The notes under the pieces: model-generated
The model's database searches: none
What the model was told of the DNA's origin: nothing
The model's input: the letters and a program-made list of their open reading frames with translations, nothing else
Shown here: positions 1 through 64,000 of the stretch, in pieces
How positions within the stretch are numbered: position 1 is the first letter of the stretch
Layout of the letters: each line of letters starts with the position of its first letter
Source of the DNA: Prototheca cutis
Lineage: Eukaryota > Chlorophyta > Trebouxiophyceae > Chlorellales > Chlorellaceae
Direction of reading: 5' to 3'
Assembly (NCBI GenBank): GCA_002897115.2
Contig: BCIH01000004.1
Location: 550,450-614,449 of the forward strand
DNA: 64,000 bases
Position numbers and translations under genes: made by a program

Positions 1-2116
1 GGTGCCTGGTGGGGTCGGTGTCGCCGGGGACGCGCGTGTCTGCCCTGGGCATCCTGTCCATTTATCAATCTAAAGAAGCAGGCAAGGCACGCGAGCGCGC
101 TGGTGCCGTCGCGCTCCGCCAGTCCTACCTCCGCATCGTGGGATTCCAAGAGGACGTCATGAACGGTGACACCTCACGCAGGCCAACCTTTTCGTAAGTC
201 AAGGGCTTGCTTGGCTTTCGGGGTGTTTCTGTTGGCGATCCATTGGCGGGTGCGTTGTCAGATGTGTGAAAAGGGGGCGTGCTGGCCCCCTGGGGCCCGC
301 TGCCTGCCGACCTCGTGAAGCATGCCCCGTCTTCCCACGAACAAGGACTCACCTCCACGTCAATGACGTCGTCTCCTACTCTACAAACAGCTTGGAAGAG
401 GAGCAGGAATTCAAGGAGTTTGCTTCGCGCCCCGGAGCCATGGAGCGCATCTTTGATCGCATCGCACCGAATGTACGTTCCGTCTGGTTTTGGAGTGTAG
501 GGCTTGTTTTGCTGTTCAGGAGCTTTATGTGGTTGGGGGCATTGGGGTGACTGCGGAGTGGAAAACAAGTGACAGGACTGCCTATCCGGTGCTGAGCACC
601 CCCACTCCCACCAACAACCCTGCAACAGATTTTTGGGCATGCGGAGATCAAAAGGGCGATTGCGGCGCTCTTGTTTGGCGGCGCACGCAAGCGCATGCCG
701 GACGGCACGCACCGTCGTGGGGACATCAACGTCCTGTTGCTGGGCGACCCTTCCACGGCCAAGTCCCAGTTTCTCAAGTTTGCGTCGCAGACTGCGCCCA
801 TCGCCGTCTACACCTCTGGCAAGGGCTCCAGTGCCGCTGGTCTGACTGCCAGTGTCATCAGGTTGTTACCCGTTTGGAGGGGTCCTTTGGTTTGTTCGAT
901 TGTTGTGGGCGCTCTTTGACAAGGCTCACAGCCAATGCTGTCAGTCAGAACCAGCCGATGCTCTTAGCAGCCAAGGCCCCCCCCAATCCACCCGACAGGG
1001 ATCCATCGTCTCGGGAGTTTTACTTGGAAGGAGGTGCCATGGTGCTGGCAGATGGTGGCGTGGTGTGCATCGACGAGTTTGACAAGATGCGGCCCGAGGA
1101 CCGGGTGGCCATTCACGAGGCGATGGAGCAGCAGACGATTTCGATCGCCAAGGCCGGCATCACAACCATGCTGCGGTCGAGAACCAGCGTCCTGGCAGCC
1201 GCCAACCCGCCCTCTGGGCGCTACGACGATCTGCGCAGCGCGCAGGACAATGTCGACCTGCAGTCGACCATTCTGTCGCGGTTCGACCTGATCTTTATCG
1301 TGCGCGACGAGCGCTCCGTGGCACGTGACCGTGCCATTGCGGCGCACGTGCTGGCCGTGCACGGCGCCGCCGCCCGCGACCGCGGGCCCGGCGACGTCAG
1401 TGGAGACGGGGTGACTCGCCCCGACGCTACCGAAGAAAACTTCCTCAAGCGCTACGTCGAGTATGCGCGGTGGGCGTGCAGTCCGCGCATCACGGATTCG
1501 GCCGCAAAACTCCTGGCCAACGAGTACGTTGACTTGCGGCGTGAGGCCATGCGTGCGGCGCGAGCCGAGGGATCCGATGTCCCCGCAGTTCCCGTCACCG
1601 TGCGCCAACTGGAGGCCATCGTCCGCGTCTCCGAAGCACTGGCACGCATGGGATTGCAGGCTGCAGCGGGGGAGGCCCACGTCCGTGCCGCGCTCGGCCT
1701 GTTCAAGGCCTCCACCATGGACGCCGTGCGGTCGGGCCTCGTCGATGGTCTGGTCTTCACAGATGAGCAGCGGGCCGAGCTGCATGGCGTGGAGGAACAA
1801 ATCCGACGCCGTATTGCCATCGGCGCCTTTGTCTCAGAACGCAAGCTCCTCGACGACCTGGGCAGGTATGTTTTTCTGGGTTGGGGGGGCACATGCTACA
1901 TGATGATTGCTGGTTCTCTGCCGAGGCACGCATGTGCTCAAACACCCCCCCCCCCAAAAAAAAATAAATAAATAAATAAATAAATAAATAAAATAATCAA
2001 ACTACTGCAGGGTGGGATACAACGAAAACTCTGTGCGCAAGGCGCTGCTGTTCATGCAGAGCAACGGCGATTTCGAGTACCGACGCGAGCGGCGTCTGGT
2101 GCACAGACTGCGCTGA
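1..2116 (+). CDS. MCM5: MCM5 replicative helicase subunit, 5'-truncated by the window
   Basis: Subunit of the MCM2-7 replicative DNA helicase; nuclear ATPase loaded at origins. Exons as I read them: <1-193, 391-472, 629-861, 999-1865, 2011-2116; phases agree at every junction and the frame ends in TGA. Visible: end of the OB-fold region, Walker A (GDPSTAKS), Walker B (CIDEFDKM), sensor-1 (AANPP) and arginine-finger motif (SRFD), then the C-terminal winged-helix region. The stretch [15 protein letters not shown] is strongly MCM-like, and the order of blocks around it ([30 protein letters not shown]) fits MCM5 better than its paralogues. The N-terminal third lies upstream of base 1. Intron 4 (1866-2010) carries an (ATAA)n run. 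MCM5 versus another MCM is a judgement from memory of the family. Confidence 0.9.
1958..1995. repeat. (ATAA)n microsatellite in MCM5 intron 4
   Basis: About nine units of a TAAA/ATAA tetranucleotide just before the polypyrimidine tract and acceptor of the last MCM5 intron. It follows a C-run and an A-run. Confidence 0.85.
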
Positions 2117-2451
2117 GGGATTGCAGGACGCACGCCGTGCCCTCCTCGCCTGCCTTACTCGCTGTGGCGTGGCACTCACCGACCGATGCAGGAACCCACC
2201 CTGCTTCTCAGCAGTGCACGATGCTTGATGTGTGCAGCGGGTGAAGCTTCAGTATCTCAGCGTGCATCGCCTGGTGCCCACTTGACACGGTACTCATCCC
2301 TCGTACCAAACCCCCCACCCCACCAGCATCTCCACCAACACACGGTGTAAACATCAGCTTCGCACTCTGTTGCTCTTGACAGTATGTACGACCGACAAAC
2401 AAATTGCGCCGTAAATGCGACAAGTTCCAGCGCACAGGCTTGTGGTCAAAC
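2117..2451. other. Convergent 3' intergenic region
   Basis: Lies between the stop codons of MCM5 (+) and the peroxiredoxin gene (-). I see no coding potential; it presumably holds both 3' UTRs. Confidence 0.5.
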
Positions 2452-3562
2452 TCAAATCACTAGCTGCTTGTTGGTGACGGCCGTCTCGGCTGCAGACTGG
2501 AAGCTGGGTTCGGGAGAAATTTTGATCTTTGCAGACAGGATCTTGCCGCCCTTGGCTGCCACGATGTGCGACCGGACGACCTTCCTGGGTGGCAGCAAGG
2601 CACCCACCGCCTTTAGAAACTGCGCGGTGGTGGAGAGGCAGTGACGATGGTGCTGAGTCAACGGGCAGAGTGGGCACATTTTCCAGCCTGTTGCCTGCAC
2701 AGATGAAGTATTCCTCCCAAGCCGCCCAACACATACCTCGCCACTGTCATCAGTCAGGAGATGGTAAGGCAGGCTGAGCTTGTCCTTCCACCTGGTCTGC
2801 GTCCCCGGCTTGTCAAAGCTCAAGCCATACACCTCAAATCCAGCGTCCTTGATCTCCTGGTAACGGTCCCTGAAGCCCTCGGCCTGCCTCGTGCAGCCGC
2901 CAGTATTGGCCTAAAGAGGACACGTGTGTTTGTTTGGGGGTTTCTTGAAGGGGGGAGGGGGCATTTTGCTTGATATCGGGGGACCACATAGACAAGCCAG
3001 GCAGGACGGCCCCACAAGGAAAATGAAGCAGCATCCACAACGCATCTTCCATCACCCTGGGGTACATGAAGATGATGACTCCCGAGTCCTTTGCCAGGTC
3101 CTGCAAGGTAATGAGTTGCGATCACACCTGAGTTGGCCTCTGGGGCTGATGCTGGAAATTATCGTCTGATCTGGCGACACTCGCACCCCGCCCGAATCGG
3201 CCACACACCTGAATGTTCACTTGCTCATCATCATTCCTGGTCACCACTACGTTGGGAAGCAGGTCGCCCTCTTTCAGTGGACCCTTGCTAGCTTTCACAG
3301 CTGCCTGATCCTCAGCACCCTTGGTCTCCTTGGCAGGAGACGCTTCTGGCTTGGCGGCGGCCGTTGTCTTGGCCTTCTTCTTAGGAGAAGCCGCCTTTTT
3401 CTCCTTCAGCGGGCTTGACGGTTGCTGCACAGGTGCCGATGGCTCGGCATTTTCCTCCTCGGCGGCCTTGCGCTTGCTCTTGCCCTTGGATGGAGGCCCC
3501 TTGGACTCGGGCTGTCCGGGCTTGTCCTTGCCCGCTGCAGCACTCCTGGTAGCTGGCGCCAT
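2452..3562 (-). CDS. Peroxiredoxin Q/BCP-type thiol peroxidase with basic N-terminal tail (nuclear Dot5-like)
   Basis: Thiol peroxidase reducing hydroperoxides with a catalytic cysteine. Exons in coding order: 3562-3209, 3100-3056, 2910-2737, 2619-2452; 246 aa, all phases agree. Residues 1-95 are rich in Lys, Ala, Pro and Ser (several KKK-type clusters), a low-complexity nuclear or chromatin-type tail. The thioredoxin-fold domain follows: KEGDLLPNV, IIFMYPRANTGGCTRQA with the peroxidatic Cys, GLSFDKP, and the C-terminal VRSHIVAAKGGK and KISPE blocks. Yeast Dot5, a nuclear thiol peroxidase, has very similar RSHF and KISPE blocks, so nuclear location is my inference. No chloroplast transit peptide is obvious, unlike plant PrxQ. 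The CTRQA motif lacks the second Cys of typical CxxxxC BCPs, suggesting a 1-Cys mechanism or a distant resolving Cys. Confidence 0.85.
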
Positions 3563-3864
3563 TCTCCAGATCCAGATGCCAAACTGCCCATGTGTAACTA
3601 AAATATTGACAACGGGGTGCGTATGGGTTGCGTGGGAAGTGTTCGTGCATTCCTAAGGCTAGATCATCGATGGGGTGTCGAGCTTGCCTCATCACGGCGA
3701 TTTGGGTTTGGGGTCCGACAGCGCCATGATAGAGTGGTCGTTCTCGAACTCGGCAGCGACTCACGGCATCAAATGGCCTTGGTAATTCATGATTACATAT
3801 GTATTGAGCTGATAGTTGAGTATGAACGGCGGAACAGGCGCCCCATGATTGTGGGCTGCAGCTC

Positions 3865-5702
3865 ATGCCGGGTGCATGGACGGTGCCATTGGGCAATGCC
3901 TGCAGCGCAAAGGTCTTTGAAGCCGTAGGGGCGCCTTTTCCCAGGCCACCACGGCGTCATCGCTGCGCTTCACATGCTCACAATGGCGACGATTGCCCCG
4001 CAGTGGGGATTGACCTGGGCACCACCAACTCTGCCATAGCGGTGGGTGGGTTTGGTGGGAGGTGGTGGACGAGGGATGCATGGCTAGACGAAGAATTTCT
4101 GGCAGAGACCACCTGGGGTCATCCGTTCCATGCCCGTGCCCTGCAGGTCATAGAAAATGGCCGGCCTCGCATCATCCCCGTGGACGGAGGGCACCGCACC
4201 ATGCCCTCCACAGTGGCATACATGCCAGACGGCTCCGTCCTCGTGGGCAGAGCTGCCCAGAGGTCCGTGGGTGTGGGTGGTAAAGGGAATTGGCAGGCAA
4301 GAGAGAGGAGAGACGACGGATGATCCAGCAGATTGACAACCCCCACCCCCTCCCTTCGAAAATACAAAAAAAACACAGAGCTCCAGCAGGATGTGTGCTG
4401 CAGTCGACCAAGCGGTTTATGGGACGCAGTGCAAGCGAAATTCGTATGATTCGGTCGTTACGCCCCCCACAGCCGCTTATCCCGGCCGAGGATGGACAGC
4501 TGGCGTTCCAGGGCACGGGCTGGCCGACGCGGGTAACCCCCGGCGCGGCTGCTGGGGCTGTTCTCGCGGCCTTGCTGGACGACGCGAGAATGTACTTTGG
4601 CGGTCGACGACCCACGCGTGCCGTGGTGTCAGTTCCAGCGTACTTCAACGATGCGGCACGTGCTGCCACGGCGGCGGCTGCGGCAGATGCGGGTCTGGCA
4701 CGGACGCGGCTGGTGCATGAGCCCGTGGCGGCGGGCCTAGCGTACGGCCTCGACCTCGACCGTCATCGCTGTGTGGCGGTGCTGGACCTGGGTGGTGGGA
4801 CGTTTGATGCCTCGGTCCTTCGTGTCGGCGGCGGCGCTGTGGAGGTACTGGGCACTGCGGGTGACCCGCTGCTGGGCGGCGACGATTGGGACGCAGCGGT
4901 CGCTGCCTGGCTCAGGCGCCGCGCTGCACGTGCGGGCGTACCGCTTGATCCTGGCGATCCGGGTGTCGCTGGATCGCTCCGCGCGGTCGCCGAGGACGTC
5001 AAGCGACAGCTTTCCACGCAGCGCGAGGTGCAAGTCAGGGTGCCGGGGGCATCCGGGCCCTTTCGTTTGAGTGCTACAGCCCTGGACGATATGACTGCCA
5101 AGCTCTACCTCAGAATGAGAGAGGTCGTTGATCGCGCCTGCTGGCAGGTGTGTGTGTATGTTTTTCTTTTTTTAAGAGGTGGGTGTCGCGCATGTGTGCC
5201 CAACTGTGAGAAGAAGCGGCCTGGCCTGCCGGGCTGTGTGCAGGTGGGGATTGACTTGGAGGAGTTGAGGGCGGCGGCTGAGGAGGGTCGACCCCAGCTC
5301 GAGGGCCCGCACCCGGCTCTGACAGAGGTGCTGCTGGTCGGCGGCGCCACACGCATGCCGGGCTTCCAGCGCTTTGTGAAGAACATGACGGGGTTGGAAC
5401 CCGACCACAGCGCCGTGCACCCGGACCTGGTACAAAGTGTTTGGCATGTGTGTTTGGGGGGGCTATGCACGCTGCGCACGCTGTGCTTGCGGTGACAGTG
5501 CTCACACTCATACTCCCAGAGTCTGTGTTCCATTGAGTGACGACCAGAACCCCCTTGTGAAAAAAAACGATAGGCGGTAGCGCTGGGCGCTGGCATCTGT
5601 GCGGGACTGCGGGATGGCACGACCAAGGACATATTCCTGGCGGACGTGTGGCAAGCTGCCATGATCAGGGCCTTGGCGGCGAGCCAGGCCCAGGAGGGGT
5701 GA
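3865..5702 (+). CDS. Hsp70/DnaK-like protein containing only the nucleotide-binding domain
   Basis: Hsp70-family ATPase. Exons: 3865-4041, 4147-4266 (3' end uncertain), 4404-5147, 5244-5429, 5574-5702; about 450 aa. Motifs in order: VGIDLGTTNSAIAV (phosphate 1), TKRFMGR, VVSVPAYFNDAARAA, HEPVAAGLAYGLD, LDLGGGTFDASVL (phosphate 2), the GGDDWD block, ADVKRQLS-like stretch, LVGGATRMP (adenosine loop) and AVALGAG. It then ends KDIFLADVWQAA plus about 12 residues and a TGA, exactly where a canonical Hsp70 would enter the linker and substrate-binding domain. The 45 residues before GIDLG are Arg/Ala/Pro-rich and could be an organellar transit peptide. Family resemblance is to bacterial or organellar DnaK rather than cytosolic Hsp70. 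The exon 2/3 junction omits the NPENT-type loop and may be mis-drawn. Confidence 0.8.
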
Positions 5703-5970
5703 GCTGGCCGCGGTCATGGGTGCCGGTGCTCGACCGCAAGACCCGCCTCCGGCAACCTCCCGTAGCCTCCCGACACGGAGCCTGGCACCCCCCGTCCGGG
5801 ATCTTTGTACGATGAAATAGTGGGCCACCTGGCTCGTCACACCTTGTAGCATCATGTCATGATAACTTCCGATGAATGTTAATGGAAGGCAGATGTTCTA
5901 TGAATCATTTGGCATTCAGTAGATGGTGAAAGGAGGACCGCAGGTCGCCTCGGCCGCGAGCGGGTGTGGG

Positions 5971-6689
5971 ATGCCATGGAGAGGCCCATTGATGCTGCTA
6001 TTGCTCCATTTCGTAGGTAAACTGAGGTGACTGTACAGTTACATAGATTTGGGTGCGTCTCGGAAGACAATAGGGTTGGAATCTGAACGCGGTCCGATGC
6101 GACAATACCGCAGGTGGGCAACCGAATGCGACGTCTAAGGAGTGTACCGACCTCGGCCGCTCGCTGCTTCAAAGCTCGTGCGCCCCTCAGATCGCATTCT
6201 TGTTACAGTGCGTTCCCATGGAGAGTTGACTTGCAGACGGGAGCGCGTGAACGGGTGCCGTCAAAACCTGCATGTGTATCGGCCCGCGTATTTAAACAGG
6301 GTGGGCAACGGCCAGCGTTCACCCCACTACACTGACCAGGAATTTCAGAGTTACGTCTACAGACTCGACCACAGCAGCACAGCTGGACAGTCTGCTGTAC
6401 ACCATTGCCAATGGAAACCCTTCGGAGACGTAGGTTTGGGGATTGGATGAGCAGTACCCAGTTGCCATGGGGACTCCAACAATCTGGCCAGCACGTCATC
6501 CTGACTTTCCTGTACAACCCTTGCAGATGCTGCAACAATACCACAGCGTTCAAGGAAGCTGCACAAGAATGCCAATGCATACCTCTGGACTTCACCAATT
6601 CCACTCTGCAAGACACGCCTACGAGCTCAGCAAACGCCATAGTTGCCGCGCTGGAGAGGGCATGCAATGTCACTCTGGGTCAATGTTGA
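5971..6689 (+). CDS. Small secreted cysteine-rich protein, LTP-like eight-cysteine pattern (copy A)
   Basis: Predicted extracellular protein of unknown ligand. Proposed exons: 5971-6016 (signal peptide, MPWRGPLMLLLLHF), 6209-6287, 6349-6429, 6527-6689; about 122 aa. Reading through the splices gives the order C-x7-C, CC, CxC, C-x6-C, which is the plant non-specific lipid-transfer/hydrophobic-seed-protein skeleton (C..C..CC..CxC..C..C). The last exon is supported by its long open frame, and its partner in copy B has the same exon-phase layout: the CC pair is created at the intron 3 junction in both. Several N-x-T/S sequons suggest N-glycosylation. Exons 1-2 are less certain than 3-4. Confidence 0.6.
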
Positions 6690-6984
6690 CGTTTTATTCT
6701 GATTGACGAGCTGTGGCAGTGAACGGATGAATGTTTGACAAAGACCTTTCTGGTGCTGGGGGCGCATGTGGCCCGGACCTCGGGTCGGGCTGAATGGCGC
6801 TGGTATATTTCCCTTGGGGGAAACAGTTTTCTGATGCGGGCTGCACCGCGACAGCGGCAGAGGTTTCCCGAGTCTTTCGGACGCAACCAATGTCATGTTT
6901 TCACGTTTAGACGACCGGCGAGATTATTCCGGAGGTTCACGGGCAGTAGAGGGAGGCTGCCGGGCCGTCCCTCCAGGCAGCGAC

Positions 6985-7762
6985 ATGCACCGTGTCCGCT
7001 GGAAAGAGCTAGGATTCCTGTGTCTGAGCGGCCTCATTCTGTCCATCGCCGGCATATGTATGTCGATATAATGATATTTACTAGATGATGTACGTCTCAC
7101 ATCTTGGAAATCCCCATTGCAGAGTCGGTACTTAAAAACCCCCTCCAAGCAGGTCGAGCGCAGGATGAGTGTGTTGCCTCCGGCCTCGACGCCTTCGGGT
7201 CCTGTAACTCGGAGGCCATCTACATCATTAGGCGAGTTGGTCATTGCATCGTGGATTCCGGGCATGACTGCGTGAGATTGGGGCAGCGGGGGCGGGGCAG
7301 AACGATCCCCTGAATGCTCGCCCGTACAGCACGGCCAAGTTCGTACGACCTGCTTCCTCTCGCACAGGACGTTCCCGTTCGACGCGCCGGCTCCAATAAC
7401 CTCTCAAGAGCTGGATGCACTGATTAACAATGCCCCCGACAACATCCCATCAGAGCAGTGCGTTGACCTGTGTGTTTTGGTCTGGGGATTGGTTTGGCAA
7501 AGCTGGGAAGACTGCGCAGCCACTCCAAGTACAAAATAACCCGTGTTGCCTGCTCTGGCAACGGGTGCCCATGCCCCCACTCGACCCATGCAGGTGCTGC
7601 GATTCTGTGTGGAACTTCCTGAAACCCAATGCAACCTGCAACTGCGACCATGAGTTGCTGGAGCTGCTACCAACGGCAGGTGTCACCGAGAACGGTCTCA
7701 ATGGCATGCTCGAATTCATGGTGAACATTTGCGACCTGGACACCACGATGAGCTGCCCGTGA
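6985..7762 (+). CDS. Small secreted cysteine-rich protein, LTP-like eight-cysteine pattern (copy B)
   Basis: Tandem paralogue of the preceding gene, 295 bp downstream on the same strand. Proposed exons: 6985-7057 (signal peptide, LCLSGLILSIAG), 7153-7232, 7368-7457, 7594-7762. The mature part should begin near RAQDEC. Cysteine order: C-x9-C, then an acidic, Asn/Pro-rich spacer, PSEQCC, CNC, IC-x7-C; this is again the LTP-type eight-cysteine order. Intron 2 appears to use a GC donor (ATTAG|GCGAGT at 7233), the only site that keeps frame. The best-conserved part between A and B is the block PSE(T/Q)CC followed by about 15 residues and CxC. Family assignment rests on the cysteine pattern only. 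Confidence 0.65.
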
Positions 7763-8367
7763 CATTGCCAGCTCCCGCTGCCAGACACTGCCGGAGGAGC
7801 TTCCACTGCCCGATGGCATCGGCTCTGGCAGGGCCTGCCTGGTTGCCATGATTCTGAACCTGGTGCGAACACCTGTCCTGCTGGCCAGCCCGTTGCCGAG
7901 CCACAAGCAGCCTGCCCATCGTCACACTTCCTCTCGCTCGGTAATTCCCAGTGCATGCCTGTCCCGTCGGTTGCACGCCATCAAGGCACTATGGCCCGGC
8001 ACTTCCGACGCTGCGGAAGCGTCTCTCGGCGTAGGCTTGTTCTGGGCTTGTGTACTTCCCCCTTGATTCTTTTCCTAGTTCCCATGCATTCTTCATTGAT
8101 CAATCTCTTGGACCGACACTTACCTCCCTGCACTGCCTGCGCCCGACCACACAACTGAGCGACGACCGGGCGCAGGGATGACCTGCAAAGCTGCAGGAGC
8201 CTTGCGCACTAGAAAACGTGGAGAACCACCGTTAAACAGTGGATGTGACACGCATGTCAGATCATGAAAAAGGCAAGCGCTGGCAAGCATGGTTTCAGCA
8301 GGCCTGTCCCAGGTCCAGAAGGTGGGGTCAGAACGTTAGACCGCCCTGCCATGCGTGATCAAGCTCC
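7763..8367. other. Intergenic, no gene seen
   Basis: Between the LTP-like gene B (+) and the SAP-domain gene (-), which converge. Short open frames here look random; I could not support a gene. Confidence 0.5.
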
Positions 8368-9199
8368 TCAGCTGCCCTGGGTCACCGCCGCGCGCTGCTG
8401 CTCGTCGAGTATCCGGGTGATGAGGTCATCCTTCTTTCCACTCACGGGCAGGGCCCAGGCCTTGAGGATGGTCTGTAGCTCCCTAATCGTCCGTGCCTGG
8501 AGCGCCAACCGTGAGAACTTGGTGGCCAGCGGTGGGGGCACGCCCGCGCCGCTGCCAGAGGGGCTTCCCGCCGAGGCAGCGGGGGACCCGGCGTCGCCGG
8601 CCGGCGCAGCCGCCGAGCCGCTGGGACCCGCATGGGAGGGCCCCGCTTCGCCTGTCTGATGCCGCTTGCCCGCCCTCTGGCTTTCACTGCCCGGCTCCAG
8701 CACTCGCTTGCCTTTGTCTGTGCGTGGTGCGCAGAACGTTGCTGTCTTTGAGATCAAGCTATCCAGAAGCAGCAGTCTCTCAAGTCAGGCCCTACGTCAC
8801 TGCCCAGTCAGCCCAAGCACTCCCCCACCCACAGGGCGCACCTGCTGCCTTTGGGCCGGGCGTCCCTCGGAGCTTCTTCTCCAGCTGTGCCTTGCGGGTC
8901 TGCAGTTGCCTAATCAGGATGCTGGTGGGATCGGTGCGGATGACCTGGTCCGCAGACGGCGCTGTCTCGTGATTGGCCAGGTACATGCTGGGAGGTGGGA
9001 CCAGGACATGCCCCCGGTGCAGCGACTGCAATCGCCCACTGCATATGTTGGCGGTGGCGAGGGATGCGCGTCACATGTCCATGTCGACATTGCCATGCAT
9101 GTATAAGGCCATGTGTCCTTCCGCAAATGCACGAGCTGGACAGCAGGCTGCTCACCTGCTCGGCAAGTCGAGCAGGAGCTCGCCAACGCCTGAGGCCAT
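8368..9199 (-). CDS. Small SAP-domain protein (nucleic-acid binding, unknown function)
   Basis: Exons in coding order: 9199-9156, 8987-8842, 8741-8368; about 187 aa, phases agree and frame ends in TGA. N-terminal half has a basic coiled-coil-like stretch (LIRQLQTRKAQLEKKLR). The middle is Ala/Gly/Ser/Pro-rich low complexity. The C-terminal about 40 residues match the SAP helix-extension-helix pattern (TIRELQTILKAWALPVSGKKDDLITRI), a DNA/RNA-binding motif of chromatin and RNA-processing proteins. No other domain recognised. The next gene on this strand (SURF6) ends about 290 bp upstream of this start, so the two are in tandem, but I infer no functional link. Confidence 0.6.
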
Positions 9200-9488
9200 G
9201 GCGACACGACGTTCTCCCTCTCTACTGCGACAGTCCAGACATGCGATAGCTGCCGTTCAATATCAGCCGAACAGTGCGTGCGATGCGCACGACACCATGG
9301 CAGCTCCGGCAAAGAGTTGCCTTGAATCGAGCCCGAACACACACCCTTTTCTGACGACTGATTGCGAAGGGGTGATCGCTTGCCAAAACTGGCGTCACAT
9401 CTGGGCCTGATGGCTGCATTGATCTCATTACGCGTTACAACCACAGAGCTTGCAAAATACAAGGGGTAATGTGCGTATGTTTTCACTC

Positions 9489-11557
9489 TCATGCCTTCTT
9501 CGCAGGCGTGATGAAGCCAGCCTTGCGGCCCTCGAAACCTGCCCGCAAGAGCTTCTGCTCCCGGCGGTCCTTCTTCCTGTCTTTCTTCTTCTGGATCCGC
9601 GTGGAGATGTTGTCTTTCCGTCTGCACAATGGGTTGAGCGACGGATGTAGCAACAGGTGTTGAACCTGTGAAACGACTGCAAGATCGCCTGTTGCAGCTC
9701 CTCCATGCAAGGCAGCTCCGCCGTGTGGCACATACAACCCCCCCACCCACCCACCCGCCCACACGCATATGGCCAAGCAGCACCCAAACCTCACTTTTGC
9801 TGTCGACGTTTCTGCTCATCATCCTGTTTCGTTTTCCGGTCTTGCCAGGCTTTTTGCTTCTTCGCCTTGAGCTTGGCTTCCTGAACAAGGTCAGCGGGGG
9901 ATGGGCAACGGTCTGCAATGATCCATGTGCGGTCAACCCCTGCACGCTGCCGCCTCCAAGCTACACCCGCCAGGACCGAGTGCTCACACCGTCACAACAG
10001 GTGACACACCCTAGCCAATCAAGCACACAGTACCCTGTGGGGTACCTTTTTGAGGCTCTTCCGAAGCAGCTTCGCATCATCAAACACCTTCTCTCCACTG
10101 GCCCTCGCAGCGGCCGTGCTCCACGCCTCCTGCTCATTGGGAAGGTTGCGTAATAGCCGAGGTTGACGGATTGATTGCATGGGAAGGGATCCTTTGCCTG
10201 ATGGGCACAATCATTGCCAGTCATGATGTCGGCGATACTGCCCTGCTTCCATGGCTTGCTTGGGCTCATGCATGAGCACCTGTGACCAGGCAGGTCCACA
10301 TGCGCCCACCCATGCTCAAGCATAGGCGCACACACGGCTCGCGACTACTGACTCACCTCCTGCGTGCGACCCATGCCTGCGGCGGCCCGGCCCTCTGCCC
10401 GTGCCAGCAGCTGGGCCTTGCTGGGTTTCCGTGCCTTCTTTCCCTTGCCTTCGCCAGTCTCCACCCGCGTCAACGCCTGGTCGCTGCCTTGGACGGGCTG
10501 CGGCCTGCTCTTCTCCTGGACCTCCGGCTGCTGGGGCACCGGCTTTGCTGCACCATCAGCACCCCGCTTGGCGCCCTGTAGCAGTTGGGTGCCATCACGC
10601 GGGAATCTCAGACCCATGGCACCAATCGTCCATCGCGACGGCCATGGTCCATGGCAACAGGTCCCACACATAGAAATACGCAAGAAAAAGCCTTATGACA
10701 TGCACCCTCAGTACACCACCAATGCTCAACACACTCCAAGCATCCATCCACAACTCGTCCTGCCGACCTTGGAGCGCTGTCGGGCATCGGAGAGGACCTT
10801 GTCCCGCCAGGCCTTGGCCTGCTCGCCGCTGCTGGCTTGGGCCTCAGCCTTGCGCTGCTGCCGCATCAGCTGCAGGAAGGCAGGGGCGACGTGTGGAAGG
10901 CATGGTCAGCCAGTGTCGTTGGGAATCAGAGCACACAAGCCTACCGCACAGCTGCCACAGCATACGCACTTCGAGCTTCTTCTGCAGGCGCTCCCGCAGC
11001 TCCTCCCGAGATGGCGGTTTGCCTGCAAACGGGGGAAGCAGGCTCTCTCCAGTTCAGCACAGATTGCGGTCAACAGATCGGCTCAAACAAGATCTTCAAT
11101 GCACATACCAGGCCCACTGCCACCAGCAGCACGCCACCCCACAGTGTCAGACATACACCCTCTCATCACACACAGCCCACACACCGTCGGCAAAAGTGAG
11201 TGTGGCTCCAGACGATCGACCCGCTTCTGGCGCGCCAGTGGGGGACCGAGGCTGTGCAGCGGGCTCCTTGTCTGGGACGGGGGTGGAGGGCATGGCCCCT
11301 GACGCCCCGCCTGCCCGGTCCTGGGCGCCTGCCTGCTGCTGCCTCTGGATGTCCAGCGTCGTGGGCGCCTGGTCCGGGTCCATTTTCGCCAGCTTGGTGG
11401 CCTTATACTGGGCCTTGAAGGCGGCCTTGGCCTCCAGGCGGACCGCCTTCTTCTCGTACCGCAGGTTCACATGGTCCGCATCGGTGTGAAGGTAGTACTT
11501 TGGCGGCACCAGCGCGACCAGGCGATCGAAAAACGCCGCATGAGCCTCCACAGCCAT
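9489..11557 (-). CDS. SURF6: SURF6/Rrp14 nucleolar ribosome-biogenesis protein
   Basis: Nucleolar factor for pre-rRNA processing and 40S/60S assembly. Exons in coding order: 11557-11185, 11022-10970, 10869-10768, about 10590 (start unresolved) to 10357, 10129-10046, 9880-9795, 9621-9489. N-terminus FFDRLVALVPPKYYLHTD matches the Rrp14 N-terminal box. SURF6 core: PSREELRERLQKKLE, the KPSKAQLLARAEG block, SGEKVFDDAKLLRKSLKK, KLKAKKQKAWQDR and the terminal RAGFEGRKAGF. The C-terminal half is very Lys/Arg-rich, as in the family. The junction between the third and fourth coding exons does not phase cleanly in my reading, so about 30 residues there are uncertain; the rest is consistent. Confidence 0.85.
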
Positions 11558-11954
11558 TTTGGTGACTATGGATAGACTCGCAAGGGCAGGGCCCGGGCCT
11601 AAAATGCTCCTCCCCAAGACTCGGTGGTCCCAACACGGGCAAGAGCCGGGGGCACACGCGCAGTCTCCTGTTCAAAAGGTGGGAGTGCGGCTCGAGCCCC
11701 GAAATTCCCACTACTTTAACGGGACATTCTCGGATGGGAATGCACGGGAGGTGGGAATACATCCGGCCATGTGCAGCGCAATGCATGGAGGAGCGGGAGC
11801 ACTCGCGCCCAGGCAGCAAACGACGGATTGTCTTGCCGGGAGGCCCATTCGCATCGCCTTGATGGCACAGCGCCAGGAATCCAGCGAACAGGCGCGCATA
11901 CCTCGCAACCAACTAATTGTAAATACATGTCATGATGCATTCAGTGCAAAAGGA
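11558..11954. promoter_or_regulatory. Shared upstream region of SURF6 (-) and EngB (+)
   Basis: About 400 bp between two divergently transcribed start codons, so it must hold both promoters and 5' UTRs. No TATA-like element or recognisable operator was found by eye. Both flanking genes act in ribosome assembly, though in different compartments if EngB is organellar. Confidence 0.4.
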
Positions 11955-13418
11955 ATGATGAGCATGTCGCACAGCTGGGTACGCTGCCTGGCGAGCAGGT
12001 CGTTCTTCCGGTCTGGGCAACCACGGCTGGCAGCCAGACCCCTGACATTCGGCCCTCAGCCGGTGCAGCCCGCAGCATGGTCATGGGTGGTAGCCGCGCG
12101 GCGCAACATCTTTGTTGAACAGGGGGATAGTCCCACAGAGGAGCTCAAGGCAAGTAGGTGGGGATTGGTGCAAGGTGAAAGCGGGGGCCCCAAGGAGAGA
12201 CACAGGGTTGGTTTGTGTCCCTGCATGCTTGCTTGGAGGCCATCCATTGGATCACACCGGAATCAGATGTGGTTTAGGAGCGTGTTGATGAAATGCAATG
12301 AGTCACCACGCATGACAGGCACTGTACCCAGAGATTGGGCGCTATGCCGGCGATGGCCCTGCTGCCAGGGAGACCGCCACGGGGACCGCGACGGGGACCG
12401 CCACTCTGAGCTCGGGGGGGGGCGTGGTCCCCGCGGCACCCAGTCGCGTGGTGGTGGGCTCGGGGCCAGCCTCTCATGCCAAAGTCAAAACCGCCAAGTT
12501 TGTGAAGAGCAGCATATCGCTGGCCCAGTGCCCGCGGACACAACACCCAGAGTTTGCCGTTATTGGACGGTCAAATGTCGGAAAGTCATCTCTCATCAAC
12601 ATGCTGACAAAGCAGACTGCCCTGGCCATGGTGTCTAAAACCCCAGGTGTGCTTTGAGTTATTGGGAAGGGGAGCCATGGTCGCACATCCACTGGCACCT
12701 GCAACTGGCGGCGGCATCACCTCGCGCTCCACACATCCTACGCTGCAGGTAAGACGCGCTGCATCAACCATTTCCTCATCAACGACTCGTGGTACCTGGT
12801 GGACTTACCAGGGTACGGTCATGCCGCGACATCAAAGGCCAACGTCCAGTCATGGAACACCTTTACCCGCGAGTATTTCGTGGATCGAGAGACGCTTGTC
12901 TGTGTCCTCCTGCTTGTCGACTCGTCCATCCCCCCCATGCTGATCGACGTCCAGGCGGCTGCATGGTTTGAGGAAGCCGACGTGAGTGCTTGGAGGGAGG
13001 GGATAAGAAGGAGTGGTCTGGGAATGCTGGGGTTGTCATGTGAGCGACACATGGGGACAGCTGCCCATGACCCAGCTGCCCATGACCCAGCTGCCCATGA
13101 CCCAGCTGCCCATGGCCCAGCCCCCCATCTCACACCCTGAATACCCATGCACCCTTGACACCCACCCCTCAACATAAACAGATTCCATATGCTGTCGTGT
13201 TCACCAAGGCTGACAAGCGCAAAAAGGGCGTGCCGGGAGTGGAACAAAACATGACTGAATTTCGGCAGCAGTTGCTTGCCAACGGACTCAAGGTCCCGCC
13301 CTGCCTGGTCACCAGCACAAAAAAGGCTCAAGGCAGGGAGCCCGTGCTGCACTTTATTGCTCAGATGCGTGCCGCATTCAAGCAGACGGCCACAGAGGAC
13401 GAGCGACGCCGCCCCTGA
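11955..13418 (+). CDS. EngB/YihA-type ribosome-biogenesis GTPase, probably organelle-targeted
   Basis: TRAFAC GTPase needed for large-subunit assembly in bacteria and plastids. Exons: 11955-12149, 12319-12646, 12749-12981, 13182-13418; frame holds throughout to TGA. Residues 1-65 are Ser/Arg/Ala-rich with few acids, like a transit peptide. G1 [13 protein letters not shown]2-region Thr in TPGKT, G3 DLPGYG, G4 TKADK and the G5-region VTSTKK are all present and intact. Intron 1 begins AAG|GCAAGT (12150): the only junction that joins the transit-peptide exon to the GTPase frame, hence a GC-AG intron. Intron 3 carries a 15-bp tandem repeat. The first ATG of the open frame at 11955 was taken as start; more upstream in-frame codons exist. 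Confidence 0.88.
13060..13119. repeat. 15-bp tandem repeat, four copies, in EngB intron 3
   Basis: Unit GCTGCCCATGACCCA repeated four times, the last copy with one change. Wholly intronic. Confidence 0.9.
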
Positions 13419-13847
13419 TGTTCCGTTGTGTGCATATCGCAGAGGGATTAGGTTGACCATCACCGACCTGAGGAATCGAGCTGGCTCCTCCAAGCCGAGT
13501 CCACAGCCTCTGTTCTTCCCCGACACAACCCAGCAATGGGTTGCTTGCTTGTCGTCTGATGCACATCCTTCCATTTCATTACTACCCCCCCCCCCCTTCC
13601 ACCAGTGCGTCTCTGTTTTCAACTGTGTGCACTGCATGGTGGCGAGTTCCACCCTCATCAGCCTCAATGAACATCATGGATCCATGTACATCCCTCCTCT
13701 TGCTGCGCCATCCTGTTGTGAACCATGCCAGCAAGATCGATGACACATGACACCAGGTGCCAGGCCAGCATGGAATGCTGGGGGCCCCAAAGGATTCTCA
13801 ATGGCATCCCAAACCATGCGCTGCCCATTCAACTGCATGACTTTGGA
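13419..13847. other. Convergent 3' intergenic region
   Basis: Between EngB (+) and coatomer alpha (-). Contains a short C-run near 13587; no gene seen. Confidence 0.5.
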
Positions 13848-16800
13848 TCACCGGATCTGGCTGCGCGACACGACGAGCCCCGAGGCTTCGGCGCCGATGC
13901 GAGCCAGGCCACCGACGGGGCTGATCTGTCCCTCGCACTCTGGCGCAAAGCGGGCGTGGGTGTAGGGGTCTTCGACGTACCGCGACCCCCGGTAGATGGG
14001 CTTCCACGTCAGCGAGCACAGGTCAAAGGGGTTGCGTGGGTCGTAGTCCAGCGCCACCGCGTCCTGCGGCGTCCGCTCGCAGGCCGCCAGCACCTGCCGT
14101 GCCTGTGCCGCCATCTGTATGATGTGTTTGGAAGGGGGGGTTGCTGGTGGAAGGGAGGTGGAATGTGTCCTTGTAGCGTTCCTGTATGCTGCCACACATC
14201 CACATGCGTGCAAACAGAAATACCCCCCCCACACACACCAAAACAAAGGGGGCCAACCTTTTCATCGGGCTGGAGGTCGAGGAGCCTGCGTGCAAAGCTT
14301 GCGCAGGTGGCAAAGTTCTTGAGCTTGAAAAACGATGACATGGCCGAGCGCAGGGCGAGCGCCGCGTGCACGCGCTGGAGCGGGCAGTGAGTGAAGTAGG
14401 CCGCCAGCTCCGCGGCACGGACGGCGTCGTCCTTGGCCACGCCGCGGCGCGCCAGCTCGCAGCGCACCGCGATATTGTAATCGCGCGCAATCATCAGCAG
14501 CTCGCGCGCCTCGTCGGCCTCGCGCCGCGTGGCCACCACCAGCAGCGGCACGCCATGCAGGATGACGTCCAGCGCCCGCAGCGCGTCGGCAAACTTGCCC
14601 TCGGTCACCGCGCGGTATGCACGCCGCAGCGCGCCCTCCAAGGAAGCCATGGACACGATGCTCGCGGGCGGGGACAGGGTTGCCGTGGCCTGTTCGACCG
14701 TTCCGCGCCGAGAACGGGTGCTTCGGCCGGCCTGGCCGGCGCCGGCATCGTCAGCGCCGGAGCCTCCACTGCCATCGGCTCGCTCCAGGGGCACCGCCAT
14801 GGCCGCGGCTCCGGCAAGTCCAGGCACAAACGCGGCCGAGCCCAGAGCGGCATCCAGCGCCAGCGCACGCAGCGGCTCGAACTCGACGATGCCCAGCTGG
14901 CGCGTGAGCAGGCGCGCGCCGGCGTCGAATCCGCCCGCCGCAAACAGCTCGCCGGCAAGCACGCACTGCGACTGCCACAGCGCCTCGGGCGCGGGGCCCG
15001 GGGCGGGGGCCACGTAGGCCGCTGCCACGGCCGCCGCCGCGCCTGCTGTTGCACCGGGGCTGCCCGGAAGCAGGCCCAGGTCCTCGTCCACGTCCCAACC
15101 GCCGCCGTCCTCGCTGCCACCAGCAGCGTGCACGTCGGTGTCATCGGCCTCGGCACCGCCGAAATCGGCGCCCTCGTCGCCGGACAGCACCAGGTCCTCC
15201 TCGGCACCCCAGGCGTCGCCCGCTGCGCCCAAATCCATGGGCTCAACGTCATCGCCTGCACCGGCACCAGCCATGCCACCCGCAGCAGCAGCGACAGCAC
15301 CGCCCGCGCTGCCGTCCCCACCCGAGGTGGCCAGGGTCTCGAAAAAGCCCTTGCTCACCGTGAGCAGCGGCCAGTTGGCTTCCTGGAGCAGTGCCGGCGG
15401 CGCAGCCAGGGGCAGCGATGTTGTGGAAATACCACCCAGTGAGGCCTGGACGCGGGCGAGCGTCGTCTCGTCCAGCACCTGCTCCTCCAGCCGCCGCGCC
15501 TGGCTCGCCATGTGTTCTTTGAGTTCGGCTTCGGATGAACTGTCATCACCCCCTTGAGCAGCAGCGACGTTCTTCGCGAGCAGGTATGCCAGCGCGGGCT
15601 GACCCGCTTCTTCCAGCACCCGTGCCTGCTCGGCAACGTCGCCCAGATAAATGGCCGCCTGCAGCCTCGCCCGGGCATCCCCGCGCCGCTCGGCAATCTT
15701 AAGCATCTTGGCGAGCTTGTCGCGCGCGCCGGTCGCGAGGTAGAGCATCGCCAGGCGATCGTACGCATGCGTCTTTTGGTAGGCGTACTCGACGATGGCG
15801 ACGTTGCCCGCGCGCAGGGCCTCGACGCCGAGCGCGTACCACGTGGCCGGTTCGTCCAGGGCCTGCGCGCAGGCCAGCGCCACCTCCACGTTGCCGCACT
15901 CGAGCGCCAGGCGCAGGCGGATGCGGTCGTCGCGCACGAAATGCAGCGCCACCTCGGGGTAGCCCCGCGCTTCCAGGTAAGCGATCAGGGCCTGGCCACA
16001 CAGCGCCCCGCCGCGGATCATGCCCAGCACCGCGTCGTAGCGCCGCGCCGCGAGCGCCAGCTTGAACGCGTACTCGCTCGCGTCGACGCGCAGCGTCCGA
16101 GGCTTGGCCTCGCGGTCCAGCGCGTGGACGACGCCCCCGGCCTCGACGCTGGTCACGTACAGCGGCTGGGGCAGCGTGCGCAGCGTGCCGCCATCGCCGT
16201 CGGGCAGCGCGTACTTCAAATGGCTCAGCGTGCTGTACACGAACACGCCGCCACCCTCGGACGACCACGCGCCAGACTTGACGCGCAGCGTCTCGTGCAG
16301 CGTCGCCGGGGACGACAGGTCTGCGCCCGAAGCCAGCGTCACCGCGTGCTTGGCCAGCAGCGCCACGCGGGCGCCGTCGCCGCTCCACGCCACGTACTTG
16401 ACTCCGGGCGCCGCAATCTCCGCCACCACGCCGCGCCGCGCCACGTCGAACAGCGCCAGACGGTCCTCCCCCCGCAGCAGCACGCGCCCGGGGGCGCCTC
16501 CGGGGAACACCGCGTCCGTCCCGCCCAGCGGACTGGCCAGGCGCTTGGTCGTCTCGTTCTCGAGGTCCTTGACCAGCAGCGCGTTGGCACCCCGGTCCAG
16601 TGCCAGGAAACGGTTGCGGCCCAGCCAAACCGTCGACGCCGCGCCGCCGCGCCGCGGCTCTTGTGTGGGCGGGTTGGCGTCGGCACCGCTGCCGCTCGCA
16701 GGAGCAGGCAGTTTATACAGCTCATACGCGCCGCCCTCGACGTCCGTCTGCACAATCACGGCGTGCTCGGCCGCGTTGTAGGCCAGCGCCCGGGGACCCT

Positions 16801-18687
16801 GGTTGTACGCGGCCGCAGGCGAGCGGCGCAGCGCGACCAGCGGCACGTCGCGCCCGCTGGCCCAGTCGTGCGCGCGGACGTACTTGTCGCGGACGTAATA
16901 CAGCGTGCTGGCCGTGGCCGCGTATGCCGGGCGCTCGCGCTCCAGCTTGAACACAATCATGCCCGAGTCATGGCCTGCGGCCAGCAGGTTGATGGAGGGA
17001 TGGCCTGCCAGGATCCAGAACCGGTCGTGCTCGCGGCGGAACGTCTGCACCCCGACACGCTTGCTCAGGTCGGGGGGGGGGGGGGACTTGTCCTCGCTGT
17101 CCGACACAATCAAGTCCTGTGGGGGGGGGGGGGTCGAGAGAGGATTTACTATTTGCGCTTTTTTTTTTTGGGGGGGGGGGGGNNNNNNNNNNNNNNNNNN
17201 NNNNNNNNNNNNNNNNNNNNNNNNNNNNNNNNNNNNNNNNNNNNNNNNNNNNNNNNNNNNNNNNNNNNNNNNNNNNNNNNNNGGGGGGGGGGGGGGGGGG
17301 GGGGGGGCAGGAGGGGCTCGACTGCTCCCTGGTATGTTGCACCCAATCAACCAATCCATCAGTAATTAAATCACTGAAAACCGAAAAGAACAGCCATCAT
17401 CACCCCAGAAATCAATCTTCTTCTCACCTGCTTGGCATGGAAGATGACGCAGGAGACGTTGTTGACATGGCCGCGCAAAGTGTCGACTTCCCAGGCCTTT
17501 GACTCGTTCATGCGCCAGAGCTTGATGGAGCGGTCGTCGGCGCCCGACACCACGAGCGGCATGGTCGGGTGGAATGCCGCCCAGTTCACGCCGCGGTCGT
17601 GGCCCTCCAGCACGTACTTGACCACGGCGTCCGTGCCACCAAACAGATCCCCGCCGACGCCCGGCAGGCGCGGGCCGTCGTCGCTGGACCCAGGGCCGCC
17701 GGGCCCGCCCAGACCCAGTGGCGCGCCAGGACCGCCAGGGCCCCCCAGTCCCGGGGGGCCTGCCGTGCCCTTCTTGCGCAGCGCGCTGATGTCCCACACC
17801 CGCACCGTTTGATCCAGGGACGCGCTGGCCACCAGGTCGTCGCGTGGGTGGAACTGTGCGCACATGACGTAGTGGTTGTGCCCCGTCAGCACCGCGATGC
17901 ACGTCCGTGACTGCCAGTTCCACAGGCGCAACGTCTGGTCGTCCGAGGCGGACACGATCCAGGGGGACTCGTGGTGAAACTGCACCGTACGGATGTAGTC
18001 CAGGTGACCCAGCAGCGTGAACAAGCACCTGTTGCCAAGGTTGATTGTGGGCATTCGGCATTGCGTGTTGAATACTACAACTAGAATGGACTCTCAGGGG
18101 CAGGATGCACATGTGCCGCGGGAGGAAACACAAGGCAGGCTACGCGACCAACCAGACCCACCCCCAGTCTCGCAGAACCCCACCGTCCCCTCTCCAACCC
18201 CAACGCGCAGGGAACTGGTCCCCATGTTGATGCCCATGGCCACATGCCCGCCTCCGGCACCCAATGCAGCCACCAACTGCCCGCCCGGTCGGGGCCGCAC
18301 CTCCGGGTCTTGTAGTTCCACACTTTGATCTTGTAGTCGTCGCCCCCAGACACGAACAGCGGCTGGGTCGGGTGGAAGTGGATTCCACGCACAGGTCCCT
18401 CGTGCTCATCGAAGCGATCGATGAGCGTGCCCATGCGGTAATCCCAGAGCTGTCAGGGGGCGAGGCAGGTGGGCGGGGCACCGGGTGAGCAACCCCGCGG
18501 GAGCCACAGCCAGCACCAGCCGGCCGTGTTCGCCCGCGCACACACGATATACGCAATAAAATGTGCATACATCACGCGCACGCACCTGGATCACGCCGCT
18601 GTGGAGTGAGGCTAGGATCCATGGCCGAGTCGGGTGGAAGCTCAGGCCCTTCACCCGGTTCGACTTCGTCTCGAACTTTGTCAACAT
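13848..18687 (-). CDS. COPA: Coatomer subunit alpha (alpha-COP)
   Basis: Large scaffold subunit of COPI, which coats Golgi-derived vesicles for retrograde transport. Exons in coding order: 18687-18586, 18449-18301, 18028-17428, 17116-14258, 14114-13848; 1325 codons, in frame. N-terminal WD40 propeller ([62 protein letters not shown]), then [16 protein letters not shown], second propeller and alpha-solenoid, an acidic/Ala/Gly-rich linker, and the C-terminal domain binding epsilon-COP ([16 protein letters not shown]). Two oddities: a Gly/Pro-rich insertion after the fifth WD repeat, and four Pro residues replacing the expected IRVW of the next repeat, caused by a 14-base G-run at 17072-17085. 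Intron 3 (17117-17427) contains a 100-N gap. Complete start to stop. Confidence 0.95.
17072..17085. repeat. 14-base poly-G run inside the COPA coding exon
   Basis: On the coding strand this is a C-run converting a conserved WD-repeat strand (S-[IRVW]-D) into S-PPPP-D without shifting frame. It lies about 100 bp from the N gap, which is also flanked by poly-G. Confidence 0.85.
17183..17282. other. Assembly gap (100 N) flanked by poly-G
   Basis: Exactly 100 N, preceded by a T9-G13 run and followed by 25 G. It falls in COPA intron 3, so the coding sequence is not interrupted. Confidence 0.98.
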
Positions 18688-19131
18688 CTTGCCTGGTGGG
18701 ATCAGAGTCCCCCGGGCCACCTCATGGATTGCTGAGGGTTTGCAGGCCAGCATCGCTGGTTTTCAGGCCGTGCACGGTGCTCGCGGAGTGAGACAACCGA
18801 CCGAGCCTCGCCACGATGCGATCGGGAGCAACTCGTTCCCGCCAGCCCACGAGATCCAGCTCCCCCAACGGGTCCTGACTCTCTATCGCCGGAGCGCAGT
18901 GCATTCAACATACATTACAAGGATGAAAATATTCCAACTATTACAGATAGCCGCGAGACATAGGTTGGGACGCTGCCTAGGACGGACAGCGTCTGCCTCA
19001 CTGGAAAGACGGTGCTCGGTGCGATCTGTCGGCCCACCCAGCCGACCCAGGCACCTCACTGATCTACTAGCCGCACTGCGGCAGCCCTGAAGCCCACCTG
19101 CTCGCTCTTCATTGCATTACCAGGCTTTAGT
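18688..19131. other. Intergenic between COPA and DDI1
   Basis: COPA 5' flank (promoter side, minus strand) and DDI1 3' flank. No further gene recognised. Confidence 0.5.
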
Positions 19132-21090
19132 TTACATGTTGAACAGGAATGAGGCGGCGACGTCCTCGTTGCCACCGGCTATGTGCAGCGCTCGCTGGCA
19201 CTCCTCTCGGCCAAAGCCTAGCGCCATGAGCTTCCGAATCTTTTCTTCAGACTGACCGGGGGCAGTGGTCGTTGTGGCACCAGCACCCTGCGTGCGCTGC
19301 GGCGGCACCGGCGGTGTGATCCCCAGAGGTGGCAGCGTCGCGGCGGTCCGGCCTGCAGGCTCGGGCAGCAGGCGATTCCGGGGTTTGGGGTGAGTGGCTG
19401 AACATGGAGCGAAAAACCCCAGGAGCTTTGGTTCAATTTCCACATCACTGAACCCGAAAATTCGCACAACTACCTCCCAGTAGCGCACCACTGGTCGCCG
19501 TGTCGGCGCTGGGCCCGCCGCCGCTGCCAGCGGCGCTGCCCAGTGTGTTTTTTGGCACCTCGTGCTCCGCCAGGAAGGGCAGCTCGGTCTCTGTCGACCC
19601 AAACCGAAGCACGTTGGTCTTCAAGTCAATAGAGCACTGCATTGTATCCGACGGTGGTTGTGGAATCATGAGGTGCCCTGGCTGTTGCCCAGACTGTAGC
19701 CGCCATCCACGGCACCCTGGCCTCCATCGACACACATACGTCCAACACTCAGGCCCCCCCCCCCCCCCCAACAACCAATCCCTTACGCACCAGGTGCCGG
19801 CGCAAGTTGTCCAGGCCAAACAAAAAGTCCATGCCGTCCTGCTCAAGCACCGTGATCGCAATGGGCAGGTGGTGTCCCCCCGCCACCAGCGGCGCCATGT
19901 GGATTCGGCCTGTGTAGGGGCGGAGGCCGCTTTACCCAGGGGTTACTGTTTCTACACAAATTCTTCTTTAGGCCACAAGCCCCCAACCCTCACGCACCAA
20001 GGATGGTGGCCGAGCCGACGCCGACAGCTGTCCCTTGCCAGCGCTTGTCCAGCAGACGCAATAGGCCGCAGCGCTCGGCACAGGCCTTGGACATGATGGT
20101 CATCTGGGCTCCCGAGTCCACAAACGCCTTGAGCGGGACACCGTTCACCTCCATGTTGACGTACCTGCAAGGAATTGAAAGAAAGGGTAGGGGTGCGAGT
20201 GAGGGGGTGGTGCGGGGAGGAGGGCCTGTCACGATTCAGTCGCGCTTGGGCTTTCTACGAATACTGCCCATCGAGGCAACACCCAACCATCAAGGCAGCA
20301 CCCGGTCGCTCACAGCATGGTGACGGTGCCAAAGGCTTCCGGGTTGTGCTCCATTGCCGCCTCAAAGTTTTCGACGACATTGCGCTGGCGGATGGCCTCT
20401 TCTAGCCGCGTCTGGACCTCGGGGTTCAGGGGGTCCTCCGCTGCCAGACGCAGAAACCGGGCCTCCTCCTCCGCGGCGGCGCGTCGCGCCGCCGCCAGCT
20501 CCCGCAACGCCGCTTGGAACTTGGCAGTGTCGCCGGCGCGGGCTGCGTCGGCCAGCCCGGGGGGCACCTGATCCAGCATGCCAGGTGTGGTCGTCAGCAC
20601 TCGCATCAGCGCACCGGGATCGGCCGCCGAACCGTCCGGGTTCAAAAAGGCACGCAGCGGCGCGGGGCCGGCGGAGGCTGCACGGGAGGCGCCGCCGGGC
20701 CCGCCGATTGACGATCCGGCCATGGACTGCGTGGCAGACGGCTGCTGCCGCTTCACCAGCATGATCAGACTGCCCGGTTCCACGCCTTGCTCCTCCAGGG
20801 TCTGCCCGGCCACCAGGGGCCGTTGGTTGTAGAGGAGCACCTGGGAGTCCTGGGGCACGCCCGTCTCCGCCTCGAGAATAGCCGTCAAGGTCGCCAGATC
20901 GTCCGAGGCATCCAGCTGCGAGAGTTCCATTGTGAATACAAACGATGGGTAAGCACCAATGGCGCCATGTAATGAGGCAGATTCCCTCGACCCGACCCGG
21001 AGCTGGTCCAAGATCACTTTCTCCTGAACGCCCACGCACGTCCACCATGACGACCCGACCGTCATCATCCAAGACGACTGTCAACTGCAT
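19132..21090 (-). CDS. DDI1: DDI1-type ubiquitin shuttle with retroviral-like aspartyl protease domain
   Basis: Proteasome shuttle/protease of the Ddi1 family. Exons in coding order: 21090-21040, 20915-20314, 20164-19998, 19909-19791, 19636 to about 19489 (or 19474), 19352-19132. UBL domain at residues 1-75 ([29 protein letters not shown]); the helical region [23 protein letters not shown] fold [22 protein letters not shown] with the catalytic D-S-G-A, and [28 protein letters not shown]; then UBA at the C-terminus ([19 protein letters not shown]). The full three-domain layout matches yeast Ddi1 and animal/plant orthologues. Only the donor of the fifth exon is ambiguous, changing a handful of linker residues. 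Confidence 0.93.
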
Positions 21091-21404
21091 TGCAGAATAT
21101 ATCACATAGGTTCCCTCTTTAAGGTCTTCAGAGCGGTGGATCACCTGTAGACATGTGAAATGCCCCCGACCTGCGACGGTGCTAGGGCCCCGTGTTTGGT
21201 AGGGGGGAGAATGCTCAGCACCCCTGGCCCGGGCGGCCCCTGGACTACAGTAATGGCAGAAAATGATGAAACCTTGTCGAGATTCGTCCACTCCCACCTG
21301 CACAGCAAGGGCATGTTTTTTAAACAAAATGCTTGTTTGACCGCATTCCCTGGCCATGTTGCTCAGAGAATGGGTTGGGTTCCTTCTTGGCAGCACGACA
21401 GGTC
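21091..21404. other. DDI1 upstream region up to the truncated Fanzor copy
   Basis: DDI1 5' flank. An open frame runs into the Fanzor remnant from here but its sequence before about 21405 has no family resemblance, so I treat it as flanking DNA. Confidence 0.4.
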
Positions 21405-21851
21405 ATGCAGGGAGCAGACGCCCGAGGTGGTCTGCCACGGTCTGCTGCGCTGCACCAACAAGGAGTGCCAACCCTTGAAAGGCCAGCATCACCTCTGGAA
21501 CAGAGACTTGATGGCGTGTCTGAACATGAGGCACATCGTGCAGTACCCCTGTGGAAGACCGGCCAGCGGCCTCTGCGCTTCCAGCGCCCAGCACCGCAGT
21601 GCTGATGGACATCCATCCATCCATCCTGGGAAGTTATAGCCTTTCCAACTGGGGATCGGAACCCTGGGGCTTTTCCCCTGTCCCCGAAAGGGAAAGCAAC
21701 CCCGGACATGGTCCATCATTGAGGTGGTCCACCTTCCTATTGCCCTGTGGGGGGTGACAATTCACAGCCATCAGTGATGCCCAGCAACCCCCGGGGTGAT
21801 GTGACGCTGTTGCTGGCTGAGCTGGTTGCATAACTTTTGCCCTGCACGGTA
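21405..21851 (+). mobile_element. 5'-truncated Fanzor (eukaryotic TnpB-like) element
   Basis: The first about 170 bp encode the C-terminal tip of a Fanzor protein: second half of a zinc ribbon (VVCHGLLRCTNKECQ) and the RuvC-III-type motif LWNRDLMACLNMRHI. It is nearly the same as residues about 315-360 of the element at 62.5-64 kb. Homology to that copy begins at about 21405 and continues past the coding end through a non-coding tail to about 21851 (ends at the shared CCTGCACGGTA), after which the two loci diverge. The reading frame changes after MRHIV, so the C-terminus is altered. The N-terminal zinc-ribbon half and RuvC-I are missing, so this copy cannot encode a nuclease. Confidence 0.8.
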
Positions 21852-22331
21852 CTTCCGCCTTGGACTTCCATGACCAACTCAACTACCTCTGCTCCTTTGG
21901 ATGTTTCTTGCATTGTGGGAAGGCCAGTGCCCATGAAAGTGGAGAAGGGTGCAAAAACAGCACCAAAATGTGCACACAGGGGAAGGGGGCAATCATCTTT
22001 ACATGGGGAGGTAACGCGGCAGGTGGTAGTGCGCCAACCAAACGGTACATTCTCGGGCGGAAAGCAAGACGTGCATGTGGCCATGAGCCTCGGCGTCAAA
22101 CGGAATCAGAACCGTCAGAGAGCAGCAGCGCAAATGTCATTTGCAAAGCAGGGGCGAAGCAGGGGGAGCACCACCAGACCCGGGGGACCACAGGCCAGAG
22201 GGCCCTGTCCTGGAGAGAAGCAGTGAAGCCCGTGGGATTGCGGCACATTTGGAACTGTGTATTCCAGAGGTATCCGCGCCCCGAGGGGATGGCAACATCG
22301 GGGTCTGGGGCCCAGCTCGGTCGTGAGCCGG
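21852..22331. other. Intergenic, no gene seen
   Basis: Sequence between the Fanzor remnant's 3' end and the PCO-like gene. No coding or structural RNA signature recognised. Confidence 0.45.
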
Positions 22332-23586
22332 CTATAACTGCGCAGAGGTCTGGGACATCGCCGCCGCGCTCCTGGCCACCGCAGTGAGGAGGGCCTTGGC
22401 GTCCACTGGCCGCACGTGGGGTCGGCGGCCAAGGTAGGGGGCGTCCACTGCCGTGGGGGGCAACGTACGTGGGAACCGGGAGTCGATCAGTGCGGATCCT
22501 GGCACCACGCCGCCCCACCCAATGTCATGCTTCGGACCACTCCCCATTCCCAACAACCGCGGCCGCAGGCATGTCCCAGGTGCAGAACCTCGCCAAACCC
22601 CCCACGCCCGCGCACCAACGACAAAATCTTCGGGGGCCTCCGTCTCCTGAAGCAGGTAAGACCCGTCAGCGCCGCGTCTCTCCAGCACGTTGTAATATGT
22701 GCAATCCCGGCCTGCAAAAGGAGTGATGCATCGATCTTGGGTCTGGTGGTCCCATCTCCAACCAGGGTCTTTTGGGCGAATCTCCGTTCCAAGCGAAGCC
22801 CTCATCCCCACGCCTGCTACCCACCGATCCCCCCACTCTTCCACTGCTTTCCTCTACCATCTCCACCCCCACCATCCACCAATAATCAAAAACCCACTTA
22901 CCCTCATCGAGGCAGTACGGCGGCGTGAGCAGGTCCAGCACCGCGCAGTTGGTGATAGCGGTGAATTGGTGGATGTTCCCCCCCGACAGCGGCTGCAGCA
23001 GTGCCGGTGCGTCGCCGGCTCGAAGAACGCGGTCCAGCACTTTGGTGGCAGGCAGACCTCCCAGCAGCATGGCACTGGCGGCCGAGACGCCCAGGGCGGC
23101 GCTGGTGGCGCCTGGCCGCGCGCCGGAGTCGGCGTGCCAGGTGCTGCAGCTGTCGCAGCTCCCGGCACTGACCTCGCTGACGTCGGCCTCGCTGGCGGCG
23201 CGTTCCGGCCCCGCTTCCAGGTCGAACGACAGCACGTGGACCTCGCCCACCAGGGCACGGGAGAACACGGTCATTCCAGGATGGTTGTGCAGCGGGATGC
23301 GAGCACCCGCGGGCAGGAAGAAGATTCCGAGCGACGCCTCGCCATCCTCAAAGATGTGCTGGTATTGGATGCTCCGCTGACCGGGGCTGATGGGAAAGGT
23401 GCCTGGCGTGATACCCAACTCACCCAGCTGTACCTGGCCTGCAATCATATGTGGAAAGTTGGAAAAATTTCGACGCTCAGATCCTGTGAGCGAGACGCTG
23501 CTGGCGGCCGCCGCACTGCTGCGGCAGGCAGCCCAGCAGCTGGAGCAATCCTTCCAGCCCTCGAGCTCCCCAACACAAACGAACAT
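22332..23586 (-). CDS. PCO/ADO-type thiol dioxygenase (plant cysteine oxidase family)
   Basis: Non-haem iron dioxygenase of the PCO/ADO family, which oxidises N-terminal Cys of target proteins (oxygen sensing) or cysteamine. Secure exons in coding order: 23438-22902 and 22711-22332; the cupin core has FPISPGQRSIQYQHIFE, the iron-binding PLHNHPGMTVFS (two His), GGNIHQFTAI (third His), VLDLLTPPY and, across the splice, DEGRDCTYYN. An Ala/Ser/Gly-rich insertion of about 55 residues splits the core after the HxH strand. The C-terminus contains APEDFVVGARAW, then a less conserved tail. The N-terminus is unresolved: 23586 is the first ATG of one open frame, but an intron joins near 23439 and two phases are possible. 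Confidence 0.75.
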
Positions 23587-23653
23587 CCGAGTCTTCAGGC
23601 GATACGTAACTGGAAAAACATAAACCAGTCAAAACGCGAAGACAGATCATGGG

Positions 23654-23905
23654 TCACGCGCCGAGCAGACCCCGCGCCAGGAGGGCCCAACACCCAAGCA
23701 CCCCCCACGTCACACCAAGCGTCTGGCCGAGGAACTGAAGCTGTCCCGCAGTTGGCTCCTTTCCTCGCCCAAACGTGAGGCGAGTAAGGTCGAGCACAAA
23801 CTGCAGGTTTCTGGGCTCCAGCTGGGCCGTGGTGGACTTGCTCTGTGCGCCACACGTCGACCACGCTCGCCGGGGCTCCCGGTTGCCCAGGGCGGAGGTG
23901 GTCAT
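23654..23905 (-). CDS. Small hypothetical membrane protein, 83 aa
   Basis: Single-exon open frame from ATG to TGA. The first 40 residues are polar; LEPRNLQFVLDLTRLTFG looks like a structured segment; the last about 22 residues (LGVTWGVLGCWALLARGLLGA) are a single C-terminal hydrophobic helix, the layout of a tail-anchored or small inner-membrane protein. No family recognised. It sits 68 bp upstream of the PCO-like open frame on the same strand. Could also be the 5' exon of a longer gene, but the frame ends cleanly. Confidence 0.4.
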   Translation of the reverse strand: MTTSALGNREPRRAWSTCGAQSKSTTAQLEPRNLQFVLDLTRLTFGRGKEPTAGQLQFLGQTLGVTWGVLGCWALLARGLLGA

Positions 23906-25451
23906 ATGCTTGCGCAGTCCAGCTATAGGTCGTAGGCCCCTCGCCAGTTTGATATGGAGCGTATGTCAGGGTACAATGCCACCCAATTGCGAAGATCTGG
24001 TGGAGGCCCTCGTTGCCGAGGTGCTCTGACCAGGTGTCGCGACAGAGACACGGAGCGTGTGCCCTTACACCAACACGGAAGGAATGGCCCTGTCGGAATG
24101 TTTTGGATCTTCTGACTGGAAAGTTGTCGGCCGAATTAATTTAACCACCGGATTCGGGCACGAGCAGCTGGAATTGAGGGAGGACCACCTCGACCTATCC
24201 GGCCAAAAGGGGGTGCGTGTCCTGTACTGGAAGGGGAAGGGCCCTGTGACATTCTTGTCTGGAAGGTAGGAATCTCCTAGGGCGATGATTCAAACTGTAA
24301 GGTGTTGTCAACCTACACACATTGTTCCATATTAACAATTGATCAAGAGTTTGGGGATGTTGGGAGGTCTGCCGTGCAATCTAGGTACTAGGGGACAGAC
24401 TCAGGCTGGGCCTTGATCAAGAGCCCTCTTAATTCCAGTTGTGTCCTTGGCGCACGTCTCCTCACTCTAACAGCCGAAAACTGCATAACCGTCACTGTCA
24501 CGAGAATGCTTCATCTGACTGCGTGTATTTCGGCGGTTCCATATCGGCATGATCGGCGATCGTCTTTGGAGGCGGGGCACGTGCCCCTTGGTCCTCCGGT
24601 TCCATGCTCCGAGGGTCAGGTCCAGGCTGGTGAAGCTGATCGACGCACATATGACTCACATTGCACTGTTCCGGGCATAAACGAACCATCCTCGTATTCT
24701 GGTGCGCGTCTCACCAGCATCCGAAACGGAGTGGCGAAATCCTGTCATCCCCCTGCCTTGCCCTGTCCCAGGAAGGAAGCTCTGCCCGTAGTTCTGTTCC
24801 GATCGAGATCCGAGGAGAGCAGGGAACTGCAGCTCAAGTACATACATCATACTTCTCAGCACTGCAAAAATGGATTGAAAATAAGCACATGCATCTCTGC
24901 ATTCGCCACGAGGCTCCTGTGTGAGGGAGCAGGTCCGGAAAGACCACGAAAGCCGAGCTTGTCCAAGGATTCCAGGCAGATCAGACGCTTTGCCAGTCGC
25001 AAATAGCCAGTCGCAAATAGCCATGTCTTGAACAGCTCTGTGGTGGAACTGTTCGAGTGCAACCATGCGCAACTGGCGGCAATTCAGGCGCCCCGCAACG
25101 AGTGAATCCGTGCGAGCCGTGACCCGAATTTCATGATGTCAAAGATTAAAATCAGGTACGGCCACCTCCTTTCCGGTTAAGCAGTGTCAGATCAGCGGAC
25201 AATGTCTCCAGTATCATTTCAGACATTGTGATACTGTCCTTTACCCAGGACGGCTCATGCGACCACTCTGCGGCAGGAGTCACCGCTTGGTGACAATCTC
25301 GGGCGCCCGGTCGCGTCGAATGTAGGCCCACTCCCCAGGCCCTCGATCGCGAGGCACGCCAGCTGCTGAACCCGGCATGCGGGCGCTAAGCATCATGTTC
25401 CAGACCCAAAGGCGCCTCTAGGAACCGAGCATTCCACCCTCCCACGGACAG
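23906..25451. other. 1.5-kb intergenic region, no gene recognised
   Basis: AT-richer than the neighbouring genes. Open frames near 24413-25006 (+) and 24656-25072 (-) overlap each other, show no domain and lack consistent codon bias; I do not support either. No tRNA T-arm was seen by eye. It includes the promoter of the MFS gene. Confidence 0.4.
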
Positions 25452-27814
25452 ATGAGCCTTCCAGGGCTAGCTGGGCCGGACTGGCCGGTGCTGGAGCACA
25501 AGCTCTTCTGGCGGGTCATTCCCCTGCTCTTTGCGATTGCCTACGTGTCCCAGCTCGACAGGAGCAACCTTGCCTTTGCCGCACTCCAATTGGACGAGGA
25601 CCTGGGCTTTTCTCGGACGGTGCACGGTCTGGGTTCAGGTGGGAAGTAGCCGGTGGGCAGCTGGTCGTTTGTTCGCTTCAGGCCCATGGCAGGCCCATGG
25701 GGACGCGACCATTCTCGCGATTCTTCATGCATCCAAGCAAAGACATCCTTGCAACCGCCAACATCGCCTTGCAGGCCTGTTCTTTATTGGCTACCTGGCG
25801 CAGCTGCCTGCCAATGTGGCGTGCCTGGCGATTGGCGTGCGGCGGTGGCTGGCCTGCATCCTGCTGGCCTGGGGCGTCGTGGCTGCCCTCAACGCCACCA
25901 TAGCCAACGAGCCGCAGTTCCTGGTGCTGCGTCTCGCACTCGGCGTGGCAGAGGCTGGCGCATACCCGGCGGTATACGTACAGCTGTCCCGGTTTTATGA
26001 CGCCCGGGGTCTCGGCCTGGCCTACACGTGGGTGGCCACCGCGACTGCCGTCGCGGGGCTCACTGGTGCGCCGCTGGCCGCGGGCAGCCTGGCCCTGGAC
26101 GGCGCGGCGGGGCTGCATGGCTGGCAGTGGCTGTTTCTCCTGGAATCCCTGCCTGCGCTGGTGCTGTCCCTGACCGTCGCAGCCATGCTCCCCAGCCCGA
26201 CTACTGCGCCATGGCTCACCCCGGTCGAGCAGGCAGCCATTGCCGACCGCGTGCGGGGGCTGGGCCCCGACATCGAGCTCGTGCCACAATCACGGGCCGC
26301 GGAGACTGCAGGGCAGGACGCGAGCACTGGTGCAGAACGACCGTCACGGGTGGTGCCTGGTACAGGCACTGGGGCCCGGCAGGCCGAGAACGATGCAGCT
26401 GCCGAGGACGACGCAGCAACAACTGCCGGCGGGGACCAAGCACCCCTACTTCCCCCGGAAAGCCATGCACGCAGTGATCTCAAGGACGGCACCGGTGGTG
26501 GTGCAAAGACGATTGGAGGGTTGCGCTTTGCAGATGCCCCGCCCTCTCCACACCGTGTTCGATCACACGACAGCAATGCTCTTGTGCGGTCGCCAGCAGG
26601 TGCGTCGAACGCCGACGGTGCTGCTCGCGTCGAGACCAGCTCGGCCCGGCGCGCAGTAGTCGCGCTGCGTTCTGCAGTACGCGACCGCCGACTGTGGTAC
26701 CTTGGCGTCATCATGTTTTGCGTGGACACGGTCATGAACTCGGCAAACTTCTGGCTACCCCAGATCATCAAAGCCTCGCTGTTGAAAGATGAGGTGAGCG
26801 GGCCGTGAGTAGGTGATGCTGGCGACGACCCGTGTTTGAGTGGGGCAGGGGGATTGACAAAACCAGATTAAATGACCGACAGTGAAGGCCCGTCTCGCAA
26901 CTCCAAGCAATGTATGATCTTTCATTCGCGAAGAGAGATCAAATTGGCGCCATGCAGGACGATGGCGATGATGACTCTTTGCCTGCAACGGCACCAGGAC
27001 CGGCTCTCAGTCGGGCCCAGACACGACAGCAGGTCAACATCGCTGCATCGCTGCTGGCGGGGCTGCCCTTTGCCGTGGCCGGTGCAGTCATGGTCCTCAA
27101 CGCCCGGCATGCCAAGCTCCAGAGCGAGCGGCGCTGGCACACCGCCGTGCCCCTCTTCGTGGCCGCCGCGGCGTTGTGGTGCGCTGGGCCGGGGCGGTTG
27201 CGTGGCAAGCCTGCCCAATGATGAGAATCTGGGAACTTGGAAGGAAGCTGGCCTGGCAAGTCTGTCTGGCAGACTCGTCTCGACTGAGTGTACACCCAGC
27301 CCACCTTCCATTGGGTACTTGCATAATCATACGTGCCTGGCTACAGCTCATGCCTGCTACCATTTCTCACCCCAACCACCCATCCCTTTGTCCCTGGTCC
27401 CCAAAACGCAGCCTTCTGCCAGTCTTCAGCAGTGTGTGGGGTGCAGTGCCACTGCTAACAGTCGTGGCCGGCGGCATCTGGGCCACGCATGGGCCCCTGT
27501 TTTCCTGGCCGTCAGAGTTCCTGGACAGGGATACAGCATCTATGGGTTTTGCCCTGGTCAAAACACTCGGCGCCCTGGGAGGGTTTAGTGGCCCACTGAT
27601 CGTTGGCGTCCTCGCCGACGCAGAGGACGGAAGTTTTGCTGGCGGCGCGCTCTTTCTCACCGCTGTTGCCCTCTTCGCCGGGTGCATGGCCGCAGGTGTG
27701 TATATGTTGGTGGTGTGCGGGGTGGGGGGGTAGGNNNNNNNNNNNNNNNNNNNNNNNNNNNNNNNNNNNNNNNNNNNNNNNNNNNNNNNNNNNNNNNNNN
27801 NNNNNNNNNNNNNN

Positions 27815-27860
<46 letters not shown>

Positions 27861-27997
27861 AAACAGGGCCACGCATGTACCTCTGGCAAGTCCCTGACAA
27901 GTCTGCATCGACCCCACTCCCATCCATCACGCACGCAGTGTTCCAAGAATCCGGCAGGCCGCATGAGAGAGTGGTGTGCAGCCCAGTGCAGACCTAA
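25452..27997 (+). CDS. Major facilitator superfamily transporter, anion:cation symporter (ACS)-like
   Basis: Twelve-helix secondary transporter, membrane location unknown. Exons: 25452-25638, 25775-26793, 27033-27178, 27430-27695, 27939-27997; phases agree, and the last intron contains the 80-N gap. Signatures: YVSQLDRSNLAFA in TM1 (the DR-x-N of ACS/SLC17-like carriers), GVAEAGAYPAVYVQL in TM4 (ACS R-x-x-x-G-x-x-E-x-x position lacks its first Arg in my reading), W-Q-W-L-F-L-L-E, and SANFWLPQI. The central loop is long (about 130 residues), hydrophilic and Ala/Asp/Ser-rich. The C-terminal exon after the gap is short (VFQESGRPHERVV) and rests only on phase and stop. ACS members move organic anions, phosphate or vitamins; the substrate cannot be told here. 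Confidence 0.8.
27735..27814. other. Assembly gap (80 N) flanked by poly-G
   Basis: 80 N with G-rich sequence on the left and 41 consecutive G on the right; lies in the last intron of the MFS gene. Confidence 0.98.
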
Positions 27998-28370
27998 CAA
28001 TCCAGCAGCACCTTGTCGCATCCCGGGAAGCAGGTGGTAGACAACACCATGCAGTCTGGGCGGGCAATGGAAGCCGTGAAACCTGTCATCGTCATCACCT
28101 ATCCGTGTCAGAGACCCCGCATGATCTGTTTTGCCAGGCAGTCTTGTTGAATGATTTTCCCAGCTTCTTCCGTGATTGACTGCCATCTGGTTCGGGTAAG
28201 AGTGCTTCCCCGCAGTAGAGGCAGCACCCACGGTCTCAGCACTTGATTGCAAGACGGCTGTCACGCTTTCCAGTTTTTGGATGCTGCAGAGGCTCGACAG
28301 CTTTTCATGTTGTAAACAACCCTAAGACCATGCATGGTGAATATCGGGAATGAATCTGCTTGCTCTTCAC
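27998..28370. other. Convergent 3' intergenic region
   Basis: Between the MFS gene (+) and CtpA (-). No further gene seen. Confidence 0.5.
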
Positions 28371-28657
28371 TCACGGCCGTCGGCGGCAGGCCTGCAGCAC
28401 CCGCTCTGCGTCTTCCAGCTTGGGCAGGTGGCCAAAGTCGGGGCGGATGCCCTCCCTCCCCACCTCCCTGCCAGAAGGTGTCACATACTTGCCAACCGTC
28501 AGAACCAGGCCTGTGACTTGGGAAGGACATTAATTAGAGTCGTGACCCAGGCTGTGCCTAAGATTGCTGTAGTGTTCATGAGCACAGCCCTCTGTCGCGG
28601 CCCAACCTCCATCACCACAGAAAGTTTGGTTTTCCTCAATCGCCACAATGGCGCGCG

Positions 28658-28704
<47 letters not shown>

Positions 28705-30866
28705 CAGAAACCCCACCCGAGCCGTCGGAGAGCTCATAGACTGATTGGACAGCGCCCTTGCCAAATGTCCGGCTGCCCGCAATGGTTGCGCGGCAGTTGT
28801 CCCGCAACGCGCCCGCCACCACTTCTGCTGCTGAGGCTGTGCGACCGTCCACCAGCAGCGCCAGTGGCAGATCCGTCACGGCCGTGCCGTGGGCGTGGTA
28901 TGGAGGCAGACGCTGCCCGCCACGGCCCTGAACTCGCAAGATCGTGTCTCCCTCTTTTGCATGGGAAATCCAGAATGGTGGATATCGGCGGCAGGACGAG
29001 GGAGGAGGACACATGTGTGCATGCGTGAACTTGGCACACCGCCCGACGACGGCTTGAACTATTCCCCCTGGTGACTTGTCCACTACAAAGTGCACAGTCC
29101 CCCTCCCCCCAATACAACAGACAAATGAATAGAGCAGACCTGTGAGGAACAGGTCTGCCACCCGGATGCTCTCGGTCATCAGACCACCACGGTTGCCACA
29201 CAGGTCCAGGATCAAACGCGTGGCACCCGCCGCCTGCGCGCGACGCACCGCTGCCTCGACGTCATCCGCAGCGCCGGCCGCAAAATGCTGCAGCGCAATG
29301 ACTGCATCGCCACGGCCATCGGCACGGCAAGGGAGAGACACCACCGACACGGCTCTTGGGCCCCGCGTCTCCACCGGAGGGGGGCACTGCACTCGCACCA
29401 TGCGTGTGGCGCCGTCTTGACCCCGGACCTGGAGAAGACAAGGGAGTGGGTGTTCATTATGGCATTTGTTGCAATGTGTCCTGTCGAGTCACAGGTGTGT
29501 GATCTCTCATGAGCATTGGACCAGACAAACTACCAGGCGAGATGCACCATCATGGGCATCGGCCCCCACCACCAATCATCCCCGCCACCACCCCCTACCT
29601 TGACAGTGAATGGGCTCCCCTGCAGACTCTTCTCACGCATTGCCGCGGCAATGGACAGTGCCGACGCAACGCCCACAGGCTTTCCGTCCAATGCAATCAT
29701 GTGATCTCCCTGAGTATTGGCGTTGGTTGGCGGGTGGTGTCATCGTGAGGGCCAGTCAACCGCGCACGCTGTGCCTTGAGCCACGCCGCTGTACTTGCAA
29801 AGCCAGCCCCACCAAGAATCCGCCCAAGACCATGAGCGCCAATGCACCACGCACCATCCGAAGACCTGCCGTTTCTGCGGGGGAGCCCTGGATGACGCCC
29901 AGAACCACAGGTCGCTCGTCTGACCCCGGCGAGAGCTCATGCCCGGTGCGGGCTGCATACTCCTGGCTGGGTACCAGGTTCAGCCCCACGCCTGATGCAT
30001 CATAGTGCAGCATGCGGGAGAACTCGGTTCGTGGGATCAAGCGGGCGTAGGGATCGTGTAGCCTCGCCAGTTCCCGCTCAATCACCCTGCCATGGGGGCG
30101 GGTGAGCAGCGGGTGGGGTCGGTTGCCTGACCCAGCCTCCCCGTGCTTCTCATGACAGGCATTATCATGTGATTTTTCAACACCAATGGAACTCCCATCG
30201 GCTTCCCCTGCGCCTCTCCTGGGGCGCCTGACCCCGGACCAACCCCTCCAATAGGGGACTCACTGCTCCGCGTGAGCGAGGGAGCGGACCGCGCCATGCC
30301 GAGCGCGCCCCGCCGCCCAGCGTGTGCCATCAAATGCTTGGCCATGGGGGGGCTGGAAGTTGGTGCTCACCACCTCCCACACCTCATCCAGCATCGTCTG
30401 CGCCGCCTGTGGGAAAGTTTGGTCATGCGGCGGACTGAGCGAGGAGGTTTTTGAACTCATGCCCTTGGCAAGTTGTAAAATTGCACCATCAAAACCTTGC
30501 ACCGACAATACCCCAAATCACCTGACGCTGGTCGAGCTGCGGCGCCGGCCGGGCAGGCAGGGCAGTGCCGCGGCGGAGGAGGCGCCTGATTGCCGTCTCC
30601 GCTTGCTGAGGTGCGGGGCGGCACAGCCTGGCCTCCACCAGACTGGAGAGCTTAAAGTCGTGGGCGACGCTGACGTGACCCAGGCTGAGGGTGGAGGCAA
30701 TGAGCAGGCCGACCGCGGCGCGGGCGGGGCCCTCCCACCAGGGACCATCCCCGTGCCCTGCCGCTTGGATGGACCATCGGAGCTGCCGGATGCCCTCTGA
30801 TTGTGGCAGGGGACGCCATGGCACGTGCCGCCGACCCGGCGAGAAGGGCTTGAACGTCCCCGGCAT
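28371..30866 (-). CDS. CtpA-like C-terminal processing protease (peptidase S41), thylakoid lumen
   Basis: Serine protease of the family that trims the C-terminus of photosystem II protein D1. Exons in coding order: 30866-30522, 30406-30264, 30086-29855, 29709-29599, 29428-28717, 28510-28371; phases agree throughout. N-terminus: basic stretch followed by a hydrophobic lumenal-targeting-like segment (AVGLLIASTLSLGHVSVA). Then EVWEVVSTNF, LHDPYARLIPRTEF, PDZ (GVGLNLV, VIQGSPAETAGL, GDHMIALDGKPV), and the catalytic domain: LDLCGNRGGL, GRTASAAEVVAGALRDN with the nucleophilic Ser and SRTFGKGAVQS with the catalytic Lys, ending TPSGREVGREGIRPD. The fifth exon could contain one or two introns whose length is a multiple of three (unusual Cys/Pro-rich stretches near residues 290 and 325 of my model). 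Confidence 0.9.
28651..28703. repeat. (GC)n(AC)n microsatellite in the last CtpA intron
   Basis: GC dinucleotides running into about 19 AC units; lies between the last two CtpA exons. Confidence 0.95.
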
Positions 30867-32004
30867 GGCCACGAAACACCGTCAGGGTGGCTCCCGTGCC
30901 CTCATCATTCTCCACAGCTCACATGGCCCCGGCGCTCCTTCCTCATCCGAGAATGGCCTGCAAATGATGCCGTATGAAAGCAATGGCGTCTGATGTCGGG
31001 CATTTTCCAGGGAATCGTTTGACTGCAGGCCCGGAGAGGCCCCATGGCGATCTGATCACGGGAGCCGCTTTCCAGGCCGGGGATTCCAGCGGATCACTTT
31101 GGGGGACCTGCGTCGTCATCCCTCACTAATTCACATGGTCATGATGTTTGCCTTAACCTTTCTTCGGATTAAAAAAATGAACGGTGAGCTCCCAGGAAGA
31201 GTGCATTGCTGCCCTTGATGCATGGGAAGGAGCCAAGCATGTGCCACCAGGCCCTGGCTGGACCAGGGATGCCCTTGGGAAGGGGATGTTGGGACGAGTG
31301 ACAAGGACACCCAGCAGGCCAGGTTCAGTGGTCAGCACATGTGCCATGCGACGGTGGGGTTGCACTAGAGTTTGAAGCACTCACAAGGACTCTGCGAAAA
31401 CGGTGTCGGTTTGGTAAGGACACGGCAGTTGGGGGTCGCCATGAATCCATTTGGATTCTTTGAAACATTGAGATCGGTGGCATTCAAGACGGTGGGCATG
31501 CAAACACTGCGATACTACGGATCTCGGATAGACAGACAGAACGCCGATTCTTCGCCGCCAGGTCGGATGGGACCCAAGTGGCAAGCGTGCTAAAGAAGAC
31601 AGAACAGAGCGATGCCGCCCGAACATGTGGGGGGGGGGCGGGGGGGGCGCACAAGGGTGCCGCACCCCAGGCCCCCACAGAGGCTCGGGTCAGCTTGGAA
31701 GGTGAGCGATGAGCTGAGGATGCAGGGAGCAGAGATGAGGTATGCAGTGTGTCATGAACGGCAAGCAAGGGTTGGCGGCTACAGTGGGGGCGCCATGCTG
31801 GTACAGCGCCTGTCGGCACAACGAGTATCGACGCAGCAACAAGTGTCGGCACACCATCGGATGCCAAGGCGTCTCGTGTGTCGGGTCGGCGCCCCGACTA
31901 GAGAGGGGTTGTCGCCAGCATGGGAAGTTCACGGCGGCGATGCCAGACGGACACCAGCAGTGGCGAGGTGTCAAAGAAGAACAACGAGGGATCACGGATG
32001 GGCT
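30867..32004. other. 1.1-kb intergenic region, no gene recognised
   Basis: Between CtpA's start (minus strand) and the 3' end of the MYB gene (minus strand). Contains a G-rich run near 31630. Overlapping open frames on both strands have no recognisable domain. Confidence 0.4.
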
Positions 32005-33504
32005 TCACTCCAGTTTGTGGCAGGCAGCAGCGATGGCAATCAGGCCTGGGGCGCGGTCCTGTGGCGACACCCGTTCCTGGTCAGACCCGCCCCGTCGGCC
32101 GTCGACGGCGGTCTCGCTGTGGTGGAAGGGCGAACGCTGGGCCATCACACCCCCCGGCCCGTCGGCCACATGCACGCGGACCGCGCGGGGCACGATGAGC
32201 TTTGGTGTCTGCGCCTGCACGTCGGCCGACAGGGGCACGGGACTCCGTGACCTGTCCCGCGTCTGCGTGGAGTGGAAAGAGTTGCCGAGGGTTGACCAGG
32301 GCACGGGAAGCGAGGGAAGGGTCAGTGACACTGGGGCAGGCTCCCTTTCAGGTTCGGTGCCCGTGCCGCCTTCCATCGAGGCGTTCATCTGCGCGAGACG
32401 GCCCAGCAGACGCAGGGAGGACGGGGGCAGGCCGAAAAAAGGGTAGCCCCGGATGGGCCTGGCCTCCAGCTCTGCCTCCACTTCAGGCCCTGCCGCCGAC
32501 ACCACTGCCAGCACCGCGGCCGTAGCGGCCAGGCTGACCGCGAGCTCCAGGGATGCCAGCATGCCAGGCGCCGGGGACTTGCGCTGCGGCAGCAGGGGCG
32601 AAGGGGTCTCGGGGGACAGCACCGAGGGCTGGCGATCCGACAGCGGATGGGAAACTGACAGCGAACCCGTGCTCAGTCCCGCGTGCATCATGGAAGCTGT
32701 CAGCGGCAGAGGGTCTGCGTGGTAGGCCAGGGAAGGTGGTCGGTGCTGGGGTCCTTGGTGGCAAGGGGAGGTGGGCCGGAAGGCAGCAGGGCGAGCGGCA
32801 CGACACGATGGGTAATATACAATTGATCCAGGACGGTCCGCACGCAATGGATTTGCGCCCAAGGATGAGGCAGGGGATCCAACAGACCCAGTCCCACCCA
32901 GTCCCTTCGGGGTTACCATTGGCGGAAGGAGGCGGCGGCGGCGTGAATGACACGTGCCTCCTGGACCTCGATAACTTCTCAAAGAATTTTTGAGCATGGG
33001 ATCGAATTTGCACGGTCGACCGTGTGCCAATGTGCTCTGGGGTAGAGGTGGTGGGCGTTCCGGATGTCTTGCCGTCGAGTCAGCCACACGTGATTAGGGT
33101 TTACTTAGGCACGACCATGCGTCCGGCACTTGCGCGCCCTCACCTTGGATCCGCTTCCACTGACGACCGTAGAGCTGAAGGCCCTGCACAAATCTATAGT
33201 GCTCCTCCTCTGTCCACTTCTCCCGCTGGCGCTTGATCGTGTACGTCCGGCGCACCTGCGAGCGACGCGAGTGTGTCCGGTAACCCGCTCGGCTTCTTAA
33301 CACCTTCCCGCCGACATCGCACAAACCGGGGACACAACCGCGTAGGCTCACCTTGCCCGCTCCTGCGCTGTGGCAGACTCGAAGAGTCGATGATGCCGGT
33401 GAGGGGCCCTCAGCGGGCGATTCTTCGGTGGCGTGCATGGTGGCGCCGGTGGAGGTGTTGAGCGGGTCGGCCGTAGCCCGCGATGACGACGTTGGTGAGT
33501 GCAT
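32005..33504 (-). CDS. MYB-related SHAQKYF transcription factor, CCA1/LHY/REVEILLE-like
   Basis: DNA-binding protein of the single-MYB class that in plants binds evening elements and runs clock or light responses. Exons in coding order: 33504-33352, 33255-33144, 33036 to an unresolved donor near 32970, then a long last exon ending at 32005. The MYB domain assembled over three exons reads REKWTEEEHYRFVQGL, YGRQWKRIQEHIGTR and TVQIRSHAQKFFEKL, a close match to the CCA1/RVE signature. Downstream the frame of the last exon is Pro/Ser-rich with HRPPSLAYHADPLPL and a 19-residue hydrophobic stretch (LAVSLAATAAVLAVVSAAG), unusual for this family. The donor/acceptor between the MYB exon and the tail was not resolved, so the tail is only probable. 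Confidence 0.75.
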
Positions 33505-33757
33505 CTGGAAAGAATATAATCAGGCGACAGTCATGCATAGCAGTGCAGGAATCGAGTTCTGGTGAAAGATAGCTTCCGCTTGCGAGGAAATCTGTATTGG
33601 TGGGCTGGTGGGTCGGCGCGTGGGCGCCCCGCGTGACGAAAACAGTATTTGGCGCAGTCACGTAATTGAGCAAAGAAATCCCCCGCTCAAGGGCGCTTCA
33701 CCCGTCGCTCCACGAGCCGTCCCTACTCAAATGCGCGATAATTTTACAAACATGTGA

Positions 33758-35120
33758 TCACGCTGGCTGCGGTGTCCTTTTAGGGATTTTACCCCCAAAC
33801 CTCTCCACGGCCTCGGGCTGCACGATGTTTGGCGGTGAATCGGCTTCCAGATCCGTCAGGGCTTGACGTATCCGACGCGTCAGATCTCGCCACACCTGCG
33901 AGTATTAGCAATGCCACGCAGGACCGAGCATTCGACGAAATCTCACACTCCTATCGTGAGGTTGGTTCATGCGTGTCGGACGGCTATTCTTCCTCGCCGC
34001 GGCGAACGGCGTATCCATGCCGTATCCATCCTCCCCGGGCGGCACGTGCGCCCCACAAAGGAACCCATCCACAGGCAGCGGCCCCCCCCCGTCTTACCTG
34101 CTGCTGATCGACGCCGTCCCGGTTACAATTGCAGGAGATGTCATCCAGCTGCACAGGCTGTCCGACCTTGACATATACCCTCTGATTGACGGCAGGCAGC
34201 CGGGATCTGTAGGGCATCACCTGCCCCATTCCGCTGTGGTACAGGGGCAGTACGGTGGGCTGCCGCCCATCATCCTCCCGCATGGCGTCGCAGATGAGCT
34301 TGCCCACGCCCCAGCGCAGCTCACCCAGCGTGCCCGTGTACACCACCCGGCCTTCCGGGAAAATGTGGAGCCAGTCACCGCGGCCCACCGCCGCCGCCGC
34401 GGCGCGCATCGCCGGCTGTTCCAGGCCGCTGCCTCGGGAAATGGGAAGCGTCTTCCCAGACTGGAAGAATTGACTGCATTCGTTGAATTGGTGGCGATGG
34501 CAGGCCCTAAATGCAGAGCGTTGGATGTCCAATGTAGCACCGGCCCGGAGGAGCCGGGGCCCTTGTTCACTCGGCAAAACCGACCCAGATCGGTCGAGAC
34601 ACTCCTGCCCAAGCCCCGGCTCACCCGAGCATGGGGTTCCGATAGCAGAGCTCCGCAGCACAGAGGCTCCACCGCACGCCATGGTGACGGTACTCAGTGA
34701 AGAAAAATGATAGGGGAGTGAGAGCTGAGAGCACCACCGGGTCATCCACTGTGCTGCGGCACCAAGCGGGGGGCAGAGAAGGCCTTCGTTCTGGATGTCT
34801 GCCATGCCGCCCATGTTGCCCTTGAACCAAGGCAGACGGAGCAGGGAACAAGCATGTCAGTCACGATAGGCACACTCTCCAACCACGCAGCACCTGGTGT
34901 GATTGCTGACAGTGATGAGACCGTGGCCCGGCTCCCGCTGCATCACGTGCTCCAGGAAGGTTTCGGACCCATCCACCTCCAGGCGGTTCAGGACGCCCAG
35001 TACGAGTTTGCTGACGCTGGCCACAAATCCCAGGGTCAGGGACCTGCCGATCTCGCCCCAGGGTGCGTCCAGCACTTGGTGCTGGCTCAGCGACTGCTCG
35101 GGCTCAAGCAGGGAATCCAT
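33758..35120 (-). CDS. TAZ: Tafazzin-like phospholipid-lysophospholipid acyltransferase
   Basis: Remodels cardiolipin acyl chains on mitochondrial membranes in animals and yeast. Exons in coding order: 35120-34894, 34753-34625, 34473-34098, 33895-33758; 289 aa, a size typical of tafazzin, and every junction is in phase. The acyltransferase HX4D motif (NHTSTVDD) is assembled across the first splice; then WSLCAAELCYRNPML, GKTLPISRGSGL, GDWLHIFPEGRV (glycerol-phosphate-binding E-G-R), LRWGVGKLICDA and LPLYHSGMGQVMP, all characteristic of tafazzin rather than PlsC-type enzymes. C-terminus RDLTRRIRQALTDLEAD. No obvious presequence, as in other tafazzins. Confidence 0.93.
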
Positions 35121-35784
35121 GGGGGCGGATCCCGTGATTCCTACCACGGCCTCAGTGCCCGCGCTGCAGCAGCTTCAGACGGCTCTGTCAGGAATTGGCG
35201 TTAAATGGTAAAGTCACTGGAGCATGCCACACCGGATTCTGGCGCTTCCTGTGCCAAATCCCTGGGGTGGCCGGGCAGGGCCGTGGAGGCAGAAGTGCCC
35301 CCGGTGGCAGGGTGACACCCTGTCGCTCGCTCACGCCCAATGGCCCAGCCGGCCCGTGGTATTTATTTCTAATACAGCGCCGTGTCTCATGTGCAACACT
35401 TGCATGTAGGTGAGGAGGGCTGTCCAGCAAGGGACACACGCATCGCCCCCATGCGGATGTCATGCGCGGTCGGATCGCATCTCCTGTTTGGGTGACCGGA
35501 CCAGCGCACCGGATGACGCAAACGATCACCCCGAATACTGAAACCCAAGTGGTGCATGAGGCTATGCCAAATACAATACCATGATCCGTGCTGGGCTGGG
35601 CAGACCCGCCGCAATTGGCCTGTCGGCACGAAGCATTCGTCAGCTGCGCCCCATGGTAGGTTCTGGCTGTGCCATTCCGATGCGCCCAGGTCTGGCCGCA
35701 CACATCTCTGCCTGCCATGGCATTCCTAGTAGAGAATGACAACTTATGGACACGTGACGGGCGCTTCTGTTCGCGCTCGCGCAG
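35121..35784. promoter_or_regulatory. Divergent upstream region of tafazzin (-) and the YCII gene (+)
   Basis: Holds the tafazzin promoter and the unresolved 5' exon and promoter of the YCII gene; candidate tiny first exons starting at ATG 35669 or 35717 could not be confirmed. Confidence 0.4.
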
Positions 35785-36491
35785 GCTACCGCCGCTGCTC
35801 CCGGGAATGGACACACCTACTATGCCCTCCAGTACAAGACTGTGGAGGACATGGAGACCAAGCGCACCCCCCACCGCAAGGATCATCTCGACTACCTGAA
35901 GGATCTGGTGAGTTGGACGATTTCTGCAAGACCCTGTTTTCTGGATCCGACGGATGTGGCAGGTCCGGGTGGAATGACCTGGTCTGGGCTGCTGGCCTGA
36001 CGCCGCCCGCCGTCCACCCTCACACCCATGGCGCTGCTCCGCAGGCGGACCAGCACAAGCTTGCCATGGGCGGTGCCCTGGTCGAACCCGTGGACGCATC
36101 GCTGCTCATCTTCAGGAACTGCACAAAGGAGGTGCGGTCGGTGGCAAGGGGCCCTGGGTGCCCGTCGTCGAAGTGTCAGCAGGGTGAAGTCCCGCACTCT
36201 GGATGGTGCAGGGGTGATCATCCCATGCCATCCTCGATGCCTCGCAGGAAGTGGAGAAAATTGCGGCTGAGGACCCTTACACGAAGGCCAACCTCATCAC
36301 CGAATGGTGGGCAAGCGTGCATGGCTGCGCATACATTTGGCTTGGGCATGGAAGATGTGCGCCGCGCTTGCAAACAGACCCGCATGCCTGTCGTCAGTCG
36401 GCACACAGGAAATTGCCACGCCCCGCAAGCTCCCATTCCCACAAGCAGGTCGGTGCGAAAGTACATGCGCGTGGTTGGAGATGTGGAGTGA
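35785..36491 (+). CDS. YCII-domain (YciI-like) protein, first exon not found
   Basis: Small protein of the dimeric alpha+beta barrel YCII family, whose members are mostly of unknown activity. Exons: 35785-35907, 36045-36131, 36248-36306, 36449-36491; in phase to TGA. Core: TYYALQYKTVEDMETKRTPHR with the family's His, LDYLKDLADQHKLAMGGAL, ASLLIFRNCTKEEVEKIAAEDPY and KANLITEWSVRKYMRVVG, the complete YCII fold of about 95 residues. An in-frame TGA lies upstream of the acceptor at 35784, so a separate first exon must supply the start codon and possibly a targeting peptide. Confidence 0.85.
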
Positions 36492-36646
36492 GCTTTCATG
36501 CGGATGGCTGAGCCTCAGAGCCCTGCCTCCTCGTAGTTAGGTGGGGACCCTCCACGGCACAGGGACTGCCCTGCTGCAGACCTTCAGGCCGCTTTTTCTT
36601 TTTCAATGTGCCAGACTCCTAGACGACCGCGCCTTGAGGCCAGGAC

Positions 36647-38170
36647 TTAGAGGCGAATGCCTGGTCGGCGACGCTTGGCCAGTGCGGCCCGTCGCCGCCG
36701 CCGCTCCTCCTCGTCTTCGCTGCTCCCTGCGTCAGCCTGCGGTTCCTTGGAGTTCTGCTTTCTTTCCTCGGGGGAGTCCCCTTGACCGTCCTTTTGGAAC
36801 GCAAGATCCTTTTCACGCTCGGCTGCCCGCCTGCGAGGTAGCGAAGGACAGGGATAGAGGGGGGGTGGTTGGACGGGGCACGACGACAGGGACAGGCAGG
36901 GGGGTCTTGGTGGCTGAAGACTGGCCGCCGGTGCCACATCAAACCCGGTCCAGATACAGAAACCAGGCCTGGATGCCCAAGCCAGACTGCACACGTCCAC
37001 AACCTTTGTGCCAGCTCAGCCCTCTGCCGTTTCAGCACGCTCTTCATCTGGCGCTCCTTCAGCTGGCTGACAAGTTGCGCCTGGAAATCAGAGCCCTGGA
37101 GGGTCGTGCAGGGCGTGGGAGCGAGGCTGGCGTTTCATGCTGGATGCAATGAAGCACAGATGTTGCCGCACCAGCCCTGCCAAACCACCACCAGCACAGC
37201 CCTGTTCCCTTGTAGAAACAAGGAAAACAACCGAGCATCCCGATGAACCTCCTGCTTGCGGAGCTCGGCAGCCTGAGCAGTCTGTGCGGCATTCAACGCT
37301 ACGCGCTCTTCCAGGGTGGTGCCTGCCTCTTTGTCGCGCTTTTTCTTCAGCACCGACTCGAGGTGGTGTTGCAGCAAGGTCTCCTGTGATGGCAGCAGGC
37401 GAGAGGTCGTTGGCCGATGGATGGGCGTTGGGCGGGGTGCACACTGAAAGAGGCCAAGCGACCGGCCTGTTCGTGTTTCTGCCATGGAGTCTCCTCCCCC
37501 GCCTCCTGCTCCCCCACCCCCACCCCAAAACACACACAGACGCGTGGGCGCGACAGACTGTCCAAAGACCCTTCCTCCTCACCAACTTGTCGGGGTCCCT
37601 CAGCGTGGCATAGGCCTCCTTCAGGGCCTCGAATGCCTGCCGTGCATCCACACCAAGGTTCTTATCGGGATGCACCAGGACCGACAGCCGCCGATAGGAG
37701 CGGGAGATGTCCTTTGGGTCCACGTTCCAAACAGGACGGCCCAGGGCATCGGCCTCGGGGACCGGAAGTCCCAGCAACCTTTGGTAGGCAGTGCAGTGTA
37801 TCAAGTCAGATCCAAAGGCAGCCGATTTCCGTGTGGCACTAGCGTCCGAGGGACAGAAGACGATGCGCCGCCCAGACGGAAAGCCATGCTCCCCATTCTG
37901 CAACCTCCCACAACACGTTCATTGCGCTGGCATCACATCCTCACATCAACACAACCCATGGACGCACGCAAAGTAGTCTTTCTCTCGGTGGTGCAGCGTG
38001 ATGCGCTGGATCACATCCTCCACCGTCATCTTGGTGGTCAGCTTCCGCAGCCTGTCCTCCTCCTGGGCCCTGCGCCTGGCCTCCACGGCCTCGGGGTCCA
38101 GCTGGGCGGCCTGCTCATTGAGCTGGGCGCACACCGCGTTGAACGCCCGATCGAGATGCCGGGAGCTCAT
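36647..38170 (-). CDS. J-domain co-chaperone (DNAJC8-like)
   Basis: Hsp70 co-chaperone. Exons in coding order: 38170-37968, 37778-37583, 37383-37249, 37080-37004, 36830-36647; 264 aa, sum in frame. Residues 1-65 are an acidic/basic helical lead (EEDRLRKLTTKMTVEDVIQRI), then YFALLGLPV and the J-domain proper (DISRSYRRLSVLVHPDKN with the HPD tripeptide; FEALKEAYATLRD), followed by long charged coiled-coil segments (SVLKKKRDKEA, QLKERQMKSVLKRQRAEL) and a Lys/Arg-rich tail ending KRRRPGIRL. The J-domain followed by a charged helix resembles the splicing-associated DNAJC8 group, which would place it in the nucleus; that is inference. It stands head to head with a second J-protein gene 640 bp away. 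Confidence 0.8.
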
Positions 38171-38812
38171 GGGGGCCACGTGACAGGTGGGCTCAATGGA
38201 GACGGTGGTGGGAAGCAGTCCCCGGCGTCATGCGACCGCAAGGATCCACGACGAGGCAACGAAGATCAGATGAACCGTCAAACAATCTTGTCTAATCACT
38301 GCCAAACTTTGCAAGCTATGCTTCCGTCGCATCAAGCGGGATATCGGATCGCTGCATAAAGGCTACGACTGTGCGCGCAGGCTCGCCGTTGTCGGCCTTG
38401 CAAAGTCAGCCAAGCATAGACTCCGATTCAGCTGAATTTCCAATTAGTGTGAGGCCGATATCGATGCCAGCTATGTAGAATGTGACGCCTGTGCGTTCTG
38501 CATGTGCGGCCGTAGCTGGCAGTTCTGTAGGGGCAGGTGCTTGCTGGTGGTTGCTTGGGGCTCGGGAATCGGGCGTAGATTCTGCCACCTTCGCAAGAAG
38601 CTTGCTTTCCATGTCTAGAAAAACAAAGGAACAATCGAATTCAGCTGTTTCGATTGCCTGCTTCGTTTTGGACCAGGAAACAGGTTCCAGTAAACGTGCG
38701 CGGAGACTCCGACACGCTTCGCACGTCGGCACCGCGGGGAGCAGGTGCTGTCACGACACGTGAGGTGGGTTGGCCCAGACTCTGCGAAAGGAGCCTGCGG
38801 CGTGACAACGCG
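38171..38812. promoter_or_regulatory. Shared upstream region of two J-protein genes
   Basis: 640 bp between divergent start codons at 38170 (-) and 38813 (+). No coding frame supported and no heat-shock element consensus (nGAAn inverted repeats) was convincing by eye. Confidence 0.4.
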
Positions 38813-40021
38813 ATGGTATTACTTCCCTATAGCAATACTGCACCGTTTATGGGCAGAATGCTGACTGCTCGCTGCACCGTGCCCCCTGGCACGGCTCGGC
38901 CGTTCCAGGCTGGTTCTCCGACACGCCGGCCACACGGGCATGCCAGGAACCCCTACAAGGCAAGTTTGGGAGCGCGGTGCACGTCTCGAGCGTTTGATTG
39001 AATGTACAGATTGTGAATGGGTGACTGGACCCTGAACGGTTGCCTTGTGGGCGGAAGGCATGGGCTAGGCCAGGGGCGCCAGTGCGCGGTCTCTCGGGCC
39101 CAAGACCCCTCGCGCTCCCCTTGAAAGGTACTCCCAGAAACTTCCCACACACGCATGTCATGCCTGTGTATCAAACTGCAATCCCTCGGAGTCCCTTGCA
39201 GGTGCGCGTTTGTCAGAGCCTGGAGGATCCCTGGCAGACGCTTGGGATTGGGCCGCTGGCGTCCCAGGCAGAGGTCAAGGCAGCCCACCGCAGGCTCGTC
39301 CGGCAGTACCACCCTGACGTGCAGCTTACACAGGGAGGGTCCGGTCCAGACCAATTCCTTGCAATCCAGCATGCCTACGAGATTATCATGGGCCGGGCAT
39401 TGGGCAGGCCGGTCCCAGAGTCGACACAGCATGGCGGCTGGAACTTTCACGACTGGTGCGCGCATGCAATGGGCAATTGCCTGATGATGCAGTATGGGAG
39501 CAAGGGTCGCGTAGAACCATTGGCAGGGTTGCTGTGCACTCAACTGCCTGCAGCAGATGATTCTCGTGTGCGTCTTGGTGGTGAGATGTTGAGCACCCTG
39601 GGAAGCAGCAGGCTGTTGGTCCTTTCAGACACCCACATATACCCACACAAACGCATGCAGGTTTTGGAGCTTTGCAAGGCGCCGGTCTTCACGAGAGTCG
39701 ACGCAGACTGCGATGCCTGATCGTGGGCAGTGGCGCCAGCAGGTGGAGTTGCTCCGCCGCCGGGGACGGCGGACGGTGCAGAATGCCACGGCACGCGACG
39801 ATGGCGCACATGCGACGGCCCAGAGGAAACAGCCGGCGGCAGCAGGTGGCGGCGAGTCTTGGCAGTCGGCCCGCCGCTCTGCGGAAGGCCAGCCCTATGA
39901 CGGTCGGTCCCCGGCGCAGCCCGCCGGTGGTGAGGCGCAACCAGCAAAGAACCTGGGAACGCAGCTGGCGGGGCTGCGCCGGCGGGCAGCGATGAAGCAG
40001 GATCTGTCCACAGGGCAGTGA
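38813..40021 (+). CDS. J-domain protein, probably plastid-targeted
   Basis: Hsp70 co-chaperone. Exons: 38813-38959, 39202-39455, 39679-40021; 247 aa, in frame. Residues 1-49 are rich in Arg, Thr, Pro and Ala with almost no acids, typical of an algal plastid transit peptide. J-domain: LEDPWQTLGIGPL, EVKAAHRRLVRQYHPDVQL (HPD), FLAIQHAYEIIMG. The rest is low-complexity and basic, ending LAGLRRRAAMKQ. Intron 1 starts AAG|GCAAGT (38960) and is needed in that form to keep frame, so a GC-AG intron. Intron 2 donor TG|GTGCGC gives a Trp codon across the splice, matching the F-x-x-W seen at this place in related plant J-proteins. Confidence 0.78.
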
Positions 40022-40478
40022 CAGTATGGCGAGGGGGATCGGTCAGTCGGTGCCGCTGGCCTGTCGCAGGCACCCTCTGAAAATTTCTAATGACGATCAA
40101 GCGAAAATGGGCACGAAATTTTGCTTCAGAGCCAGGGCTGCATGCCACGGGGAGCATGCAAGAAACCTCCATTTTGTTGTTCCCGAGAAGATTTTCCTAT
40201 ATTGATCCTGTGCTGTAGTCTGTCCAAACATGCTCACACCATCATGCCTTTTGCTTTCGGTCTGCATTCGTTTGCGTGCTTCTGCTTTTGCTTCTGCTGC
40301 ATGATGATATTCGCCGTGCGAAACCCACCCCTCTTGCCACAGCTCCAGCACTGGACCCATTTCATGTAACGTCAACCGTCGACAAAGTCTACAGAGTGTG
40401 TGTGTGTGTGCGCGCGCGCGCGCGCGCGTGTGCGTGCATTGAGGGAGATGCATGGGCTGATGCCGCTCGATCCTATTA
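40022..40478. other. Convergent 3' region with (GT)n(GC)n microsatellite
   Basis: Between the plastid J-protein (+) and NAXD (-). A GT/GC dinucleotide run lies at about 40395-40434. No further gene seen. Confidence 0.6.
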
Positions 40479-42400
40479 TTACATCCTGACCGATGCGGGT
40501 CTGTCGCCCACCAGCTCATCCACCACGGGTCCCAGGTGGGCCGCAACGTCCCCAGCACCCATGGCCCTTCCCTTGTCCATGTACGCCTGCCGCGCAGCCA
40601 TCCTGTGCGTGCGTGTGCGTGGGAGAGGGAGAGCAGTCATTCCAGGAGCTGACAATGCTCTCCATGTTCGTCGGCCCATGTCCAGGCCCATCGCCATGGC
40701 GTCCAAGACGGACAGCACAAGCCGATGCCAGATCGCACCTGACCAGGGCGCTCGCTCCATAGCAGGCCAGGAGGCGGGGCGAGGGCCGGCCGCGGTCGTC
40801 GCCCTGTGGTGGCGAATCCTTGCTTGCACGTCGGATCCACGCAAGGAACGCTGCCACGCAGCCAGACAGCACGTCGCCCTGGTAGTCGTGTGCAGAGAGG
40901 GGGGTTTTACTTGCAGTGGATGCGTATGACTGGTGGGTGGGCGGGCAACTCTCTCTCTCACACCCGACTGCGCACCTGGCCTCCTACGCGCCGCAGGGAT
41001 CCCGGCTCTGAGCACTGCACTTGGTCCTCGGCGTCTGCAGCCACGTCAGACCTGCCCTTTTGCAGGATGGCAGGGCCCCGCAGCGCGCTGGCAAGCTCGG
41101 CACAGGCCCGGGACCCGTCGGTGTCCACGCCGCAGGCACGAGCCAGCCGGCCAAATTCCACGACATTGGGAGTTAGCACGGCCAGCTGGTTGCCTGCAAC
41201 GTGTGGGTGGGTGGATGGGAAGTGGGGGTGCAGCCGGAGGAGCTTGCACACATTGGCCCACAACCACATGTTTCCTGTGACACAGACGAGCCGCTCATTG
41301 CCTAACCTCATCATCATCGTTCAAATGCGCACCCTGGACGAGGCTGGCATCCTTGTTGACCATCCAAAGGCCATCGGCATCCACAACCAGTGGCAGCTGT
41401 CGCTCGGTCACGCTTCGCAGCACCTGAATGAGTGGTGGTAGTACGGGGGTGGTAAGGAGGGCGTGACTGGGTTGCATTGGAGATGGCAAACCCAGCTCAC
41501 TCCCTAAAAAATCAGTGACAGCACGCTGCTACCGCAGTTTCACCCTGCCTCAGCTACACAACTCTCGACCAGGCCGCCACGCCGCACACCCTGGAGGCCG
41601 TTTCCAAGACGAGATCGTCCCGCCCGAGGCCCGGCCCGACTACGACAGCATCAAAACGGTCGAGCCATTCGGAGATGGCGGCGAGTGCCTTGTCCACCAG
41701 CCGCTTTCTTTCCTCCTTGGACAGCTGTGCAAGGAAAGCAGCACGCGGGAAGAGGTGGGAGCCTGAGTGCACATGATGGGCAACGCATGGAACGGTGTGA
41801 CACATGTGCTGTGATACGATACTCAGCTCCATCCAATGATGACATTCCCAAGCACCTCGTGCGAATAGTCTTGGCTGTCGGGGAGGTAGGGGTGCACGAT
41901 GAGCTCTGGACTGTAGCCCTTGATCACCGTGGCGGCTCCTTCGGTGCAAAATACATGGGCGATGTCTGCGCCGACCTATGGGCATTGAGGCGAGAGAACA
42001 GGGTCAGTCACTCCGCATTGGCGGCATGGCATCGGCCACACGGCACCACGGACGACTGCAGGGCCCATTTCAAACACCCAATCCCAGGAACACCCCCTGC
42101 ATTACCTTGAGGGCGGCAAAGGCCGAGAAAAATGGGGCGCCGGTGTACTCCCTGCAGCCGCCAATCACCGCAATCTTTCCCGCCTGTCCCTTGTGTGCAA
42201 CATCTGTGTTGAAGCAGTGAGCGCAGCGTGAATGTGATGGGGAACAGTGAAGAAAACGCCGGCTGCAGCCTGCGAACACTCTGCATGCATGCCGGATGCA
42301 GCCATGACCGCGGCTCTGCCGTCCTACCTGTCAGCTTGGGGACCAGGGCCAGAGCCCGCTTGAGCAGCTCCTCGGAGCTGGGCGCACCTGCTGCTGTCAT
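40479..42400 (-). CDS. NAXD: ATP- or ADP-dependent NAD(P)HX dehydratase
   Basis: Repairs hydrated NAD(P)H by phosphorylation and dehydration. Exons in coding order: 42400-42328, 42203-42106, 41975-41856, 41724-41590, 41423-41333, 41193-40976, 40878-40739, 40602-40479; 332 aa, total in frame. Ribokinase-like signatures: [28 protein letters not shown] block, [35 protein letters not shown], and [15 protein letters not shown] with the catalytic Asp; C-terminus [14 protein letters not shown]. Start taken at the first ATG before the conserved LVPKLT block; an upstream exon adding a targeting peptide is possible, as animal and plant NAXD have organellar isoforms. Confidence 0.93.
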
Positions 42401-43626
42401 CACCTGTCTTACTGGAGCCAGCGCCTGTAGCAAGAGGCATGCGAGCAGCAGCCGGTGATGCTTTGTCGATGGAACAGCTGTTGAGGCCCCTCGACAGCGA
42501 CGAATCAACAATGTTGGGCGGGAACACCACCAAACAGCATGGTATCACAGCCACTGGTCTAAAGCAGAACCAGTCATTGAAATACCACGGCATGACTATC
42601 GTGGCCCTACCTTGACGGCGGGTAAGAGCTGCCTGCAGTGAACGGCGCCAGCTGGACCACTGTGCGCTCCCGCAAGGACGTTTGAGGCCAAGGTGCTGCT
42701 GCACAGAAGCCTCAATGGTCCAAGCATGCAGATTGCACCACAACAAGATTTATCAAGAGCTGGTGAATCTCATGACAGATGGTGACTCCGAAAATGAGGA
42801 GCGGACAGTGACCTCTGAGGGCTGATTCCTCCGGAACGGATGGCCACGCCGTTGGGCTCAGGGGCTTGTATTGCCAGACGACTCGCTTCCCTTGGATGCG
42901 TTGGTTTCTTTTCCAGTGCCCACTTATTTTCCACCGATTTTATTTCCAGCAATCTTCCGTCCGGATAAGTGACGATCGCCGGTGCCGACGAGGCCTCCAC
43001 GCCGGGTGCACGCGCCCGCAAAACTGTGATTCACGTCATGCGTGCTCGCGCGATCACCTCACGAACGGGCGACCGCTGAGATCCGCGCAGGATGTTCGTA
43101 CGCCCTCAGACGAGACGCAAGCCGCCAGAAGAACAAGTGCATAACAGACGAATGCGGCTTGGTCTTGTCCAGAGGGACGTTGGCAAAGCTCGCATGCATG
43201 CCGGTCAGCCTCGGGGGTAGCGCTGTTGTGCTCGCCTCGCGGACCAGGTGTTGACGCTGCGGCGATGGTGATACTGAAGTAATGACGTCCCCAAACACAC
43301 TGAATGCTTCAATGGCGGGCATGACGGCAGCAATGCCGAACGGCCTGCCCCGCCTCCGTACACGGCAGGCCCCGCGTGGGGGGGCCAGGCAGGTGGCCAG
43401 TCCTGTTCCCATGGGCGGCAAACCCTGGTACCGTGGAGTGAGTGTCATGCCGGTGCTGGGGTGTGCTCCTGGTTGCGTGTGTGGTAGGGAACTGGTGCCA
43501 CCACTGCTGGGCGAGACCGTTCTAGCCAATGGGGGCACCGGTTGACCGGCAGGGACTGTGTAGCTGGTGGCAACCAGCTTGCGTGCAGCATGCTGGTTGC
43601 TCAAATATGCTGCTGGCCAATGCTGA
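42401..43626. promoter_or_regulatory. Divergent upstream region of NAXD (-) and the CDPK (+)
   Basis: 1.2 kb. An open frame at 43282-43545 (+, 87 codons, basic, Pro/Gly-rich) could be a 5' exon of the kinase but its splicing into the kinase frame could not be shown. Otherwise nothing recognised. Confidence 0.35.
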
Positions 43627-46600
43627 ATGCTTTTCGTGCACGCACCTCGAAGGGTTCTTGAGGGGTGGGGACTGGCAGACCCCACGTTCGAAACCTGCAT
43701 CGAATCAATGCTGCCCGGTTCCCTCCTTTCTAAGCCCCCCCTTGAACAAAACACTGTTCATCAACAGGACCCGCACGAGCGCTACCGCTTCATCCGCGTG
43801 CTGGGCACCGGCCATTTCGCGGCGGTGTACCTGTGTTCGACGTTGGGCAGCGGCGAGCTAGTCGCCATCAAAGCATTGGACAAGCACCACCCCGAGTATG
43901 AGCGGCACACGGCGCTGGAGGAGGTGCGGGTGCTGGCCGCGCTGCAGGCCTGCCCCTCCGTCGTGAGCCTGCTGGAGGTGTGGGAGGACGGCTCGTACCT
44001 CTTCATCGTCCAGGAGGCATGCCTGGGCGGCGAGTTGTTCGATCGCGTCGTGCGCCAGCGCGCTTTCAGCGAGCGAGACGCCGCGCGGTGCATGGGCGCG
44101 GTGCTCGGCGTTGTCCGGCATGCGCACTCACGCAACGTGCTGCTGCGGGATCTGAAGCCTGAGAACTGGCTGCTGCGACGCGCAGAGGCCGAGGTGCACC
44201 CGGACAACCTCCGCGCCGTGGACTTTGGGCTGTCGGTCTTCCACCACCCCACCGCGCCCTGCACCGACCGTGTAGGTTCGAGCTATTACGTCGCGCCCGA
44301 GGTGCTCCAGGGCTCGTACTCCTTTCCGGCCGACCTCTGGTCGCTGGGCGTGATGGCCTACGTGCTGCTGTCGGGATTTCCGCCGTTTTGGGGTTCTGCC
44401 GACCCCGTAATTTTCCACCGCATTCTGCACGACGATGTTGACTTTGACTACGAGCCCTGGCACGGGGTCAGTTTGGCGGCCAAAGATTTCATTGCCCGAC
44501 TGCTGGTCAAGGACCCGGCGGCGCGCATGGGGCTGAACGAAGCGGCGGCGCACCCGTGGGTGGCCGACGCCCGTGCTGCCCCGAGCGCCCCCCTGCTCCC
44601 CCAGGTGCTGGACAGCCTGGCGGCGTTTACGAAGCAAACAAGGCTGCGCAAGCTCCTGCTCAGCGTCGTCGCGCGCCAGCTGTCCGAGGGCGAGATTGAC
44701 GCGCTGCGTGGCACGTTTGCCAGTCTGGACACCGACGGCGACGGCCTGGTCAGCGCCGCGGACATTGTCGAGGGCATGCGCCGCGCGGGCGTCGACGTCT
44801 GCGACGCGGGCCTGGCGCGGACTTTGGAAGAGCTCGGACCGCTACTGAAAGGGAAAATCAGCGCCGAAGAGTTTGTGGTCGCAGCGCTCGACACGCACAA
44901 GGTCCTCACCGCCAAGACGGTGAATGCAATCTTTGCTGAGCTGGACAGGGATGCCGATGGGTTGCTGGCGGTGGAGGAACTCGCCTTTGTCCTAGAGGAA
45001 TGCAACATCGACGTGGAGACTGACGCGCTGCGGCGGCTGATGCACCGCGAGGGTGCGCTGGATAAGAAGGGCATGATCTCCGCCGTCAGTTTCAAGAATC
45101 TCTTGCTGGGACATCCCGAGGACTCGGAGGAAGAGAATGCTGGCGGCGACAAGGGAGGAGGCGACGGCTGCAGTTTGGCGGCGGCGGCATTGCCATTCGA
45201 CACGGCCGGCAGTGGTGGCTTGGTGGCGAGCGGCAACTTGGACGCGGGTGGCGGCTCGTCGGGATCCGTTCGCCTGTCGCAGACGACCTCCGGCCGGTCA
45301 CTGGGCCAGGGTGCCACGCCGCGCCCAGGGCTGGCCCCCGTGCAGATCGAGTCCTACCTCCGCGACGTCCACCGCTTCGCCGCGGCTGGAGCGTTTAAGA
45401 AGCTCGCGATGCTGGTCATCGCGAGGCAACTTGACGGGCGGGAGGTGGCCGCGCTCCGGGCACTGTTCAACCGGCTGGACCCCTGCGGGTCTGGGGTGCT
45501 GACGCTGGAGGTGCTGCGTCGCGAGCTGGGCGGGCGCGTGGGTGATGGCGACCTGGAGGACCTGATGGAGGTGCTGGACTTGAAGCACACGGGCACGCAC
45601 ATCGACTTTGACGAGTTTCTGGCGGCGGCGCTGGAGGACCAGCACCTGGTGACGGAGACCAAGATGCGTGCGGCGTTTGACTACTTTGACCGCGACGCGC
45701 ACGGCGTCATCACCGCGAGCGAGCTGGGCGAGGTGCTGCGCGAAGTTGGCATGGCCGACGCTGACGTCAGCATGCTGCTGGAAAGCGCGGTGCCCCAGAC
45801 CGCCGACCGCCAAGGGCTCGAGTGCGGCACCGTCACGTACCAGGACTTTAGGCGCGTGCTGCTCAGTCAGGGGCCCAACATGCTCACCGCACCCTGCACG
45901 CCACGGTCGCAGGGCAGTGGTGCGGGCGGGACCGGCACGCAGCCCACGCCTAGAAGTGGAGGAGCCCTCTCCCCGGCCGATGCTGGTACTGCTGGCGCTG
46001 TCGCGGTAACCGCCGCAGGTGTGCTCCCGGGAGGAGCGGAAGATGCGCTGGGCACGCCGTCCTCGGGCCCGGGAACCGCGCCGATTGCAGAACTGGCCGA
46101 GATGCTGGATGCGGCGTGGACGCCTCGGCTGGCGACGGGGGAGGACCTGGCCTGCAGTCCGCTTCACACGCCGCGGGCGGCCCACACCTTTGACGAAACG
46201 CTCGAGAAGAGTGGCGCTGGCATCAGCGAGCGCAGGGCCACTCGTGAGCTTGAAGAAAAGGGGATTGCCATACCGAGCGCCATCGGCACCGCCCCCCCCA
46301 CCACTGCCGCTGTGGCACGGCCGCCTCAGTCGCCCAACCTCATCTCCCTCAAGCCGCGGCCACGACCGGGGTCCGACGACGGAACCCCCCGGGCCACAGG
46401 CGCTGGTAGCACCAACCCCAGCGGCCGCAGCCTGACGCACGAAGCGGTGCGGCGGCGAGTGCAGACGTATGTGGCGGCTTGGCCGCCGGGCGGGCTGCCG
46501 CACAGGCACTATGACTCGGCAGTCAAGCGATCGGCGGCATCAGAAGACGCCGCGGCGGCTGCCGGCGGCGGCAATGACCTGAGCGCGCCGAGCCTGAGCC

Positions 46601-46926
46601 TGCCACTCCCTGCCCAACAGGCGCAGGAACTGTCCTTTTCGGCGATGGCTGCGCCGGAAGACTCGGCTTCGGCGCCTGCAGTCCGTGGCTCGTCGTTCTT
46701 TGCGCCGGGGTCTGTGCACCGCGCTTCCTCGCAGAGCAGCGGCGGCAGTGCGGGGCCCACACCCCGCGCGCACAAGCCCACCAAGCTGCAGAGCCTGCTC
46801 CAGATGTTTGTGCGGTCGGGCGGCCGGGCGTCGCCCGAGATGTCGCGCCACCCCAGCCGCAGCAGCCGCAACTCGACAGAATCGGTCAGCAGCGACGGTG
46901 GTGCCGCGTTCCTTGGCCAAGACTGA
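43627..46926 (+). CDS. Calcium-dependent protein kinase with two tandem calmodulin-like regions
   Basis: CDPK-family Ser/Thr kinase. One open frame of 1099 codons. Kinase domain about 52-315: LGTGHFAAVYL, AIKALDKHH (Lys82), LLRDLKPEN (catalytic Asp175, the usual His of HRD is Leu), VDFGLS (199), SSYYVAPEVL, LWSLGVMAYVLLSG. First junction plus calmodulin-like region at about 330-503: TKQTRLRKLLLSVVARQLSEGEI, EF-hand loops DTDGDGLVSAAD and DRDADGLLAVEE, with loops 2 and 4 degenerate. A second junction-like helix (AGAFKKLAMLVIARQLDGREV) and four more EF-like units follow at about 580-750; only DRDAHGVITASE looks near-canonical. The last about 350 residues are disordered and Gly/Ser/Pro-rich. N-terminus is uncertain: no MGxxx myristoylation signal, and an acceptor-like CAG sits just before DPHERYRF. 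Confidence 0.88.
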   Translation: MLFVHAPRRVLEGWGLADPTFETCIESMLPGSLLSKPPLEQNTVHQQDPHERYRFIRVLGTGHFAAVYLCSTLGSGELVAIKALDKHHPEYERHTALEEVRVLAALQACPSVVSLLEVWEDGSYLFIVQEACLGGELFDRVVRQRAFSERDAARCMGAVLGVVRHAHSRNVLLRDLKPENWLLRRAEAEVHPDNLRAVDFGLSVFHHPTAPCTDRVGSSYYVAPEVLQGSYSFPADLWSLGVMAYVLLSGFPPFWGSADPVIFHRILHDDVDFDYEPWHGVSLAAKDFIARLLVKDPAARMGLNEAAAHPWVADARAAPSAPLLPQVLDSLAAFTKQTRLRKLLLSVVARQLSEGEIDALRGTFASLDTDGDGLVSAADIVEGMRRAGVDVCDAGLARTLEELGPLLKGKISAEEFVVAALDTHKVLTAKTVNAIFAELDRDADGLLAVEELAFVLEECNIDVETDALRRLMHREGALDKKGMISAVSFKNLLLGHPEDSEEENAGGDKGGGDGCSLAAAALPFDTAGSGGLVASGNLDAGGGSSGSVRLSQTTSGRSLGQGATPRPGLAPVQIESYLRDVHRFAAAGAFKKLAMLVIARQLDGREVAALRALFNRLDPCGSGVLTLEVLRRELGGRVGDGDLEDLMEVLDLKHTGTHIDFDEFLAAALEDQHLVTETKMRAAFDYFDRDAHGVITASELGEVLREVGMADADVSMLLESAVPQTADRQGLECGTVTYQDFRRVLLSQGPNMLTAPCTPRSQGSGAGGTGTQPTPRSGGALSPADAGTAGAVAVTAAGVLPGGAEDALGTPSSGPGTAPIAELAEMLDAAWTPRLATGEDLACSPLHTPRAAHTFDETLEKSGAGISERRATRELEEKGIAIPSAIGTAPPTTAAVARPPQSPNLISLKPRPRPGSDDGTPRATGAGSTNPSGRSLTHEAVRRRVQTYVAAWPPGGLPHRHYDSAVKRSAASEDAAAAAGGGNDLSAPSLSLPLPAQQAQELSFSAMAAPEDSASAPAVRGSSFFAPGSVHRASSQSSGGSAGPTPRAHKPTKLQSLLQMFVRSGGRASPEMSRHPSRSSRNSTESVSSDGGAAFLGQD

Positions 46927-47624
46927 GTGGAATTTCGGCTGCATCGTGTCTCAGGGATGAACGCACGCTGGACAAACTCGCCGGTCGCTGTGACGGTTGC
47001 TGAACATCAGGCAACTCCCTCGTCCTCATCAACCCATGTGGCCACCATGCACCTTGGCAGCGTCCTCCTTGGATGTCTTCACACATGTGCCAATGGAAAA
47101 CCAAACATCTGCATGCATGCATCTGGTAGTGTATGCATGTGATCCTCTCCTCTTGTCATGAGCTGCATGTTTCATGAAACGGATCTGCGACACCCATTCT
47201 TTCTCTCTTTTCCACAGTTTTATTGTGTCCCTGGGTATGCCAGAGTGGAGCTTCAGATTTTTCATATTTTCAAACCTGGCCATGAATACACCCATCGCCC
47301 TATGGCTGCGCATTGTAATGCCCCCCAGTTGGATGGAAGCAAGAGGGAAACGGGCAAGAAGATGCCGCGCGCTTAAAACCCCGGAAGCACGCGCCACGCG
47401 TAAGCATCCGGCACACGTGGTGCACGACCGACGCAATCCCCTCCAAAATCCCTTTGTGACAACATGTACGCACGCGCTCTGTGTAGGGTTTGCATTCATC
47501 GACATTTGTGGGGAGCAGCGGGACTCCCCATTGCCACTGGCGTCGTCTTCGCACCCCACCTCGCCCAGTATTTCTTGACCAGAACTCAATACCCGATCTT
47601 GCGAGGTGGTATATCGCAGCGACC
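46927..47624. other. Intergenic between CDPK and SOD
   Basis: 700 bp holding the CDPK 3' UTR and SOD promoter. Open frames overlap on both strands without domain content. Confidence 0.45.
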
Positions 47625-48957
47625 ATGGCCCCCAAAAACATCTTGATTGCACTTGTGTGCACGTTGTTGGTGCATGCCACACTCGGATCGGCTTCCCGGC
47701 TGAGCGTGGCCGCTCTGAGGCGCAACCTCCTGCAAGCCGAGGTCCTGGATCTGCCGCCTCTCCCCTACGCGGCAGACGCCATGGAGCCCGTCATCTCCGG
47801 GGAAATCATGACTCTGCATCATGACAAGCATCTTCAGGCTTACGTCAACGGCTACAACACCGCTGTTGCAGCGCTCGAGGCGGCGTTCGCCAGCGGCGAC
47901 GCTGCGGCCGCGGCGAAGGCGGCACCCGCCCTGAATTTCAACGCTGGAGGTAACATAGGAATTGTGTCGCGCTAGGCCAATTTGATTTCCTGTTTATGGG
48001 GGGTTGCAAACTGATGTATGCATGTTTGTGTTCTGGTCTTGGTTGGGGCAAACGAACTGTCGGCTGCGGAGATCGAGTAATGGACGGATGTGCGTGTGCC
48101 AGACTAATGGTCTCGGCAGGGGATCACGTCATTGCCCACAACAACTGCAGCATGCCCATCCGGAAATCCTGCTACTGCAGGTTACGCGAACCATGTCATG
48201 TTCTTCGACAGCCTGGTTGCTCCAGAGGTGAGTTGCTTGGAATCAGGTGTCAACGGCCGGTCACATTGCCGTGCTGAATACCTGTCTGTCCAGGAGTGCC
48301 CACACAGCATGGCTCTGCCTTGCCGCCGCAGAACTACACCGAGCCCAGTGGTCCTCTAGCCGATGCCATCGTGGAGCAGTACGGAGATTTTGAATCTTTC
48401 AAGGGCCAGTTTAACAACCTCACCAATGCCGTCCAGGCGAGTGGGCAGTGGTTCATGCTGCGATGTTGCCTTCCTGTGTGTGGCGGCAGGGCTGGAGGGA
48501 CATGGTGGGCACGGCATGAACAGCAATGAAAGGTCTCCTGCGGTACTGTACGCCGTCTACTGCACATCTGATGACACCATAACCCACACATTCACAACAA
48601 CTGCAGGGCTCTGGCTGGGGCTGGCTGGCATACAACCCCAAGACAGGTGGTCTGCCTGTCGTCGTCACATCCAACCAGGACACGGTTCCCTCCAAGTTCC
48701 CCCTCCTCCCCCTGCTTGGTGTCGACGTCTGGGAGCATGCTTACGTAAGTCAGGCCCGAACTTGCCGGGTCTTGGGGTTGCTGGGCCGGAGTGCTGTAAG
48801 CTTAAATTCTCAGGGGTCTCACCACTTCCCTCCAATACTCCAAACCTTCCTGCAGTACCTCCAGTACCTGAATGTCCGTGCCAACTACACAGCTGCCATC
48901 TGGGACGTCATCAACTGGCCTGTCATCGAAGCGCGCTATGCAGAGGTCTCTGCTTAG
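47625..48957 (+). CDS. Fe/Mn superoxide dismutase with secretory signal peptide
   Basis: Converts superoxide to hydrogen peroxide and oxygen. Exons: 47625-47949, 48181-48227, 48332-48436, 48607-48744, 48856-48957; 238 aa, in frame. Residues 1-24 ([20 protein letters not shown]) form a classical ER signal peptide, so an extracellular, cell-wall or secretory location is predicted, unlike the usual mitochondrial MnSOD. Family motifs: [28 protein letters not shown] (first metal His), GYANHVMFF (second His), [10 protein letters not shown], and [13 protein letters not shown] (Asp and third His). Intron 3 starts CAG|GCGAGT (48437); a GT alternative nearby breaks frame, so it is read as GC-AG. Mn versus Fe preference cannot be settled by eye, though the GSGWGWL context suits Mn. 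Confidence 0.92.
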
Positions 48958-49217
48958 ACTCCGCGCTGACTTGCCTGGCTGGTGAAGGCAAACCCCAGGC
49001 TCTCGCCCATGCCCTTGTGTTCAGGCTGAGCTTGGCATTGAAGAAAAAGGCTGGGCCGTGCTGCTGTGTTGTTCCATGTACCATGCCCTCCAGCAGGGAC
49101 TGCCCATGACAGAGTATTCCATCATCAAATGCTCCACCTTGCGCTTGCCTCCCCACTGTGCTCCTTGTTGTCATGGTCTTGTCGAGCAATCAGGGATCCG
49201 CACAAACAGTCCAGGTC

Positions 49218-51614
49218 TCAAGAGCCAGGGGTGGCTTTGGCACGACGGGTGAATGGGTTTGACCCCGGTGCAGTGTCCCCAGGCAGCTTACGCTTGGAGG
49301 CCGACCCGGGCAGCGCCTGCTGTGGCTGCACTGCAACTTCCTGCAGCGGTCCCCGTGGCTCGATGTGGGGCATCCCGTCGGCAGGGGCGGCCGCTTCCTC
49401 CATCATGTCTGCCAACCGATCCGCCAGAGTAGGCGACCTGCAGTGGGTAAAAGGAAAGAGAATTATAGTGCTTGGACGGAAAGGGCCAGTGCATTACGTC
49501 TGTTGCACAAAGTTTGGCAATATTCCCCTTTGCTTTGCCGTGAATTGCCGCATGGGGCCCTGGTAACAACACCCCTCCCATGCACCCTCTCACCCACCCA
49601 GGCCCCCCAAACACACACACACACACAACTCCCCCGCCCTGCTCTCAAACAGGGCACGCACTTGAAGTGGGTGGCGAGCTTGACAGCGCCTTCTTGTGCT
49701 GCACGTGTGTTCAACTGGTGCGCCAGGGTCAAAGCACGCTCGGGACGGTCTGCTTGGACCATGCTGGCAAACAGCCGGAGGCTGCATGGCAAGGTGGCGG
49801 GGGGGAGTGCAGGTGGTCGTAGTGAGGAATGGAGAAATCATTTCGTTGGCAGGACGTTTCTGGCCGGACATGGCTGCAGCAGGCAGTCTGGGTTCCCCTG
49901 GCTCATTTCTTCCCCCTTGCAGCACATTGCCCGCGATTACCTTGATCGCAAAAAACACAGTCACACAAGCCATTTGGCAACCACCTCCCATCCCACCCTC
50001 TCACCTGACTTGGTCCAGTGTCCTCTTTGCTTCGGCAGTCGCCGCGGCGTCGCACAGCACCTGAGGCGTGTGTAGTGCCATCACGGCCCGAAACCTTGCC
50101 GCCTCCAGCTCGGTCCCCGACCCCGGGAGCAGGGGCGGGTTGGTGGGGAGGGCGGAGATCGTTGGACGCGGCGCAGTGCCGCTGGGCACGCTGGGATGTG
50201 CCTCGTTGGCCATGACGACGCAGCTGACCTCCTGCAGGCTGCAACCCACCAGCCAGATGCGCTCGCTGCCCTGACGTGCTGCATGGGTATATTTGTTGGC
50301 GTGTGCGGCAGGCATGAGTTGGCTTGATGCGTGGAAAGGTTCATACTTCACGCCTGTAGATGCCATCATCGTTGTGTTGTAACCCCAGGAAAAGGGCAGA
50401 CACCAATGCTGATGGATGCACATAAGAATCGATATTTTGAGTCTTGGCATGCAAATCATAACCGAGCAAACAGAAACCCTCACCCCCTCGCCGTGACACC
50501 CACCACGCTCGGCGGAGAACATCGGGACCCAGGACCCGCCCCAGCCGGAAACCAGCACACGGAGCTGCTCGGTGCTGTCCTGTGCGGCAAGGGCACCCTC
50601 CTCGGAGAACCCCAACCAGGTCAGCTGCGAGCCCGGGGTCAAGGGCACCGCTCCTCGGTGCGCAGACCGCTGCGCCTCCACGTCCAAAACCTGCTTGTGC
50701 AGCGCGGTAGTGATGAGAAAAGACCGTGAAGAAAAGAGGTGTGGGCTGTGCCATGGAAGGATGTAGTCATGCCAACAATTACAAGTGCATCAATGGCCCT
50801 TGTCCCACAAGACGGTGGCCCTCCCGCCCTCCCAAAGAGCGGCGCCGCTCCTACCTGGGCCTCCAGGTTTTGGGTGCCATCCCAGGTGGGCTCCCCGGCA
50901 TGGTACACGGCCGCCAGAGAAGACTCGTGGCTTGCAAGCGCCACGATGGGGCCGGGAAGCTCCAACACCGCAACTTGCATCCCTGGAGTGGGTCAGCGGC
51001 AATTGGATGGAGTCTCTGGGATGCTGACTCAGCAGCTCCAGGCCTCGGCCCCCCAGTGGCCGGCTGCTCTCATTTGGCTGCAATTGCAGCAATTGCTTCT
51101 TCAACATGCGGCACAAGGCATTTACCTGAGACAGAAAAGACGCGAAGCAGCCTGTGGCTGGTGGCCAGGGCAACAAAACCCTTGCCAGACACGAGAGCTT
51201 CAGCCTCTTCCCCTGCCAACAGTGTCTCCATCCTGCAGAAAGGCGTGGGGATGAGGACATTGGGGTCGTACGGATGACAGGGTGTATGACCATCCTGATT
51301 GGCACGGCCTCCCTCCACCCACGCAAGGCTTTCAGAAATTCGATGCCCCGCTGACCAGTCGGCGTTGGCACCCCAAGAGTCAAAGGGACGGAAGGACACC
51401 ACAGAGGCCGTGCCCTCTCCCGAAGGCATTGCCAGTGCCACACCCTGCACAAGCGAGATTTGATGAAAAGCACAGTTCGGTATTTTTCTCGTTCCATGGA
51501 TGCTCAGTGCTGGTTGTTTGGCTCCAGTATACGGTAAGGGTCTACTGACAGGGAGCTTCACCTTGCAGACTCAGACCCGATTGCACACATCGACGCCTCC
51601 ATACTGCTGTCCCA

Positions 51615-51691
<77 letters not shown>

Positions 51692-53774
51692 CGCAGCAAC
51701 TCACCTCCGGACCCAGGTGTCCCAGCGTGAACCCCAGGTAGTCTGCATGGGGTGGCACCCTGCGACGGTGCAGAGCAGTGTCGTGGAACGAAGCCTCGAT
51801 AACGCCGCTCCCCGCTCCAGCATCCCGCCGCAGCGTCAGCGTCCCCAGTGCATTAAAACAGAGGTACCGTCGGCCATGTGCATCCGCGGGGGTGGACCCA
51901 GGCTGGAATGCTGCCTGCCGAGGTGCCATGGCATTGGGGGCTGGGCTGCTGTGCCGACCACGGCGGCGGCTGCAACGACGGCGGTCCCGTCGCTCGGTCT
52001 CGTCCCCTGCAGTGGTGGCAGGGCCACGTGCATGCACAAGGAAGAGTGTCAGCAATGCGTGGATAACTGGCTGAATCGATGCAAACAGGCCCTTTCTGAG
52101 CATCATTACATCTACTGCTGCGGAAGATGGATCTGCTCCCGCGTCGCCGCCGAAACCCCCAGGGTTTGTCCCCAAAATGGGCCCCCTCCGCACCGCTGTC
52201 TTCATCACTGCCAGAGCCACTGGCGTCACCCCCCTCATCCTCTCCCAATCCTGTACAGTGTGTGTGTGTGGGGGGGGGGGGGGGGGGGGTTTGCTGATGT
52301 TATTCTTGCAGTGAACAAGGTGTTGTCCGCCCCAAAGCTGGGCAATTTCATCAATCTCCTTTCGGCCCTACTGGAGGCCAACTCCATTGGGAAACAGAGA
52401 CATACCAGCACACCTGTGGGCCCACCAACAGTGGCGTCGAGATCCAGGATCTCGTGGGGCCCCGGCTGGTCGTCTGGGATGGTGCCGGGCCACAGGGCGA
52501 TGCCGCCGTCCTCGGTGGCCACCAGCAGTGCGTTTGAACCGGGCTGCCAGGACAATGCCGTGGCCCGGCCTGGCAAGATTCGGCGAGCCAGTGTTTCGCC
52601 GTCTTCTACGCGCAGCACGGCCACGCCGCTGTCATCCCCGGCGGCCGCGAGGTAGAGGCCGTTGGGTGAGAAGGCCAGGAGCGCAGCTTCCCCGCCCAGC
52701 CCCGTCCTCACCGCGCTGAGCTGGCGCCAGCTGAGACGCTCGTACAGCACCACCTCCCCGCCCCGGCCAGGCACCGCCAGCAGGCTCCCGCCATCAGGGT
52801 GCCAGGCAGGCTGGCACACCACGTCGCTCAACATGTCCAACTGGTGATATTTGGAGTTAGGGACTCAGTGAAGGGATACGGTCTCGGGGGCATACATGGC
52901 ATTGGTTCGCGTCATCAGACAGTTGGGATGGAGTCACCAGATGAATCGACCGCCAGCTAGGAAACGACGGAGGGGATTGGATCACATCAACCTCGGCTCA
53001 CCTTTGGCCCGATGGCCTTGCGGGCCAGCACCACTTTTCCAGACTGGGCACTGTAGATGGTGAGGGTGCCGCTGGCGGCCAGTGCCGCCACGTACTCGCC
53101 CTCAGGGTCGAATGCGAGGCCCCGCGTGTAAGCGTCAGAGCCCAGCGTGCGCAGCGCACGCCGCGAGCCGACGTCCAGCAGCCGCACTCCGGCCTCGTCG
53201 CCGGCGACGGCCACGGTGGTGCCGTCGGGACCCAGAGCCACGGCGCGCACCGGCAGTGCCGTCTTGGTCAGCAGTCGCCCGCCCTCCTCCAGGGCCGACA
53301 GCTGGAACACCTGTGCAGTGGGCAGCCGGGGTGGCGACGGGGCCACCGGAATAACTGGATCCGCAGGCTTCACAATTTTGGCCCTGTCTCATTGGTGGGT
53401 GCCATTGATCCATGCCACAGCATGAGCCCTGGCGTGGACCAGCTGCTTGATATTCCGACCTGCCACTCCAATAGTGAGGAACTCACGCAAGGGCACGGAT
53501 GCCTTGTCTCCCAGTCACACACCTTGACGTTTGGCCCCTCCGCCAGCACCACAGTGTCGCCACGGCAGGCCAGGCCGGCCGTGATCCGGCTCTCGCCCCC
53601 ACCAAACATGGAGCTGTTTTCCGCAGTATCCATGTCGCTGACGCTCCGAATGACGAGTTTGCCATCATACCCTGCCGTCACGAGCGTTGGCCCGGCCCCA
53701 TCCGTGGATTCCGGGGCGAACCCAGCCACGCACGGGCCCTCGCCATGGTACGTGTGGAACTGGAGTGGCGCCAT
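49218..53774 (-). CDS. WDHD1: CTF4/AND-1/WDHD1 replisome adaptor
   Basis: Trimeric hub linking the CMG helicase to DNA polymerase alpha. Exons in coding order: 53774-53523, 53367-53002, 52840-52414, 52250-52110, 52006-51705, 51444-51356, 51232-51126, 50982-50855, 50690-50500, 50265-50005, 49781-49662, 49437-49218; 867 aa, all phases agree. N-terminal WD40 propeller (LVTAGYDGKLVIRSV, TRGLAFDPEGEYVA, WHPDGGSLLAVPGRG, LAAAGDDSGVAVL), acidic linker (SGSGSDEDSGAEG), then the SepB domain: FQPGSTPADAHGRRYLCFN, ASFHDTALHRRR, YLGFTLGHLGPEG, VSFRPFDSWGANADW, GKGFVALATSHRLLRVFSVSG, LTWLGFSEEGAL, and the C-terminal helical bundle (RALTLAHQLNTRAA). The Lys-rich tail SASKRKLPG may be an NLS. No C-terminal HMG box, which is present in the vertebrate protein. 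A 62-base C-run lies in intron 5. Confidence 0.92.
51616..51677. repeat. 62-base poly-C run plus (CA)n in a WDHD1 intron
   Basis: Uninterrupted C-run followed by about eight CA units; G-run on the coding strand. A second run of 20 G lies at 52270-52289 in the preceding intron. Confidence 0.95.
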
Positions 53775-54129
53775 GACTAGCAGGGTTATGTGCGACAAAA
53801 CATTGCCATCGACTCCCTGTGCTACGGGAGGTGCAAGAGCCGGCATGTGCCCCGCAATGCCGATGCTGCCTGCATGAACTGGATTCGAAAATTTCAAACC
53901 TCGCATGGGCGCGCCAATTTTTGGCCATCGATCATGCATGCAGGCCAAACACAAGACAACATGCAAGCAATGAACACAACATTGACGGTGCCCTGGAGCA
54001 ATTCCTTCTCTGCAACAAACGTGCGTGCAGGTGGGGTTTTCCGATGCCTGCTCAAGCATCAAGGGAGAAGCGAAAGCTTCCTTTTGGGGACCAGCAGAAA
54101 TCAGTAGCTGGACAATTTTTTTTGGGGGG
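53775..54129. other. WDHD1 upstream region
   Basis: Promoter side of WDHD1 (minus strand). Ends in a T9-G10 run at about 54117-54134, the same type of tract seen beside the first N gap. No gene seen. Confidence 0.45.
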
Positions 54130-54545
54130 GGGGGAGTGTTCAGGCTGAACTCAGGCATGCGCTGGGGGGGGAGCCGCTTGTGAAAAGGCTCTGGCCGGGC
54201 GCCGTTGAAGATCAGGCCCATCGCCACATAGCACATGTTCTGCGCCGCGTTCTTGTCGCGGTTGTGCACGACGCCACAGGCCTCGTTCTGACACTGCCGG
54301 ACAAAGTGCTTGTTCTTGGAGGTGGGGCAGTCGCCCAGGCGCAAGGGTTTATTGCACGCCGAGCAAACCTGCGGTGCGGCGCACTTGGCGTAGGCGTGAC
54401 CCACAGCCCGTGGAAACCGCCTGTGCATGGCAATGCGCATACGCGTGCGGCCGTGCACTCACCCCGCACCCGCGCAAGCCCCACCATCACATAAGGGAGG
54501 CGGCGCAGCAGCAGCGACTGCGACGTCAGGTGGGGACACCGGCCG
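54130..54545 (-). mobile_element. Divergent Fanzor/TnpB-like fragment
   Basis: Encodes the C-terminal zinc ribbon and RuvC-III motif of the OrfB/TnpB superfamily: VCSACNKPLRLGDC, then FVRQCQNEACGVVHNRDKNAAQ followed by a short helix and NGARPEPFHKR. The pair C-x2-C and C-x4-C followed at once by N-R-D-x-N-A-A is diagnostic of TnpB and Fanzor C-termini. Upstream on the same strand, separated by an intron-like stretch (GGTGAGT ... CGCAG at about 54390-54472), is LLLRRLPYVMVGLARVR, the position where TnpB/Fanzor proteins have the strand before the zinc ribbon. I found no RuvC-I segment upstream. The motif spelling differs from the 62.5-kb element (HNRDKNAAQ against WNRDLMACL), so it comes from another lineage. 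Probably a decayed copy. Confidence 0.6.
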
Positions 54546-56564
54546 ACGGTGCTTTCCTTGTCGCCCTGCGCACATGCATGCAACGGCCATCTGGCTAACA
54601 GCATTCGTCGCTTATGGCTTGGTTTGGACCCACACGGGGGGGCTGTCGTACCATGACAAGCATGCAGTTCTGCCGGCTTTCATGCAATGGCATCTGAACT
54701 CTACCAGATAGTCTGCTCTGCGTTTGCGGCTCACCAGAAGCAGCAGTGTCGCTATTTCCGGCAATCCCACAGCAATATCAGCACCAGGTCGACGATGCAC
54801 GAGCTTTGCCTGGATGTCAACCCCAAGAAGAGCACAGCAATCCGGGCAAAATCTCAGGGGTGCCGCTTACTCTCTCCACGCTCCTGGCGGTGCAAGTTCA
54901 CCTCCCAGGCTGAACTGTCTACAACTCCCTGACCAAATGTGTTCTGCTTTGGATTGTCAATACACCAATGTAATAATAATAATGCAGAGTGAAGGCCACG
55001 AGGAATATCCCAGATGGTCGGGGTTGTACAGAAGGCTCCAAACAAGGCAGAGCCCGGCTCCTACAAGTCACCTTTCAACAGTCATACTCAAGGGTATGTA
55101 AGGGGTGCTCTTGAAACCACTTCAGTCGCAAATATCAGGTGCTCTTTCTTATTCCCGATCTCCTAAATGTTTCTAATATACATAGTTCTGAAAGGAACGG
55201 GCGTTGCAAAGGCTTATCCGCCTATTCAAAGTGCCCGATCTTGGGTACGGCGCTCCGCGGGTGCTTTGGACGAGGACTGACTGCGTGCAGGCACGCCCAC
55301 CTCCTTCCGAGGGGTACCCTCCGCAGACTGCGTCAGTGCTTTGGGATAAAAATTGTCATGTAGCAGGCGAGGTTGGTGGGCATAGGAAAGCCCCTAAGAC
55401 CATTTGTCAAGAATGTGCCATCTCGGCATGTCACTCCACACCGACTGGGTCCATCCGTGCTGCAATGGATCCGTCTCATAGGCCACCCGCTTAAAGGCAG
55501 GTAATTTCAAACCAATATCCGGGTTGTTGGGGGAGTAATCTGGGTTCTACCCGGAGGGAGCGTGCGCGCGTCATGTGATGCTCCAACGGGCCCAGGTCCT
55601 GAACGAGATAATCTTGTGTTGTCGCGGTTCAATATGTGAATCTCTCCCAACAAGAAATCTAGGGATCTGGAGGAGGCATTGAATGGAGTGCTGATCAGCG
55701 GAGCAGGACGGGCTGTGCTGCAGGTCGGCGGCGCGAGTCAAGGTGAAGATGCCTTGTGAGGATGCTGCACACCCATCCATAAAACCGCATTAAACCCAAA
55801 AAAAAGGGATTGATGAAATGTCGAATCAGAACACTGGCACAAGCCCGTAGGCTGCGGCCTGGCAAATCTTGCATGCAAACGCCTTACGAGCCGATAAAGC
55901 CGGGGCAACGATCCCGGGCGGGCGAGAAGGTATCACAGTTGAGGCTCTCCATCCAGACCATCGGGGAGCTCAGAAACGAATCTCGAATAGCCTTCGGACC
56001 CATGAGAGACACGGATTGTGACTGTTCCAAAACGCGTGCGCCGCCCAGCGAGAGGAACTGGCAGCTTTCCGCGACCCGACTCGAGGAAGCTACGCCGATG
56101 ACCATCCCCGCGCCACCCCCTCAAACGAAGCGAAAGGGATAGCACAGAATCATGCAATCAAGAGCTCAAGTATTACCCTCAAATAAAGTTTCTGCATCAT
56201 TCAATGAAAGGAATGAGGGGACAAAAACTCTCGTCGGTTACGAAACCCTCGTGTTTCCCCTGCCGCGGCCCACGAAGATGGCACGTGGGAACGCCACTTG
56301 TACGACGGTCGACGTATTCTGGAATCGTGCGAAGCCCTCAGATACGCTCCGTAACAGCCACGTGCCACACGTCGTTTCACACTCGGGAGCAGAAGCATTT
56401 ATTTTATTTGTCATGGTTGATATTAGGTAGCTCATCCGAGACTGGATCCCCCACGAGGATTTGAGCGTACTGCAGCGGTTGTCCCGCCAGCCTCGTTCGG
56501 AGAGTGTGTGGCAGCAGGCGGTATGGCCGGCGAGAGATGCGCAGTTCCAGTGCCTTGTCTGCAG
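54546..56564. other. 2-kb region with no recognised gene
   Basis: AT-richer than average. Open frames at 55810-56142 (+) and 56238-56927 (-) have no domain and no splice support. It may contain decayed upstream parts of the Fanzor-like fragment and the 5' exons of the following gene. Confidence 0.35.
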
Positions 56565-57488
56565 GAGATAGAGGAATACGTTGCTGAATGCTGGGAGCCC
56601 GACGCCGTTGACTACCGCCCACGACCCGACCGTGTATCGGAAGAAGCCGGGCCCCAGGTATCCACTGGTGTTGCGCGGCCCCGCGGATGTTGCCCTGGCT
56701 CCACGACACGTCCATTGGATTTGGGATAGCAAGGCAACTGTTGTCCAACAATGATGTGCAGGAGTACGACCAGGATGCTGGACTCTGCAACCTTGGCAGT
56801 CCCCGGCGAGCTCGCTGTGAGAACTCCAACCAGTCCATGGGGGCCAAGATCCAGACAGTTGCAAACCCCTCGCGTGCCGACGTTTCCACCCCTGTGGCAC
56901 AGTCTTATGGCAACCCCAAGTCTCCATTCATTCACGAGGCCGCAACTCCCTTCGCTGTCGACCCCAGGATCGCCATGTTGCTCTGCAAAGCCAAAGCCCT
57001 GGCCGAGTTGCAGGAGTCCCAGTCCGTCTGGAGCTCCTCAGTGCCCTGCACCTCGTCACCCTCTGCCGCACCGTGTCTCAAGTCCACCACCTCCAGCACT
57101 TTGCACATTGACCTGCCCAGGGTCGCTACATCCACCTGCCCACCAGAGAGGCTGCCGGCCGGCAGGGCCGGAACCCGCCTCCATGCCAAAGCTCAGCCCA
57201 GCGAAGAATCGCGGAGTTCATCAGAGGCGAGCGTGGCGAGCCTGGACTCGGAGTGGGAGAACTTGGAGGACATCATGCTTGGTGAGATGGGGCCTCCTTG
57301 ATGATGGGGGTTTTGCGTGGACACTTCCAGGCGGGCTCCCTCGCCGTGACCGGCCAGGACCTCACACAGCACGTCACGGCAGCCCAGTGCCACAGCGTCA
57401 CGGCCCCCAAACTTCAACGGGTCCTGACCATGCAGAGTTTCTTCAAGATGGCGCGCCCCACGAAAAGAAGCGCCGGCGTATCGACTGA
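56565..57488 (+). CDS. Unknown nuclear-type protein with acidic patch and basic C-terminus (5' end missing)
   Basis: No family recognised. Three consecutive exons join in phase: 56565-56657, 56762-57281, 57331-57488. Exon one is acidic (EIEEYVAECWEPDAVDY); exon two is Ser/Thr/Pro/Ala-rich with ATPFAVDPRIAMLLCKAKAL as its only segment that looks structured, and ends SLDSEWENLEDIML; exon three is polar and terminates HEKKRRRID, a likely monopartite nuclear localisation signal. Donor GTGAGA at 57282 and acceptor TTCCAG at 57330 support the last splice. The start codon was not found. Confidence 0.5.
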
Positions 57489-58604
57489 GCCACGCTGCAC
57501 CCAACACAGCACCCCGAGCTGCGTGGGCATGGCCCCTCGAGTTCGTCTTGACAAGCCGCCATCCCAACTTGCGTGGACTGGGACAGCAATAAACTTCTAA
57601 AACATCCCTGTCCCACTAGGTTCCTTTGATCTTGCTCTTACCGAGATGCTGGGATACTTCATGTCGTTGCCCGGGTGTGGTAAGCGCCGTGCTTCCATGC
57701 GATGCTCAGGACAATCCCCACCCCCGCGCTCCCCCTTACCACCACTCCCAGTTGCACAGATCTGAACATTCGGCCAAGAATACCGCCTTGCTTCTCCCAT
57801 GCATTATTTTGTCGGTGGTTGTGACTCGTCCCTGCCTTGCATGTATGCCATTGCAGCTCTATTTAGATGTTGTCTCTCAGATTGAACTGTGCAACCTGCA
57901 TGTTACGTTGCCCTCCGAGGCGGAGTCCCATGGTGTTTCAGTTCAATCAGCTGCCTCGGGATTCTCATCACGGGACGAGAAAGTGCATAGATGCGGAAAC
58001 GTCCTGAAACTTGGTGGCAGGCATGGATAGCGGTTTCAGAGTAAAGATGCCGATCTTGTTCACGAAGCGGGGTCAGCACTCTGGCTGCACGGCTCTTGGA
58101 CTGACCAAGCATACTGTAAATGTTGCTGGTTTCCTTCGAAAGCAGTAGTTTTATTGATGACCATGCAATATCTTGCAAGATTGCAGCGATGTGTAGTCCC
58201 TCACCTGATCTGTAGCGATGTGGTTTCCTATGGCGTGGGATGGTCAACTCAGGTGACCGTGGCAGGGCGCGGCGAAACCTTTCCCAGCGTGGTCCCCTGC
58301 ATGTGGTGGGGACACTGCACTTGCCGGTCACAGACAAAGCAATGGCATAGCAGGTTGGCTAAACTGCACATACAATTATATATGAATCCATTCAATTAAG
58401 GCGGGACTAAACTCTAAGAGCGCACAGGAGCGTCATTCGTGGCGTCCCGACCAAAGCGCACCGGGTCTCGAGTGGACAGCGCTGGCACCATGGTGCGTCC
58501 ATAACGGCGCACGTTGTATGCCTCCACAAACTTGCGGTACACGAATAGGATAAAGCGGTTGGCATCCTTTGGACTTTAATAACTCGACTCGCATCCATGT
58601 GCAG
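57489..58604. other. 1.1-kb intergenic region, no gene recognised
   Basis: Contains the 3' UTR of the unknown gene and the 5' end of the RNA-binding protein gene. No coding frame supported. Confidence 0.4.
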
Positions 58605-60648
58605 GACGGGTTGCTCTACTCCCGATACCTCAAGCCACAAGACATTGTCTTGGTGAGAACGATGCAGACGCCGCATGGGCCATCCGTGCCATGCCATCCC
58701 ATGTCTGTGCCTATTTTTGTGATTTGAATTGCTTCACTGCACCCGACTCGCAGGGCGTGAGTCCGGGCATCCCCAGACCAACCTTTAAGGGCCAAGCGCT
58801 GCCACCGTGTCCTGCAGCAGCGACTGCTGCGCCGGTGCCGACTTTCCACCCACGCGAGGAACCCCCCGTTGATGCACAAGCACCAGAAGGAAAGCAGAGG
58901 AAGAAGGCGCGGTGGACAGAGGAGCAAAAGGCGATGGCCAAGGCGAGGAAGCTCGCAGCCGTCGGGGAGGTGACCCCTGAGCAAGCTGTGGCCGATGGCG
59001 CCCCGCAGTCTGACGAGCAGCCATCCAAACGGACGCGAATGGCCCCCGAGACAAAGATTTCTGGGCCCGGAAATGCTGCAGAAGCTGCTCAGATGCGGAG
59101 CACCCTCGGATTCACCAAAGAGGCCACGAGCTCTGCGCCCGCTGTTCCCGGGGGGTTCTCCTTTGGCTTTCGGCCGTCGGTGGCTGAAGCACAACCTGCT
59201 ACTCCCCCCGTTGAGAGCAGCAGCAGCGAGGAGGACAGTAGCGATGACGAGCCTGCCGCGTCGACTGCCCCGGTGCAGCAGGCCCTAGCAGCTGCGGCTG
59301 CCGACAGCAGCAGTAGCGAGGAGGATTCGTCCAGCGACGAAGATTCGTCCAGCGATGAGGAGGCCGCGCCGGCCCGTGCGGCCGCGCCACCGGCGGTCAA
59401 TGGCGTGCAGCACCAGGGGTTCACCAATGCAGCAGCCACGCGGGCGGAGGACCAGGAGTTTGTCCCTCGCCGGGTGTACGTCGGCGGCATGCCCTACCGC
59501 TTTACAGAGGAGGAGGTGGGTTTGGGATCCTATCTATTATCTATCTTTTGTGCGTGTGCTTGTGTGTGTTGTCCATCCATTTGGGTTGAATGTTTGAGAC
59601 AAGGGTGCAGGGATGCAAGGGACAGCTCTGGCTCCATCACCCTTGCTCTCCCGTGGTCGCACCGCAGATCCGCGACTATTGGAGCTACTGCGGCGAGATT
59701 GAGAGTCTGGACATGATGACGTTCCCCGACACCGGCCGCTTCAGGGGCATCGTCTTCATCACATTTACCACGGTACAACAGCTTGGTGATTTGCTGTTGC
59801 GTGAAGTCTGCTGGACTTGATGCAATGCCTGCACTGCACCTCTGTGACCTGCACCCCTCCAAAAAGATCCACCACCTACCTACCAATGGATGCATATACC
59901 CCCCCCCCCCCCCACCCACACACACACACACACAAAATAAACAAACAAACAAACAAATAAATAAATAAATGAAACTTGCAGGAGGAAGGGTATGAGTCTG
60001 CACTGGGTTGCGACGGCTCCGACTGCGAGGGCCAGCGCATCAAGGTCCAGCGGTGCAAGGGGGCCCCCAACCGCCGGCCAACGGCCACGCCTGCACTCCC
60101 TGCGCCCGCACAAGTGATCGCGCCTACCACGACTTCAACTGTGCCAGCGACGCCGCCGGTGAGCGCCGAAGCATACGGCTATGCCGCCGAGCCGGGTCGA
60201 CCGGCGCGGGCGGCGCCACGGACAGCGGGCTACCCGGTGGCGTACGTTGGCAACATCGCCTACGACGTGGACGCCACAGCCCTGGAGCGCCTGTTTGAGC
60301 CGTATGGTGTGACACAAGTCCGCCTGCACACCGACAAAGATACCGGCAGGTCCAAGGGATTTGCACACATTCACTTCAAGTAAGAGGAAGTTTTTTGGGG
60401 AAAGGGGTTGGAAACTCGAGCGGGCGGTTCCTTTTTCCAGACCATTCCAAAAAGAAAAATTCTTTGATGTGGCCAGAATGTGGCCTTGCATGATCACAGG
60501 CGCCGACGCATGAACCCCTTACTTGTAATCCCCGCTGCACTGCAGGGATGATGCATCGGTGGACAGGGCCATGGAGCTGAATGGAACCCAGCTCATGGGC
60601 CGCAGCATCAAGATGGGCCATGCCCAGGCCAAGAAGAACAACCAGTAG
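58605..60648 (+). CDS. Two-RRM RNA-binding protein, nucleolin/PHIP1-like
   Basis: Exons: 58605-58652 (tentative), 58754-59515, 59668-59772, 59982-60379, 60546-60648; main exons in phase to TAG. N-terminal half: basic stretch (GKQRKKARWTEEQKAMAKARK), then repeated acidic serine clusters (ESSSSEEDSSDDE and two more), a nucleolin-like architecture suggesting CK2 phosphorylation and nucleolar location. RRM1 with RNP2 RRVYVGGMPY and RNP1-like GRFRGIVFITF; RRM2 with RNP2 VAYVGNIAY and RNP1 KGFAHIHF; C-terminus MGRSIKMGHAQAKKNNQ. The MTFPDTGRFRGI wording is close to plant PHIP1, which has been linked to phragmoplastin and mRNA at the cell plate; nucleolin or Nop13-type function is equally possible. 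The start codon lies upstream and was not identified. Confidence 0.82.
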
Positions 60649-61002
60649 GAGGAAATCAGACTGTGGAGTGGCGCCACCCTGTGGGGTGACAGGCTTCACT
60701 TGGTGCATGGGGGTGTAAACTACACGCATCAATGCGTGACAAGAAGCAGATTCATGTGCGCTGGTAGGCGATCCAGAGCCGGGACAGCAGAGTGAATGTC
60801 CCGGCGCGGAAAAGGCAGTATCCGGTCGATGTATTCCTATGATCACGACGCAGACAAGCCCCTGCCACTGTCGTGCGTACTAGATAATGTCGATGAATAT
60901 CACATGACCCATTGATGAAAGACAGAGCACCAACGGCACGAATTCGGACATCAATCTGAGTTGGGCGGGCCAGCTGGATCACTTTGCCCGGCAGACCTCG
61001 CC
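60649..61002. other. Intergenic between the RRM protein and NOL-like gene
   Basis: 354 bp in tandem orientation (+/+). Holds the upstream gene's 3' UTR and the reductase promoter; no other feature seen. Confidence 0.45.
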
Positions 61003-62288
61003 ATGGTCGACGGGCCGTCCTTTGGGCTTGGATTCGTTGCCATACCGGCCCTGTTGCTTGTGGCACGAGTCGTGAGATGTGGGCTCAAGCGGGTATCCTT
61101 CCGGCCCGACTCCAAGCCCCATGCTGCGGGCATGAAGGCGAGTGCGATGGGCCAAGGCCTGGTGATGCGTGATCATTGAGAACCCCCGCAACGGCGTTTG
61201 CCGTGGCAATGCGCGCTGTAGTATGTAATAGAGGTATTTCAAATGTTGCATGACTGCCGCAGGTTGTGATCACGGGCGGCACCCGGGGTCTGGGCCTGGC
61301 CCTGGCCAAGCAATTTCTGTCCCTGGGCGATGACGTGGTCATCTGTGGCCGGGATGCCGCCAGGCTGGATGCCGCAATTCAAGAGCTCAAGGGGGCCTAC
61401 CCCGGGGCCGTCGTGGCCGGGGTGCAGTGCGATGTGTCCAAGCCAGAGGACGTTGAGAGGCTGGGGCGGGAGGCCCTGGCGGCCCTGGGCGGTGCCATCG
61501 ACATCTGGATCTGCAATGCTGCCCAGAGCGCCAGTTCCCGTGCGCCCCTGACGCAGACCAGCCCCGAGGAAATCCAGGCGATTGTCGGCACAAACCTAAC
61601 TGGCAGCATCCTCTGTGCTCGTGAAGCCATGAAGCACATGGCCAACCCGGGCTGCACCCCAGGGAAGGTAGGATCCTCAGGGTCTTTTGTTAAAACTCCT
61701 GCATTGGACAGCAACTTCGTGCGCACATGACCGTGCACACGAACATTCAGACACAAACACCTGTTCCGAACCACCGCAGCTCTTCTTGGTGGACGGCAAT
61801 GGCGCCAGGGGCACAGCCACGCCGCACAATCCGGTTTACGGGGCGACCAAGCGAGCCCTCACACAGCTCAAGGATTCACTGGCGCAGGCCTGCGCTGGGA
61901 CGCCACTGGGTGTCCACATCTTCTCGCCGGGAATGGTGGCCACCAGCCTCCTCCTCCGCATGGGTGACACAGTCAGGGCTGGTGCGTGGCTGTTTTTTGT
62001 GAGGTTGTTCGTGCGTTTCAGACCTGGGTCATGTCACCGAGCACAGTCATGAGCGCCAACATTACCACCACCATCGCTGCTGCAGCCAAGTTCATCAACA
62101 TCCTGGCGGAGGACCCAGAGGTCGTGGCGGCCTGGCTGGTGCCGCGGCTGCGGGGGGCCACGGGCAACGGAGGCTACCTCAGATACCTCACCCCGCCAGA
62201 AGCAATTCGAAGGTTTGCCACGGCCCGCTGGCGGCGCAGCAGGTTCATACCAGAGTCGGGCGCCGCAGCTGGGTACACCCGCATCTGA
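61003..62288 (+). CDS. NOL: Chlorophyll(ide) b reductase-like SDR (NOL/NYC1 family)
   Basis: Short-chain dehydrogenase of the family converting chlorophyll b to 7-hydroxymethyl chlorophyll a, the first step of chlorophyll b breakdown. Exons: 61003-61137, 61263-61667, 61780-61981, 62086-62288; 314 aa, in frame. N-terminus has a hydrophobic helix (GFVAIPALLLVARVV), then the NADPH motif TGGTRGLG, CDVSKPED, NAA, active-site YGATK with Tyr and Lys, and VHIFSPGMV. NOL/NYC1-specific blocks: LFLVDGNGARG after the fourth strand, KFINILAEDPEVVAAWLVPR and YLTPPEAIRRFATARWRRSRF. Intron 1 is GC-AG (AAG|GCGAGT at 61138), the only site that keeps frame. A longer 5' targeting exon may exist, since NOL and NYC1 are plastid enzymes. 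Confidence 0.88.
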
Positions 62289-62497
62289 GCTGGCCTGAGC
62301 CCTACGCCGTTGTTATTCGGGAGAATGCGACACAACTACCAGAGGCACAAGCCCTGCTGAACCAACTCTGCCTTGCTGATGACTGTATAACAAGGACTGC
62401 GACTGGTGCCCTTGCCTGACATTGTATTGTCCTGTGACTATCTGGCTGCAATCATTCGGTGACCCAGGGTTTGTCACACTTATGTCAGGGGGAAGCA

Positions 62498-62640
62498 TAC
62501 CGTGCAGGGCGAAAATAATGCAACCAGCTCAGCCGGCAACAGCGTCACATCACCCCGGGGGTTGCTGGGCATCACTGATGAAATTTTCACTCTGCATGGC
62601 AATAGGAAGGTGGACCACCTCAATGATGGACCACCTCCGG
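62498..62640 (-). ncRNA. Candidate guide-RNA scaffold (fRNA/omegaRNA-like) at Fanzor 3' end
   Basis: The last about 140 bp of the element are non-coding yet closely match 21706-21851 of the truncated copy, more evenly than the GC-rich repeats next to them. In TnpB and Fanzor systems the guide RNA scaffold lies at the element's 3' end and the guide is read from flanking DNA. Position and conservation fit that; no expression evidence or covariation is available, and plain terminal-sequence conservation is the alternative. Confidence 0.35.
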
Positions 62641-62800
62641 GACTGTTTTCCCTTCCCGGGCCAAGGAGCCGAGAGCTCGTTGCCCCGGGAAGGGAGCCCC
62701 CAGGGTTTTTACCCCGGGGCTGCTTTCCCTTTCCGGGGAAGGGAAGGAGCCCCGGGAGTTCCCACCCCCGTTGGAAGGCTATAACCTCCCAGGATGGATT

Positions 62801-64000
62801 TTACTGCGGCGCTGGCCGCCGGAAGCGGTCCGGCCGCTCGCCGGTCTTCCGCAGGTGCTCCACGATGTGCCTCATGTTCAGACACGCCATCAAGTCTCTG
62901 TTCCAGAGACGATGCTCNCCNTTNGGNGGGCGGCACNTCTCGTTGGTGCAGCGCAGCAGCCCGTGGCACACCACNTCGGGCGTCTGCTCCCTGCGGTACG
63001 GGCGTGGGTTGGGCACGCGGAGGAACGTCTCCACCGTGCACTCCTCGTGTTCGCAGGCCGGGCAGCGCTTGGAGGTGCGGAACTCGTCGATGAGCACGAC
63101 GTTGAACCCCGCCTTGACCAGCGCCCGCAGCAGCCCGACGTGTGGCATCGGCTCGTGGAAGCGTGCCGGGCCCGGCGAGCAGTCGCCGACGACCAGCGTC
63201 GCGCCGTTCGCGAACTTGCGCAGGCGCGCGATGACCGCCGCGTAGGCCTTTTGCCGGTAAATGTATGCCCAAAGACGGAGCTTCCGGAAGATGGGCTTGG
63301 CATAGTGCTTGCTGAGCGTCGCCTCGACTTGGCCGAACACGCGCAGGTACGCCAAGAAGTCTGCCACAGTGCAGGCCCTGGCCCCGTTGGGCGCCTCGGC
63401 GGCCAGGCGCTGCAGGGCCTTGCGCACACCCTTGGTCATGAGCCTCCGGAGCAGCCTCCGGAACTTGCGCGACCGTGTGAGGAACGCCCACTCCCTGCTG
63501 CTGATCCGCATGGTCAGGCGGCATCCCTTCTTGTGGCCCGAGTCCTCGTGCATGCAGTACATCAAGTCCCCGCGGCCGGGGTCGATGAACACACACTTGC
63601 CGAGCTGCTCTAGCTCCTCGGGGCTGAGGTCATCGACGTAGCGCAGGCCCTCGAGGCCTCGGCGNTTCACGACNCTGCGTCGTGCGGCCGGCTGCTGCGC
63701 GCCCGCGCGGTCCTGCTGAGGGGGGTCAATGCCGTCCGACTCCGCGCTAGCGGCGGTGCCAGCAGCAATGCTGGCGGCCCTGCCACGAACCACGCGGGAG
63801 CCGGTCGCTCCCTCTGCCTCGACTCGCGCGGCGCGGGTGCTGCCGCCGCCGTCCTCGTTGTCATTGCTGTTGTCCCCGCCATCGCCAGGGAACTTCCGTT
63901 TCGCAGGCGGCGCGCGGCTGCTGTCGCCTTCGTCACCCATGTCACCGCGGCCCCCGCCGCCAGCGCCACCGCCGCCAGCACGGCGGTGGCCTCTGCCGCG
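62801..64000 (-). CDS. Fanzor protein (TnpB-like, RuvC nuclease), partial at N-terminus
   Basis: RNA-guided endonuclease family of eukaryotes related to TnpB and Cas12. Open from the window edge to TAA at 62801; numbering here starts at ATG 63940, but the frame stays open 5' of it as an Arg/Gly-rich (RGRG, GGGG) segment, so the start may be further upstream. Residues 1-100 are disordered. Nuclease core: CVFIDPGRGDLMYC (RuvC-I, Asp120), FRRLLRRLMTKGVRKAL and FLAYLRVFGQVEATL helices, WAYIYRQKAYAAVIARL, VVGDCSPG (about 250), VVLIDEFRTSKRCPAC (Asp285, first zinc-ribbon half), CHGLLRCTNE (second half) and LWNRDLMACLNMRHI (RuvC-III, Asp349). This block order and the D-E-F-R-T-S signature fit Fanzor. 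The WED/REC part is not seen, so it is upstream or lost. Ambiguous bases fall at about residues 86, 89, 320 and 331-340 (the zinc ribbon). Confidence 0.85.
   Translation of the reverse strand, partial: RGRGHRRAGGGGAGGGGRGDMGDEGDSSRAPPAKRKFPGDGGDNSNDNEDGGGSTRAARVEAEGATGSRVVRGRAASIAAGTAASAESDGIDPPQQDRAGAQQPAARRXVVXRRGLEGLRYVDDLSPEELEQLGKCVFIDPGRGDLMYCMHEDSGHKKGCRLTMRISSREWAFLTRSRKFRRLLRRLMTKGVRKALQRLAAEAPNGARACTVADFLAYLRVFGQVEATLSKHYAKPIFRKLRLWAYIYRQKAYAAVIARLRKFANGATLVVGDCSPGPARFHEPMPHVGLLRALVKAGFNVVLIDEFRTSKRCPACEHEECTVETFLRVPNPRPYRREQTPXVVCHGLLRCTNEXCRXXXXEHRLWNRDLMACLNMRHIVEHLRKTGERPDRFRRPAPQ

Follow-up and report, generated by a model that had tools for sequence, protein, structure and literature searches.

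A Fanzor1-encoding DNA transposon with inverted ends and size-tiered deletion derivatives in a probable green-algal genome

The Fanzor1 frame at the window edge

The window, by which we mean the whole stretch of 64,000 nucleotides analysed, closes on its right side with a minus-strand frame whose stop codon occupies positions 62801-62803 and which stays open over 399 codons up to the edge (Table 1). Along this frame the motifs run in the order DPGR, DEFRTS-K-R-CPAC, a second C-x4-C and NRD. Searched against the PDB with phmmer, the window protein matched Parasitella parasitica Fanzor1 (PpFz1; 2.1e-45) and SpuFz1 (6.2e-27), a sequence resemblance far above chance. The Pfam model PF07282 scored under its threshold (20.5 bits, with 26.3 required; E 5.3e-4). 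Judged by its sequence, the gene is a Fanzor1, and both the Fanzor identity and the order of RuvC-I, DEFRTS with split zinc ribbon, and NRD given in the initial annotation were borne out. The feature makes up the last 1.5 kb, on the 3′ side, of a DNA transposon ~3.4 kb long, here called family A, in which Fanzor1 is the sole recognised gene.

The catalytic core was mapped through a full-length copy of the element, L029. Residues D383, E541 and D606 of SpuFz1 align with L029 residues 489, 655 and 718, which correspond in the window frame to the Asp of DPG, the Glu of DEFRTS and the Asp of NRD. All three acidic positions are therefore in place, as had been claimed, and the RuvC-II acid, previously left unassigned, is the DEFRTS Glu because SpuFz1 E541 aligns there. 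RuvC-I reads FIDPGRG, the RuvC-II Glu stands six residues ahead of the zinc finger in the arrangement ExxxxxxCxxC (DEFRTSKRCPAC), and the C4 zinc finger is followed by the RuvC-III Asp; DPG combined with ExxxxxxCxxC is described as the Fanzor signature in a passage of PMC10711439.

The window frame contains eight single N bases, and an N run of 6,415 bases adjoins the right edge (L009, 3001-9415). An extension of 3 kb to the right, as the initial annotation proposed, therefore meets nothing but N. The N-terminal half of the protein falls in this run, and the earlier description of the coding core as potentially active holds for the catalytic core alone. The frame is indeed open to the edge, but the Arg/Gly-rich segment found there, which had been taken for the N-terminus, reads in the full-length frames as a linker that joins a WED/REC-like half to RuvC.

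Table 1. Features of family A and of a further Fanzor stub in the window
Feature	Position in window	Strand	Basis
Fanzor1 coding region, C-terminal 399 codons and stop; right side cut by N gap	62801..64000	-	
Arg/Gly-rich linker before RuvC, limits approximate	63664..64000	-	placement in L029 frame 1940-4183
RuvC-I catalytic Asp (DPGR)	63581..63583	-	SpuFz1 D383 alignment via L029
RuvC-II catalytic Glu, Fanzor position ExxxxxxCxxC	63083..63085	-	SpuFz1 E541 alignment via L029
Split C4 zinc ribbon	62933..63064	-	sequence reading and homologue alignment A3
Zinc-ribbon Cys codons	63062-63064, 63053-63055, 62948-62950, 62933-62935	-	
RuvC-III catalytic Asp (NRD)	62894..62896	-	SpuFz1 D606 alignment via L029
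Candidate guide-RNA scaffold: 3′ end region common to full-length and deleted copies	62500..62645	-	alignments A1, A2, A4 and conservation profile
3′ terminal inverted repeat and TA, element end at 62500	62498..62525	-	end pattern; same end elsewhere
Short internally deleted family-A copy, TA to TA	21246..21851	+	matches L029 1080-1239 and about 3993-4498
Fanzor C-terminal stub in L025 repeat, like families B and L020	54168-54410	-	tblastn

The window has a GC content of 61% and belongs to a genome of 19,886,974 bases in 23 contigs. Its host is likely a green alga, as the initial annotation had supposed from the DNA letters: the best match of alpha-tubulin is 6u42 (4.4e-276), which we take to be the Chlamydomonas protein, followed by two further alpha-tubulins (1.7e-271 and 4.4e-271), presumably of ciliates. 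A CDPK-type kinase with EF hands lies at window positions 43627-46926; kinases of this type occur in alveolates too. The chlorophyll a/b-binding family had no match in the genome, in a search whose control was positive for 1 genome out of 14; photosynthesis has probably been lost in this alga.

Ends, full-length copies and deletion derivatives

Family A is bounded by imperfect inverted repeats of ~28 nt, TA included. The same ends, set in unrelated flanks, are found in L029, L030, L031, the window copy and a second, short copy in the window, as befits a Fanzor1 carried by a eukaryotic transposon. Position 62498, where the initial annotation had begun the feature, marks the TA with which the element closes on its 3′ side. 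At loci picked without using the opposite end, that end starts with TA at the aligned place in 12 of 14 cases. Among five 3′ ends located without the end pattern, three carry TA and two, those of L029 and L030, carry CA. TA is also present at all 40 further 3′ ends, for which the selecting pattern itself contains TA; the bases that follow it favour C (23/40) and A (21/40), the window as a whole being 31% C and 19.5% A. In its terminal inverted repeats and its TA target sites family A resembles Tc1/mariner elements, with TA absent from some ends. Among the loci examined there were no nested insertions that would demonstrate TA duplication. The next 3′ end past the N gap, L055, was considered and set aside: 48 nt alone match the window copy, and the flank differs.

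In the full-length copies L029 and L030 the open frames span 748 (1940-4183) and 708 codons. The WED/REC-like half that the initial annotation could not find in the window copy is present in these copies; in L029 it is recognised because residues 91-309 align with PpFz1 (i-Evalue 7e-11). Further upstream in L030 a frame resembles, by eye, the N-terminal part of the homologues and is followed by an apparent intron; in L029 the corresponding part is spread over more than one frame. L029 also carries, in its 5′ part, a 109-bp direct repeat whose two units (1385-1493 and 1665-1773) are 72% identical.

A Pfam search of ten of the 23 other L029 frames of at least 80 aa gave no match at E 0.01, and as these ten frames lack a DDE transposase match we have not filed the element as mariner. 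Genome-wide, DDE_3 (PF13358) was without a match, with the control positive in 3 of 14 genomes. DDE_1 (PF03184), the mariner Transposase_1 (PF01359) and Plavaka (PF18759) likewise gave no genome match, a result that does not establish their absence because no control was positive.

A 25-nt pattern of the 3′ end, allowing up to three mismatches, has 340 matches genome-wide, and a 26-nt 5′ pattern has 222; the reversed controls have none. The 340 matches represent fewer than 340 elements, since foldback elements are counted twice and two of the 14 known opposite ends also lie within three mismatches. At the protein level the window frame matches at least 107 places on 20 of the 23 contigs (104 of 274 candidates scored, some matches being two pieces of one copy): 13 of at least 280 aa, 16 of 120-279 aa, 72 C-terminal stubs with a median identity of 73%, and 6 other short pieces. 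It is very improbable that the Fanzor copy is a contaminant or part of an integrated giant virus. Giant viruses do carry Fanzors, according to PMC3627910, but this spread over contigs and the placing of the ends in unrelated flanks speak against such an origin, as do a scan of viral contigs based on the homologue alignment (32 pattern matches, no relatives by tblastn) and the fungal origin of all organism-named proteins among 31 relatives.

End pairing, which used 100 of the 340 3′ matches and 62 of the 222 5′ matches, yielded at least 24 elements with paired ends among the matches listed, falling into tiers of 350-359 bp (seven), 538-694 bp (eleven) and 2.0-4.3 kb (six). The 18 elements of 350-694 bp are deletion derivatives: copies of ~350 bp match L029 at its two ends alone, and those of ~590 bp retain a decayed coding stub. 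In the short copy of the window, the C-terminal coding stub is likewise decayed and split over two frames. Short, numerous, inverted at their ends and devoid of coding capacity, the short derivatives have the properties of MITEs. The derivatives examined all retain the 3′ end, which is the end used to find them. Three more elements, of 108-121 bp, have a 3′-type end on both sides (L052, L053 and L054). The scale and tiering of the deletion derivatives are an unusual feature of family A. N runs of at least 300 bases occur in 13 loci, all fetched for Fanzor or element matches, and with N runs in so many of these loci copies have probably been missed or collapsed in the assembly. Long N runs were seen in L009, L011, L013, L021, L028, L031, L035, L039, L040 and L051, among others.

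The conserved 3′ end and a possible role for the nuclease

Conservation is concentrated at the 3′ end. Mean pairwise identity among 12 copies that retain both ends, taken in windows of 20 columns, is 0.93-0.96 over the last 75 alignment columns, compared with 0.61-0.87 for the eight windows that open the 5′ alignment. The outer ragged windows are lower at both ends, and one inner 3′ window stands at 0.92. A larger alignment (A4) took 60 ends out of the 340 pattern matches, with L035-L054 and L056-L095 picked from the first 100 listed matches at 0-1 mismatch. In 58 of these 60 copies, two foldback-like ones being left out, the majority residue reaches 0.95-0.99 per block over the last 74 columns (0.91 in the very last block) and is equally high (0.95-0.96) in two blocks further in (-124 to -105); the stretch separating the two regions falls to 0.82-0.91. 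Because the loci were chosen by their 3′-end pattern, these profiles are biased over their final ~25 nt.

Conservation of the 3′ end in full-length and deleted copies is as expected of a guide-RNA scaffold, for which this region is a candidate. A conserved RNA fold is unproven, with no support from covariation: two-sided changes occur in 0 of 32 predicted pairs among 20 copies and in 1 of 18 among 60 copies. Single-fold z-scores (n=6) range from -0.3 to -3.6 and lie below -3 in two. The missing covariation would fit a 3′ end that serves as a transposase binding site only, with no guide-RNA scaffold, and so would the 108-121-bp elements, whose paired 3′-type ends a transposase could use alone. 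We put this reading slightly short of an even chance; against it, conservation extends ~75-80 nt inward, well past the ~28-bp inverted repeat, and exceeds that of the 5′ end in the 12 copies.

To our knowledge, how a Fanzor benefits its transposon is still an open question. We think it rather probable that family A is a transposon moved in trans whose Fanzor cuts empty sites, with repair restoring or spreading the element. In a first step, a transposase from elsewhere would move the element and its derivatives, via their inverted ends, into TA sites. The Fanzor would then bind an RNA that starts in the conserved 3′ end and reads into the flank, by analogy with studied Fanzors. Third, the complex would cut the same chromosomal site where it lacks the element, beside a short motif that perhaps includes TA. 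Finally, repair from the element-bearing copy would restore or spread the element; homologous recombination is efficient in Auxenochlorella and Prototheca, as stated in part of PMC12633428.

Several observations count in favour of this four-step model: the shared ends in unrelated flanks, the TA that opens 12 of the 14 opposite ends and stands at the 40 further 3′ ends picked by a TA-containing pattern, and end patterns that match 340 and 222 times but never in reversed form; the PDB matches, the D/E/D mapping, the Fanzor signature and the WED/REC-like region of L029; the dN/dS values given below, the conserved 3′ end and the efficient recombination of relatives. Others count against it. As no transposase was found, the first step is left without an agent. 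Of the TAMs given in excerpts of PMC10432273 and PMC11423790, CATA of SpuFz1 would suit the model, but ATN of PpFz1, the closest relative, does not end in TA; CA rather than TA stands at the 3′ end of L029 and L030. The preponderance of short C-terminal stubs (72 of the 107 coding matches), the L029 upstream coding region that is not in a single frame, and the scarcity of two-sided pairs (0/32 and 1/18) and of z-scores below -3 (two of six) also weigh on this side.

Six pairs among four copies have dN/dS of 0.14-0.50 at dS of 0.03-0.07, and among copies so young dN/dS can reflect past constraint only. It is possible, if doubtful, that a transposase alone spread the element and that the Fanzor is a passenger with no present role, its intact-looking frames left over from a recent burst. 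At such low dS the open frames may simply be young; the stubs with their median identity of 73%, and the 18 of 24 paired elements reduced to 350-694 bp, would also suit a relic. Set against it are dN/dS values that stay under 1 for every one of the six pairs, the catalytic residues retained by the window copy and, as PMC3627910 relates, the retention of Fanzor1 across several unrelated transposon superfamilies.

Rather unlikely, in our estimate, is an extension of the four-step model by which the deleted copies would be guide-carrying miniature elements: they would keep the 3′ scaffold and read a guide from their own flank, and full-length copies would supply the nuclease in trans. Each small copy would then programme the cutting of its own empty allele, and together they would form a dispersed library of self-homing guides in a recombination-proficient host. 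Family A has known ends, TA sites and derivatives graded by size, and it seems to sit in a lineage related to Auxenochlorella, which is diploid and readily altered by homologous recombination, as part of PMC12633428 reports. This would permit a direct test of Fanzor in the retention of an element or its spread from one homologous chromosome to the other, and of short copies as sources of guide RNA.

Relatives and further Fanzor families

Among the 31 protein matches, P0001 is 73% identical over the C-terminal region searched, and all organism-named relatives are fungal, at 31-48% identity (Rhizopus, Mucor, Rhizomucor, Coemansia and Syncephalis); the homologue alignment (A3) used 20 of the 31. 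In a 21-row tree of 19 of these matches and two copies of our own, family A groups with P0001, P0002 and P0015, amid fungal and unnamed proteins (joins to P0002 92/89, to P0015 85/93). Transfer from fungi is not claimed, the branches being long and no row being a named alga. P0001, the closest of these relatives, has GRN in place of NRD; its third catalytic residue is thus an Asn, which an excerpt of PMC11423790 reports for GtFz1 too.

PpFz1 (PDB 9cf0-9cf3) and SpuFz1 (8gkh) share with family A the WED/REC-like region, a DPG or DPN at RuvC-I, the Glu in the Fanzor position, the C4 zinc ribbon and NRD, whereas the long Gly/Arg-rich linker before RuvC sets family A apart. As elements, the closest counterparts described in PMC3627910 are mariner-ended elements such as PUl-4, which also have Fanzor1 as sole protein, inverted ends, TA and no internal transposase; family A, likened to them by end type and not by a match to a known mariner, differs in having numerous derivatives that have lost internal sequence and fall into size tiers. 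The same paper describes the Fanzor1 elements CRe-1/2/3 of the green alga Chlamydomonas reinhardtii, with many truncated or internally deleted copies and an excess of 3′ ends, as here; in contrast to the inverted ends and TA of family A, these are of Helitron2 type, many with 7-19-bp TSDs. In Auxenochlorella, a related lineage if the host is Prototheca-like, the commonest repeat of UTEX 250-A is an uncharacterised Fanzor-encoding element according to part of PMC12633428, a comparison by description only. Among the open-licence papers listed, no title or abstract opening describes family A or Fanzor miniature elements. What is new is family A itself and the size tiers of its deletion derivatives, the kind of element being already known.

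The genome holds further Fanzor families. Family B (L018 640-5488 and other loci) measures ~4.85 kb, reads DEFRTSQ, is without family-A ends, has a probable intron ahead of the zinc ribbon and is accompanied by internally deleted forms, ~1.15 kb long, of its own. Searches for its homologues gave none at E 0.001 and no PDB match at 0.1, with a query that probably included translated intron. A third family, L020, is related to family B. The two other copies that the initial annotation had counted in the window proved by tblastn to be of different kinds: the one at 21.2-21.9 kb is the short family-A copy, and the stub at 54.2-54.4 kb belongs to another Fanzor family. A third repeat, which holds such a Fanzor stub, lies at window positions 53912-55417 (L025); it and its counterpart at L023 4314-5806 are 87% identical to each other.
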